A stretch of DNA of 64,000 bases, taken from NCBI GenBank assembly GCA_950295325.1, contig OX485806.1, positions 33,108,001-33,172,000 of the forward strand, given 5' to 3'. The DNA is from Polytrichum commune. Lineage: Eukaryota; Streptophyta; Polytrichopsida; Polytrichales; Polytrichaceae. Below are positions 1 through 64,000 of the stretch, one piece after another (the first letter of the stretch is position 1; each line of letters opens with the position of its first letter). A model generated the notes under the pieces. The model worked only from the letters and a program-made list of their open reading frames with translations. It was not told the DNA's origin and ran no database searches. The position numbers and the translations under genes are program-made.

Positions 1-2395
1 CCAAGGTTTGCCACAGTTTTTTTAATAATTATAATTTCATTTTAATAATATATTAAAAAATAAGTATTGAGGTTGTATTTCTAGTCTAATTTGTTTTAAC
101 TCACTCTAAAATTCTAGTATTAAGTTATAGGCATTTTTGTGAGGCGACTCTAAAACGCCATTTAACTATATAAAAAATAGATTTATAAATGATCACAAAG
201 ATTTTAGGCCACATTGGTTTGCATTATAGTATCTAAAATATATTAGCTGGTTCTAATTTATTCATTCCATGTGAACTAAATTTGGATTGGACTACTAGAT
301 GCTTAGTAAGACTATTTAGATTGATTTCACTCAACAAGACTTCCAAAATTTAATTTTAGATTATTTGTGATTTAAAGATAGGTACAGAAATACCCTTAGC
401 TTGAAAATCCGAAAGATGCTTACTTACCTCACAATATCCTCCTCTTCATTCCAACACATATTCATCTATGTTATGTCCTTTGTTGTATCATGCAACCATT
501 ACATTCCGTTACTTGCTAGTTTTTTTGTTGTTGTATATACTAGTAGTTACAAATGATTACAACTAATATGTTTTTTCCGACATTTGTTCTTCACATGATT
601 GATTGTAAACTAAAGTTTTGCAAATGACAATATTTTGAATCTTTGTAGTTTGGGTATACCCTCCATACTTCTTGATGATAACTGTAATGACACAACAACT
701 TATTGTTGTCTCTTCGTAATGATGTTTTTCGGCGCCATCATTAGTAATATCTTTCTTCTTCACTCATGTAGGTTGGTTTCTTATACCTACATAGCTACTT
801 GTTGTCTTATCAATTGCCTCTTGTTGTTGGCCTTCTACATGTTGTTTGTCATCCATTATTTGAGTTTGGCTACAACTTTCCATTCTGTTAGTACCACTTT
901 TGTCGCAAACATTGCTAGGTCCCCTTAACCCTTGACCATTTCTCAATTCTAGCAAGGGTCACGAGTGCTAACCCTTTGTATTTCATTCATGCGAATGGTT
1001 AGCCCCCAATACCTCAGATCTTCAAGCTCATAGGTGGATGACCAACCCTCATACACTTGCATTCGGGACTTTCTCCTTAGTCGTTAGCCAATGGTTAGAT
1101 ATGGACTTCCATCTATGGAAGTTCAATCTTTAGTAGATCATCTCGTTGCCAGAGCAACACTATAACAACCTGAACCATACTAGGTAACTATGCCCCCACG
1201 TTGGGCCAACGCCCGTGAAGGCCGTGTTGTTTGGCCTATGGGTGGGTTTGGTTGGCCACACCGCCATACTCATATAAGCCTATAGGACTTTGGGCAGGGC
1301 CCCTACCTCACCGTCAAGAAACCTTTTGTCCCTCTCCTAAGACTTGGGGCCAAGTAGACATTTTCCCTTAGCCGCTGGCGCTAAAAGCCCCCAACACCTC
1401 CATAACTTTGTTGTGTGATCTTTGCTTCTATCAAGCAACCACTCCATCGATATCTACTCTTTGTGTAGATGCTGATAGACTCCTCACTTGCCCCATTCCC
1501 GCAAGTATTGAGGAAGTTATGACTGCTCTAACCACAACAGTCTCGGGCGCCACTCCCAGGTCACTGCTGTCCCAGGGCGCTGTCCCTAAGCACCGCCCCA
1601 CTCAAATTGCCATATCTCCTAGCTCACACCTCTTATTGAGGTGTTCTTGAGCATTCTAGAATCCACACGCCATAAGCTACTCATAGCTCATGGCCTTATC
1701 CTTTGTGACTTCTACTCTTCATGGTTGGGAGGTGTTCCCAATGCCGGGGGCCCTCACCCACAATAGGATCACTTGGGCCCTCTCACCAATGGCGCCACAA
1801 GTCCCAGGTCTCACTCTGGGGTCCCCCTTGTGCCCATGGTGTTTCGGGCACTCATGGAGAGGTGCACGACAACTTTGCTTTTGGTGATAACCAATTTCGG
1901 AGTATTTGTCGGCTTATATATATTGGCTTCCCTCCCTCCCATGAATAGGATCATCACCGAGAAGTGATGCATCCTTCAAAACCCAATAGGGTTTAAATTT
2001 GTTGATGTTGACCAATACGGGTTTAGGATTGAACAAAACTTCATCAATGGATAGCATTTTCCTATCACGCAAGAGGTATTGAACCCTAAAATGACCTACC
2101 CACCATTTTTCGAATTCACCTAGATGATCTTTGGCGCCTTTGATAAACTAAAGAATTTGGTCGCCGAGTTGGAATTGGTTGGGATAGTAGTGGTGATGAC
2201 TCCAAAGGGCACGTTTCTATTGTCTACCAGATTGTTCATGCTGAGATATTTGTTGATTTCATCCAACAGTTCTAAAAACAATCAAAAGAGGAAATTACAA
2301 TCGTGGTCATGGTCCACTGGTTGGACCACTTGAAGACAAACAACCGAAAGGAGGATCAGATGATGGAAATTAGGAAAAGAAGGAAAGGATAACAT
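1..2395. other. intergenic DNA, no gene recognised
   Basis: The first ~1.15 kb is AT-rich. From about 1,170 to 1,970 the sequence is richer in GC. Reading frames are short and overlapping, and none shows a domain I recognise. It may include the 5' LTR or leader of the gypsy element that follows, but I found no matching LTR copy beyond 7.7 kb. Confidence 0.5.
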
Positions 2396-2639
2396 TTGGG
2401 AGTCTTTGGAGGGGACCACCAAGGCATCGATTAGAGGATGGATACAATATCAAATATGTAATGGGCCTCCATCGGGACCACCATGAGGGGAGTCACTAAG
2501 AAAAAGACCAAGTGGCAACAACTCGGAGCACAAGGATGGATTGAAAGATAGACGGCGATCAGGAGTACCACAGTGGATGCAACCATGGTATTTTCTCCCA
2601 TGGTAAATGATGTTGCCTCGACCAGCTCCAATAATTGTT

Positions 2640-3224
2640 ACGACCTTTTTCTCCTATAAAATCCCTATTGTATCCATTGTATCAATCAGATACGGATCTT
2701 GATGCCCACATCAGAGTATTCAAGAAAACCCTTAGGGCTAGCAGAGAAACCAATCATGAGGATTTATTTAATTTGTTATGTTACACATTTAGAGATGAAG
2801 AATCCGAGTGGAGAAAGAATTTTATTGACAATTATCCGGATGTACTTTTGAAATGATTACAAAAATGTTGTGTTTACGCTATCGGATGGTTCAGACAAAA
2901 AAACCAATCTACATGGCCTTAAGGAATATTAAACAAATGGAAATAGAAACCATAGAGTCTTATGTTGAGAGATTGGTCAAAACTAGCAAACTACTTACAA
3001 TAGCCACCACATGATGTATTTTTAACTACCAATTTACAACCCTACTTACGATTATTAAAGGCTAGAGAGAAAGGTACCTTAATAACTTTGAAAGAAGCCA
3101 TAGTAATGTGTGATGTAAACACAGTAGTTGAAAACATGAATTGAATAGTTGGTGCCTTGCAACTAGAAGAAAATAAGAAAAGGCAAGAGAATGCACGAAG
3201 AAACAAACATGTTTATGGATGTTG
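2640..3224 (+). pseudogene. gypsy gag remnant
   Basis: An open stretch at 2,635-2,856 reads DTDLDAHIRVFKKTLRA, then DLFNLLCYTFRDEESEW and a short FIDNYPD segment. This is the pattern of plant gypsy capsid domains (D-DAHIR-F, then L-FCYTL-D-A-EW). After a frameshift the similarity continues with an ALRNIKQ-like segment near 2,915-2,945, then stops accumulate. The reading frame is cut by the hAT-type insertion at 3,233 and resumes after 4,122. No full-length capsid can be made from this copy. Confidence 0.75.
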
Positions 3225-3232
3225 TAGATGGA

Positions 3233-4114
3233 CAGGGTTGTCTATTGTGTCGTGACGGAGGGTAATCCCGACATAATGTCGTGCCGTCACGACACGTATC
3301 CGTCACGACATTATGACGGATGATGTCTTTATCCTGCTGGACTTGAATTTTACCGAATTTTTTGTGTATTTACATTACCCCTTTGCGGACACGTAGGAGT
3401 TACGATGTCCATGTGTGATGACATGTCAGCAAAGTAGAGGTAAAGTGGGGAATAAAATTACTAGCGCCCGTTCGCCCTCCCGTCCGCCCCCGTTCCCCGT
3501 ACCCTAACCCCGCTCCCTTAGCCCATTAACATGTTCCCTAACCCGTTCCCTACGTTCCCCCCCGTCCTCCCTCCCATTCCCCTCCCCCGTTCCCCTAATC
3601 CCGTTCCCATCCATCCCGTCCTATCCAAACCTCCTAAACCCGCTCCCATCCCCCGCTCCCCACGTTCCCACACGCTCCCCGCGTTCCCCCCCCCCCCCCC
3701 GTTCCCACTTACCTCCCCGTCCTCCCCCCCGTCCGACCCTCACCCCCATCCGACCCCATGTTCCCCCGCGTTCCCACACGTCCGCCCGCGCTCCCCACCC
3801 GTTCCCCCCGTCCGACCCTCTCCCCCGTCCGACCTATACCCTCCTTAGTAATATTTTATTACTTTGATTTTAACAAAATGGTAAACACAATGGCAAAATG
3901 GTTTACATGCCAAGGGAAACATGCACATCCACGTCGGCATTTTTTGCCACATAGGACGCCACCTTGGCAAGAAGGTAAGTATTTTACCCACCCTACTAGG
4001 TTGACCCTAGTTTGACCCTACGAGGAGCCTATTGTGTCGTGACGGAGGGGTCCGACCCGACACGACGCGTCATGACGGCACGACCCCGTCATGACGTCGC
4101 GATAGACAACCCTG
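3233..4114. mobile_element. 882-bp non-autonomous hAT-type element
   Basis: The left end begins CAGGGTTGTCTAT and the right end is its inverted copy, finishing ATAGACAACCCTG. Both sides carry the identical 8-bp duplication TAGATGGA (3,225-3,232 and 4,115-4,122). An 8-bp duplication and a CAG-type terminus are typical of the hAT superfamily. Further inverted GTCGTGACG-type repeats lie just inside each end. The interior holds a C-rich tract and no transposase. It sits inside the gypsy gag region, so it is the younger insertion. Confidence 0.88.
3465..3845. repeat. C-rich CCCGTTCCC-type low-complexity tract
   Basis: About 380 bases are built from variants of CCCGTTCCC, CCCGTCC and CTCCCC, with almost no G or A runs on this strand. 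The proline-rich reading frames across it are by-products of the composition. It forms the core of the hAT-type element. Confidence 0.9.
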
Positions 4115-4122
4115 TAGATGGA

Positions 4123-4330
4123 AGGGGCACTCAATGGATGAGTGTTTCTCCGATTCGTACAACTTATTAAATAAATTGAAGGAAAGACCAGTAGTGGCAA
4201 TTCATGAAGTAGCTCAATTCAATAGAGGTATACTGGTAAGAAGTAACTTTCAACATAATGACCGCCCCCTACATTGTTTCATATGTAGTAGAATTGAACA
4301 CAAGGCTTACTTCTGGCTCTCATAAAGAAG
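4123..4330 (+). pseudogene. gypsy gag C-terminus with degraded zinc knuckle
   Basis: Downstream of the hAT-type insertion the gag region continues. At about 4,270-4,320 it reads LHCFICSRIEHKAYFW, which matches a CCHC knuckle (C-x2-C-x4-H-x4-C) with the final Cys replaced by Trp. A short acidic stretch precedes it. The knuckle could no longer bind zinc normally. Confidence 0.6.
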
Positions 4331-5569
4331 AAGCACATGCAGAAATATACAAGCGCAACAATTGCTTGAGCCAATCCTCAAGTAGAAGAGGTAGATGTGC
4401 ATATAGTTTTACCAGTTACCACGTGAAGCAAGGTTTCAAGGAAATAGCCTTCAAAGAGAGGGAATCATTAAAAAATCAATTTGCCAAAGGATTGGAAATG
4501 CAAGGATCATATCCAAAAGGATTTTGTTTAGACCATTCAACAATTACAATTAGAAGAGACAGGGGGCTTAGTCAATCTACAAAGTGAGAAAGACTATTGA
4601 CCATGAAGATACCCAACGTAATCAAGCAAGATACTCCAATAGAATTAAAGGAGGTATTGTCATATATAAGTTTGCAAGTGCTAGATAGCAAGCATACCTT
4701 AACCCTTAAACAACTTATGCACTTAGTGCCAATCCTTAGATAGTGCATTACTACACCAACACTAGTGAAGCATGTGAGCAAGTAGCATTTGTCATTCCAA
4801 AGAAATTGTAGTGGTAGTAGCCATTGATCTTCATATGGCAGCAATCCCAATATAGGTTGGGCAGAACATGGTAGAAGATTTTGTGTAACATGGGGGATCA
4901 GGTGTTAACATCATCACCAAACACCTAAGGAAACACTTAAGTTTACCATCCCCAAGACCTCGCATCGTATAATTTACGAATGGTGGATCAAATTAAAACT
5001 AAACCAATGGGGTTAATCAATAATATTAGAATTGGTAACGGTATACCATATACAGTCATGTTTACCATAATGAACAAAAGCATGGTAGATGACTCTTACT
5101 CAATGTTACTTGACCAACGATGGTTGAGGAACGCCAAGGCATTTCACATTTGGGGGACCACATGGTAATGATTGAAGGAAAAGGCACTACTTGTGCTATA
5201 CCAATTACCAAAAAACCTAGTCACGATACTTGACAACCATATGTCCTAGTTTGTTATGACTTCCGATAAGGTGTTACGGATGAAGAGGAGGACAAAGCCC
5301 CAATTGTTTTCCATGGACATTATTACATTTCCTCCCATTCTGTACCTCTCAGAGGCATCATTGGTTTACTTGAAGCATTTTCCATAGCCAATTGTCAATG
5401 ATATGGAAATCGATACTACTCCACCTTGCAAATGGGCCAAGAATTTGAAAAACGCAGGATGGATGCTTCCAAACAATGAGCAGGTCTGGCAAACTAATTT
5501 GGGTATGGATGAAGATACTAAATGCGTTTGTTAAATGTAGCCTTAGAACCCAAGTACACATAAGAAGAT
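4331..5569 (+). pseudogene. gypsy protease / linker region, heavily decayed
   Basis: Between the zinc knuckle and the reverse transcriptase the three + frames give short fragments only. The position matches the protease and spacer of a gypsy polyprotein, and a phrase such as SMLLDQRWLRNAKA near 5,098-5,140 resembles the segment just after the protease (LLGRPWL-like). No protease catalytic triplet was seen. Confidence 0.45.
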
Positions 5570-6100
5570 GAGGAGTTGTTCAGGGAGTTGAAGTACATAT
5601 TCTTTTTGGTCCTACAAGGAATTGAGGGGGATTCCATCCCACATTGCCGAACGCATTATCAAATTGGACACATCCATGCCACCTACTCACTTGGCCCATT
5701 ACATTATGAACCCAAACTATGCAGCTATTGTGAAACATACTTTAGACAAATTACTTGCAACGGGGTTTATATAACTCATCAAGGAGGCAACATGGCTATC
5801 ACCAATTATACCAGCTCCAAAAAGAATGGAAAATTATGAATAGCAAGACATATGGCATACCGCCTTCATCACCAAATGGGGAACGTTCTCATGGATCAAC
5901 ATGTTGTTCACGTTGACAGGCTCACCATCCACCTATCAACGTGCAATAGACATGGTCTTTGAGGAGTTTTTTGAAAAAAAAAAATGAAAATTCTCATGGA
6001 TGACTTCAGTATCTACAATGACATGAATACACATTTGGACAAGATGTGGCAATGCTTCCCAAAATAATAATAATAAAAAATAAAAAATATCTTCTCAACA
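5570..6100 (+). pseudogene. gypsy reverse transcriptase remnant
   Basis: At 5,576 the frame reads FRELKYIFF, and the region ends with SSKKNGKL near 5,836. This is the usual entry to the palm domain (PKKNGK-R-C-D). After a frameshift, 5,982-6,050 reads MKILMDDFSIYNDMNTHLDK, the catalytic palm box with both aspartates kept (usual form LDDFSVYGD). A poly-A run at about 5,970-5,982 marks one of several frame breaks. The copy is non-functional. Confidence 0.8.
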
Positions 6101-6224
6101 AAATATTAGGCTATGTTGTTTCCAAAGGTGGAAGCATTGGTGTCCATGCCGGCATCTAGAAATCCTCATGATATTCAAGTCTTCAATGGTATAGCCCAAT
6201 GCTATTAGTGCTTCATCACAAGAT

Positions 6225-6660
6225 TCACATTCATAATGATGCCCATTACCAAATTGATGCAACATTCAAAGGATTTTGTATGGACACGTGGCTGCCAAGT
6301 GGCTTTTGAAGACATCAAATCTCGGTACATTTATGCTCCTATACTTATTATAGCACACTCGGATAAGGAATTCCATGTTCATACACATGCGTCCAATCTT
6401 GCTATAGGCATAATATAGCCCAAAATCTAAGTAGGAAATGTGATCACCCTATAGCTTATACATCACATTACTTAACAAGGTATAATGGAATTAAACAACT
6501 ATGGAATGTGTTGGCCATGGTGTATGCGTTGCACAAATTCCATCATTATTTGTTGAGTAACATTTTAAAAAAATAAAAAATAATGATGTAGAAGACATGG
6601 CCTTAGTGTACTTGGTTAATAAACTTCAAGTTAAGGAAGAATAGCTTGTTGGTTATTTTT
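6225..6660 (+). pseudogene. gypsy RNase H remnant
   Basis: An open stretch at 6,236-6,418 reads CQVAFEDIKSRYIYAPIL and then KEFHVHTHASNLAIG. It matches the join between the RT connection and the RNase H domain of plant gypsy elements. The usual motif is HTDAS, and here the catalytic Asp has become His. Further on, LTRYNGIKQLWNVLAMVYAL (about 6,471-6,530) is the T-Y-TEKELLA-V-AL segment. Stops separate the pieces. Confidence 0.8.
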
Positions 6661-6719
6661 TTCTTATAATATAATTTTACACTAGTATATAAACCCGATA
6701 AAAGCTACATAGTAGCCGA

Positions 6720-7640
6720 TGGCTTGACCCGGTTGGCCAAATTTGAACCACCAATAAGAATACCCGATCCATCCATGAATGCCACATTCTTCAATGTGGA
6801 AGTTCATCAGAACAACGATTTATGAATGTACCTCAGCATGGAGAACTCCCCAATTACTTGTCAAAGGAACAACGCCAACTATTAATCCTACATGGTTCAA
6901 GTTTTTCATAAAGGACGGGATTCTCTTCCGTCAAGGACTAGATTTACTACGGTGTCGTTGCCTTCAATTAGTAGAAGTGCGTACGTTGTTGCAATTATTC
7001 CATGCATGACCAGGAGGTGGCCACTTGGTAGCCCCAATCACAACCCGGAAAATTCTCAACACTGATATTGGTGGCCCAAGTTGCATAAGGATATCATCAA
7101 TTACTACGGAAGCTTCAAGATTGCCAACAAACATGTGGGCTAAATACCATATCCCTTGCTCAACTTGTCACTACAATGTCAGCATAACCCTTTATGAAAT
7201 GTGGGGTGAGATTTTGTTGGACCCATTAAATTTATATATATAAGTTGCTACCAACTACACTACCAAATGGGTAGAAGCTAAGGCTCTTTGTACCAACATT
7301 GTAGTAGTTATTACCCAGTTTATGTATGAGAACATTCTTACCCATTTTGAATGCCCATTATTCCTAATGAGTGACCAAGGCACGCATTTTATCAATGAGG
7401 TCATCCAATACTTAGCATATATATATAATAAATCATAGGACATCAACAACTTATTACCCACATGGTAATGGACATGTGGAGTCATCCAATAGATTTATAG
7501 ATACCTTGTTGTTGACGAAGTTGGTTAATGACTTACGGTGTGACTAGGACAAACATCTAGTGATGGTTCTATTTGCCTACATGACTTCCTTTAAGGTTGC
7601 TATCGGATTCTCTTTGTTCTAATTAGTGTATGGTACTATG
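6720..7640 (+). pseudogene. gypsy integrase remnant
   Basis: The zinc-binding end is visible as LLQLFHA followed by GGHLVAPITTRKIL (6,985-7,055). The core reads [14 protein letters not shown] at 7,252-7,293, where the first catalytic Asp of the D-D-E set is Asn. [13 protein letters not shown] at 7,367-7,405 keeps the second Asp. In another frame GNGHVESSNRFIDTLL (about 7,457-7,504) keeps the Glu. The first catalytic residue is lost and the frame is broken. Confidence 0.8.
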
Positions 7641-7689
7641 CTCAATGCTAAAAACAAAATTTAGATCTACACATTCCAGGTCTAAGTGT

Positions 7690-8620
7690 AATTATTTTGA
7701 ATTGGATATGCAATAGTATCAATAGTTGTTGTAGATCTCAATGCAAGGACCGTGGTTCTAATGTCTACCAAGGCTCCCCTTTGGAGTGCATACCACTAGA
7801 ATTATGAGTGTCGAAGTTGTGTAAAGTTATGTTCAAGAGCTGATAATCCCCTTATTTAATCTCTAAACCCTCAACACCTCATAAGTTAAGTACTTTGACA
7901 AGATGTAGTGTGGAAGTGAAAATTTGCAACTTGGATTCAATATGGACCTCAAGGTGTTATAAGGAGGGGTTTAAGATTGCTTATAATAATGATACTTTTA
8001 GCTAGTAACATTAAGAATGACCCTATATGAAATTTTACCCATTCATCATAGATATTATTCCAACCGGAACATACATAGATATAGCATAATTGTAGGAAAC
8101 ATTGGAGTAGGTCTAAATGACATTAACTTAGATACATAATACATGTATGTAATTATTGTTGTCACATATGTCTTTCACTTTCTCTTTTAATAGGTTACAC
8201 TAAATGTGAGTCTAATACCATGGCGCAAAATAATTTATCATCTCAACATTTGTTAAGAGTTTTCATAAATAATCACATATCTTGTAGAAACTCACACCCA
8301 ACCCTTTGAGACTTAACTAGTAGTTGCACGTCATTTGTTTTCCTTGGTTATTTCATCGCATTGTGCATGCAAATGTGTTTTTTTCTTTGAAACACATAAC
8401 CAAATCTACTAAAGCTTACATCAAAATCAAACATATGAGGGCAAGGATTGTCTCTTTCCACAACTCCATGCAATTTATGTTGGAAACTAATTGTAGGGGT
8501 GGGGTGTGAAGAGATAAAATTTTAATTAGTTTCACCCGACTTCTCAAAAAAGACTAGTTTAAGATCGCCTTGAAAGACTATGTCCTCACCAAAATTTGCA
8601 AAGCCCGATTGCACATTGCC
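7690..8620. other. intergenic DNA, nothing recognised
   Basis: AT-rich sequence with no reading frame longer than ~60 codons. It could include the 3' end of the gypsy element, but no LTR or polypurine tract could be fixed. Confidence 0.4.
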
Positions 8621-8623
8621 AAG

Positions 8624-9019
8624 TGCACTCTGTTGTCAAGTTGAACACCACGTGCAATAAAACAAAAACTTCTTTTTACATATAAAGCATCACCAAAATG
8701 GGTCAAAATCTTATCAATTGTTTTTCATGTGTAGATATACACAATATCTATTACATGATAAAAAAATGATAACCAAATTTGATGACTTGTTTTTTTTATA
8801 AAACGTATTTTTTCAAACTAGAATGATGCAGAATTGAACTAAAACAATTACTACAAAAATGAAGATGACTAAAATTTTCACAAAAATATACAAAAGATAT
8901 TATCAATGTTTATGTATATGTAGAAAACATATTATAAGTTTTAAAATGATCTATGGCATATAACATAGGGTAGAAAACTTTTATTGCACGTGATTATGAA
9001 ACATAAGGGGTTGTGATCA
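8624..9019 (+). repeat. direct repeat, left copy (possible LTR)
   Basis: Starts TGCACTC and ends GTGATCA. It aligns along its whole length with 9,807-10,199, including the shared phrase CCAAATTTGATGA. Confidence 0.75.
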
Positions 9020-9346
9020 CCATGAGAAGGAAGATATCTCATAAGCGATGATCATGAGCAAACATTCAAGCAACGAGTCCAAACTTAGTAAATTTGCATG
9101 GGTTTAGGGTTCATGATCTAAATTTGTCACTACCTTAATGGCGTTATTCAAATTACATTTTGCAAACATTTTGGATGAAGCAAGAGTGAAGGGGGGCCTA
9201 TTACCATGGATCATTTTGGAATACTTTCAGTCCGTTGTTGAATTTTATTATAACAATCCAAACCAATACATACCATTCACTGACATTCTTAAACATGTGG
9301 CTCAACACAACACTTGCGACACTTCTCACACTCTACAACACCCGCC

Positions 9347-9365
9347 GGGGGGGGGGGGGGGGGGG
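9347..9365. repeat. poly-G tract (19 G)
   Basis: Uninterrupted run of G between the two direct repeats. Its length is likely to be unstable in assembly. Confidence 0.9.
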
Positions 9366-9806
9366 TGGATTAAGACACACCAAAGTGAGGGTTGCATGAA
9401 CTAATTGTTGCGCCAAGCTTAAAGTAAAAGGCCTCAGCCTCATTGATCTTGAAGTTGCCATGAGGGCTCTCATAGCCCAATGCACATTAAAGGTGTTCGA
9501 AGGAGGAAAATAAAATCTATAGTTACTTATCCAATTTAGGTTAAGAGATGCAAAACCATGTAGGAAAAACAAATGTAGTATTGGCGTGGAATGGATGCTT
9601 CTACCGCATCACCTAACGGCACAAGGTTCCAACATTTAGAAGAGAATTAGGGAAGCATGGAAAATTATGGTAGAGCATATAATAGTCCTACCACCCCAAG
9701 ATATCTTTCAAGTGCGTAACACACACATATGGTGGAACCCAAGCATTAAAAGGATTAGATATGGCATCCCTAAGAACATGGTCACCCAACTTGACATCAC
9801 GGGGGG

Positions 9807-10199
9807 TGCACTTCATTGTCAAGTTGAACACCACGTGCGATAAAACAAAATCTACTTTTTACATAAAGCATCACCAAAATGGTTCAAAAGTTTATGATTT
9901 TTTTTTCATGAGTAGATATACATAGTATCTATTACATAATAAAAATTGGTAACCAAATTTGATGATTTTGTTTTTAATAAAACATACCGTTTCTAACTAG
10001 AATGACGCAACATTGAACTAAACAAATTACTACAAAAATGAAGATAACTAAAATTTTCAAAAAAATATACAAAAGATATTATCAATGGTTATGTGTATGT
10101 AGAAAAAATATCATAATTTTAAAAATTATCTATGGCATGTAATACAGGGTAGCAAACTTTTATCGCACATGGTTATGAAATGTAAGGGGGTGTGATCCC
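9807..10199 (+). repeat. direct repeat, right copy (possible LTR)
   Basis: Second copy of the 8,624-9,019 repeat. It differs by scattered substitutions and small indels, so duplication is not recent. Confidence 0.75.
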
Positions 10200-11435
10200 C
10201 CCGTGCTTGACATGAAGGGTCTTAGCTATGTAAAGAAACTTTGGGACTTTGAGCATAACCAACCCCTTTTGTGCGAGGAAAGTCGCACAGGAGTTCAAGC
10301 TAGACAATAGGGAACTAAGGGCCATTGAAACAAACTCTATCCCTAACCAATCGCGAAGCCTCGTTCAAAACCATAACATTCAAGAACCTATCGAAAGTTA
10401 GGTAGGGAGTTTTGAATCTAATGATCAAGATGCACACTTAGCAATCATCTTCCAAAGCAATATACTATTTTAGACCAATCTTAGACTGAGTGCACATGCC
10501 CTCCCCCCCCTCTACCGAACTTTTAACATAGTAATAAGAGTGTGTACCGTTAGCAAGGAGGGGAAAACATAGTATGGATGTTTATGTTGAGAGGAGAGAC
10601 TCTTTAGTTATGGATCATGTTTGGCTCAATGGAAGACATGTGAAGATTTTTTTAAACTTCACCTTGGCAATGGGAAGTTCATTTCTAAGCATCCACCGCC
10701 AAGAGACATAACCATAGATGGGATGTCAAATAAAACAAGTGATTCAGCAAGACCTTCTCGAATATGCCAAAAACACTTGGGACATTGCCTACAAAGATGC
10801 AGAGAGAGCAACTATCTAAGACGACGCACTTGGAAATTATGATAAAATTTGGGGAAGGAACAAACTTCTCTACCATAGATATGACACTAGGACTATGCAT
10901 CGGAACACTAGAGTGCCTAACATGGCCTTAGTCAATCATGTTTAGGTTGTTTACTGATGTGAGGTCTTGTGGTTCCATTGGGTGCACCTAAGAGAGCATG
11001 CCAAGCTCTTGTCCCAGGACCTAGTGGCATTGTACAATTTGGTTTCTTGGCATTGAAATAAACTTGTTTCAAGTGTCTCCGAAAATTTCTCTAAAAAATA
11101 TACAGCTCCTTGAATGTGTTTCATTGGACAATGTATCACATCACCATAATTCTCCTTTAATCCCAAGATTCCCCGTTTATGGGAAGTACTCAGTTGTGTA
11201 TTATGAACTTTTCGACAAGCAGTTGTAAATTACCATAGTTTTTTAATTGCAACCTCTTTCTTTGGAAAATATACCATCATGTAGTTGCTTAGTAAGAAAA
11301 GAAAAGAAAAAATAACGCCTATACATGGGTACCGGCATTAATGTGAGCCCGTTGGCCTAATGTTGATCACGGTTGTCCATAATGCAACATAAGGCTTTAT
11401 GCCTCTTGGGAGCTGGGTTCGGGTGGTGTACAAAT
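10200..11435. other. intergenic DNA, no gene recognised
   Basis: Several 60-75 codon reading frames occur on both strands (for example + 10,621-10,842 and - 10,951-11,166). None has a recognisable domain and they overlap one another. Probably old transposon debris. Confidence 0.4.
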
Positions 11436-11439
11436 TACC

Positions 11440-12725
11440 CTAACTTATTGGTGGGGGGGGAGGAACATGCATTTGGTTGTTTTCGAGTTTCATTTTGTTT
11501 CAAACTAGGTATGTAAGATATTTGATTGCATTTTGATGTATATTTTTCATGAGGGCTTTGATGGTTGGTTTTGGGATGTTTCGATTGATAAGTTTGTTTA
11601 TGGAGTGTTTGAGTATGGCTCCTCTAATGCCGGCTATGATGGTAATGAGGGGGTTTAGTTTTGCATCCATTGTTTTGTATGGTGTTAATTAGGGGGTCGT
11701 CTTTAACGTGTTTGTGTGTGAGGGCTTGTTTGGGGCATATGTTATGGCAATATGTGAATTCAATGAATTGGATTGTGTGTGTAGGCGTAGGTGGGTGATA
11801 TTGGTGTTTGTGTGTGGTTCAGGCCTCCAATTATGCGTAGGATATTTGGTCGTAATTTGGCTAGACGTTGGCATGTTATTTGTGGGCATGCACATTTAAG
11901 GTGCCAATGTGGTATTGTTTGTTCAGGTGATAATTTTCTTGCATTTGTTAATGTAAGGAACTGGGTATTTTTGTTAGCTTGTAGTGTTTGGGTAATGAGA
12001 TGTATTGCTTAATTGTGGTGTGCAATTCTTAAGCCTTTTAAGTGTGGATGTTTGCATGTGGATATGAGGTGGGGCCATGTGTCTCTGCCGTTGAGATGGC
12101 ATAGTGTGCAGTTGGGGTTTTGGTGTGTAAGGGGCCATAAGATATTCAATATGCGGTTACCCATGCATTGTGTGTATCTGAATTTTACTGTTTGGGTGAT
12201 TTGGGCGTCTATCACATTGTTGTTCTTCCAAAAGTGGTTGGAGAGTTTCTAGTTTATTTGAGTGTTCGATAGCCATTTGTCCACATATGGGAATTTGTTT
12301 TTGGTTGTTTCATATTCCTGCTTTTTGTGTTCTTTCATTATGAATGTGTGGGGATTTTGGATGGCTCCATTGTGTGTGGTCGTTGGGCAACTTGCTAACC
12401 AATAGGGGGTAGAGTGGGCCGTGTGGACCTGTGGGGTGGTGGTTGGTTTTTCTTTAAGTGTTCCTTCGTTGGCTAATGTGTAAGTTATTTCGTTTCTTGT
12501 AATGCCCAAGTGTGCTCATACTTTGTGTATGTGGATTCTATGTGGGGTCCAATATATATGGTGGACAATTGATGTTATTAATACTTTGTCAGGGTGATGG
12601 TGTTGTGATATCAGGTGTTGTATGTGATTGTTGATCAAGTATATGATCTTTAGGTTGTCTGTAAATATATGCATATCTATATTGTAGGCAAATTTGAGGG
12701 ATATTGGGCATAATGAGTTAGGGGT
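11440..12725 (-). pseudogene. LINE 3' portion: RNase H domain and Cys/His C-terminus
   Basis: Read on the minus strand from 12,725, the sequence gives an RNase H-like stretch: FTDNLKIIYLINNHIQH, then HHPDKVLITSIV, then AHLGITRNEITYTLANEG (about 12,460-12,530). These match the TDS, D-L and H-G-GNE-AD-LA motifs of LINE-encoded RNase H, with the final Asp lost. It continues to NCTLCHLNGRDTWPHLISTC (about 12,065-12,130), a Cys/His motif at the C-terminus of this LINE type. Frameshifts and stops break it, and the 3' end is near 11,440. Reverse transcriptase and endonuclease are absent here. The endonuclease half of a similar element lies at 60.3-62.1 kb. Confidence 0.72.
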
Positions 12726-12953
12726 AAAATATTTACTTAAAGCTTGTGGGGGAACATGTGATGTAAAAGTAAGTCTTTACAACTTTCTAGAATGAATCAA
12801 CAACAATTGAGGTAATTAAGTGCATTAGTTTAGTTCATCTAGACATAGTGAAGAAACCCCTAGGCATTAAAGGCTAATTTCTAAATATATGTGGGGCTCC
12901 CCAAACCAATGACACAAATAGAATAAGATCCACATGTACAAAGTAAACAAGTA

Positions 12954-13495
12954 CACCATTTATAGTATTTAGTGTCACATACATTATTTGCAAAGGGCTA
13001 AACTAGATGCCTAGTGGTCTCAAAGTGTCATCTCCATTAAATGTCAATATGATACTAATTGTCAACAGAAGTAACTTCTTCAAGGTAAATAAAAATTGTA
13101 CATTATGACATTTAGCGTAGCATAATGAGATACTTGAGATGCTAATTTTATGTTTTAGTATCCAAGGGGAAAATATTGTTGAGCATAATAATGGCAAGTG
13201 TCATGTGTTTACATTTTAGTATGTAAGAGGAAAGTTATTCTCGAGCATACTAATGTCAAATGCCAATTGTGTACACCTTTAGTCAACTTGTAGACCATTA
13301 TGTACCACAAGTATACACCTCATACACTAGTGAACATACTCATGCCAAGATATTATTAGTAAGCGCATTTGAACACGAAGTGTCATGAGATGACACTGAT
13401 GGTGAAGTTGTTGATCATTAGTGCAACCTAGCATACGCTTGAAAATAGGGTAAGTGACATTAGTATGCATGTGACACTAAAAATTGTAAAGGGTG
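12954..13495. mobile_element. TA-flanked MITE, CACCATTTAT family, copy 1
   Basis: Terminal inverted repeats read CACCATTTATAGTATTTAG at the left and the inverted CTAAAAATTGTAAAGGGTG at the right, each continuing into a TGTCAC box. TA stands on both sides (12,952-12,953 and 13,496-13,497). The interior matches copies at 24,092 and 38,013, including the motif TTGAGCATACTAATG. There is no coding capacity. The TA target suggests a Tc1/mariner-like driver. Confidence 0.78.
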
Positions 13496-13499
13496 TACT

Positions 13500-13945
13500 T
13501 TAATATTGAGTGCAATCCATGTGTCACAACCCTTTAAGGGATTGGTCATTAAATATTTATTGGGCTCTTCAAACTAATGCCAACCTCGAATGGAACAATA
13601 CTCATACATTTTCAATACAACCACACACTACATAGTCGAGGAAGTTGATAATATTGGGCAATGTATGTTAATATCAATAAAGTAACCATGTAAATGCACG
13701 AAGTGTTTTGGGGGGAGCGTTTTCTAGCATTTGAAAGATGTTTGATCAAGGTAGAGAAGCCATTGTATTGACAAAACAAAAGAGAGTACCCTCCTCATTT
13801 GGGTGCCTCCAATTCCGGTGTAGAGGGAGATATTGTGGGTTTTGGTAGCGAACATCATGCATGTGTTCAAGAGAGATGTGTTGACATCAATGGAAATGCT
13901 CTCAATGTTAATCTCTCAAAAACATATGGGACTTTCCAAAGTGAT
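13500..13945. other. intergenic DNA, nothing recognised
   Basis: AT-rich, without long reading frames or clear repeats. Confidence 0.4.
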
Positions 13946-13947
13946 GA

Positions 13948-14160
13948 CCCCAAATGAAACAAGCACCACATAAGACATGTGGGTGTTATTCGGTACCTTT
14001 CTCAATTAGACATCTATATCTAACTGGTGTGTTGTTAGGTCAAGATCAAACAACATACACCACGAGACATAGATTCATAAGAGATTGGACTACATCTTCC
14101 AACTTCATGAACTACTCCACACTCAACAATGAGCACGGTTGGGAGGACCTATGAACTCAA
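13948..14160 (+). repeat. dispersed repeat (GGGAGGACCTAT family)
   Basis: Carries the ordered phrases AAGACATGTG, GAGATTGGACTACAT, CTCAACAATGAGCACG and TTGGGAGGACCTATG. Diverged copies of the same ordered phrases lie at 24,575-24,790, 27,735-28,030 and 35,870-36,110. Element class unknown. Confidence 0.6.
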
Positions 14161-14332
14161 ATCAGGAATCAGCCAGCACACACTTCTAATACCCATAACT
14201 AAGTAAAGGGAAGTAAAGGGAGGTCCGATTTTTGTTGATGTTTTCATTTGTACATTTGCTAATGCAACACGAGTATCGTGTGGAAATCCAATCGGTAGGA
14301 GTTAGACAACATGAAAACGGAAGTGGATAACA

Positions 14333-14345
14333 CCCCCCCCCCCCC
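14333..14345. repeat. poly-C tract
   Basis: About 13 consecutive C. Further C runs occur near 14,757-14,769. Confidence 0.85.
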
Positions 14346-14505
14346 AAACATACACACTATATTCATTTGATTGCATCTTGTGAATAATAGGGTTCACTAT
14401 CGGAGGAGGCCCATGTGTCATAGTCCGTGCAGAGGGGGCGGGACGAGAAGTGCAGGACACCCCATTGGGGTGCACGGGGGACGGGATAAGTTTAGGGTAC
14501 CGAGG

Positions 14506-14552
14506 ACGGCCGCCCGCCTGCCCGCCCACCTGCCCGCCTGCCCGCCTGCCAA
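14506..14552. repeat. GCCTGCCC-type GC-rich minisatellite
   Basis: Repeated GCCCGCCTGCCC units in an island of high GC (about 14,400-14,860). Reading frames on both strands here are composition artefacts. The complementary unit GGCAGGCGG recurs at 45,970-46,085, just before the gene's leader. Confidence 0.85.
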
Positions 14553-14841
14553 CTCGAGAGGAAAATTCTCCTTTTCCCCTTTGTTTTTTTTCCCCTCTTT
14601 TTGGTGGCACTGGGGAAAAAACAAGGGGGAGGCATTAGTGTAGCCTGATACCAACAATGGGAGGGGACAATGTAAGCAGGATAATTCCACGGTCTTGCTC
14701 TTTTGTGTATCAATGAGCCTTGGCCACCGCCCTTACCTGGCCCCCCTTCATCATGCCCCCCCCCCCCCCTCTCCTCTCCCTTTAACTTACCCCCTTGAGG
14801 TGCCCCTTGTGCCCAATTTTTGGACCTTGTGGACGGACTTA

Positions 14842-15221
14842 GGGCCGGCTCACATGGGGTCCCAAGTCCCAAGTCCCACTCATGTTAGCAAGTCCTAGTT
14901 TTTGAGCCTTTAAGAAACCATTAGAATATGGTTAATTATCATTAAAGTCATAATTTTCTTATGTTTTTGCGAAAACATTCGCGTGATTTGTATTAAGAGT
15001 TGGGTCTAGCTTTTTACTCGACCCAACTCTCAACATAAGTCCCGAGCCTCACTTTTAAAAAGTGTTGCCATATAGGCATCCATGTCGTTCTTGGGACTTA
15101 GGACTTGGGACCATGTGCGAAGTGTTAAGTCCCAACTTTCATGCTCTCGACGGCTAAGATCGCACAAATTGGCCTCAAGTGACTTGTGACTTAGGACTTG
15201 GGACCCTGTGTGAACCGGCTC
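14842..15221. mobile_element. PIF/Harbinger-like MITE (GGGCCGGCTCACA family)
   Basis: The left end GGGCCGGCTCACATGGGGTC and the inverted right end (GAGCCGGTTCACACAGGGTC) match, and the repeats continue into a shared CCCAAGTCC box. Flanking triplets are TTA (left) and TCA (right), close to the 3-bp duplication expected of PIF/Harbinger elements. An internal inverted pair, GAGTTGGGTC and GACCCAACTC, can fold. No coding capacity. Confidence 0.72.
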
Positions 15222-15346
15222 TCAACCACCCGGTGTTCTCAATGGCCTTGCTAGTCGTTGTTGACATCTCTTTCTCATAGGGGTCGGTTTAAAGTACGGT
15301 GAAGAAGTGCATCGGTCAAGCATTTTAGGGGGATGGATCAATATGA

Positions 15347-15686
15347 GGGGTTGTTTACATCATGGACCAAGAGAAGTGACCATGAAGTGGATGTGTTGAT
15401 TTTTCTTAAATATATGTCAAAAAAAGGCAATTTTGGGAATTTTCTTCATGTTTAACCTTTTGTCCTTCTTCTTCCCTTCTCTCCTCATAACTATGGAAAC
15501 ATTTGGTCAAAAAAATAAATTAATGTACAAAATCAAAAACAACATTTCTCTACCATAGTCCCATGTTGTTTGCAGTGAGAGAACCTTTTTTTCTTGATGT
15601 GAACCAAAGTGGTCCCGGGACGAGTTCAACGGCCAATCACATAATCTAGAGGAGCAAGGTTCATGGTCCATGATGTGAACAACCCT
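15347..15686. mobile_element. PIF/Harbinger-like MITE (GGGGTTGTTTACA family), copy 1
   Basis: The left end GGGGTTGTTTACATCATGG is mirrored by the right end (CCATGATGTGAACAACCC). TGA flanks both sides (15,344-15,346 and 15,687-15,689). The host repeat into which it inserted has an uninterrupted relative at 20,205-20,265 that reads GGATCAATGATTGG across the site, which supports the 3-bp duplication. A second copy at 40,580-41,130 is also flanked by TGA. Confidence 0.82.
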
Positions 15687-15963
15687 TGATTGGATACAAA
15701 ATGGGTTCTTTACAAGCCAAGGTTTACACTATGGCCAAGACTTCTCCAGTGGAGAACTCTGAGCATGGATGAAAAGGTGACATGGATGTCAACATCGCAA
15801 CATTTTTTGCTAGTGGAGTTCTCAAGAGGTCAAGATATTTGGGCAATCTTAAACACTCGGACAAGAAACTTGACCTCCGGTGAACTTAAGGCATTTAAAA
15901 AAAAATCCCATCTTGTATGCCATACAAATTGTTGCCTCAATTAGCCTTGTGTTGGGCAGAAAT

Positions 15964-16012
15964 TCTTGACCAACTAGTGCACTTCTTGACCAACTAGTGC
16001 ACTTCTTGACCA
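15964..16012. repeat. 21-bp tandem repeat, ~2.3 copies
   Basis: CTTGACCAACTAGTGCACTT repeats twice, followed by a partial third copy. Confidence 0.85.
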
Positions 16013-16019
16013 TAGTGTA

Positions 16020-17520
16020 AACTAACCATGATCCCCTTAGGCAATAGGTTCGTTCCATGTAATTAAACCACCACGTGTTGATTCCTTCCACAAATGAATT
16101 GTAGGCTAGGATGTGTATACGCTAGAGTCCAAGACTAAAGAAACTCCAAAACCAAGTGCTTATAATGCTTAACAAAGAAAGCTCATACGTAGTCCAATAT
16201 ATCATGAGCATGTGCTCTTTGGTTTTCATTTTTAAATCACACCTAAGCACATACCACTCCAATATAGGTGTCTAATTAAGATAGGTAACCAATTTAGGCC
16301 CACTTACCTTACATGGGAGAAAGAAAGAAAAAAATCCCTTTTCTCTTGTGCAATTGATCAACCAAATCTTGAATAATGTAAGGCATTTGCTTACTTGATA
16401 ACCAATGGACAACCCTTCTAGACATGCATCTTAAAAAAAAAAGGTGTGATACATTTTAAGAAACTTGACCACATTATAGTTGGCGTCCGTTTTAGACTCT
16501 CACACCCTACTAGGCTTAGCACTTGACACAAGAAAGATAACATCAAGGTGACATGTGTCACAAAGTTGTTGGCCTCTCTTTCTAGGTTGATCAATTTATG
16601 TTAACAAGGTTTTGGCCATTCCAACATGTAAGGTACTTGATGCATGTGGGTGTAATTTGGTTTCTTAATCCGACACCTTAATTAGTTTCATTGGTGTGTG
16701 GTTATGTGAGGATCCAAGAATAAACATCATGAAGACATGTATTGAAAAGAGACATGCATCCTAAAGTTTCATTAACATGTCATGTTTCATATTCAATATA
16801 AACACTCCACAATTAGCATGATAAATGTATTCATTTAAGGAATCGACAAACATGCACTTATGATACATCATGAGAGGCACGATGTATAATGTGAGATTTG
16901 GGGATGTTTCATCTCATACATGCTAATGTAGCACACATTTGAAGACATATTTTGATTGATAGAAGATGTAGAACAAGAAAATGTAATTGTATTACACCCA
17001 CATACATTATACCCATGAGGTCAATGCTCAACCTCAACTGAACATTATACACCACAATGGCATTTGAGGCTTCAATTTTGTAACTACATGGCCGTAGTAC
17101 AAGGTGTTTTTTTTTATGGGGTGTATGGATGTCTTAATTCAAATTTTGCTTGACCAAAAATGAAGTTTGTCATCTTGATAGAGAATGTTTCCCGCTACAT
17201 TGGATGATAAATCCGCGTGTCCAAGCATGTGAATTAGGGGCTTGGGGTACACAACGTCTAGGTTATCTCATCCATTCAGGATGAAGGGGTCTTGATAAAA
17301 ACAAGCCCTTACTAGGTTGAGGGTCGATTCATTTCAATTAGGTCCCATTAGACTATTTTGGGGTCCTATAACCATCCAAGGCATTAGATGTGATAAAAAG
17401 GTAAGATTTTGGGTTCTATAAATCATCCATGCTTTCTACCTCCAATCAAACAATTCATGTAGACAACATGAAGCTCCAACTTTGACTGGGAAAAGTCTCA
17501 CTAAAGTTAGGCAAGAGAGA
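16020..17520. other. intergenic DNA, nothing recognised
   Basis: AT-rich sequence with only short reading frames. A weak relative of the GGGAGGACCTAT dispersed repeat may lie near 16,640-16,760. Confidence 0.4.
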
Positions 17521-17527
17521 ACTATTG

Positions 17528-17747
17528 CAGACAAACATACTTCTTATTCATTCCATATAAAAAACAAAAAAACTCTAAATCATTATGCAACATAGATGGT
17601 CTTTATCTAGTTAATTGGCATTCTAGTTACCTTCAAAGCCCTCAAATTAGCATGGTTGAAGTCATTTGATATGAATCAGCCACAACCCTAACATGGGTCA
17701 AGTTTTCTATGTCTGTTGGATGAGAGGTATAGTCACATACGATAATG

Positions 17748-17757
<10 letters not shown>
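17528..17757. mobile_element. fold-back MITE (GAGGGAATTATYGTATAC family), copy 1
   Basis: The left arm (CATACTTCTTATTCATTCCA) and right arm (TTGGATGAGAGGTATAG) are inverted copies. The interior carries the family phrase TTTGATATGAATCAGCCACAA. The outer right terminus, normally AATAATTCCCTCTCTC, runs straight into the CT microsatellite that follows. No target duplication could be fixed. Confidence 0.6.

Positions 17758-17790
<33 letters not shown>
17751..17790. repeat. (CT)20 microsatellite
   Basis: Forty bases of uninterrupted CT, directly abutting a fold-back MITE end. Confidence 0.95.
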
Positions 17791-17793
<3 letters not shown>

Positions 17794-18226
17794 GGCCTTG
17801 ACTACTTGTAGGTTTATGGCCCATTCATTTGAAGTGACTTGCACAAGACTAATTCGGGGTCTTTAAAGTTGGTTACGGTGTCAACCAAAGCAAGAACAAC
17901 AACCTTCGGGCTACACACTAGGTATGTTATAGCTTTCATGTTGGATGAATGAGAGGGTATGCATGCTCGGAATCGACGATTCCCTTTCTCTCCAAAGAGA
18001 GAGATGCCCATGTGACGAAAAAAACGTAAGGAAGAAAAGTATAATAAAAAATATATCATAAGTACGTCTACGGAACTAAGATTTTTCTTGGTGTGGCCAC
18101 GTGTTGGTGACGAACCCTCCCCCCCCAAAACCCCATCCGAGGAGTGGAATTTACGCAGCCTGCCCCCGCGTGGCGGGTAATGTTTGTCATCATTTTCCGA
18201 GTGGTACCTCGGGTCCATCATGCATG

Positions 18227-18248
18227 AAACCCCCCCCCCCCCCCTCCC
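18227..18248. repeat. C-rich tract
   Basis: C homopolymers broken once by T. Another C run lies at about 18,119-18,126. Confidence 0.85.
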
Positions 18249-18373
18249 CCCCGAACTCCAACTTTATCTTTGCCAAGTTTCTACTTTATATCCCCTTATT
18301 TTTAATGTCCTCATTCACTCAACACCTTTGGTGGGATCGGGAAGCCCAACCGTAGACTACTAGCCACGGGCAC

Positions 18374-18594
18374 TACACTAAAAATTGTATTTAGTGTCCC
18401 CTACTATTTGGAGTTACACAATACTATATCGATTTGCTATTCATTTGTTTTTACCAAGTACAGATGTTAATGTTCTATAATGTTCAAACGAGCAATCTGA
18501 CCAATGTTGGTAAAAGAAACGATAAATGGAGTAAATTGGTATAGCCTTGTGTAATTTCAAATCGTAAGTGATACTAAATACAATGTTTAGTGTA
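18374..18594. mobile_element. 221-bp near-palindromic MITE (TACACTAAA family)
   Basis: The termini TACACTAAAAATTGTATTTAG and the inverted CTAAATACAATGTTTAGTGTA begin two arms of ~95 bases that pair almost throughout (for example GGAGTTACACAATACTATA against TATAGCCTTGTGTAATTTC). Only a ~30-40 base centre is unpaired. TA stands at both ends. A transcript would fold into one long hairpin. Longer relatives with the same termini lie at 45,531 and 36,301. Confidence 0.82.
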
Positions 18595-18773
18595 CTTCTG
18601 CAACCTGCTACGATAGCTCGGGGTTCGTGAGAGTCGTTGTAAACTCATCTGTCGTGGATGAAGGGGTTCTAGTCCCCTATAAAGTTGAGGGTCGATTCAT
18701 TCCATCTGGAGGTTCATTGGACTCGTTCGGGATTTCTAATACCATTTCCGGTGTCAAGTGATCTTCAAACTTA

Positions 18774-19676
18774 TTGGTGTTGGGGTTGATACTAAGGGGG
18801 GGGGGGGGCTCTCTGTTCCGACACAAAATTAGTACCCTCTCCTCAACCTCTACCACGTGTCATGCTCACATTCACTACGACACACTCGTATCCCATGTGG
18901 AACCTACATTCTTGCACATGTAAAGACGGAGACGAGGTATAAAATCAGTTCAATCGATGCGTTTTCACGTTGCTAATGGATGAGTTTACGTAGAGCTATT
19001 GGTGTTGATACTACCGTAGAGGACTCTCTGTTCCAACACATCATCAGTATCCGCTCCTCAACCTCTGCCACGTGTCATGCTCACATTCACTACGACACAC
19101 TCGTATCCCATGTGGAACCTACATTCTTGCACATGTAAAGACGGAGACGGGAACCCTCTATGTTATAAAATCAGTTCGTTTTGATGCGTTTTCACGTCGC
19201 TAACAGATGTGTTTACGTAGAGCTATTGGTGTTGATACTACCATAGAGGACTTTATGTTCCAACACATAATCAGTATCCTCTCCTCAACCTCTGCCACGT
19301 GTCATGCTCACATTCACTACGACACACTCGTATCCCCTGTGGAACCTACATTCTTGCACATGTAAAGACAGAGACAAGAACCCTCTATGTTATAAAATCA
19401 GTTTGTTTCGATGCGTTTTCACGTCGCTAACGGATGTGTTTACGTAGAGCTATTGGTGTTGATACTACCATAGAGGGCTCTCTGTTCCAACACAAAATTA
19501 GTACCCTCACCTCAACCTCTGCCACGTGTCATGCTCACATTCACTACGACACACTCGTATCCCATGTGGAACCTACATTCCAACACATGTAAAGACGGAG
19601 ACGGGAACCCTCTACCGTATAGAATTAGTTCGTTTCGATGCGTTTTCACGTTGCCTAACGGATGAGTTTACGTAGG
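18774..19676 (+). repeat. tandem array, four ~226-bp units
   Basis: Units begin with TTGGTGTTGATACTACC at about 18,774, 18,998, 19,224 and 19,452 and end with GTTTACGTAGAGCTA. Periods are 224-228 bp. Each unit contains GCCACGTGTCATGC (a G-box-like core), CACTCGTATCCC and, near its end, TATAAAATCAG or a variant (TATAGAATTAG in the last unit). Similarity between units is very high, so the array expanded recently. No reading frame is conserved. Confidence 0.9.
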
Positions 19677-19720
19677 CAACACGAATTCCGTAGCCAACAC
19701 GGAAACCGTAGCCCTACTAC

Positions 19721-19769
19721 TAGGGTAGGGAAGGGAAGGGAAGGGAAAGGAAAGGGTAGGGTAGGGTAA
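19721..19769. repeat. G-rich GGGTA/GGGAA tract
   Basis: About nine runs of three or more G spaced by A, TA or AA, a pattern able to form G-quadruplexes. It follows the 226-bp array closely. It resembles, but does not match, the plant telomere unit TTTAGGG. Confidence 0.9.
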
Positions 19770-20044
19770 CAAAGTTAAGATGGGTGGGGTTATAAAATGC
19801 GACGGAGATGCTAAAAAGGGGGCCCAGGTGGCAGGGGGGTGGCATGATTACCTGGGTGCACAAAACATCCACAAGGGGTCAAAATACGGACGTAATAAGT
19901 TAGGGCTAACGGAGGGGGGGGGAACCTTTGACCAGACTGCCCGGGGGAATTATAACAGAGCCCGCTTTTGCGCGACAAACCCACTCATGGCGGCCGGAGA
20001 GGGAAGGGGGGTACCCCCGACGGAGTGGCAGACGGCAACTGGAG
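19770..20044. other. GC-richer intergenic DNA
   Basis: Higher GC than its surroundings. The overlapping frames on both strands (+ 19,780-20,073 and - 19,906-20,178) show no domain I recognise. Confidence 0.4.
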
Positions 20045-20105
20045 TGGGTGGATGGATGGATGGAGGAAAATAAATGGATGGATGTGTGGGTGGATGGATG
20101 GATGA
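20045..20105. repeat. GGAT tetranucleotide repeat, imperfect
   Basis: GGATGGATGGATGG-type repeats with interruptions, in two blocks. Confidence 0.92.
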
Positions 20106-23020
20106 AGTTACGGGACGAGGAAGCCGGTGGATATGGACTACGGGAATCCATAAGATTAGTATTGTCTATCCTTAGCACCGGTTTTATTTTATGCTACGGT
20201 GGAAGAAGTGCACCGGTCAAGGATCTTAGGGGAATGGAGCACTATGCTTGGATCAATGATTGGGGAGAACCGGCAGTTAGTTACAAATGAACCGGTTGAG
20301 TTTGAGAAATAACCGGTTGAAGTTGGAGAATGCAGGAAAATTGCCGATCATTTTAGAGGAATTTATAGATTATTCCTCAATATTAATAAAGGAAAACCGG
20401 AGGATGTCAACATGTAACTGCTTGGACTTGCAAACACTATGATCTCAACCGGTTATGCCCAAAATCTCCCTGATCACTGGCTTGGATTTGGGCGAACCAA
20501 CCCATACACTCGAACATGTGCCCCTCACTTGATAATGTTATGTCTCTACTTATGCAATGCAATGGCTTGGATTCTTCATGATGTCTAAAGACCTAGGGGG
20601 ACCATGAGACATGAAATACAAAGTGTTAACACGTGACAAGGTCATGAATAGATTGTCACAATGTGGTAGCTTCTTGGAGATACCAACTAATGTGTACATG
20701 GCATTCCATATTAATGAAAGATAGAAGATGATCTTACAAAATAGTTTAATTAATGAAACCAAGATGAAATCTAACAGGGTTGTAGAAAATACATTTACAA
20801 ACAAAACGTCATTCTAACTCAACACTACGTTAGCCATGTGCCCCTCATGTTCACAAGGGCATGCATAGGGGTTTGCGAATGGGGAACACACATTATTGTA
20901 AAATACATAGACATTTATTTTTTAAATCTTTCAATTTTTTTCTTCTTCTTCAAAGTGTTTATGATTTGACTACACGAGTGAGGATAAAATGCTTTATAAC
21001 TGAAGTCATTTAAGTCAATAATTAATGTTAGATCAACTCCAAAACCCATCTATATCCAAACTCTTATAATTCACCTATTATGTCATAAATGTCCTCACTC
21101 AACAACCTTTCCACTCATACCATACTTGGTGAGTTGAAAGAGAGCTTCCATCACATAATCGGCGGACAATACAAAATTTAATGATGTCTAAGTGTTTACA
21201 TGTGGGACATACCATGTGAGTTTCAAAATACTTGAAGCAATGGTTTAAAACACTTCATGGAGCTTCATCATATCCGGCAAATCGTCATTCTAGCCATATT
21301 ACATATTACATGTTAGGGTGCTTCCACGCACAAGTAGCGAATATGCCTCTACCATTGTCCAAATAACTTTGAGATTGGTTCCCATTTGGAGACTTTTATG
21401 TACACGCGCCTATAATGGACACTCTCAACACTTAAGAACGTGCTCCAAAAATTGCATGGAACATCTCAACAACTTAGCAAATCCCTAAGAGAGCTTATTG
21501 TACAAAATGGACCCTCTTGCGAGCAAAGGGTAGCTAACTATCGGGCTTACAAAATAAATTCCTCTAAAGAGAAGAATAGGGATCAATTGAATATGTGGGT
21601 CTCTTTTATAATATAATATCTTGGTGTCTTGAAGTATAACCTAATTTTCCTAAAGAGAAAACAACATAAAAAAATATGTGTAATGTGGTGCCAACAATTG
21701 GTTTTAGCCCTTCAATATCACAAGAGCATTACAAGCATTGGAACAACAAACAAGCCCATAAGGGCCTATGAAACAAACAACACTACCACCAACACAAACA
21801 TGCCATTAGTTTCGTGTAGATAGTCAAACGGTTATAGAAAGATTTGTGCTAAACACTATTTTATTTCTCAAAGCTCCACCAAAAGCACATAGACACAATC
21901 TTATCATTTGCCACTCAAAACCTCTTAGCCCAAATGAAACAACAACGAAGTTTGGCTTGTCTAAACCCTAAATCTATGTGTAAAACCTAAACGACTCATT
22001 GCATTATAAATTAAAGTAATTCCATGTAAACCCCCGACGCTAGCTCAATACATTCTTCATGCTTGTGTGTTTCTATTACGTTCAATTGATCAGAGTGCTC
22101 ACCGGTTGCACATGATAGTTTAGCACATTTGTGATGAAAGTGATATCTCCTTATGATTTTTATTTTATTTTTATCCATTCTTTACATAAGTAGGTACATA
22201 TGCCATCTATTTCCACCAAAAAATTTGAGTGAAAAAAATTTCATTTGCTTCCCCATGCAACCTTAAAAGAAACATCATTTGGCAAAGACGTCCTCATGGC
22301 ACATTAATGTGTTCACTCTTGAATGCCTACCTGTTGGCCACCCCAAAATGGCCTTGGAAGCCCTTTTGTGAATATCGAAACTTTGACAATTATTATTGTC
22401 ACATGTGATACAATTTTTCCAAACCCAACTGCAAGGATGTTTAGAATGTGTGCGTAAGGAGTACCTCAACGAAAAGTAACCATCCAAAGGTTTATGTGAC
22501 GAAGGAGATTTGTTCTATCATGGTGTCTTATTGAGATACATGTTTTTTCCTTGGGTATATTAAATTTATCAATGCGTAAAGAGGCATAACTCCTCATGCT
22601 ACAACATGGTCCGCCATGTTAAGCATTTGGATAACGGGCTCACATTCATGCCAATACAATGTATGGGCGTAATTTTATTTTTTTTCTTTCTATCAATGCA
22701 CTTAAAATGAAAGGAATATACCAACCACATGAAATCTACATCTCCCACAAACGAAACATTTGAATTTCTAGGGCTCTTTCCTTGGGGAGTTGGACATTGT
22801 TGGACCAAATGCCAATATTTTGATAAGATACTTGTGGACCTCAACATCCAAATCCCAATGCTAAATGTGGCATAAAGAATATGTTTAAATTGAAAAAACA
22901 ATTTGTTGCATAAATTTTAAAATCATAAGGAGATTTGGTCCCGACACTTAAACACCCTGAATCCACCAAAGCAACAAGTTGGGTTGGGAGGGGTACATAA
23001 TAATATACAACGTTGGGCAA
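20106..23020. other. intergenic DNA with dispersed repeat traces
   Basis: The part at 20,180-20,345 (AAGAAGTGCACCGGTCAAGG, AACCGGTTGA repeated) shares phrases with 15,300-15,345 and, more weakly, with 56,880-57,000, so it belongs to a dispersed repeat. The remainder to 23,020 is AT-rich and gives nothing recognisable. Confidence 0.4.
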
Positions 23021-23024
23021 TTCA

Positions 23025-23240
23025 ATGTGAATTTGAGTCTGTTGGCCCTACTCTGCTCAAGGATCCCCCTTGGTGCAGGGTGGGGTTTACTGCCTACCTT
23101 GTGGTGGGTGGGCTCTTGGTCATCTGTCAAGTAGAGAGAAGATTTCACAGCCGGGAATCAAACCACCAACCCCTCGGTGTGGATTTGGGTACCTCTCCAT
23201 TGTCATCTGGTAGTTTAGGGTCATCCTTGACTGGAGGGGG
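23025..23240 (-). mobile_element. tRNA-type SINE fragment (family 2)
   Basis: The minus strand contains GGTTTGATTCCC at 23,153-23,164, a good pol III B-box. Beyond it comes AGCCCACC...AAGGTAGGCAGTAAACCCCA, which recurs on the + strand at 28,747-28,785. A convincing A-box was not found. A target duplication could not be fixed. Confidence 0.5.
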
Positions 23241-23244
23241 GGAG

Positions 23245-24085
23245 GGTACACTAGAAATCCCAACCGGAGAAACTTTGGAAAGCTTTGTAGGCTTCAGAAT
23301 AACTATGACTCAAGAAATTATTTTCCCATACATTTCTAATCCGGAAGTACACAACAAACTAGAAAACAAGACACTTTATATTGAATTTGCTTACCCGAAC
23401 CCTTAACTCTAAAGCACTCACATTTTGATTGATCACCGCCTTTTAAGCATTTAGAAGTTAGGGTGGGTCAATTAAATATGGACAATGACCTGTACCAACA
23501 TTTGTATGGACTTCTACGGATGTATCCGATTGTGCAATGGACATATACTATAGGTGATGATGTCAAATTCAACAAAAATTAACTCAAAATTTGGGCAATG
23601 TGCCACATGTCACTTTCATGTTAGTCGGAAACTTTACCAAATCCTATGTGTCACCTTGAAAATATAGCATTTTGACACAAGGTGCCGAACCTACTTATTA
23701 CATATGGTGTGCAAGGAATACGTGAGTTTCACTTCAAAAACTTTTATGGCATTCGAATGGAATCCAAGCACAACAAGCTCAACGTTCAAGTTACTCCCAT
23801 TGACTTGCTAATATGCTCATGAAGTGTTTCATTTAGTTAAGAAACCCTTATTTTACAAACTTGAAATGCTAAAAGCATCAACCACATGTACATTGACCTT
23901 AAGGTAAATGTGCCTAAATTGAACGCAACAATAATTTGAACACCCATATTTGAGTGGCCTCAAAGGTCATGCCTGGGATGGGTATAATTTCTTGATTCTT
24001 CTTGGGCCTTGTGATTCCCTTGATGGTTGTGCTTTGATTACCTTTGCAACTAAATGCATACAAAAGCACGTGGTTATGGATCTAA
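23245..24085. other. intergenic DNA, no gene recognised
   Basis: The + frame to 23,406 ends in a 50-residue stretch with ordinary protein composition (IFPYISNPEVHNKLENKTLY), but I do not recognise it and it has no neighbouring exon. The rest is AT-rich. Confidence 0.35.
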
Positions 24086-24091
24086 GAACTA

Positions 24092-24569
24092 CACCATTTA
24101 TGGTATTTAGTGTCACATGTGTAATAGTGTCATTGACCATGTTTGAGGCATGTGCTTGGTTACACTAATGGTCAACAACTGCACCATTTGTGTCATCTCA
24201 TAACACTTGGTGTTCAAGTGCGCTGACTTGTATCTTGACATGATTATGTTCAATAATGTTGGGAGGTGTATGCGTATGGTTACATAATGGTCTACAGAGT
24301 TGACTAAAAGTGTGCACAAATGACACTTGCCATTAGTATGCTCAATAATATCTTCCCCTTGCATACTAAAACGCAAAAATATAAGCTTAAGTTATTCCAA
24401 TGTGCTATTCTAAGTGTTATAATGTAAATAAAATTTCACTTAAAAAATTACTTGTGTTGACAAATAGTGTAATATTAGCAATTACCGGACGTGACACTTT
24501 GAGACCTCTAGGCCTCTAGTTTAGGCCCTTCACAGATAGTGTACGCGACACTAAACACCATAAATGGTG
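24092..24569. mobile_element. TA-flanked MITE, CACCATTTAT family, copy 2
   Basis: Termini CACCATTTATGGTATTTAG and the inverted CTAAACACCATAAATGGTG are nearly perfect and continue into GTGTC boxes. TA precedes the element and TT follows it. It lies in inverted orientation relative to copies 1 and 3: the shared internal motif reads CATTAGTATGCTCAATAATA here. Confidence 0.82.
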
Positions 24570-24574
24570 TTAAA

Positions 24575-24790
24575 ACCCCAGGAAAAAACTTGTGTTCGAA
24601 AGAGATTAGACTACGTGCTCAAACTAGGCTAACCATTTTAGGCTCAGAAGTCAAGCAGATTGAGAGGGGTCTATATGACCACACACTAATCTTCAATAAT
24701 CTTCACTTTGATAATGATTCGCTCGCAAATTTACAAGGCAAATGGCTTGAGACATGATTTGGATTTGCACTAATGAAGTTTGGTGCATTG
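24575..24790 (+). repeat. dispersed repeat (GGGAGGACCTAT family)
   Basis: Shares AAAACTTGTGTT, GATTAGACTACGTGCT, AATCTTCACTTTGA, CAAATTTACAAGGCAAATGG and GATTTGGATTT with 27,780-28,020 in the same order. Confidence 0.65.
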
Positions 24791-24794
24791 AGAA

Positions 24795-26543
24795 AAGTGT
24801 CCATTCACGGCACGTCCGTCATCGATCTTCAAGTGCCTTCGAGTTGTATTCATCAATGCTCCAACACAAAATGTATGGATTCAATGGCACTTTATAAAGC
24901 CCCAAATCATTCCAAAATTTATTGTATTTGAGGTCAACTTTTGGGTCTGGTGGAAAATGCAAATAAATGATGATGACAAACTACACAAAAAAACTACCCT
25001 ATATCTTGCGACGCCTTTTCATGCATGTCGACTTGTTATTACACTTTGTGGAAAAAAATCATAGCTTGTTGTCTATACACTCTAACCATCATAACTTCGA
25101 GTGACATTAAATTGCCCATCATTCAATCAACCAAATGTGAGATGGTTGATTGATTTGTGCCAGAAAAAAATAGACGTCGATATAAAAGAGTATAATGGAA
25201 GTTGGTCCACATGCAACTCCATACAACCAACCAAAGGAACAAATGCCAAGTGAGTCCCTAAAAGTGAATCCACCGATGATCATGTCTATTCAAACCTTCA
25301 CCCTTAAAGACACCGGCATACTTTCGGTGCCCTACACAATAGAAGTGGATATGAGCCCACACAATTATTCATTTATTATCTATAAAACAAATTGGGGAAA
25401 ATGAACATATTCAATTGCAAGAGGAAAAATGAAATAAAATAACACTACCATGGGGAAACTCTAAATAGGGACATGCAAGGCATTAGGTAATGGTACCCAT
25501 CTTGGGTCCATCTCTTCAAGTAACAAGTAAATTGCTTCTATAAGCAATGTGCTTTCTGACATACCAAACCGTGTCAAAGTCTTTCAAAACATCATTGTAA
25601 GCAACATCTGGAGCAATTTCCTTTCCCACTCAATCCTACCATAATCAAAAAGCACATACCAAATGATTTGGTGGGGTTTTTCCAATTGGCCCATGGAGGG
25701 AATTGAAGGCATGATCATTTTCTTGTTTGTAAATAATTCATGAAAGCCCACTATGAAGGAAAGAACCAAATTCTATGATATTTCTTAAGGGTGTCTGGAA
25801 GTGTCTCATTGAAGAGGCACTAGAGCATAGTAAAATATTTTCCCAGGTCCCAAGTTAATCAAGTCCACACAACTATTAAGTAAGGTTTTACTTGCTATAT
25901 AAGATGGAAACCACACATATTCAATGCAAATCTACGAGCTACATAGAATATTTCATAATATAGGGATAGCTAACAACAATGATGTGATATGTGTAGCACA
26001 TATTTGACTCTAAGTCATCTATAAGATGACTGATGATAACCCTTTTGCTCTTGGATGAGCAAGCGGTCGTGGGAATTGTAGTGTCAACCTTAAAGTTTTT
26101 ACAAAGAAATGCATCTTAAATAGCTAGAAATTTGTAGTTGGGGACCACCCAGTTGTGAATGAAGAGGTTGACCATCAAATCAAAAGGTATAAGCACATCT
26201 ATAAAATTTCAACCCAAATAAATAAAGATCATAACTAGGAAGAATGTAAAAGCATGTTTCAAAATTGAGAATGCTTAGTACATGAGTATCATCCTTAAAG
26301 TCTCTTGAAAGTTCAGGTTTTGGTAGGAGGTTTTGGCCCACTTTTGACATTCGTGTTTAAAGAGCGTTCAAGTAGTTTTGAAACCCCCAATTTGGGTGAA
26401 ATGAAGTTTGACTTTGGTCAAAAGGCAATTATATAAAGTTATATGAGTTTCTTTGAGACTTTGAGAAGGATCACTCTATGGACCATGATGACTTAATGAG
26501 AACATTGACCTTGTGTGACGTACATACATTTAACCATTTTGCC

Positions 26544-26583
<40 letters not shown>

Positions 26584-27570
26584 CAATTTTTTATTTATTT
26601 TTATTTTTCGTTAAAGCTAACCACACCTATCAACATATGACCCAAAAACGTATTTCTATGATTTCCTTCTTTTGAATGATTTAAAAAAAAAATTAAAAGC
26701 ATGGTCTAAGTATGGTTTACACCGTGTCTTGTGGCAAAGGCTAATCAACAAATGATTCATGATTTCTTGTGGGTATGGCTTCAAATTGCCGACCGTGACC
26801 ATGAAAAATCTTAAATGGAATTTCCTCACGACTCTTGATCATGTGTGTAAGACAACCCTTTAGGCTGGGATGTATTGTGTTTTATGAAAAACTAAAATGG
26901 GCAACATGGAACTTGCATCGAAGGTGACAAAAGATGCAACGATTAACCAAACAATGGTTCAAAATGGAAGTTGTGAAGAAATTCTAGCAAGGTGTGTGGG
27001 TCCTTGATGTGTCTAAAAACAAATGTTGATGCAAATGAACACACAAGAAAAACTCATGGGTAATGATGCTCACAATTATAGCTTCAAGGAAGTGCATAGA
27101 GTTCATATCCCATCATGAGCAAGGGTATTCTCTTTAAAAATAGGAATTGTTTTGGGCCCCAATGCCAAACGAGCAAAACGGGCAAGATGCCAAGATGGCA
27201 TTTTTGCAAAATCATTAAGCAAAATAAATTTCAAAAAAAGTGTGGTTGTCCTTGCAATTTTATCTTTTTCCACCTGACAATCACCTTCATCTACTTCTTT
27301 CAAGTGACTGGTTGTCTTGTTGTAAAACCCGGGTTGTCCATTTCTAGACATGTAAGATTCCATGTTATTTTCTCATTCATTTTTAGACATGATTGTTATG
27401 CTTTTTGTGACCTTGTGGGAAGCATAGTGGGACTGCCATTGATCTCTCAACCAATGAGGGTTTAGAAAGCAACGGTCATGGTCCGTAATCATTGGTGTAA
27501 ACACGCACTTATGTTATGGATGGCCTTTTTGGAAGATACAAATGATATATGGAAGTCATATAGTAGGCTA
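24795..27570. other. intergenic DNA, no gene recognised
   Basis: Mostly AT-rich. The longest frames (+ 27,115-27,465; - 27,103-27,363) overlap each other and show no domain. A CA/TA microsatellite is listed separately. Confidence 0.4.
26544..26582. repeat. compound (CA)n(TA)n microsatellite
   Basis: About 11 CA units followed by about 9 TA units. Confidence 0.95.
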
Positions 27571-27574
27571 TTTG

Positions 27575-27601
27575 GAGAGAGAGAGAGAGAGAGAGAGAGA
27601 A
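27575..27601. repeat. (GA)n microsatellite
   Basis: About 13 GA units. Confidence 0.95.
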
Positions 27602-27734
27602 CCTTTTGTGTGGACGACACATGCAACTTAATCTTACGATGCCATTGATCTCAAACAACTCACTCTTAGAAAGTGTTTCCTTTGAAACACAACCATCAAT
27701 CCAACACCAACCATAATAAGGTAGATTGCTTGAT

Positions 27735-28030
27735 TCATTTTTTGGCTTTAAATGGACACCTATATTTGAGTGGTTTATGGTTGGGTGTGAATCTCCTAAT
27801 GGACACCAAAAAGACTTGTGTTGAAAAACAATTGGATTATGTGCTGAAAATATGCTTAGACCAATCTAGGCTCAATAATCAACATAATTGGGGGGGGGGG
27901 GGACCTATATGATCATTTATTAACACGCAGAATCTTCACTTTCACAATGAATACGATTATTCATACAAGCTCCAAAATTTACAAGGAAAATGGCTACCGG
28001 CGTGATTTGGATTTCCCAATCATCTCGCAC
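27735..28030 (+). repeat. dispersed repeat (GGGAGGACCTAT family)
   Basis: Carries AAGACTTGTGTTGAAA, CAATTGGATTATGTGCT, GACCTATATGATCA and TTTACAAGGAAAATGGCT. These are homologous to 24,575-24,790 and in part to 13,948-14,160. A G run at about 27,889-27,902 interrupts it. Confidence 0.65.
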
Positions 28031-28317
28031 TTGTTGCGTGTTTGATATCCCAGTAGAAGTGGGTGTAGAGAGAAAAGTGTCTATTTAAGACCCACTTACC
28101 TTAACTTAAGTTCTACATAATTTGGCAAGCACTAAAATCATGAGGCGCATAATTTACCAACCATGAAACTTTCTAACTTGCAAAGCTTTATGTATCATCT
28201 ATTAGCAATCACATTGAAATACAACTCTCAATTCATACTGAAACCAAGCCCAAGTCTTTTTTGTTTCCTAGCACTAGGAAGAAACTTGTCCATGCCAACC
28301 ATCTGTGGCAACTTGTC

Positions 28318-28463
28318 CATTGCAACTCATGGCGAGAAAATGCATATAATAAATCATTTTGATTGTCAACCGGGGGTTTTGGGTTGCAATTTAGGAAGGG
28401 TTGACACCAAAAACCTCTTGTTGGCAACCAAAGTGATGCATTTTCTCGTCATATGTTGCAATG
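28318..28463. mobile_element. 146-bp palindromic element, possible MITE
   Basis: Starts CATTGCAACTCATGGCGAG and ends with the inverted CGTCATATGTTGCAATG. The arms of ~28 bases also share AAAATGCAT. Internal copies of GGTTG and CAACC extend the fold. No target duplication was fixed. Confidence 0.6.
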
Positions 28464-28711
28464 AATGAGTTGGTAGGTATCATTGTAGGAGTATGGGGAG
28501 CCATTCACACAAGAAGCATAGAACTCCTTGACAACCTACATATCCCCACATCACTAATAATTAAAACCAATGAAAATCATCCACCAAATAGCCATCAAAT
28601 ATCTCACATACCTAGTAATTAATAAGAGAAAACTCAACAATAAACAAGAACTGGTGCTCCCCCCCCCCCCCCACATAGTAAACGAATATCAAAAAAAAAA
28701 AATTTATTTGT

Positions 28712-28714
<3 letters not shown>

Positions 28715-28743
<29 letters not shown>
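28715..28743. repeat. (AC)14 microsatellite
   Basis: Uninterrupted AC repeat immediately upstream of a SINE fragment. Confidence 0.95.
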
Positions 28744-28860
28744 AGAAGAGCCCACCGCAAGGTAGGCAGTAAACCCCACCTTGCATCGAGGGAATTCTTG
28801 AGCAGGGTTGTGGGCCAAAAGAGCAATTTTGTAAAGCCCACATAAATTTTGAAGCCATGC
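28744..28860 (+). mobile_element. tRNA-type SINE fragment (family 2)
   Basis: Contains AGCCCACCGCAAGGTAGGCA, AAACCCCACCTTGCATC and TTGAGCAGGGTTGTGGGCC. The reverse complement of 23,025-23,130 has the same order of phrases. The 5' part with the B-box is missing, replaced by the AC microsatellite. Confidence 0.5.
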
Positions 28861-28864
28861 TAAT

Positions 28865-29221
28865 TTTTTCATTTAGTGGTTGACATCGAAAATAATTATA
28901 TGGAATTGATGTGGGTGAATTTTTAATTTATCTTATGCTACTTTTGATGTAAGATAACTATTGTATATGATGTAAGGTATAGGTTGGAAGTCTCAAGGAA
29001 GGCTACAGGGAAGACCCAAGGTCTTGGACTCACATTGTTTCCATACACAACAAACAATTAGATTGGCTCACATTATTATTTCTACACTAATTCTACACCT
29101 ACATAAATAAGACTATTTGGTGCCCTGGGGATAGACTCTTCATATCACGTATGAACTAATATGAGTGTAAGAAAGAGTATTATTGGAGGCATTAGCATAT
29201 ATAATATAAATAAGTGAGAGT

Positions 29222-29292
<71 letters not shown>

Positions 29293-30735
29293 TGTGTGTA
29301 CATTTAAAAAGGTTATTTAGAATCTTGAAGGAAAGGTAAATATACCAAAAAAACCTTAGGGTATAGAGATTTTTTTAACAATAGATGTGTTTGTTTCATC
29401 CAATTCATGTTTTCATCCATTGTTGTCACATGGTAAATAGTCCTCAATGACTATCTTGTCCATTATTGTTGGGGCTTGCATGTGGGTGTTCTGTTTAAAT
29501 AAACTAGAGCCTCTTGGAGCACTCATGGGCTCCCTTGAGTTATGCTCTCGAGATTGTGCTCTTCTCATTGTTTGTTTGCTGTAATTGTTAAGTTACATGC
29601 TATGAATGAAAAAAGTAAAGTGAATTTTGGATGTAAAAAGTGTTTATTTAATATGAGGCTCATAATCTATTTATATAGTGGAGGCATTTTTACATAATCT
29701 TAGTATAAATACATGAGTTCTTTTTTAGCATGTTGTTGGTACATATATAATTTTTCCATTTATAAAATACTTGTATATAGGGGGTTTAATTTCATAGCAA
29801 CCCACCCATGTTATTTAGGTTTCCAATGAGGAGTTCACCCCCCAAGATTTAATGTATCTATCGAATTGTAGATTCTTAAATTTTCAAAAAAAAATAATCA
29901 AAATAGGTAATATCACCAAGAATATCTACAGCAAGGGGAAGTTAGAGGGGTGAATTTATCCCTAACCAATTGCTCGTCCAAGAGCATAAAGGTTAGCATT
30001 ACTCGCCATGTTTTTTCAACCATGAAGGCATAATACCATCCATAATTTTCATAGTGTGTTCATGAGCTGATCATTATGACTAGATAACCAGCTTGAGTAA
30101 GGTGGATGACTCGATGCTTCGTGGCCCCTCATTCTCTCTCCTCTTGTTGGTTATGTAGTCCACATATTGAGTGGTTGCTCAATGACTTGGCTTACTTAGG
30201 ATTGTTGTATACTAAGGTCCACGTCTAGGAAACATGGGGTCCAACAACCTCCTTAGCCCTTTTATTGCCCCAAAGCCTATCCCATGTAAAACCTCAAAAT
30301 TTGGACCACATCCAATGTTTATTGATTTTTAACCCCTTTACTACAATGTTTTTGATGATCAAGAACTTGCTTGTAATAACTAACTTGAAGAAACATCCAA
30401 TGCTTTAGAAGAATCCAAATTCCATTGAAATATGAGAAGACCCAATGGTGCCACATGATAATGGGGGCAAGTAATGGCAACACTTGAAATATGTTAGTTT
30501 CCTATTTTTGGGTGACCTAAATATCTTTGCATGTTCACGTTCACCACAAAAATCGGTGTATAAGGTTATTTCACAAATCTTCATTTGAATTGTTTATGGG
30601 AAAATTATACTTGGTCAAAAAATGTTTGATTAGCTAGAGTTTGGGTTATGAAAAAGATAGTGGCTTGATAGTAACAAGATTTATGGAACAATGCCCAAGG
30701 GACCACCAAGAAATGGGAGGAGATCAATATGTGTT
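28865..30735. other. intergenic DNA, no gene recognised
   Basis: AT-rich, no domain-bearing reading frame. Contains the long CT microsatellite at 29.2 kb. Confidence 0.4.
29226..29289. repeat. (CT)~32 microsatellite
   Basis: Sixty-four bases of CT repeat, followed by a short GT stretch. It is the longest dinucleotide repeat in the window. Confidence 0.95.
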
Positions 30736-31049
30736 GCGGGCAGCAGTGTATATGTTTGACAAAGTTTTTGCAAGTTTTTGACTTCTGACATGCAAAAACT
30801 TGCACAAACAAAAAAATGCACGTCAATTGACAGGCACGATTTAGAAGTTGACACATATTGTGACTTGTGAAGAAAAAAAACACACGTCAATTGACACGCT
30901 AGAAATTGAATTGACACGTATTACAAGGCAACTTAAGTACTATAACTGTAATTCAAGTATCCTGAAAACATAACTCATAACAATAGGAGAACGTCCTACA
31001 ATCACTTACATACTTAAGTTCAGCCTTGTTCTTGTAATTTCCTTTGTAA

Positions 31050-32260
31050 CCAGGAAGGCTTTACAATTGAGATGATGATCACAGAGGTGGTGGAGGCTAA
31101 GTACAAGGCTGACAAGACCATTGTTTATGGTCTCTCGCGGTGTCGGGTAGAGAGGGTTCCGCCTTGGGAAAGCGCTGGGCTTCTGGCTGCAACTAGATTT
31201 TATCGGACCCGTCGAATCTTCTGATCTTCAATCGAATCTTCCGGTCTTCTAGTCTTCAATTTCTTCTAATCTTCAACCTCTTTCCCGTCGACCTATCCTG
31301 TTGCGGCTCTATATGGATAAAGGGTAAGGGTAGTGTGATAAGAAACTACGGGCTTCGGATGGGTAAAATGGGACGTCAGAACACGAGCTTACGTCCGAAA
31401 GATTGGCTCCTAAACTTTCAAACCCACGGTGACCAGCAATCGCGCCTCACCAGTGGGAACGACAGAAAACAACCTTGTGGGTGATTAATCCCACTTCGTT
31501 GTCACAAACAACCTTGTGGGTCATTAATCCCACTTCGTTGTCACACAGGAAACAAATTACGATGCAGAAATGAAATGCAACTAGCCTCCAAAACCGGCTT
31601 GGAATCACACACACAAGAAAAAGACAACGTGCCACAAGCAACCACACATTCGAGTCTTGAAGCCTTCAATTCTTTAATCTGTCCGTCTTCTATGGTCGGT
31701 CGAAGTCTCAGCTCTTCTTTTAAGAACCAACAGACTTCCCTCCACTCAAACAAACACAAATCTTGATTGCTAACTTCCAAAACAACAAGTGAGATCTCTC
31801 ATGAATCACAAATCCCTCGTATTTTATTTCATATTCTTCTCAAAACAACTCACACCGTGAGCTTCGAATCCACTTCTCTCTCTCTACAACTTCTCTCCCT
31901 CAATAATCACATAACATCTTTCCTTCACCACCTCTCCCTATCCATGCGAGAGACAAAGTTCTCTCTTATCCTCATCACATGGCTTCTAATCACCCATTGG
32001 TCCAAAGTAACTCAAGATAACTAAAAGACAAAAATAAACTATGAGTAAATAAATATGTAATCTATTTCTATCATTTGGTAAAGGTAACTAAGAGTAACTA
32101 TGAGTAAACATAAAGGTAAGCAACTTCTATCCACTTCTATCCTTAGGTAATGATAACTAAAATAAACTATGAGTAAATAAAAATAATAATCTACTTCTAT
32201 TCTTTATTATTTTTCTCCAAGACCAAGAATCACAATGCAATATTAAATACGTACACATCT
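31050..32260. other. GC-richer segment inside the hAT element, origin unknown
   Basis: The composition changes at about 31,050 just after TTTCCTTTGTAACCAG, a good splice-acceptor-like sequence. CpG is frequent to about 31,450. A + frame from 31,069 runs ~46 codons (EVVEAKYKADKTIVYGLSRC) to a stop. The later part is CT-rich, then AT-rich with TAACTATGAGTAAA repeated three times. I do not recognise any gene. It may be an LTR or other nested insertion, or captured host sequence. Confidence 0.45.
31469..31545. repeat. 39-bp tandem duplication, two copies
   Basis: Two near-identical units, each beginning ACAACCTTGTGGG and ending CACTTCGTTGTCAC, within the unusual hAT interior. Confidence 0.92.
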
Positions 32261-32389
32261 ATATAGTGTACGTATTTACATCACGACAGCGGATGTATTT
32301 CCATAATTGTTTTGTGCATGTATGTGAATGAACAATTTGCCCCAACAATCTCGAAGAGTGATGCTTTGGTTGGTTAAATATTTGGTCAA

Positions 32390-32625
32390 CTCGTGCAAAG
32401 GCTCCATCTTATGTTGTGCCTTCAAAAAATTGCAATGACATGGGCAATATAAGTAATGGTAGGGTGCAAAAAAGGCCATTTAAGAGAATTAAGTAGTTAC
32501 ACGGAGCTTTTAATTCGTGCCTTGGAAGTAAATAACCCTTGAAAAAATTACCCCTCCATCGCAAGTGCTGCACAAAAATCCTATAGAGTGACCTACCCAA
32601 GGTCTCCACTTGACACTAGGATGAT
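32390..32625. repeat. repeat shared with the 62.7-kb Stowaway-type element
   Basis: Phrases such as AAGTAATGGTAGGGTGCAAA, TTAAGTAGTTACA, GCACAAAAATCCTATAGAGTG and ACCTACC match 62,750-62,935 in the same order and orientation. It is probably a separate element nested in the hAT. Confidence 0.65.
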
Positions 32626-32886
32626 TTGAGGTAAACTTTTCATATTGCAGAAATCCCCTTCAAATTGACTTTAATGTACAATGTACAATTCACAATGCCT
32701 GAATTGAAGCTAATGTTGTTGTTGGGACTGTGATTTGAATGCCATCAACGTTCACAATTCCCTAAAGTTCGTCACATACTCTAGGCCAGTGGTAAATAAT
32801 CCACTCTCACTAGTGGCACCGTCTACATATGTGATAGATATTTTTGTATGCTCAGTTCCTAAGACACTTGATTTGAAATTTTATAA

Positions 32887-33171
32887 ATGGGAGGAGATCT
32901 AGAGTGTTTTGTTTGGCGCATATGTGATAGCAATTTGGAATGGCACACAAATTGGCCTAAAATTATGCAACTTTGGCAGGAAGTTATACTCATTCCATCA
33001 AGTATAGCTATTTGTGAGAGAAGATTTTCCAAACAAAATACAATCAAAAGCCACTTGCACAATAGGTTGAACTTGAAGACCCTCGATGCTTTTATGCGGG
33101 TCTCTCTTTGTGAGCTTGAAGTAGATGCAATGGATTGGTCTACCATCTTCAACATTTGGAGAAACATGTGA
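32887..33171 (+). pseudogene. hAT transposase C-terminal dimerisation region
   Basis: A 94-codon open stretch contains LWQEVILIPSSIAICERRFS followed by KQNTIKSHLHNRLNLKTLDA and FMRVSL. This is the conserved hAT family C-terminal dimerisation pattern (P-S-A-CER-FS---IK--LRNRL---L-ALM-I). It ends about 230 bp before the element's right terminus, where hAT transposases normally stop. The upstream BED zinc finger and catalytic core were not found in any frame between 30,744 and 32,887. This is a surviving 3' end, not an active gene. Confidence 0.85.
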
Positions 33172-33410
33172 AAACGAAGGGTACTTACACTTGATTGATA
33201 GTTTTTTTTGTTACAAATCAAGATTGTATTTTGATTACTCAAAATATTAGTTTTTCTAAAATTTGTGTAACCCAAAATTGAGGTGACATCTAAGAATAAG
33301 ATGTATATGTCAATTGACATTCATTTTTGTTTTTGAAAACGTCATGTGACACTCTGGATTTGAAGTTAAACGACAATTTAAATTTGTCAAACATACACAC
33401 TGGCGGGCAG

Positions 33411-33753
33411 GAGTTCTAAAATAGAGTTGCCCAACTTTTAACACATGAGAGGAGGATCAAATAGCCCCTGCCCCCCTCCAAAAATTTTAAAAAATAAAAA
33501 ATCTCTCTAAGTGGTGAAATCCGTTTTTCAATCATATTGCGGGGGCATGGGAGGTGTAGTATTGCACCATGATGACATTACAAAGCATTAAAATATTTTG
33601 ATTGTTGCATCAACATTGCATGGGGTGCCTTTTCTGTAAATTCACCCTTGGACTCCTCCGGAACAAAATTGGCTTCTCAAACCAAGAGGAATGTTTCCCC
33701 AAGTCCAAGACCGTTGAGATTTGGCAGGAAAATGATGTCACATTACCTTCACT
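33411..33753. other. intergenic DNA, nothing recognised
   Basis: Short spacer between the hAT element and a MITE. The overlapping frames seen here are not convincing genes. Confidence 0.4.
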
Positions 33754-33756
33754 TAA

Positions 33757-34060
33757 GGGGCTTACCCCACTACATGCCCTTAAATTTTGGTGGTGGCAGT
33801 GATTGGTTGGGTGCAACTGCCGCTGCCCTAATGGGTACCACACAGACGGGAGATAAGAACAACGTGGCTTTGAAAAGTGGAGTGCTTCCTCACGATGAAT
33901 TGCCGTTGGTTTTTCCCTGGAAGTGTTGTGTGGTGCTAAATTGCCGGTATGTGGTACATGACCATTGGCAAAGTGATGAGATGTAAGCATTTGCTTTGAA
34001 AAGTTGCCAGAACTATAGTCCACATCACGGAACCCCAATTGCCGTAATGTGGTAAGCCCC
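33757..34060. mobile_element. 304-bp PIF/Harbinger-like MITE (GGGGCTTACC family)
   Basis: Left end GGGGCTTACCCCACTACATG, right end inverted (GGGGCTTACCACATTACGGC). A perfect TAA duplication flanks it at 33,754-33,756 and 34,061-34,063. It has no transposase; the reading frames that cross it on both strands extend past its ends. Confidence 0.82.
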
Positions 34061-34144
34061 TAAGTCTCTTCTTTTTTGGGTACAAGTTGAAGTGATTCAA
34101 TTGCAAAAGGGCAACCATAAACAAACCACCACGGGGACACTTAA

Positions 34145-34642
34145 GGGCCACTTCACACACGAGACTAAGAGCCCGTGACCATTACGCTTCAAGCACTCTC
34201 ATTGGTGGAAAAGGCAGGCTGGTCCAAGTTCGCTTCACACTACACTTGAGGGACCAATGGAGTATGTGAATGCAAGATGGACGTAAAGTCTACATGGATT
34301 CCTACATGGCATCGAATGGATCATGTTTCATGGTCACTTGGATTATTTTCAAAAACCACCTCTTGGAGGTAGGCCTAACACAAAACCGGGAGACCATGGC
34401 ACTCCGAACACTCACAACCGTTGGTTTATTCTATTTTATCATGTGAGAGGACCTGAATGAATATAAATTCATTGAAATAGCATTTGGTTGAGGGCTCGGT
34501 CACATATGACTTCACACTACACTTGAGGATCCATGACCACACAACATGATTTTGGGGGTGTGTTGGGATGGCCTTTGGACACTTTCTTTTGGGCTCTCAC
34601 AATTTCATGGTCACGGCTCTTGGCTCGTGTGTGAAGTGGCCT
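34145..34642. mobile_element. PIF/Harbinger-like MITE (GGGCCACTTCACACACGAG family), copy 1
   Basis: Left end GGGCCACTTCACACACGAG; the right end mirrors it (CTCGTGTGTGAAGTGGCC, then T where C is expected). TAA flanks both sides (34,142-34,144 and 34,643-34,645). The inverted similarity extends inward through GAGCCCGTGACCAT. It begins only ~80 bp after the previous MITE. A second copy of similar length is at 36,708. Confidence 0.85.
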
Positions 34643-34853
34643 TAAGTGTTTCATATCTTGGATGCGGGCCTCGATTACCGGAAACTCCTTTAAGTCCAAA
34701 ATTGTGCACTCGACCCAATAGGGTCACTCGAATTTGGATGTTCTTTGGTATTGGCTCCTAGTGTACGAGCATCCCTTATCACATGTTAAATAACACACTT
34801 GTTTGGCATCTACTCACACTTACACAAAGACGAAACCCAATCTAATTAAGTTA

Positions 34854-35252
34854 TTATCTTTCGACTCGCCTCTTAGACATGTGGGCCAATGGCAATGTAA
34901 TGAGGCTTCCTAGTTGGCAAGCTTTTGTTTCCAGCTCAGCATATTTGTAACCCCATTGGGCCAAGTTGGAGTACTCGATTAATGACATCACCAACCTCCC
35001 TTGATCTTTCCAAGTTCCCCTTATCGTGCCTTTAACCTTGGCTTTTAGAGATCCGCATGTCAAGGCCCATATAGCCATCCTAATATTAGTTATTCCCGCT
35101 CGACCAACTGCTTGAAAAGCCAATCGCCAATCACTAAGTCCAACTAACTTGTGGGAAAATTCATCATAACAAAAGATCCAAACATCTTCAATTAATGACC
35201 ATTTTGGCCACTTTCCAAACACTCTATGTTGTGATTTTGTTATGGGGTCCAT
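34854..35252 (-). other. unrecognised 132-codon reading frame
   Basis: An ATG-started frame on the minus strand runs 132 codons without a stop, long for this AT-rich background. It is rich in Lys, Trp and Leu, with phrases such as KWPKWSLIEDVWIF and LSDWRLAFQAVGRAG. No signal peptide, membrane segment or known motif is visible. No splice partner, promoter or homologous copy was noticed. It could be part of a transposase or of a captured gene, or a chance frame. Confidence 0.25.
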
Positions 35253-35255
35253 GGG

Positions 35256-36300
35256 ATGTTAGGAGTTCAGTTTGAATATAAGTCTTCCATGTTTATATTC
35301 CTAAGGTCCATAGAACATAAACACACCGTTGAGTAATGTCATGTCAATTTTGATTATGAGGTGAAATATATTAAAGGTACCTATGCAGCCATGTTATGGA
35401 CAACTTTCCACTCCACATACAATTTTGACCAATGAATCAAGATGTGCCATATACAAATGTTTCCAGCTAGCATTTGCAAATGATGAAGATTTCCAATCCG
35501 AGTCCTCATATTAAAGTGTCATAAGATGCACAATTCATGAGAGGTTCTAATGAATATTCTTGTTATTTTATAAATGATCAAAAAGGCATTCCCGAGTGTG
35601 TCAGCTATTGAGCACATGATCTATTCTCATCAATAAAACACAAGTTATAATGATGTAACTTATATTCTTAACCACGAGCCTTTGCCTTGTACCACTCAAC
35701 TACATTGTATATATTGTGGGCTACATTATATACGAGGAAACCAACCTTGAAAACATCGGGGATAATTTTGTGGGTGCATACTATATTCCAACCCATGGTA
35801 TATATACAACATCGAACAAATGTCTACATTGTAGGCCCCAAATTTCAATTGGATAGGAAATAACAAACTGAGATTCACTTTATACCCATCCTACTTGGTG
35901 AGGGTCAAAGAACAAACACCATAAAGACACATGTTTAAAGGAGATTGGTCCATGTCTTCAAACTTCATTAACTACTCTATGCTCAATAGTGAACACAATT
36001 GGGAGGACATGTGTATTTCATTATGTATCAACAAACATGCTCTTAATTGGTATTTAGGTAACTCCAAAATTTTGGCGAGTTTGGAAAAGAGCAAGAAGTT
36101 TTTTTAAAATGCGAACATCCGTGGTTGAATGTGGTTATTTGTTCTCAATATGTTGCCATTACATTGGTGATCGCATATTCAAAGATCATGGATTTGATGT
36201 GCGGAGACATATGGCATCATAGTGAGGATATTAAAGTGGGCATGCGGCGACAATTTAGTCCATAATTGGCCAAAATGTCCGAAATTATTCAAATACTATA
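35256..36300. other. intergenic DNA
   Basis: AT-rich. The part at 35,870-36,030 is a copy of the dispersed GGGAGGACCTAT family (AAAGACACATGT, GGAGATTGGTCCATGTC, TTGGGAGGACATGTG). Nothing else recognised. Confidence 0.45.
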
Positions 36301-36690
36301 CCAAACATTGTATTTAATGTCATATGGTAGTTTATGTCAATGTTGTAAATTACTAGTGACACTTCTTATGAAAGAATTTACAAGTAATGTCATGGAGGAC
36401 TTGACTTTTGGATTATAAATCCATGCCAATTATTGAAACAAAGTCTGGTATATTCTACACCTTAACAAATATGTAATGAAACGATATCATGGATGAATGA
36501 AATTTAGATGGAAAAGCACGTAGTAAATGATAATGTTTGCACTATTGTAAATCTACAAGGCAATTTTTTTTTTTACAAGGAATGACAAATATGTGTTAAA
36601 TTTACATCTAGTGTTGGTGACACTATGCAAACCAATTTGCATTTAGTATTGAGCAAGAGAAAGAGAATTGGTGACAAATTTGCTAAAACA
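36301..36690. mobile_element. diverged MITE (TACACTAAA family), long form copy 1
   Basis: The left end CCAAACATTGTATTTAATGTC is a mutated version of the family terminus. The interior (AATGATAATGTTTGCA, TTTTACAAGGAATGA, GTTGGTGACACTATG, TTGAGCAAGA) matches the copy at 45,531-45,918 throughout. The right terminus is eroded, so its end is approximate. Confidence 0.65.
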
Positions 36691-36707
36691 CAAACTTTGT
36701 TATGTAA

Positions 36708-37212
36708 GGGCCACTTCACACACGAGACTGAGAGCCCGTGACTATTACACTTCAAGCACTCTCATTGGTGGAAAAGGCGGAGCCGGTCCAGGTTCACTTC
36801 ACACCATGCTTGAGGGACCAACAAAGCATGTGAATGCAAGATGGACGTGAAGTCTACATGGGTTCCTATATGACATCGTACTGATCATGTTTCATGGTCA
36901 CCTGAACTATTTTCAAAAAACCACCTCTTGGAGGTAGACCAAACATAAAACCGGGAGAGCATGACACTCCGAACGCTCACAACCGTTGATTTATTCTATA
37001 TTTATCACATGTGAGGAACCCCCCGTAAATAGAGCTTCACAGAAAAATAGCAGTTGGTTGAGGGCCCGGTCACATATGACTTCACACTACACTTGAGGGC
37101 CCGTGACCGCACCACATGATTTCGGAGGCATCTTGGGACGGCTTTTGGACACTTTCTTTTGGGCTCTCACAATTTCACGGTCACGGCTCTTGGCTCGTGT
37201 GCAAAGTAGCCC
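36708..37212. mobile_element. PIF/Harbinger-like MITE (GGGCCACTTCACACACGAG family), copy 2
   Basis: Same termini and interior as 34,145-34,642. TAA lies on the left (36,705-36,707) and TAG on the right (37,213-37,215). It inserted at or beside the right end of the preceding TACACTAAA-family MITE. Confidence 0.82.
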
Positions 37213-37219
37213 TAGATTA

Positions 37220-38010
37220 TAGGCTACTTTGATTAAACAAAGTCACCAAACAAGGCCCCACACACCTAATATTCAACACCAAGTACTAATCCATTGTACT
37301 CCTGTATATAGTGCAAAGTGTTGCGGACTCGACACTTGTCACAATGTCATGACTCGAAGCATAGTTTTTTTATATTATAACAACCCCCCACCTTGGCCTT
37401 ATAGGTGTACGAGAGTCAATGTATGTGACTATAAAAGTGGAGTTGGTTGCATTTGCGGGGGGAAAATAATGATCCGAAGGGGGGGGGGGGGGGGGGGAAG
37501 ATACTTAGCAACGCAAGAGCAATGCATGATATATACTACTTATACAGTAAGAAGAAGGTGGGGATCTACTCCCAATAGCCTCTGGAAATGGGGTGGTACA
37601 AATCGCATCTTGCTATAAACGAAAAGATATGTCTTTCCTATTATAAAAACCACACAGCAAATCCTGTCGGAACCCTGTGCCACTGTGCGGAACTAGCCTT
37701 TCTAAGAAGAGAAAGGTTATGATAATGTGAAAGTCCAATGCGTTCCTTTCTCTAAAACGCCCTCGCCGAGTCACCATCTTACAATCCGTACCGTACATCT
37801 AGCATCTAAGTTTTTCTTCCTTGTTTCTTGGCTACCGAGAGGGGATTAAAAACAACACGGGCTATGGATGTGTTGGTGTCTATGTAAACTCATCCATTAA
37901 GCGACGAGGAAAATGTAGCAAAACTATCTTATGTGTTGCAAAGTCGAAACAAGATAGAGAGATTTAGATCATCTGATTGTGGAAATGGCATCAGAGACCC
38001 CAAATTAGTC
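37220..38010. other. intergenic DNA with poly-G tract
   Basis: A run of about 19 G lies at 37,479-37,497. The 129-codon + frame across it is partly an artefact of the G tract (polyglycine) and shows no domain. Confidence 0.4.
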
Positions 38011-38012
38011 TA

Positions 38013-38539
38013 CACCACCGTTTGTGGTGTTTATTGCGGTGTGAACTGTTGGCAGGCAATCTAAATAAGGTGTCTAGAGGTTTCAAAGCGTCGTGGCTGT
38101 TGATTGTGCACATGGTATTCGTTGTCAACATAAGTAACTTTCCGAGGTTGGTAAGTATTAACATTATGGCATTTAGTGGAGCACGTGTGGACACTTGAGA
38201 TGGTGGTTTTGCATTTCAGTATGCGAGGGGAAGATATGATTGAGCATACTAATGCCAAGTGTCGTGTCTATACATTTAAGTATGCAAGAGGAAGATATTC
38301 TTGAGCATAAAATTGGCAAGTGTCATTTGTGTACACTTTTAGCCAACTTGTAGAACGTTGGTGTAACATAGGCATGCACCTCGTAACTCACTATTGAACA
38401 TACTCACGCCAAGATATTAGTAAGTGCACTTGAGCGCCCAGTGTGATGATGTGACACTAATGGTGAAGTTGTTGATCATTAGTGTAACCCAACATACACC
38501 TCAAAATAGGGGATGTGACACCAATTACCATCAGCGGTG
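38013..38539. mobile_element. TA-flanked MITE, CACCATTTAT family, copy 3
   Basis: Left end CACCACCGTTTGTGGTGTTTA, right end TACCATCAGCGGTG. TA stands on both sides (38,011-38,012 and 38,540-38,541). The interior aligns with copy 1 along its full length, including TTGAGCATACTAATGCCAAG. Confidence 0.78.
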
Positions 38540-38685
38540 TAGTGGATTCCAATTGGAAGGAATCGGCCTTCGACCTTGTAGGGGACTTATTTTCACTAGA
38601 GCCTTCTCACCCATGATGGATGAGTTTACATAGATGCCATAAACCCCAAGCCAGTAAAAATGTTGAGAAAGATTGTAGGGTGAAT

Positions 38686-38924
38686 GGGAATATTGCATAC
38701 AAATATATCTCTCATTCATTCATTCGTTCGTTATAAAAGCCTTGAAATGGTATACAATCAAGAGGTTGTAATTTTGTGAGTTATGCAACACCAAAAATAT
38801 TTTTAAAGACTCCGAATTAGTCTAGTCCGAGTCACTTGAAACGAACCAGCCACAAACTTATAGGGGTAAAGTTTTTATGTTGGATGGATGAGATGTAATC
38901 TCGTATGCAATAATTCCCTCTCTC
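38686..38924. mobile_element. fold-back MITE (GAGGGAATTATYGTATAC family), copy 2
   Basis: The left arm AATATTGCATACAAATATATC and the right arm ending GTATGCAATAATTCCCTC are inverted. ATGGATGAGA and the phrase GAACCAGCCACAAACTTATA are as in other copies. Confidence 0.68.
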
Positions 38925-38929
38925 GGTGT

Positions 38930-39968
38930 TGAAACATTGTAGTACCTAGTCTTTGCTAGTTAAGCCGAATAAACCATGACATGGAGTCAAAGACCCCAAT
39001 TTAGTATAATAAAACCCGATTGAAATGAATCAACAACAAGTTGGGAGGGGCAAGTTGTTATAGCATCCCTTTGATAGGTGTCATTTGACATTTAGGTATA
39101 TTTGGACAAAGCACTTGTCCAAAAATATGCAGGGTTATGGAGTTGTGGGGACAAAAACATCAAATGACAATAACAAATACCAACCACACAACAACCACAA
39201 CTTCGAATGTTTGTATTCCATGTTCACCAACCAACATATTTGTGTAGTTTTGCGATCTAACGTATGTTGTATTGGCAGTTGAATTTGTTTTTAAATCCAT
39301 GCATATATCTAGATACACTTAAATGCATGACAATCATGCATTGAAACCGTAACCGCAGAAGCTAGATAATTCACTTTGGCTTGAAATATTGCATCCTTCA
39401 TGTGCACCTTTTTTCTAGCATTTCCATAGCATTATGGTAGCTATACCTATCTTTCTCTTTTGATCCAATTGAACGCACATATGATCTTAACTTATGTTGG
39501 GTCTTGTTAGTTAGTCTTAAAATAGTTCAACACATCTTAGCACGGAATTCTTGGGCTAGATTTTGAACCATGTTTATTTCATGCAAGAATCTACATTTGT
39601 TGCTTTAGGGTAAAGGGTCATAATCGGGTGTAGTTACCATAGTCAACATAAGGTTTAGGTTCTCTTGCTCTCTCTATTCTAATGGACATGGGATACTTTC
39701 ATACATATTCCAAAAATGTACATGAAACTTACCTTCCCAAAAATTTAGAAAGTTTTGCCCGACTGTCTTCTTGAAAGTGCAATGCGAGGCAACATATGCA
39801 TAGTTTTACATGGTTATGAGTAAAACATACTCTAATACGGTATGGGGAATAAATTGTCTTCCAAACTTAAGGACAAACATACCCATAACGGGATCATTGT
39901 GAATAGTAAGTATCAATAAGGAACATTGTTGGAGTAACATGGCAACTTCAAATATAATTACTTCATGT
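38930..39968. other. intergenic DNA, nothing recognised
   Basis: AT-rich. Part of another fold-back-family interior (AATGAATCAACAACAAGTTGG) is visible near 39,020. Confidence 0.4.
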
Positions 39969-39971
39969 GTA

Positions 39972-40392
39972 AGGTAGAAATGCCATAACCTGTTAACCAC
40001 CCTCTAGCCGTGCACTAGACCGCCGTCATAATGGTGAAGTGCCATTTCTAAAACAGATCATGACTCGGCGGCAACTTCAATGTGTGCACACTTAATGTAG
40101 CCAATGGGAGTCAAGTGTTAATGTACTCATGAGGTAACCGATTTAGGCGATGTTCTGTATGGAAATGCAGATTATTGTGTTCGGTGTAGGGAGAATCTAG
40201 TGAAGGAGTAGGGGTTTGGACAACTTTCCACTTTGAAAAATTGTAGCATTTTTTGTATAGGGCAGAGAAATATGAAACAACTTGCATTCTTCATGAATCC
40301 TTCTCGTTTATCTTAGAAAATTATCTCATGATTGTCAGACTAGATCTTCAATGCGAATCGCCTTATTTTCACGAGTTATGCTATTTCTACCT
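39972..40392. mobile_element. 421-bp TA-flanked transposon, copy 1
   Basis: Left end AGGTAGAAATGCCATAACC, right end mirrored (AGGTAGAAATAGCATAACTC read inward). TA flanks both sides (39,970-39,971 and 40,393-40,394). The element at 43,624-44,044 is the same length and nearly the same sequence in the opposite orientation. No transposase. Confidence 0.9.
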
Positions 40393-40579
40393 TAAAGTAA
40401 CATAACATTCATCAGCGACTTTGATCAGTTCACTTACTAATTGTGGTCTTGTGAAACCTTCACTCCTCAAATTTGATCAGAAATCATACAAACCTATGTT
40501 TGTCTTGTAGGTTTGGTTTGCAGACATCTTTATGTTATTCTTTGCATCCAGTGAACAATTTGTGTGACATGAGGAATGA

Positions 40580-41130
40580 GGACCGGTTTACACCATGGAC
40601 CTTGATATTAGACCATGGAAGATGGCCTTTTTTCATGGTCTAGTGTTTAAAAGAAACTGATTTACAAAGCTTTCAGGCCCCTCACTAGGTGTAAACCAAA
40701 TGTGGACCAAGAGGAGTGACCATGCACCAAAAAATAAATGTGTTGATTTTTTTCTAATATATGTTCAAAAACGCCAGTTTTGAAAAACAATCAAGTTTGA
40801 CCATTCTTTTGTCTTCTCTTGTCTCCATCTTCTCTTCCTCCCCCAAAAAAATTCTTAATTTTTTTTTATTATAACAACATTTCTTTGCCATGAGCCCTTG
40901 CCTTTTTCTATTAGAGCACCTCTTTTGCCTCTCCCACCGCAAAACCTGTTGGAGTATGTCAATGGAAGATGTAGGCCTTAAAACATGTCTTTTGGGGACC
41001 TGAAACTTCCTGGTCACTATGACATTTTTCCTTGGTGTAAACCGAAGTGGTCTCGGGACGAGTTCAACAACCAATCACATATTTTATAGGGCCTTGGAAC
41101 GACTTCATGGTATGTGGTGTAAACAACCCC
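40580..41130. mobile_element. PIF/Harbinger-like MITE (GGGGTTGTTTACA family), copy 2
   Basis: Left end GGACCGGTTTACACCATGG, right end CCATG...GTGTAAACAACCCC. TGA on both sides (40,577-40,579 and 41,131-41,133). The interior shares GGACCAAGAGGAGTGACCAT, TGTGTTGATTTTT and GGGACGAGTTCAAC with 15,347-15,686. It is 551 bp against 340 bp, so one copy has gained or lost internal DNA. Confidence 0.78.
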
Positions 41131-41229
41131 TGAATAGAGCCACAAAATTGGGCAGAAAATCTGACAAAGGAGAAGCTTGCAATTGCTTCACAAGCGATAT
41201 TTAAAATATTCATCAACACAATGGAACTT

Positions 41230-41386
41230 CATAACATTATTCATATCCATAACAATGTTTTGTGGGACTGACAATATTCCACAAGATATTCCTAGATATT
41301 ATTCAAATTCAGTCTAAATATGGGGAATATTATGTGGAATATTGTCAATCTCACATAACAATGTTATGGATCTGAATAATGTTATG
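41230..41386. mobile_element. 157-bp palindromic MITE (CATAACATTATTCA family), copy 1
   Basis: Begins CATAACATTATTCATATCC and ends with its inverted copy GGATCTGAATAATGTTATG. The arms pair almost to the centre (GACAATATTCCAC against GTGGAATATTGTC). The flanks do not give a clear duplication. Confidence 0.8.
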
Positions 41387-41389
41387 TTA

Positions 41390-43140
41390 GTTGGTTGCAA
41401 TTTACCCTATTTATGTGGCCCACTTAATCCCTATATTTAGATGTTCTTCATTGTACAAAACATTATTCAATCATGTGGATCGGTTCCATGATCCTGGAAT
41501 ATGTCAATTGTATTATGTGGGTCCTCTCGACAAAGCAAGAATATCCGTTAAGTATTCATAGATCATGTTGACAATTTGAAAATTGGGTGGAGTTATACTT
41601 TCGGCACTATTCACTTGAATCACTATTCATCCCGGTAATATATTGTTACTAATGCTATTCATAGCAACACTATCACTGAAAATACTGATATCATTCACAA
41701 TATTCTTACTATTCATACCGGCACCATTCATTACTAACACTGGTTTTGTCTTATTTTAAAGTTTTTTCCCATGAAGGTAAAATAGTGGAGGTCCGTATTA
41801 TATGCCAAATATAGGATCAAACACAACCATGCAAATGAATAATGTTGTGTAGTACTAGACTACTTTGAGCCGTTTGTGGGTCAAATTTAACATGCCGTCA
41901 CCGCAAATCCTTACTTGGGATAGTAAATGTGTTGTTCATGGTCATGGACTAATGTTGACTACAACAAAGGGGATAGACTTGGAGTGGACATTGCAATGAA
42001 AACATGTAACATATATATAGAATATATGGTTGGTCGTACTTCAACTACTTGTGCAATAGAATGCGTTCAAATGCTACTTTGCTTCTTAATTTAGTATGAA
42101 TGGACCCATATAACAAGTATGGGAGTTTTATTTGGCACTCGCATAGTACTAAGTAAGGTCCTATTATTTATAAGTTAGTGCTTACTTGAAAATGTTGGAT
42201 TTACCATGTGTCAAAGGTGAGAGGGAATTGTCACAAACAAGCTCATCTCTCATCTTTTCATGTTAAAAAGGGTAAACAAATTTAAACCTTAAACAATGTA
42301 TAAGTATTTGACGTATGAGATGGCAATTTATGATTGGGGAAAAGAATGCCTTCCACAAAGAATTACCCCTTTCCTTCCCATGTCCTCAATCTATGCCGTA
42401 AATCTTCATGAACAAAGGATGTAGAGGAGGGGAAGGCCAAAATTATTATATATAGTAACCTTTCTCTGCCCTCCCGGAGCTCCCAAATTATGAACCCTAA
42501 TTTTGACAAATTTCAAATCATGACATTTACGGGTTAACCCTTAAATGGCCAAGAATTGGCCCCAAGTGCATTCCAATGAACTTGGAAGTTTAATACCACC
42601 TTTGATATCGAGGGCATTTGGACCCACTTTTATCAACATTAATTTTGGAAGACAATGTGTGTGAAGAAACCAACACTATAACGAAGTTGTGGGAACATAA
42701 TTCTTTTCATTGCAACAAAATGGAAAAAAAATCCAATTGTTGCAAAGTTTAAGTCTTCAAGTTGGAGCATCTTGTTCTCTTTGATTTTGGATTACATGAT
42801 GGATACAAACACTACACTAAAATAGACCCAAATGCACAAAATTGGAACACAAACTTTCCTCCAAAAGCCATATTATTGTGCGCTTGACCAATCTTCAAGT
42901 TCACAATGAAGTTGGGCAAGTGTGAAGTGATGACCACGCTCAAAGTGAGATAAGCTTACATATCACAAACCAAAGAATGTTCGGAGTCTCATTGGCTTGG
43001 GGTCCAAGAGCAAGACTTCGGAGTCTCGACATTTATGAGCAACATGCATGAGCTAGTCTAGGACTTTAACCTAAATGTTGTCATAGATGTCCAATAGAAA
43101 GTAGGCTTGAGTGAGAGCATGCGTGAGTAAGAGGGTCCTT
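41390..43140. other. intergenic DNA, no gene recognised
   Basis: AT-rich. At 41,600-41,740 the words ATTCAT, CACTATT and ATTACTAA recur irregularly, a low-complexity stretch. No domain-bearing frame. Confidence 0.4.
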
Positions 43141-43146
43141 GCTTTG

Positions 43147-43391
43147 GAGGGAGGGCATTATCGTATATGAACGTACCTCTCATTCATCCAACATAAAAGC
43201 CTTGAAATAGTACGAAGCGCGAAGGCAATTGTGTTTTTTGATTAATTTGACGTTGGAATCCGCTTCAAAGACCCAAACTAGTCTAAATAGTCCAAGTCGT
43301 TTGGGAGGAATCGGCCACAAACCTATCTAGGGGGCCACATTTTGCTTTTGGATGGAGGATAGGTACGCTCATATGCAATAATTCCCTCTAT
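43147..43391. mobile_element. fold-back MITE (GAGGGAATTATYGTATAC family), copy 3
   Basis: The left arm GAGGGCATTATCGTATATGA, then TACCTCTCATTCATCCAACA, is inverted in the right arm, which ends CGCTCATATGCAATAATTCCC. It is the clearest complete copy in the window, ~245 bp. Confidence 0.75.
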
Positions 43392-43623
43392 CTACTTGCT
43401 TTCACGAGAATACTCCTTTCTCCAAGCTCTTAGTCTTCAAGCTCTCAACCTCTCTAGTGTAAATTAGAGGGCCTTGTTGTGGATGGGTGAGACAAATATT
43501 AGTATGCGAGTGTTCATCTTAGCTTGTGGTGTGTGTGTTGTGGGGTGGGGACAAATCAATGCAATGTGCCTAGGGGATGAGTTTGAAGAGCTTTGATTGA
43601 GGAACCCATAAATAGGTGCATTA

Positions 43624-44044
43624 AGGTAGAAATACCATAACCCGTAAAAATAAGGCGATTCACATTGAAGTTCTTGTCTGGCAATCATGAGATAATTTTC
43701 CAAGATAGACGAGAAGGATTCATGAAGAATGCAAGTTGTTTCATATTTTTCTGCCCTATACAAAAAATGCTACAATTTTTCAAAGTGGAAAGTTGTCCAA
43801 ACCCCTACTCCTTCACTAGATTCTCCCTACACCGAACACGGTAATCCGCATTTCCATACAGAACATCGCCTAAATCGGTTACCTCGTGAGTACAATAACA
43901 CTTGACTCCCATTGGCTACACTAAGTGTGCACGCATTGAAGTTGCCGCCGAGCCATGATCAGTTTTAGAAATGGCACTTCACCATTATGACGGCGGTCTA
44001 GTGCACGGCTAGAGGGTGGTTAACGGGTTATGGTATTTCTACCT
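43624..44044. mobile_element. 421-bp TA-flanked transposon, copy 2 (inverted)
   Basis: Left end AGGTAGAAATACCATAACC, right end GGTTATGGTATTTCTACCT, TA on both sides (43,622-43,623 and 44,045-44,046). It is the reverse complement of 39,972-40,392 with few differences and the same length. Confidence 0.92.
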
Positions 44045-44049
44045 TAGTC

Positions 44050-44640
44050 ACCACCATGGTAAACTATGCCTGGGAGGGAATAATGTGAGGGAATTATGGC
44101 ATGCATGCAAACATCTCATCCATCAAGTTTTGGTACATGACACTGGGATGATGCCTACCAAAGGGTGTGCGAATAAAAATTGCCCCTCCTAAGTTTGTTG
44201 TTAATTCGTTATGACTGAGTCCCACTAAATTAAATCGGGATCAAAAACATTGATTAAAGGCACTTTGGCTTAAAACAAAAGCATGAGCTCTGATCTAAAC
44301 TTTGATGAGTTTATGAGAATTAACACAAAGTCATTTATGTTTTCTTAATGCTTTAAATTACCATATAGAAAGAGTGGTGTTGGGTTGTTGAAAACTGGCT
44401 TTCTAGCTTGTCCTACTAGAATGAGTGGACCAAGCTAGTCTTGCATACGCCAATCCAAGATTTAAGAGACTGGATCCCATGTGCGTACCCTTTTTTAAAT
44501 CCTATAATTCTCCCAAAGTTTTGAGATGAAAAGAGGAAGTCCCAAAAATTTCACCCAACTTTCAAAATAGGTTTGGAGACACGACGAGCTAACGAACCCT
44601 TAATAAAAGTAATTTCTCAAAGAAGGATCAAATCCATGGT
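44050..44640 (+). repeat. repeat shared with 59.04-59.35 kb (LINE-associated)
   Basis: From about 44,325 to 44,560, phrases such as GAGAATTAACACAAAGTCA, TTTTCTTAATGCTTTAAATTA, AGAGTGGTG and GAAAAGAGGAAGTCCCAAAAA match 59,105-59,345 in order. Both copies lie next to LINE protein remnants, so this is probably part of one LINE family or an element that travels with it. Confidence 0.55.
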
Positions 44641-45050
44641 TTCAACCCTTTGTGAAGGATCTTACGTATAACTATATTGGGGTATTGAGGTTGGAATCGA
44701 AGTTGAGGTGGGGGAATGCAACCCTTCCTCAACCTACATTAGCATATGGTATTGAGGTGTGGGGGTGGCCATCACATTATTCAAGAAAAATGATCATGTT
44801 TTTTTTTAACCTTTTGGAAACGAGAATGGAATTATACGTGAGTAGCTCAATAGAATGCCACAATGGCTACCAATAAATGTCAAGGCATGTTAGCTATTCA
44901 CATCATGGAACGGTTTGGTCTGAGATGATCCTAAACTATTGGCTAATAGTGGAGAGGTATCCAAAATTGAATGGAGTGGTGCCGGTTCGATTCCATGAAA
45001 AAACGTAACCCCATCAAAAACTTGAGGTGATTGAATACATTGGGCTTATG
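44640..45050 (+). pseudogene. LINE reverse-transcriptase C-terminal fragment
   Basis: The frame at 44,652-44,876 reads RLESKLRWGNATLPQPTLAY then GIEVWGWPSHYSRK. This resembles the segment after the thumb of LINE reverse transcriptases (V-P-LLYG-EVWG). A following stretch, AIHIMERFGL-like, is broken by stops. No palm domain precedes it, so this is a truncated remnant. Confidence 0.55.
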
Positions 45051-45218
45051 ACATTAGGGAATACATGTCCGTATCCATCGCAAACCCAAATGAAGACCGA
45101 GACTTCCAATATATTCTTTGCATTTGAGTTTGTTATTCTAGAATCAAACGTGATGATAAATTGTTGGACCCACATCACACTAGATATAGGCTCGTTGAAT
45201 AATAATATATTAGTTCAA

Positions 45219-45490
45219 GGGCAACTTCATACATGAGCCAAGGGATGTGACCATGTAATTGAGAGGGGCCTTCGACTCTTATCCAAAGGCCGTACCAAGT
45301 GTTTAACTGACGTGGTTTGTCATGTAGGAATCCATATAGAATTTTCATCCGTGATAATTTCTTTGGGCCCTTAATTAGGCCTTCACCTTCTAGTGTGAAG
45401 TCAACTCGGATGGTCTCATCCTCTTCGACCAATGAGAGATTTTACAATGCAATGGTCACGGGCCTTCAGTCTTGTGTGTGAAATGGTCCC
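45219..45490. mobile_element. PIF/Harbinger-like MITE (GGGCCACTTC family), short copy 3
   Basis: Left end GGGCAACTTCATACATGAGC, right end inverted (GGGACCATTTCACACACAAG). CAA on both sides (45,216-45,218 and 45,491-45,493). The second box, TGTGACCATG / CAATGGTCACGGG, is kept. At 272 bp it is a short form of the ~500-bp copies at 34 and 36 kb. Confidence 0.78.
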
Positions 45491-45530
45491 CAAAAGGCAA
45501 GTTTTTCATATCGATGGATGAGAAGTAGTA

Positions 45531-45918
45531 CACTAAATATTGTATTGAGTGTCATTTGGTACTTTATGTCATTATGGTAACTTTTTTTTAAGACACTTAT
45601 GAAGAAACTTGAAAGTCATGGATGATTGAAATTTGGACGAAATCCACCCAATTATTGGAAAAATTATGATATATAATCCACCCTAACATTTATGTAATGA
45701 AATATTGTCATGGACGATTGATATTTGGATGAAAAATTACATATTGTAAGTGACAATATTTGCAACGTTGTAAATATATAATGCCCATTTTTTTTTTCAC
45801 AAGGAATGATGAATAATGTTAGGTTTACATATGAAATTGGTGACACTACACGTGTGGTTTACAATTAGTACTTGAGCAAGACAAATAGAGTTGGTGACAC
45901 TAGATACAATATTTAGTG
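45531..45918. mobile_element. MITE (TACACTAAA family), long form copy 2
   Basis: Left end CACTAAATATTGTATTGAGTG, right end inverted (CACTAAATATTGTATCTAGTG). TA precedes it and TG follows. It lies ~200 bp upstream of the gene's GC-rich leader region. Confidence 0.78.
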
Positions 45919-45964
45919 TGGTATGCAAACTCGTATGCAAACAATTCCCTCTTAGCCAAGGAGC

Positions 45965-46090
45965 AGAGGGCCGGCAGGCAGGCAGGCAGGCTGCCCGCGG
46001 TCAGGACATGAAAAACACTGGCTCCCGCAACAGGGCAGGTGGCAGGGCGGGGGGCAGGCGGGCAGGCGGGCAGGCGGCACAGGGCAGGGC
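45965..46090. repeat. GGCAGGCGG-type GC-rich minisatellite
   Basis: Repeats of GGCAGGCA and GGGCAGGCGG in two blocks, at the sharp change from AT-rich to GC-rich sequence that marks the gene island. Confidence 0.85.
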
Positions 46091-47444
46091 AGAGAATATT
46101 ACTTACTTACCCCTCCAACACTCCCCCTCGTCCCCTCGTGCCCCCCCCCGGCGACAGGGCCGCGTCCGCGTCGCTCCGCGTCTACCCGCGGCAGTTCGCG
46201 TCCGTCCCCTCCCCCACCCACCCACCCACCATCACCTCGCTCGCTCGCAAAGAGAAGAGAAGAAGAGAAGAAGAGAGGAGAAGAGAAATTTTGCTGCATT
46301 GCAGCAATTGCAGCAGGCGCAGTTCAGTTCCGTGATGAGGAGAATCTCACATCGCGCCTGACACCCGGGACTCGGGCGGAGGAAAAATATTCGGCTGCTC
46401 ATCAGTCAGTGGTGGTGTGGTGGACTATCTCATCGCATCCCATCCCCTCTCCTCCCTTCCCCTCCTCCTCATCATCACTCCGGAGGCAGAGAGAGAGATA
46501 GAGAGACAGAGAGACAGAGAGACAGAGAGAGAGAGGAGATTGTGGCATTTTGGTTTGGATGCGCAGGAGAGAAGAGAAGAAAAGTAGAGAGCCAAAGTAG
46601 AGAAGCAGAAGTAGAGAACCGAGGGAGTCAAACAGGTGTGAGCTTTGAGCATTGTGTTGTAAGGACAAAGGAGAGGAAAGGTTTTGGCAGAGGGGCGGTG
46701 CAGCAGGCAGGAGCAACAGCTTGCAGACTTAACACATTGAGGACAGACAGAGAGAAAGGGATAGGACAGACAGATACATACATACATACATACACACACA
46801 CGGGAGAAGAGAAAGAGAAAGAGGGGAGGAGAGTGGAGTGGCATTTGGCTCTTGGGGGATCCATGATCCATCCAATCTGTTTCTGTGAGTGTCGTAGTGT
46901 GCAACATTGGCATTAAATCGGTGTTTGTCAGCCTGGGGGACAAGAGGGCAGAGGAGGCAGGCGTAGTTGTAGTTGTAGCAGCAGTAGTAGTACTTCCCAT
47001 TCCCTTCTTTCCTATCTCTTAAAAGCGAATAAGCCATCATTACAGGCGCGGCAGGAGGTTTTGTGTGGTCTTTGGCGGTGCCAACCATGCGCCGGTGCTC
47101 CCACGAGGTTTCGCACACCTTGGGACTGTGGTGAAGGGAAGGCTAGGGGATCATCATCCTCCACATTGTCTTTGCCTCCCATCGGTATCCTTCAACCCAT
47201 CACAGGAGTTACTTACCCCTGACACATCAGCAGAACCTGGAGAGCTCGTCTGTCGGCCTTGTGCCTCGCAGGTGGCACATTAGGATTGCATTCCTTTGCA
47301 TTCCATTCCATTGCATGCTCACCGAGGCTCTTGAGTTTTTCTTGGGAGGGGGAAAGAATCGGGGCTTTCTTTCTTTCTTTCTTCTCAACAGGGAGTGAGT
47401 GAGTGAGTGAGGGAGCGAGCGGGTGTAATCAAAGTCAACCCAAG

Positions 47445-47474
47445 ATGCACTCAGATTGCCTGATCTACATCTAA
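47445..47474 (+). other. upstream ORF 1 (9 codons)
   Basis: ATG to TAA within the presumed leader of the bHLH-MYC_N gene, peptide MHSDCLIYI. It ends 223 bp before the main start. It counts only if this region is in the mature transcript. Confidence 0.4.
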
Positions 47475-47575
47475 CTTTAGGATCGGCTTTCTATCTCTCT
47501 CTTCAGAAAAGTGAGCGTCTTCGGAGTGAGAAGCTGCAGATTGAGCTGCTCATCTTTCTTTCTATCTCTCTTCCC

Positions 47576-47602
47576 ATGGCGTGTTGTAGCTTTCTAGTGT
47601 AG
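47576..47602 (+). other. upstream ORF 2 (8 codons)
   Basis: ATG in a favourable context (CCCATGG) to TAG, peptide MACCSFLV, ending 95 bp before the main start codon. It would be expected to lower main-frame translation if present in the transcript. Confidence 0.45.
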
Positions 47603-47697
47603 AAGTTTCTGCACCGGAGGGCTAGAAATCTGCTTGGAGAAGAAGTTTGGTTCTTTGTGCCCATTCAAGCGTTTTGTTTGTTTTTTTATCATCATCC

Positions 47698-50600
47698 ATG
47701 GACTCCCGACAGGGGTTACCGGCGCTGAACCATCTGTTGCAACACACTCTTCGCAGCTTGTGCACCGACTCGCAATGGGTTTACGCGGTGTTTTGGCGCA
47801 TCCTGCCCCGCAATTACCCGCCTCCTCAGTGCGTGCTCCTCCTCACCACTTTAATATTATTTTCTCAACCTGATCAATGCACCACCGCCACCGCACGCGA
47901 TCCTCTTTCATGTCATCCATGTCATAACATCACTGATTTCTCACTGTGAATTCTTGTCTCTCCTCAAGTTGGAATTCTCTCTCCTTGCCGGTGTTGGTGT
48001 CTATTCTCTAGATTCCCTTTCTGAAGTTCAATTCCTGTGCTTCCATGAGGATTCAGTGTTTCTGATCCTCACATTACATGTGCAAAAGTTCTTCAAAACT
48101 TGTGTAGGAGCAATGTAGCCACCGGTTTGGGTTCTCAGGTGGAGTAGGTTGCTAGATTTTGTGTGAGGAATCTGCAAAAACCCAAACTTCCTCTCAGAAT
48201 ATGATGTTCGTGCACTTCACCTTCAGACGGATCTCTTTACATACTACATTCTCCCCCTCCCTCTTAGCCACCAGCGTAGAGGTCATCGAGATCACCAACA
48301 ACACTAAGCTAGTTTCTTTGCGTCCAGCTCTATGGACTACCGCTCTCTTGCTTTCTTTTCTTTCCATCCTCAGGAAGCTGTAGAAATGTATCCACAGCAA
48401 TCACTTGGTAGCTCTCTAACTTCGAGTAGAGTCGAGAAGATCAGTGTGCAATCCTTCTTAGCCAACCACTTGAAGAACTCTCTTAAGTTAGTAGATCACC
48501 CCAAGCCTTTCTCTAGAGTGAGTTAGTTCCCTCTACCTCTACCTCTACCTCTACCTCTACCTCTACCTCTACCTGCATTGTTGGGACCTGCATTGTGTGG
48601 ACCTGCATTGTCTCCAAAGTTAGATCACGTGTGTCTGCATCAGCGGTTGACGAGTTTGCTGTCGTTAGTATTTCCACTGCTTCATTCCAGTCCCTTAGAA
48701 CCTTCAGTGGGGCACTGCTGGGTTGCCGCAGATTAGAAAATTTGGTTTGGGGAAACTTCGAAGGAAAACTCTCCTAACCTTCGCAATTGTGGTTGACCCA
48801 CAGATGGGACACCGAAGGTGGCGTAATGGACAGATCGAAAGGAAACAAACGCAACTGGTATAATTATGCTAGCTTCCCCTCAATCTCTCCACATGCTATT
48901 GTTCGCAATTTCAGATGTGTTCTTGGTGGAGTTCTACAACAATTGTTAAATCTACGTTAAGTCAGATTTTAGTGATTTTTCTCCTAATGGGCATCCAAGG
49001 GTTGGTTCGGACTTTAATTCTCTCTCTCGACTGAAATCCTGGTTAAACCATCTTCACAGTCGAGAATGGACCCGAAGACTCAGGAAAAAGAGGGTTTGGG
49101 CTAGTGAATTGTCTCTCAAGTCTAAAACAAGGTGGCGGTGTGCAGGATTCTAGTGTGGGAGGATGGTTTCTGCAACTTCTCAGCCTGTGCTGGTGCAGCC
49201 AAGGATGCAAGGGGCGGTTCCCACTTCTTCGGAGCGCAACAGCACCGGGGCAGTGACGATGAGTCGGAGGCCATGAATCCGGAGCTTTTCTTCAAGATGT
49301 CACACGAAGTGTACAACTACGGAGAAGGGTAGAAACCTCCACCCAAACCATTGAAGCTAATATCCATCCTCCCTCTTACCATATGTGTGACCAACTCACC
49401 ACCCAAAAGCCAACTTCACATCAATCTCTCTGCAGACAAGTTTTGAAGACAAGCCCAACCATTGATGCTAACATCCATCCTCCTAACTCATTACCCAAAA
49501 TCCAACTTCACATCAATCTGCAGACAAGCTTTGAAGCAAGCCTAACCCTGGTTATTGGCCGTTGTTGTTGGTGGCAGGTTGATGGGCAAGGTAGCTGTCG
49601 ACAACAGCCACAAGTGGGTGTACCGAGAGCCGATGGAGCATGAGATCAGCTTCATCTCCCCTTGGCACGGCTCCCTGGACCCTGTGAGCCACTTTTCCCC
49701 GCATTCCCAAGCTCTTTTCCTCCCAATTTGCTCTTCACATTGTTTCGTCACCCTGGTTATGCAACAATTTGCCGGAGTCTTCTCGTTACCGCTGGAAATG
49801 TAGCCGAATATCAAGACAAAAACCCACTATTGGGAACTGCTGATGATGCAGATTGGTGTGCATAACCTCTGGTCAAATGGCTTGGCACCATTTGGCTATA
49901 GCCACGTGTTTTTTTTAAAATTATTTATTTTCTATTTCATTCTAATTTGTGATCGCTTCCTTTTTTTATTGCTTTGGACTGAGTATGTAACTTTAAAAGC
50001 TTTTGCTTAACTATCTCTGTTGATTCTTATTTTGTGGTGTACTTGTGTCCTTGATATTTAAGCGTTGTCTGAGCCTCAATTCTTGCGAGGACATGTTTCC
50101 TCACATGGCTGGGGTTCAATTGGGTCACTGGCTCTTGCTCTGACACCGTGGGAGCCTGTTTTGTAGCATCCACGCACATGGGAGGCCCAATTCAAGTCTG
50201 GAATTCAGACGATTGCAGTCGTGGCGGTTCAAGAAGGTGTTCTTCAGCTGGGATCCACCAAGAAGGTGATCATCACCGTGCTCATTCTCTGTCCTATCTT
50301 GTGGGCAAACCGCAGTGCCAAAGTTCTCCTTTCTTCTGTGGATGGCTAGCAAGATTTGCTGCAACCTGTAAAAGCAGGCTCCTTTGCTGGCTGTTTGCAC
50401 ATGGACCCCCTGTGGCAGTCACATTTTGTGAGCTCCATTGCAAGTCTGTGAGTGTGCACACAATGATCTGTGTCTACACACTACAAACCATGCCTTAAAA
50501 CGTCTGCATTGTTATTGAATCTGCATTTATTTCATATCCGGTTGCTGTAGCACATAGCAGAGGATCTGAACTTTGTGCTCCACATGCAATCTTGACTATT

Positions 50601-51808
50601 TCGATTTCGAGTCGCATTGGCAGATAACAGAGGATCTAAACTTTTATGATCCACATGCAAATCTTCCTGTATTCGATTTCGAGTTGCTCTGGCACATAAC
50701 AGAGGATCTGAACTTTGTGCCCCACATGCAATTCTTGACGGTTCCAACTTCTGGTTGCTTTGGGCAGATAACGGAGGATCTGAGCTTTCATGCTCCACAC
50801 GATGCAAATCTTGACATGTTTGATTTCTGGTTGCTTTGGCAGATAATGGAGGATCTGAACTTTGTGCTTCACATGCAACGGAAATTCAACTACCTCCAGT
50901 CGATCCCTGGGGTGTTTGTGCCTCACCCGGCATCGACCACAGGAGGGGCCAGTGTTCGGAAACGCAATGGAGAGGGCTCCCCACCGGCCGACCGTGGCCA
51001 CTGGATGGCAGCCGCAGAGTACGAGAGGCTCACGGCCGCAGGCGGCCACTTGACGGCCCGATCGATTGACCAGTTCCTTTCGCCACGGCTGGGTCCTGAC
51101 CCATGGCGACCGGCAACTGACACGTCCATCCTCGGGATGAAGAGGCCCCCGGACGGCGAGCCAATGCCACTCAACTTCAAGGACTACAATTCGTACATGA
51201 ACGGAAATGGCAATGGGAGTGTTGGATTTGAGTGCCGGCCGGAGTGCCCGTCGCCCCCGAAAGCATTGAACACAGGGCAGTCAAGCCCTCAAGGCAGCGC
51301 GAGCCCCACCATCCCGAACCTACTCCCCTCGATGTCAAGCTTGCAAGCGCTGCTATCAAAGCTCCCGAGCGTGACGCCGATGGAAGGTGACCAGAGCAAG
51401 GTGGCGTCCTCGTCGTCGCCGCCGAGGAGTAACGGGTTCGAGGTCGGGGGGTTGGGATCCGGGAGCAACAATTTCAGCAGCAACCGGCCCCCGATCGGGC
51501 GGTCGTCGGGGAAGGTGGTGAAGGAGGCGGCGGCAGTGCTGGATGTGCATGGGTTGGACTGCTTGCAGGGGAGCAGTACTGGGACGGCTGGGAGCCCACC
51601 CCAGCAATCGGGATCGGATGTCATGTCCGGGGGGGAGGCGCCCGAGGAGTCGGGCAGCGGGACACCGCAGCAGGACGGAGGCACCTCCTCCGTTTCACAG
51701 CAGCAACCCACATTCCTGGACACGTTTGCGAACCTCGAGGACTTTGGGCTGCCACTCGAGAACGTCAACGACTCCTACAACTCATTTTTGAACGAGATAT
51801 GCAGCTGA
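47698..51808 (+). CDS. bHLH-MYC_N domain protein, LONESOME HIGHWAY-like (5 exons, 494 aa)
   Basis: Exons: 47,698-47,828; 49,146-49,328; 49,578-49,683; 50,167-50,265; 50,843-51,808. All junctions are GT-AG and the join is 1,485 bases with no stop. Residues ~8-190 form the N-terminal domain shared by plant MYC and LHW-type regulators: QHTLRSLCTDSQWVYAVFW (15-33), ILVWEDGFCNF (45-55), EVYNYGEGLMGKVA (98-111), SGIQTIAVVAVQEGVLQLGS (151-170), EDLNFVLHMQRKF (176-188). The rest is Ser/Pro/Gly-rich and probably disordered, with SSLQALLSKLPS and an acidic end (FANLEDFGLPLENV). No kinase domain and no DNA-binding bHLH are visible, although relatives are labelled 'WNK-related'. Members of this family are thought to be nuclear; function here is inferred. 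The ATG follows an in-frame region without another ATG. Exon 5 is very GC-rich. The exon 5 start has alternatives (see 50,541-50,890). Confidence 0.9.
48529..48574. repeat. hexanucleotide repeat (CTCTAC)7 in intron 1
   Basis: About seven copies of CTCTAC within the 1,317-bp first intron, followed by two copies of GGACCTGCATTGT. Confidence 0.92.
49340..49545 (+). repeat. tandem duplication filling intron 2
   Basis: Two copies of a unit of about 90-118 bp, each with CCATTGAAGCTAATATCCAT or a close variant, CCAACTTCACATCAATCT and TGCAGACAAG. They occupy most of the 249-bp intron. The second is shortened. Confidence 0.85.
50541..50890 (+). repeat. five tandem copies of the intron 4 / exon 5 boundary
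   Basis: Units of 70-75 bp repeat the acceptor and first codons of exon 5: GCAGATAACAGAGGATCTGA and variants, then a CCACATGCAA-like end. The GAG of ITEDLNF falls at 50,560, 50,630, 50,702, 50,774 and 50,849. Copies 2, 4 and 5 keep CAG before ATA; copies 1 and 3 have CAC. The frame is open from 50,573 through the stop at 51,808. Acceptors at 50,624, 50,768 or 50,843 would therefore all give in-frame proteins, with 73, 25 or 0 extra residues. The last gives the family's normal sequence. Confidence 0.9.
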
Positions 51809-52260
51809 CGAGAAAATCTTGCCATTTTAGCAAAATCACCTGTACAATCCACACACAACTCTAAAAACATCCAATCCACACGAGATGACCATCACCACTC
51901 ACAGAAAACTGAACGGAACTGACCACAGCATGCAGCAGCAGCAGCAGCAGCGTCAGCGGACTGAAGAGACGACGGCCCCGCAAACGCGAGCGACTAGTAG
52001 GTGGGGGCAGGACACCAAATTTGGAAAAACCAGCAATTGATCAAGAGACAGATGGGTTTATAATTCATCATGTAAGAAAAATAAAAATCTTCCAGGGATA
52101 GGCTAGGCTGACCTGCAGGCCGCTCGAATTCTTAACTTGTCATTACATTACCTAGATAGAGCGGGTTCCAAAGCTCCCAGTGGGCTGGAAAAGTGTAGTA
52201 ATGGTACACACAGTGGTTTTATGGATACTGGAACTTAGCCTCAGGATTTATTGTACAGCT
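51809..52260 (+). other. 3' UTR region of the bHLH-MYC_N gene
   Basis: Non-coding, with (CAG)n at about 51,932-51,951 and an AATAAA at 52,080-52,085 that is the best polyadenylation signal. The exact cleavage site is unknown. Confidence 0.55.
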
Positions 52261-52261
52261 T

Positions 52262-53815
52262 TAGGTTGGTAGTTGGGACACCCATTGACTTCCATGCTAA
52301 CGCGTTTTATGTGTGGTGTGCTTACCAAACTTTGACTCAGGGAAAATTTGGTCTTTTTTGCCGAAGGCGTAGAGTAAAGAGCACACATTACTTTTATTTC
52401 CTTCCCACCTCTCGTCCCTCGGCCTCTCTCCCATCTATGTCTCAGCACGTCTTGTGTTGGAGCCGTTGTCTCACACGTTTTGTGTTGGAGTGGTTGTTTC
52501 AAATGCCTTGTGACCTGAGTCTCGCAATTGTATCTCTCACGTCCATGCTCGCTGGCCAGCCGGCCAGCCAGCCATCGTCACCCTGACATTCGTTGCGCCA
52601 ATGCTTCCTGCAGACTCCACTGTTGTGTTGGCGGGAATGTCGTTGAAGCACCAAAAAGCGGCATGTACTTGCACCACTGCCTTATCTACTGGCCAGCGCC
52701 AATTTATTGTGTTGGGAGTTCAATCAGAAAAGGTACGGGATCTAACAACAACATGATCACGGCACCTTTAAGAACACAAGGAAAGTTCAAGGACCGACCC
52801 GACGTCTGTTAATATAAATCACTTCCTACCCATCAGCTCTTACGCGGTCGTGCCCCCCCCCCCGCACTGCCTCCATCATTCTCTAGCTTCCTGTTGGGCT
52901 AACTGTTTGTCTGTCTGTGTGCGCAAGTGAGGCCACCCTCATTTCCTGCAATCCCTGAAACTTATTCCCACATATCAGGGAAGGAGGCCAAGGCCTTAAC
53001 CTTTCAAGCCTTTCAACCACATTGCATCATTGATCATCATCATCACCATCATCATCACCATCATCATCATCATCATCACGCACGAAGGCATGACGACGGG
53101 ACACGCTGCTCGGAACAATGCATGAGTGGAGCCATGATTTAGCGCTGCTCGGGAGGACTACACATCGAGTAACATAGTGATTAGGAAGTGAAAGATCGAA
53201 GCCTGGCGTGTGTATATATATATATGTATATATGTTAATGCATCTGGCTGGCGTGTTAACCTGCTACTCTTACTGCCGGTAATCTCATTGAATGAGTGCT
53301 AGCGAGATGACTAATCAGCTCAAGATCTTTGTACTTCTCTTCCCACCCTTGTACACCAAGGCAGTGTACATTCACATGCCGCAGTGGGCCAGGTTTTATT
53401 AGATTGTGTTCTCGCACACCAGTACTACGACGCCAGTGAATCTTCACTCTTTGACAAGATTCTTAGCCTACTGCTGTGTACCGGGTGTCAAAGACTCGTT
53501 GTGTTAGCTAGGCTGGTGCAAGCAACGGAAGAAGTGTTAAGAGTGTGCCATTGATACCCTCTGGAACTCTTGTAGTAAGGCATGGAAATCGTATACCAGC
53601 CTTTTTCTGGAGTATTTCGAATATTGATTGGTTGGCTTCAGGGAGTTGCAGGTTGTTGCACATATGGCTATGACAAACATGTTTATTTAGTAAAAATTGA
53701 CAGAAATAATTTAATGTTTTTCACACGCTGGCTTGACACAATGAAAGTGATATTGAAATCTATGGCGATATTTGTGATGATAATGATAAAAGTAGTAGTT
53801 GGAGTCGATACATAG
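52262..53815. other. downstream flank, no second gene recognised
   Basis: Moderately GC-rich sequence without clear decay. Frames on both strands (for example + 52,251-52,586) show no domain. It contains CCAGCCGGCCAGCCAGCC near 52,556, a C run at about 52,853-52,863, a CAT repeat at 53,033 and TATATA at about 53,214-53,232. Confidence 0.4.
53033..53078. repeat. CAT/CAC trinucleotide repeat
   Basis: About 15 CAT or CAC triplets. The poly-His frame across it is not a gene. Confidence 0.93.
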
Positions 53816-53819
53816 ATTT

Positions 53820-54985
53820 GTTGGAGTCTAGAAAATGGTTGTGAGGGTCTAAAGTCAACCCTCGAATTGGTTAAAAACATGGGTGTTTTCTCATGGGCGT
53901 GTGGGGCAGACCTCATGGGCATTGCAACTTTACATCGACATTTGCTCATGGAGGGGTGGAGCACCCAAGGTCAAAAGTCTTGCTCCCAGAGGAGGATGCC
54001 TCCGACTCATGAGCGAAGCAAGCATGCTTGCGTGTAGAGGGCACATCCGAAGGCCCTTGATTGCACCCATTCCTCGAGCTTACAAAGTATAGTTCGAGGA
54101 TAGTGTTGTTCTTCAACTTATCCCCCTTTGACATGATTATGATTGACATAGATTCAAGAATCACATTCAAGGTCAATCGTATTCAACCACATCCCAAGCT
54201 ACACCAATAACATTCATAAGAATAACCACAAATCACAGCAAAACAAACACGAGATAAAACATAAACGAGGGAGGGTTTGAGCTTCCTTGTTTGGCCGAGG
54301 CAGCTACGCGCAATCAAGGTATCAACCCTTGAATCCATCCCCCACATCACACAAGGTCCAACAACTTCGATCGTGATCGCTACAATTGCTCGCCACTCCC
54401 CCAACTCCATGTAGCATGAAGCGCACATGTGCACACTCCCCATCAAGGAATATTAATGGAAATTTGGCAAGTTACAACTAGAGAGTAATCAACAAAGAGA
54501 ACGGTCACTGGTCCTTGCAATTACCACCACTAAGCACTAGCAACCAATGCACATTCATCTTGGGCGATGAAACCAAACACAAGGGTGCTACCAAAGGTGA
54601 TGGTGGATTGGCAGTCTATGATTGCTATGGCAATAGAGAGCTCACAGGCAATGAACGAAGTGGCGATGAAGAGCTCAGGGATGGGGAAAATGGACGCGGG
54701 AGATCTCACATGTGGCAATGGGACTTAATGTTGGCAAGGGTGTCGCATCACTGGCTACATGTAGAGGAAGACGGCAGCTGAGAGAGGACAAGTAGGGCCT
54801 TCAAGTAAGTGGAGGGTGGCACTCATGGAGCTTTGTGGCTCTAGACAAGTGGTGGCCAGTGTTATGATGGCCCTTGCCATTGAGTGACTTGGATATTTTA
54901 ACACAAATTTTTTGTGGTCCCCAAATTTTGTTTCAATATTTGGCCCCTTTTATACCTAAAAAAAGGTTGTTGTATACCCAATACC
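53820..54985. other. intergenic DNA, no gene recognised
   Basis: A + frame at 54,515-54,781 and overlapping minus frames show no domain. Probably repeat debris. Confidence 0.35.
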
Positions 54986-54989
54986 AAAC

Positions 54990-55735
54990 ACCATGAATCA
55001 TGGTCACACATATAAGGGATTCATATGTATGATTGTGGTACATAATGATACCATGGTTTGGAGTTTTGTAGTAAGGTATGTACATCCAGCACTATGTACC
55101 ATAATCACACATTGAGGGGCTTCAGATGTATGACTATGGTACATAGTCATACCATGATTTGGAAGTCTTATAAATTATGTATATCCAAAACCAACATTAA
55201 GTGTCATAATCAAAACATTTGGGGGTTTCATATACATGATTAAATACATAGTGAGACTTTGATTTGGAAATCTTATAAAGTACGTATACCCAAAACAAGC
55301 ATTAATTATCACAATCACACATGTAAGGGCTTCATATGCATGATTGTGGTACATAGTGATACCATGATTTGGAAGTCTCATGAAGTATGTATACTCAAAA
55401 CCAACATTAAGTATCACAATCACACATTTGGGGGGGTTTCATGTGCATGATTCTGCTACATAGTGAGACCATGTGGAGGTCTTGTAGTAAGGTATGTACA
55501 TCCAATATCAACATTATGTATCACAATTACACATTTGGAGGTTTCATATGTATGGATGTGGTCCATAGTGATATCATATGAAAGTCTCGTAAGACATGTA
55601 TACCCAAAACCAACACTACATACCGACCGATAATATACATTCATGATTTTCAAATGTAACGATTGTGGTGCATTATGATACCATGTGAAAATCTTGTGTG
55701 GTATGTAAACCCGGAACCTATGTGTTGGTTTTGAG
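54990..55735 (+). repeat. ~105-bp minisatellite, about seven copies
   Basis: The marker ACCATGATTTGGAAGTCTTA or variants recurs at about 55,051, 55,152, 55,256, 55,362, 55,469, 55,573 and 55,681, spaced 101-108 bp. Each unit also has CCAAAACCAACATTAAGT, ATCACAATCACACAT and GGGGTTTCATAT. Units differ by 15-25% by eye, so the array is fairly old. Confidence 0.9.
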
Positions 55736-55779
55736 TATGCCTCCCGGAGAGGTTACCTTTTAAAGTCAATTTGAGACCA

Positions 55780-55930
55780 AAATTAGCTTCAAAGACCCCC
55801 CCCCCCCCAATCAGTCCACTCGAAGCCATTTGAGATGAATAGGCAACAAACCTATAAGAGGAGGTCAAGTTTAATTTGTTGGATGGATGAGAGTCCACTC
55901 ATATGCGATGAACTCTCTCTCTCTCTCTCT
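55780..55930. mobile_element. fold-back MITE family, partial copy 4
   Basis: Carries GCTTCAAAGACCC, a C run, CATTTGAGATGAATAGGCA, TTGTTGGATGGATGAGAG and ends at a CT microsatellite (about 55,913-55,930). Only the right half is recognisable. Confidence 0.6.
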
Positions 55931-55980
55931 ACAACCAAGGCCAAATAACTAAACTTATGACACGAGGCTGTAGACAGTGT

Positions 55981-56306
55981 CCCCTGGAGAGAGGGAATTA
56001 TAATATACAAGCATACCTCTTATCCATCCAACTTCAACACTCGACCCCCATGTAGGTTTGTTACTTATCCATCTCAAATGACCGTAGGTAGACTAATTCC
56101 AGTGTGAAATCGAGTAAGAAAAGTAACCATCCCCCCTGGAGAGAGGGAATTATAATATACAAGCATACCTCTTATCCATCCAACTTCAACACTCGACCCC
56201 CATGTAGGTTTGTTACTTATCCATCTCAAATGACCGCAGGTAGACTAATTCGGGGTCTTCAAACCTAATTCCGGTGTGAAATTGAATAAGAAACGTAACC
56301 ATCCCC
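55981..56306. repeat. recent tandem duplication of a fold-back MITE half
   Basis: Two units, 55,981-56,132 and 56,133-56,306. Both start CCCCTGGAGAGAGGGAATTA, followed by ATACCTCTTATCCATCCAAC. They are almost identical, except that the second keeps ~20 extra bases (GGGGTCTTCAAACC) absent from the first. A C run of about 16 follows. Confidence 0.88.
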
Positions 56307-56309
56307 CCC

Positions 56310-57150
56310 CCCCCCCCCCCCACTAAATCTGATCACTCCCCGCTCCCACACTCACCCCGGTGCTAAATCGAGACGAGGTTGCGGAACCCTAGTTAATCCA
56401 TCCCCCCACCAATTTAAAACGTGAGCAAATATAGCAAGAGATTGAAGAGCCGGGGTGGGGGACTCCCCAATGGAGTGGTTGAACACTATTTGATAACTGC
56501 CGCATGCTCTCGAGGCACATTACAAATATATCGTATCGGTGGGGCCCGTCCAAAGGGGGAAAAAAATCTTATCGGTGATCGTGGGGTGGGTCCCACCCTC
56601 CCGCCTTTCTCAGGTTTGCTTGCCAAGCCAATCGGCCGGCATATTTAGATATTTGGAATGAATACTATTCTTTATACTTGATACCCTCCACAATGTACCC
56701 ATTTTGTACATATTCCTTCTATCCGCCTAGGAAAGTGCATGTACGTCTCACGTTGATTTCAGGTGGGGGCCAAGGCCCGAGGCATGGCCGATTCTAGAAT
56801 ACCACCCCCCAATGGACGGGGAGAGCCAGTTACTAGCCACAAAGCAACCGGCTCGTTTTCCAAAGTCACCAGCTCACAATCAAAGCTTGAGGAAAGGAAC
56901 CAACCCTTGTTTTGGAGATTTTAGCATTTTATGATAGACTACAAGGAATAACCGAAGCATTTCAATGAATAACCGGTTGATGATGAAGAAGTGGAAGGAT
57001 CGCGGTGACTGAGTGGGCTCAATGTTCTCCCCCCGTTCGATGAGACACCCACCTCTTTGAGTTGGGCCCCTGTCAACAATACTGAAGTACAAGGGTGTCT
57101 AGTAGAAACATGGCCCCTATAAGTTTGTGGTCGATCCATTTTCAAGTGGG
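56310..57150. other. intergenic DNA
   Basis: Mixed composition. At 56,880-57,000, AATAACCGGTTGATGATGAAG and nearby words recall the dispersed repeat at 20,260-20,345. No gene recognised. Confidence 0.4.
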
Positions 57151-57156
57151 TTTTCT

Positions 57157-57591
57157 AAGGAGAGAGAGAGAGAATTATCGTATACAAGTATACCTCTCAT
57201 CCGTCCAACATAAGAAACTTGACCCCCTATAGGTTTGTTGCCGATGCATCTCAAATGATCTTGAGTAGACTGCTTTTGGGACTTTGAGGCTACTTTTGGT
57301 GTCAAATGAAGAAAATAAACAACCTACCTCTGGGTTGCATACTATTTCATTTTTTTTAATCGTGATAGATACTGCACTGCCCCCCTCATGCATTGTTGAA
57401 CATGAAAGCCCCCGAGGACAGACTTCAACAACTCTGATTGGTTGAAGGAATGGTGGTATGCCATGCCCATAAAACGTACTAATACACTCCGAAATACGTG
57501 GGGTGCCTTGCACAAAGTAAGGATACCTCAAATCACAAAAGACAAAGTCAGCTTGGGACTTTTTGGATGGATGAATGAGAGGTAAGATATG

Positions 57592-57619
<28 letters not shown>
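57157..57619. mobile_element. fold-back MITE (GAGGGAATTATYGTATAC family), copy 6, expanded
   Basis: The left end GAGAGAGAATTATCGTATAC, then TACCTCTCATCCGTCCAACA, is matched by an inverted right part (TTGGATGGATGAATGAGAGG). The right terminus has become a (CT)14 microsatellite (about 57,591-57,619). About 200 bp of unrelated DNA lies inside. Confidence 0.6.
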
Positions 57620-57622
<3 letters not shown>

Positions 57623-57624
57623 TG

Positions 57625-58335
57625 CCTGCTGATCACACCGGCCAGTTTTGACACCATCCGTCACCATTTCACGACTGGAACCAAACAGAAAGTTTAGTGA
57701 GATTGGGGCACGATTTGGATTGTCCAATGTTTAATTTGGAAAACCAAGGTGTGTGTAAAAGAGAGAGGAAAACACCACAAGTTGCATAGAGTTGGTTATA
57801 ATTGATTACGGCCACAAGCTACATATTGAAAGAGGTGGGGTGGTGTTATAGGCCTGGCCCCAGCAACAGTGGTGATACAGGGGCCGAGATTACAGCTGAC
57901 TCCTGGGCCCCATCCCCACCCCCATCCAGACTACCCTAACCTAGGTGCTAACTTTAATAAGAAGTTGGCCCCCCACCCCTCCCCTTCTGGCATACCCTAA
58001 CTAATAACCATCTACTAAACATATGTGTTTTTTAAGTAGTGGCTCATATGGCCCCCTCCTTTATAATTGGACATCCCCATGTAAGTAACTAACTTAAGCC
58101 AAGCGTTTCAACGACGAGGGGCGGGGGCTAGAAAGTTGGCCCATCATAACTAACTCGAAGTGGGTTCCAAATTAAAAGTTCTAACAAACAAGAAGAGCCT
58201 TTTGGCCGCCCTACTAAGTTCCATCTTTGCTTCCCTTGCATGGGCCCCCACATTGAACCCCACCCCAAGACGTGCGCATGGTTGGGAATCGGTGGACCCA
58301 TTAGGGTAGGATTTTCTTAACTATGAATGTGAATT
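57625..58335. other. intergenic DNA, nothing recognised
   Basis: CCCC-rich words occur near 57,900-57,990. There are no domain-bearing frames. Confidence 0.4.
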
Positions 58336-58343
58336 ATACTTGA

Positions 58344-58632
58344 CATAACATTATTCATAACCATAACAATGTTTTGTGTGCTGACAATATTTCATAGAAA
58401 ATAACATTATTCATAACCATAACAATGTTTTGTGTGCTGACAATATTTCATAGAAAATTTCCTGATATCCCCCACATCCGGTCTGAATGTGGGGATATCA
58501 AGGAATATTCTGTAGAATATTGGCAGTCCACATATATTCTCACATTCAGTTTGAATGTGGGAAATATCAAGAAAAATTCCGTGGAATATTGTAAGTCCAC
58601 AGAGCATTGTTATGGTTCTGAATAATGTTATG
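58344..58632. mobile_element. palindromic MITE (CATAACATTATTCA family), copy 2, with duplicated end
   Basis: Begins CATAACATTATTCATAACC and ends with its inverted copy TTCTGAATAATGTTATG. The first ~57 bases (TAACATTATTCATAACCATA through TTTCATAGAAAA) occur twice in tandem. The interior carries two GAATGTGGG-type boxes. The copy at 41,230 is the simple form. Confidence 0.8.
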
Positions 58633-58639
58633 AAAGCAA

Positions 58640-58957
58640 CCATTGACTCAACCACGACATAAGATCATTGTTGCCTACCGCACCTCGAACTATAGACTTG
58701 CCATTGAAACCAGGCAATGGATGAGTATCTCAATTTCTAAAGACACTAGACTATGTCGTTTTTGTTCTTATAATGCAGTTGAAAATGAGGCATATTTCGT
58801 GTTGGGGAGTCCCATGTACAACCCCGTTAGAGATAAGTTTCCATCACCATTTGAGAACATATTTCCAGGGAACCTCAAGTCTTTCTTTCAATTGAACCAA
58901 AACGAGTTAATAGTAGCCTCTATCTCATGGGGGGGCTACCACACTCCGCCACTCTAG
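58640..58957 (+). pseudogene. LINE C-terminal fragment with Cys/His motif
   Basis: A 104-codon frame reads RTSNYRLAIETRQW, then DTRLCRFCSYNAVENEAYF and SPMYNPVRDKF. It matches the C-terminus found in many LINE polyproteins (HRLLIETGRW, then C-FC---VEDE-HFL--CP-Y---R). The third Cys/His position is partly lost (GSP in place of CP). No upstream reverse transcriptase is attached. Confidence 0.72.
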
Positions 58958-59039
58958 AGAATACACTGGTCTAAAACCATCGTGATGTACTTTTAGTCCC
59001 ATTAGCCTTTTCGGCTTCTGAGACTTTACAATCAATTTT

Positions 59040-59345
59040 ACTTCATTAGAGTTATTTGTAAAGTAAAGGAGACGAAACCATGGGTTCAGTCCCAAACCTT
59101 GTGTTTATGAGAATTATCACAAAGTCACCCATGTTTTCTTAATGCTTAAATTATCATACACAAAAAGTGGTGCCAATTGTTAAAAATAAACTTTCTAGCT
59201 CGTCTTATTAGGATGGGTGGGCCAATCTAACTTTGCATAGGTTGATATGGGATTTAGGATGACGGGTCCCATGCACATGCCATGTTTTAGATCTTAAAAC
59301 GCTCTCAAAGTTTGAGAGATGGAAAGAGGAGGTCCTAAAAATATG
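59040..59345 (+). repeat. repeat shared with 44.3-44.6 kb (LINE-associated)
   Basis: Matches 44,325-44,560 in order. The phrase AGAGTTAT-CGTAAAGT...AACCATGGGTT also recurs at 63,428-63,462, so the family has at least three copies here. Confidence 0.55.
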
Positions 59346-59349
59346 ATAT

Positions 59350-59732
59350 ATGGGGAAAACAAATCATAAGCTTGAGAGTCAATCAAAACACAAGCAGACA
59401 AATGAAATGAAATTGATTTTGAAGTCTAGCAAGTCAAAAAAGGCTAATGAGAATGTGTGTGTGTGCGCCAAATGAAGGTGATGTGCTTGCATTGGAGGCG
59501 AATTTTGACAAATTTAACCCGTGCCTTACAAGGAGGGCTAATAAGGACCTCAACATTTTCTTCAGAAATGCATGCGGTGAAGCCTCTTATTGTGTTTTGT
59601 TAGAGTTTGTTTCCGAATTTCTTTCTCATTGTGTACACCTAATAGAATCCTCCATTATCTTGGTGCCAATATCATTTTGGAATCCAATCTCTCTATATGA
59701 CCCTCAATTTTTCTTGTTTACAAAACTTATAA
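59350..59732. other. intergenic DNA, no gene recognised
   Basis: A 109-codon + frame (59,447-59,776) runs into the SINE and has no recognised domain. Confidence 0.35.
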
Positions 59733-59747
59733 TTGGAAAAATACCAA

Positions 59748-60115
59748 GGCACCACGGGCCTTGGCTTGGTGGTTAGGCTCATGGCCCCCAATGAGGAGGT
59801 TGTGGGTTCTATTCCCCATGCCGGCGTGGTGCTCACCACCTTAGTCCACCCAACTATGGTGGGGGGTCCTTGGACCTTGTTGTATGGGTACCTCAAAGTC
59901 CTTTGGGGGGATACCATGTCCGGTATCTTCAAGGCACTAGTGGCTAGCTAGGAACTAGTATAGTGTGTCACTATAGTGTCCATCCTCGAAAGGGGAGAGT
60001 AGTATTGTCCCAGTGTCCCCTTGTCCAGTGGCCATCGGGTTCATTGGCATTACGAACGGACACTTTATTCACGCCGGCCCCTTGCTAAAAAGGGACCGGA
60101 GTTTCTCTTCTTCTC
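59748..60115 (+). mobile_element. tRNA-derived SINE, apparently full-length (368 bp)
   Basis: Flanked by a perfect 15-bp target duplication TTGGAAAAATACCAA (59,733-59,747 and 60,116-60,130). The 5' head has a pol III A-box (TTGGCTTGGTGG, 59,761-59,772) and B-box (GGTTCTATTCC, 59,805-59,815), 32 bp apart, as in tRNA genes. The 3' end is CT-rich (TTTCTCTTCTTCTC) with no poly-A tail. The perfect duplication suggests a recent insertion. Confidence 0.93.
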
Positions 60116-60130
60116 TTGGAAAAATACCAA

Positions 60131-60335
60131 TGTTCTTGGCATGATTAGTATTCCCCTTTCAAGCATGTTATGCAACTAACATTTTTGACCAATCAAACCA
60201 AAGTATGAAGAGAGTTCACTACATGCATAAATTTCAATTAGTTTTTCAAGATTTTTCTTAAAGATAATTTGTTCAAGGTTACTTTAAGATAGATCCCTCA
60301 CTACATCATCATGCCACCTCCCCACAACCACACTA
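60131..60335. other. spacer, nothing recognised
   Basis: AT-rich DNA between the SINE and the LINE. Confidence 0.4.
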
Positions 60336-60339
60336 CACT

Positions 60340-62100
60340 AGTATATCCCAAACAAAACACACATAAAGCACTCTAAACAAAATAATGCCTCATATTCACC
60401 CCTCCTCCCCCCTCTTAGATATGTACATTCTGCTACAAAACCCACACCAACCTTTAAAAACCCAAACCCAAAACCAAAACCAAAACCAAAAGGATAAGCT
60501 ACCACATGGAACAACTCCAACCTTGTCCTACTAGATGGAGACATATCACTCAACTTGGTTCCGATACCCTCAATTCTTAAACAAATGCCCAAAGCCTTCA
60601 AACAAAGACAATCCCAATACTACATAGAAAACACCACAACCCTAAAAAAATTGAATACAAACATCTTGCCAACATATTCCTACCCATTATACAATCCTCC
60701 CCCAACCATCCAATCCCCAACCCAATCTCGCAAAACGCACACAACTACTACATATACATTCAATACAACACATCCTCTACATATTAATTGTGTCTATGAG
60801 GCCCACCTTAGCACAATGTGACCAAGTACTTCAAAATGGATTCCCATCACGATTTTTCACTATCCTAAGATGTCTTAAATTGCTCCCATACCCAATAGAC
60901 CCCATCACTACCCCATGCTCAATACAATCAAGACATATATACCTACATCACACAAACCATCTAAAAAAGCATCAAACCCACTCTAGACTCAATAGTACAA
61001 CAATTCCCAAACTATCCAAAACAATTCATCTAAGAAGCACTAAGAATATTGGATCCAATAGTTGGCTTTTCCACAACACACAACATCCCCACAAACGCCC
61101 ACCACCCCCCACCACCCACACAAACATACATACCCATACATACTCAGACCCAATTACATGCACCACATGGAATTGTGGCCACCTTAGCACTAGTCTCCAA
61201 GATATCCACTAGCTCAACACCGCCAACAACACACCCGTGCTATTGATTTGTATACAAGAAACCAAAACCCCTAAAGACAAATCCAAAAGATTCATAGATT
61301 CACAATTCCCATCATACAAATTCCTACAAAACAACACCTTAGATGTCCAAACATGCCTAAGAAAACCATACATCCAATAAGCACCCACTAGGGGTGCCTC
61401 ATCACTATAATACAACAATCAATTGCCTTCTCAGGATCCATCACTAAAATCGTAACCCCACTCAAACTGACCCCATACTTATAGATCATCACAATATCCA
61501 ACAAGCCCCTCACCCCTACCCTCCTAATCCACATTTATATGCCATCACACGAAGAGAACATACCACTAATTACCACTATACAAACAACAATAAAACAAAC
61601 ACTTAACACACACCCCACCCACATCACACTTCTAGTGTGTTACTTCAATAGAGATATTCTCCTCACAGGAGGACAAACCCTACAAACCACCACATCACCA
61701 ACACAAAACATATAAAGAACGACATACATTCACTGAAATAATACAACTAACAAGTACAAATCTCCAACTCAACCTAGGCCATTTCCCAATCAATCTACAA
61801 TTTCAACCCTACTTTCTAGTCCGGAGACCCCCCACAAAACCAACCAACCCTCCCATCCAATACACTTACCCCATACCATAGTAAAACATGAACGCATTCC
61901 TCATCAAATTCAATGAGCTAAACCTCACAAACATTCTCCAACTTACAAGCCTTCTCAATGAAAACACACTCCTACCCCAAGACAAATGGGTCAATGCACA
62001 TGAATAAATCAATCACATAATACAATCCATTAGTGATTGCGCTATACATTCGAGGTCAACTTTCAAGTAGTCTAAAGGTTAAAGAAATGATAAGATTATA
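60340..62100 (+). pseudogene. LINE 5' portion: ORF1-like region and endonuclease domain
   Basis: The + strand is strongly A- and C-rich and poor in G for ~1.7 kb. About 60,550-61,140 has basic, Asn/Thr-rich frames as in a LINE first ORF. From 61,161 it reads TTWNCGHLSTSLQDI, then LICIQETKTPKDKSKRF and FPSYKFLQNNT. Near 61,635 comes LVCYFNRDILL (usual form LVGDFNAHH). These are the N-terminal and metal-binding motifs of the apurinic endonuclease domain of LINEs. Stops and frameshifts break it. No reverse transcriptase follows before the Stowaway-type element at 62,177. Confidence 0.72.
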
Positions 62101-62176
62101 CTAAAATGGGTAACTCCTTGTGCTAAACATAGCATTAACCATCAACAAGAAGTTTTCCTCCTTTTCCAATTTGGTA

Positions 62177-63298
62177 CTCCCTCTATTTCAAAATAAAAGT
62201 TACTTTTGGACATAAATTGCATTACGAAATACACGGGTAGATCACTTAGTGCATTTTAAAAACGACGTGCGGCATAATATAGAGAGGATTTAAATCATTT
62301 GAAATAAAAATTATAAAGGAATTCCAAATAATGAAGGGGCCATTAAATGTAGACAATCCCATTATAAGTAAGTTAGATGGACATAAAACGTGGGCCATTA
62401 TCTTTTTGTAAAATGAATATAGGGGCTAAAGATAAGGATCCTAGAAGGTATGTTTAGTATGGTATGTAAATGGGTTTAGGACTTACGGGGATGGATGATA
62501 ATTGGGATTTCCGTCTGTCCACCCTAAATTGTAAATTCTAAACATGCTTTACTATGCTATGTGTTTTTGGTCACTTGCATTGCAATGACCGCTATGGTAT
62601 TTGTGTTGGCATCTCCTATGTGTTTTCATCATAATAGTGTTTGCAATGGTATTACTGTTTGCACCCTTTTTTGTTTCCATGCTTTCCCTCAACACTCGTC
62701 AATTGCATTAGGAAGTAGATTAGCTTTTATTACTTAAAAGGAATATAGAGTACAAAAAATTGTAGTGACTTGGACAATAAAAGTAATGGAAGGGTGCAAA
62801 CAAATGGGTCATTTTGAAATTTAAGTAATTATAGGGAGGCTTTAATTCAACCCTTGAAGGTAAATAGCCCCAAAACCAAAAAAATCCACAGCCGCACGTG
62901 GTGCACAAAAATGCCTTAGAGTGATCTACCTGTGACGAAATAAAAGTTACATTTGGTGAAATTTCTCTCAAACTTTGTCAAACAAACTGGAATGTTGCCA
63001 AATACAATGAAAAAGTTGTTATTGACGAACTACCAAGTCAAATAATAGTTTACACTTGTTTAACAATTGATATTTGGACTCGACGGCGTCGACGCACATC
63101 AACGCCGTTTTATGTGTGAGATCAATCGGTGTCAATCGTTAATGGCGATGAATAGGTGTTACTATGGACACCCCTAGCTTGCTGGAAAGTGCTTAGTGAG
63201 AGCTATGCAGCGCACACAATTTTGTGCTAAAAGTGCGAAAAAGGACCTTAAGCCCACAGATTTCCTAAAACGTAATTTTGATTTTGAAACGGAGGGAG
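62177..63298. mobile_element. Stowaway-type (Tc1/mariner) element, 1,122 bp
   Basis: Left end CTCCCTCTATTTCAAAATAA, right end inverted (CTCCCTCCGTTTCAAAATCA), TA on both sides (62,175-62,176 and 63,299-63,300). CTCCCTCCGTTTC is the classic Stowaway terminus. No transposase is visible. Internally, AAATAAAAGTTACATTTGG near 62,939 repeats the sub-terminal sequence. Next to it, 62,750-62,935 matches the repeat inside the hAT element at 32.4 kb, so another element may be nested here. Confidence 0.85.
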
Positions 63299-63301
63299 TA
63301 C

Positions 63302-64000
63302 TAGTTAAGAATTGGAATAGTGGGAAGCCTATAAGGAGGGTTGCCTAGAAGCTTCCCCAAACTTCAAGCCACCGCATTTACAATTGCCACTTCCCATTGT
63401 GCTACTAATAAAACTCAAGATTCAATAGAGTTATCCGTAAAGTCCCTCAAAGAGCGAGGGAACCATGGGTTTGAACCTTTTTTGAGAGAACTTTCTAGTA
63501 ACCCTTAACTTTCTAAGAGGCCATTTCTTGACTTATGAATTTTTGAAGGCATACTCATCCAAAAGGAAGGTGTTAGGAGGGTCACAATTGGTATCATTGT
63601 GTTCCTCATGAAAGTTTCTTGGCAATGATGTCGATCTCATTCCAATATATAAAGATGGGTGTTTGTGATAAAAATTTAAAGTTAAGAATGAACTATGTTA
63701 TCCGTTTGTTGATAAATGACTAAATATTGTATCTCCATATTATTTTGACTAAAAATTATCAGTTTTTTATGGACTTTTTTTCCTACCTCGAAGTGTATAT
63801 TTATCTTTAATATAAGCTTGAAAGTTTAGAATATAATTCTATTGCATATATTTATCACAATTTCTTGAATTCTAATGATTTTAAATCGATTATGAGCAAT
63901 TTCTAAAAAGTATCCAATATTGTCAACATATTGATGTGATCTTAAAAATCATCAGCAACATCTCTTCTTTAGGTATAATAAAGAATTGCGCTCTAAAAAG
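63302..64000. other. intergenic DNA, nothing recognised
   Basis: Apart from the short repeat at 63,428-63,462 shared with 59.05 kb, the sequence is AT-rich and featureless to the end of the window. Confidence 0.4.

Follow-up and report, generated by a model that had tools for sequence, protein, structure and literature searches.

A Minisatellite-Type Array of Five Diverged Units across the Intron 5/Exon 6 Acceptor of a bHLH-MYC_N Gene

Gene Model and Predicted Product

The window, that is, the whole 64,000-nucleotide stretch of DNA that was analysed, carries a bHLH-MYC_N gene whose last intron ends in a tandem array. The coordinates of the gene, the array and its units are collected in Table 1. 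All five introns of the model are of the GT-AG type, and the reading frame is maintained across the splices. In intron 1, a CCTCTA hexamer array was listed by Tandem Repeats Finder (TRF) at 48530-48574 (7.5 copies, 100% matches).

The product spliced to acceptor 50843 belongs to the bHLH-MYC_N family (Pfam PF14215), with a score of 123.9 bits against a gathering cut-off of 30.2, an E-value of 1.2e-35, and model positions 1-181 of 181 covered. No other Pfam family was found in the 512-residue product at E ≤ 1, and no bHLH DNA-binding domain was found by Pfam at the same threshold. The product shares with the RSS3-like subgroup the lack of a DNA-binding bHLH in the Pfam result, and its predicted single-domain architecture fits the RSS3 type; presumably, the protein resembles rice RSS3. 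In the available part of PMC9318458, RSS3-type proteins are described as having an N-terminal bHLH-type domain and lacking the DNA-binding domain, and their partners in rice are given as class-C bHLH and JAZ proteins in the corresponding parts of PMC9318458 and PMC7352843.

The assembly holding the window comprises 407.8 Mb in 64 contigs. When the protein was searched against the host genome, six matches were obtained at E ≤ 0.01, all six being exons of its own gene, and no paralogue was seen in this search. A second gene copy acting as a backup was considered and dropped, as the host genome gave no other match at that threshold.

Table 1. Features of the bHLH-MYC_N gene and of the tandem array at its intron 5/exon 6 boundary
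Feature	Position	Strand	Description
bHLH-MYC_N gene	47698..51808	+	six coding exons; 512 aa with acceptor 50843; own predicted gene model
Coding exons 1-3	47698-47828, 48804-48857, 49146-49328	+	gene model
Coding exons 4-6	49578-49683, 50167-50265, 50843-51808	+	gene model
Intron 5, spliced to the domain-preserving acceptor	50266..50842	+	AAG/gtgatc ... ttggcag/ATAATGG, phase 0
Tandem array, five units	50518..50876	+	per unit 36-38 nt intron-derived and 34-38 nt exon-derived
Unit 1	50518..50587	+	CAC before 50554; without TTGAC; not in frame with unit 2; in-frame TGA downstream
Unit 2	50588..50658	+	CAG before 50624; TTGAC 50592-50596; additional AG at -14
Unit 3	50659..50729	+	CAC before 50696; TTGAC motif altered
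Unit 4	50730..50805	+	CAG before 50768; TTGAC 50735-50739; no intervening AG; +25 aa if used
Unit 5	50806..50876	+	CAG before 50843; TTGAC 50811-50815; no intervening AG; domain-preserving acceptor

Structure of the Tandem Array

The array spans the intron 5/exon 6 boundary of the gene, and its copies have diverged. A preceding sequence-only reading had assigned it to the boundary of intron and exon 5, a numbering that our gene model revises. Its description of five tandem copies of about 72 bp at this boundary was reproduced almost to the base, both by direct reading and by TRF, which described 50541-50878 with a period of 72 bp (4.7 copies, score 380) or of 147 bp (2.3 copies, score 417). 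With head-to-tail units of tens of base pairs (TRF period 72, 4.7 copies), the array is a minisatellite.

Unit borders were set by cutting between ATGC and AA. The intron-derived left halves of units 1 to 5 measured 36, 36, 37, 38, and 37 nt, and the exon-derived right halves 34, 35, 34, 38, and 34 nt, respectively, the exon half of unit 5 being the native start of exon 6.

The left edge of the array, previously placed at 50541 in line with the TRF border, was moved outward to about 50518, as a further 23 nt of the intron-derived half of unit 1 match the unit beyond that border. When these 23 nt were scored against the remaining units, their score was reached at 0.03-0.18% of randomly chosen window positions and at 0.14-0.33% of positions in the introns of the gene, the background fraction depending on the score used and on the background chosen (0.0003-0.0033 overall). 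The five-unit array is not a product of chance. Further copies of it elsewhere in the assembly were considered and dropped, the search having returned one match only, subject to the caveat of the tool concerning common words.

Splice Signals and Candidate Acceptors

Acceptor-equivalents were located by direct reading at 50554 (CAC), 50624 (CAG), 50696 (CAC), 50768 (CAG), and 50843 (CAG), spaced from left to right by 70, 72, 72, and 75 bp. Both the retention of CAG in copies 2, 4, and 5 and the 72, 72, and 75 bp between copies 2 to 5 had been described correctly before.

Branch-site consensus and AG scanning serve as criteria for ranking acceptors. CAG and a branch-site-like TTGAC motif occurred together only in units 2, 4, and 5, with TTGAC at -32, -33, and -32, respectively, and unit 5 carries an additional TTGAT motif at -23. 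No yTRAy motif was found in units 1 and 3, where looser yTNAy motifs (TTTAT, TTCAT) are present. The motif is no sure mark of an acceptor, since within 60 nt of the gene's other four acceptors one yTRAy was present in two cases, two in one case, and none in one.

The pyrimidine fraction was highest in units 4 and 5 (0.65 in both) and reached 0.53 in unit 2. Between TTGAC and CAG, AG was absent in units 4 and 5, and one was present at -14 in unit 2. Judged by pyrimidine fraction and intervening AG, the strongest sites appear to be 50843 and 50768, with 50624 weaker; as candidate acceptors, 50768 and 50624 could plausibly be used alternatively. The acceptor module (TTGAC, tract, and CAG) is contained whole in the repeated unit, as in a duplication of the potato RdRp type.

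Reading Frame and Domain Continuity

The frame is open from 50570 as far as the stop codon at 51808, which agrees with the earlier statement that it is open throughout copies 2 to 5. Splicing in silico from exon 5 (ending at 50265) to 50768, 50696, or 50624 added 25, 49, or 73 residues, respectively, to the 512-residue product, and the formerly predicted gains of 73, 25, and 0 residues for 50624, 50768, and 50843 were recovered; all three CAG acceptors would splice in frame. Splicing to 50554 shifted the frame and led to a stop after 204 residues.

A right half of 34 nt joined to a left half of 36 nt makes 70 nt, and the frame of unit 1 then runs into a stop. Relative to this length, units 2, 3, and 4 carry distinct indels, each of which brings the length to a multiple of three (72, 72, and 75). 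The suggestion that each repeat adds an ITEDLNF-like segment held for about 7 of the 24-25 residues but failed beyond them, where the inserted peptide of unit 3 lies in a different frame from those of units 2 and 4. In an ungapped hand count, the peptides of units 2 and 3 agreed at 2 of 17 positions. The peptides of units 2 and 4, of 24 and 25 residues, each contain five acidic and five aromatic residues and neither K nor R.

The Pfam scan of spliced products covered the three CAG acceptors (50624, 50768, and 50843). With acceptor 50843, the 226-residue N-terminal part filled PF14215 from 1 to 181 of 181 at 126.7 bits. With the inserts of 73 and 25 residues, the scores were 119.6 and 119.3 bits, and coverage stopped at 173 of 181, so that the long inserts cost the match about 7 bits and the complete domain was obtained, among the three CAG acceptors, with 50843 only. 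The phmmer alignment to MYC3 ran ungapped across the junction and was weak, with E 0.0029 for the whole sequence and 1.3 for this stretch by itself. The filled PF14215 model, together with this weak ungapped alignment, supports 50843 as the putative ancestral, domain-preserving site.

Chance and Constraint

The 219 nt from 50624 to 50842 are fully open, a state reached by 1.9% of base shuffles. When neutral decay was simulated, all three units were open in 0.74-2.67% of runs with founders of 70 or 71 nt, and in 1.7-23.5% with 72-nt founders that were already open. As a model-free permutation test, the half-units were re-paired (right halves 1-4 with left halves 2-5), and units 2-4 were open in 2 of 24 arrangements.

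For the splice signals, a post hoc value of p = 0.03 was obtained for at least two of the four spare copies sharing every one of the eight signal bases with copy 5, the differences among the copies being taken into account. Fisher combination of signal retention with the frame permutation gave 0.018, uncorrected for the case having been picked as open-looking. These values amount to a weak lean towards possible constraint on the signals and frame of the spare copies, not to a finding. The earlier proposal that the array tunes domain length was not supported. Only 50843 among the CAG acceptors fills PF14215, and the frame was retained in 2 of 24 re-pairings.

A difference was observed between the two halves of the unit. 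Identity was 82-94% among the exon-derived halves versus 56-78% among the intron-derived halves, the latter range suggesting an old, probably decaying array. Variable columns numbered 10 of 34 in the exon-derived part and 20 of 36 in the intron-derived part (Fisher p = 0.03), and the same contrast gave p = 0.05, 0.09, and 0.04 with three other choices of rows. The lower variation of the exon halves is not predicted by plain neutral decay.

Identity of the exon halves to that of unit 5 was 30/34, 28/34, 30/34, and 29/34 for units 1 to 4, respectively. The exon half of unit 1 (50554-50587) is acceptor-less and out of frame and is conserved like the others. Coding constraint as the cause was ruled out, because unit 1, having neither acceptor nor frame, is equally close. 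The pattern could be accounted for by gene conversion from the exon, which is under constraint, or by an intron half that changes faster.

In parsimony on the five units, the six shortest of 15 trees differed by no more than three steps, and CAC in copies 1 and 3 may reflect one event or two.

Tandem Arrays in the Surrounding Genome

Tandem arrays proved common in a TRF survey of 264 kb, which consisted of the window and twenty 10-kb stretches, with contig C4 as the only source. After merging, 36 arrays with a period of at least 30 and at least 1.8 copies were counted, including the one studied here. With a period of at least 40 and at least 3 copies, 14 arrays were counted, the studied array being excluded in this case as it was merged under its 147-bp row; 12 such arrays lay in the 200 kb outside the window (hand count). 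Scaled to the assembly, this corresponds to some 20,000 arrays, extrapolated from one contig. If tens of thousands of acceptors are assumed, placement alone should put some arrays on acceptors.

Other minisatellites in the window were located at 54971-55615 (105 bp × 6.2), 18938-19675 (227 bp × 3.3), and 58345-58458 (56 bp × 2.0, 100% matches by TRF). In the sampled host DNA, examples were found in stretch L006 at 6191-7368 (75 bp × 15.7) and in stretch L018 at 7937-8566 (67 bp × 9.4, 97% matches). Within the gene itself, intron 3 contains a diverged two-copy duplication (49343-49445 and 49454-49533) with TCTGCAG in each copy; it has gaps of 19 nt and 4 nt, lies upstream of acceptor 49578, and is missing from the TRF list.

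Discussion

A minisatellite expansion across the acceptor, with 50843 as the dominant site and 50768 as a possible minor one, is the reading that we hold to be most probable. In its favour are the filled domain model and the weak MYC3 alignment for 50843, the single locus matched by the protein, the frequency of tandem arrays in the surveyed DNA, the duplication in intron 3, the divergence of the intron-derived halves, and the potato precedent. Against it are the weak leans towards constraint in signals and frame, the lower variation of the exon-derived halves, and the proportions of open units in shuffles and neutral simulations. The history that we infer from the observed array, signals, frame, and domain continuity would have begun with a minisatellite-type duplication. 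The multiplied segment, about 70-72 bp long, would have comprised ~36 nt at the end of intron 5 and ~34 nt at the start of exon 6. The intron part would have carried with it a branch-site motif, a weak pyrimidine tract, and CAG, after which the copies would have diverged. The most downstream copy would have stayed on the native exon, its acceptor 50843 acting as the main site, while copies 1 and 3 became putatively dead acceptors. Low-level use of 50768, and less likely of 50624, may yield in-frame products with 25 or 73 additional residues, whose minor status we likewise infer; these residues would fall near the C-terminal end of the PF14215 domain.

Regulated competition among 50624, 50768, and 50843, giving nested isoforms of selected length, is considered unlikely. 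It would suit both signals being intact in copies 2, 4, and 5 only, three CAG sites in frame and open, and the weak statistical lean of the frame permutation and signal retention. However, conservation of the exon half is no lower in copy 1, which is acceptor-less and out of frame, than in copies 2 and 4, unit 3 has an insert that leaves the frame of units 2 and 4 past ITEDLNF, copy 2 has its additional AG at -14, and the case was chosen post hoc.

We regard it as improbable that the exon has become constitutively longer, the main acceptor having shifted to 50768 or 50624 and the downstream copies being now ordinary coding sequence. Such a shift would be compatible with the open frame from 50570 to 51808 and the intact motifs at the upstream sites, yet it would break a domain that runs without interruption in Pfam and, as far as a weak match can show, in MYC3, and unit 5 retains a full acceptor with the joint top pyrimidine content (0.65, with unit 4).

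A further reading, to which we attach very little probability, would make the array a cassette of spare acceptors. The regulator could then gain zero, one, or three repeat segments close to the end of its interaction domain, so that a JAZ/bHLH adaptor could be switched by acceptor choice from a plain to an activation-bearing form, and changes in copy number could adjust the regulator differently among populations. The acidic, aromatic peptides of units 2 and 4 may resemble short activation motifs.

Intron gain under way, in which a copy would be turned into a micro-exon by a donor within the array, the following CAG serving as acceptor, seems a shade more remote still. The potato RdRp gene provides a precedent, and GT at 50669 would close a 45-nt in-frame exon starting at 50624, but among the 11 GT sites listed for 50541-50842, no GTAAG, the donor in potato, was found. 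The introns left under this reading would be short for a plant. Finally, although assembly errors commonly arise at tandem repeats, an assembly artefact is hardly credible, since half-units 56-94% identical with distinct indels are not one sequence joined to itself, and the 408-Mb, 64-contig assembly gave one match.

Under the favoured minisatellite expansion, the significance of the locus depends on the sites used. Should the spare acceptors be in use, graded in-frame isoforms would have arisen by simple tandem duplication with the gene unbroken, and the array would offer a natural test of acceptor competition in similar surroundings with few signal bases differing. If 50843 alone is used, the locus would be an example of a splice site surviving a minisatellite on top of it.

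Comparison with Known Systems

In alternative 3' splice-site choice and at tandem acceptors, in-frame acceptors compete; in the present array, the candidate competitors are repeat copies that precede the native site by 75 and 219 bp. Among the matches listed in open-licence literature on multiplied or duplicated splice acceptors, judged by title, no five-copy acceptor array was found.

Duplication across a 3' splice site is already published for the potato RdRp gene PGSC0003DMG402000361, in which, according to the consulted part of PMC4974935, a tandem duplication across an intron-exon boundary occurred and 106 RNA-seq reads span the new exon boundary. As in the present array, the segment duplicated in this plant gene runs from the 3' part of an intron into the 5' part of the exon that follows, and the copy inherits branch site, pyrimidine tract, and CAG (same part of PMC4974935). 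The potato gene has two copies, a GTAAG donor has become active within its exon part, and RNA-seq documents a new intron, again by that excerpt of PMC4974935, whereas the array described here has five diverged copies without an internal GTAAG.

Novel intron positions in Drosophila, attributed to sliding or tandem duplication, likewise involve small duplications in or near coding sequence, but, in the portion of PMC2891723 available, the duplicated element is coding sequence with a proto-splice site and not a multiplied acceptor. The 24-bp multi-copy AGGT duplications of fission yeast (Zhu and Niu 2013, as cited in the excerpt of PMC4974935) likewise consist of several tandem copies with splice signals; there, in contrast to the present array, an exonic unit creates whole introns.
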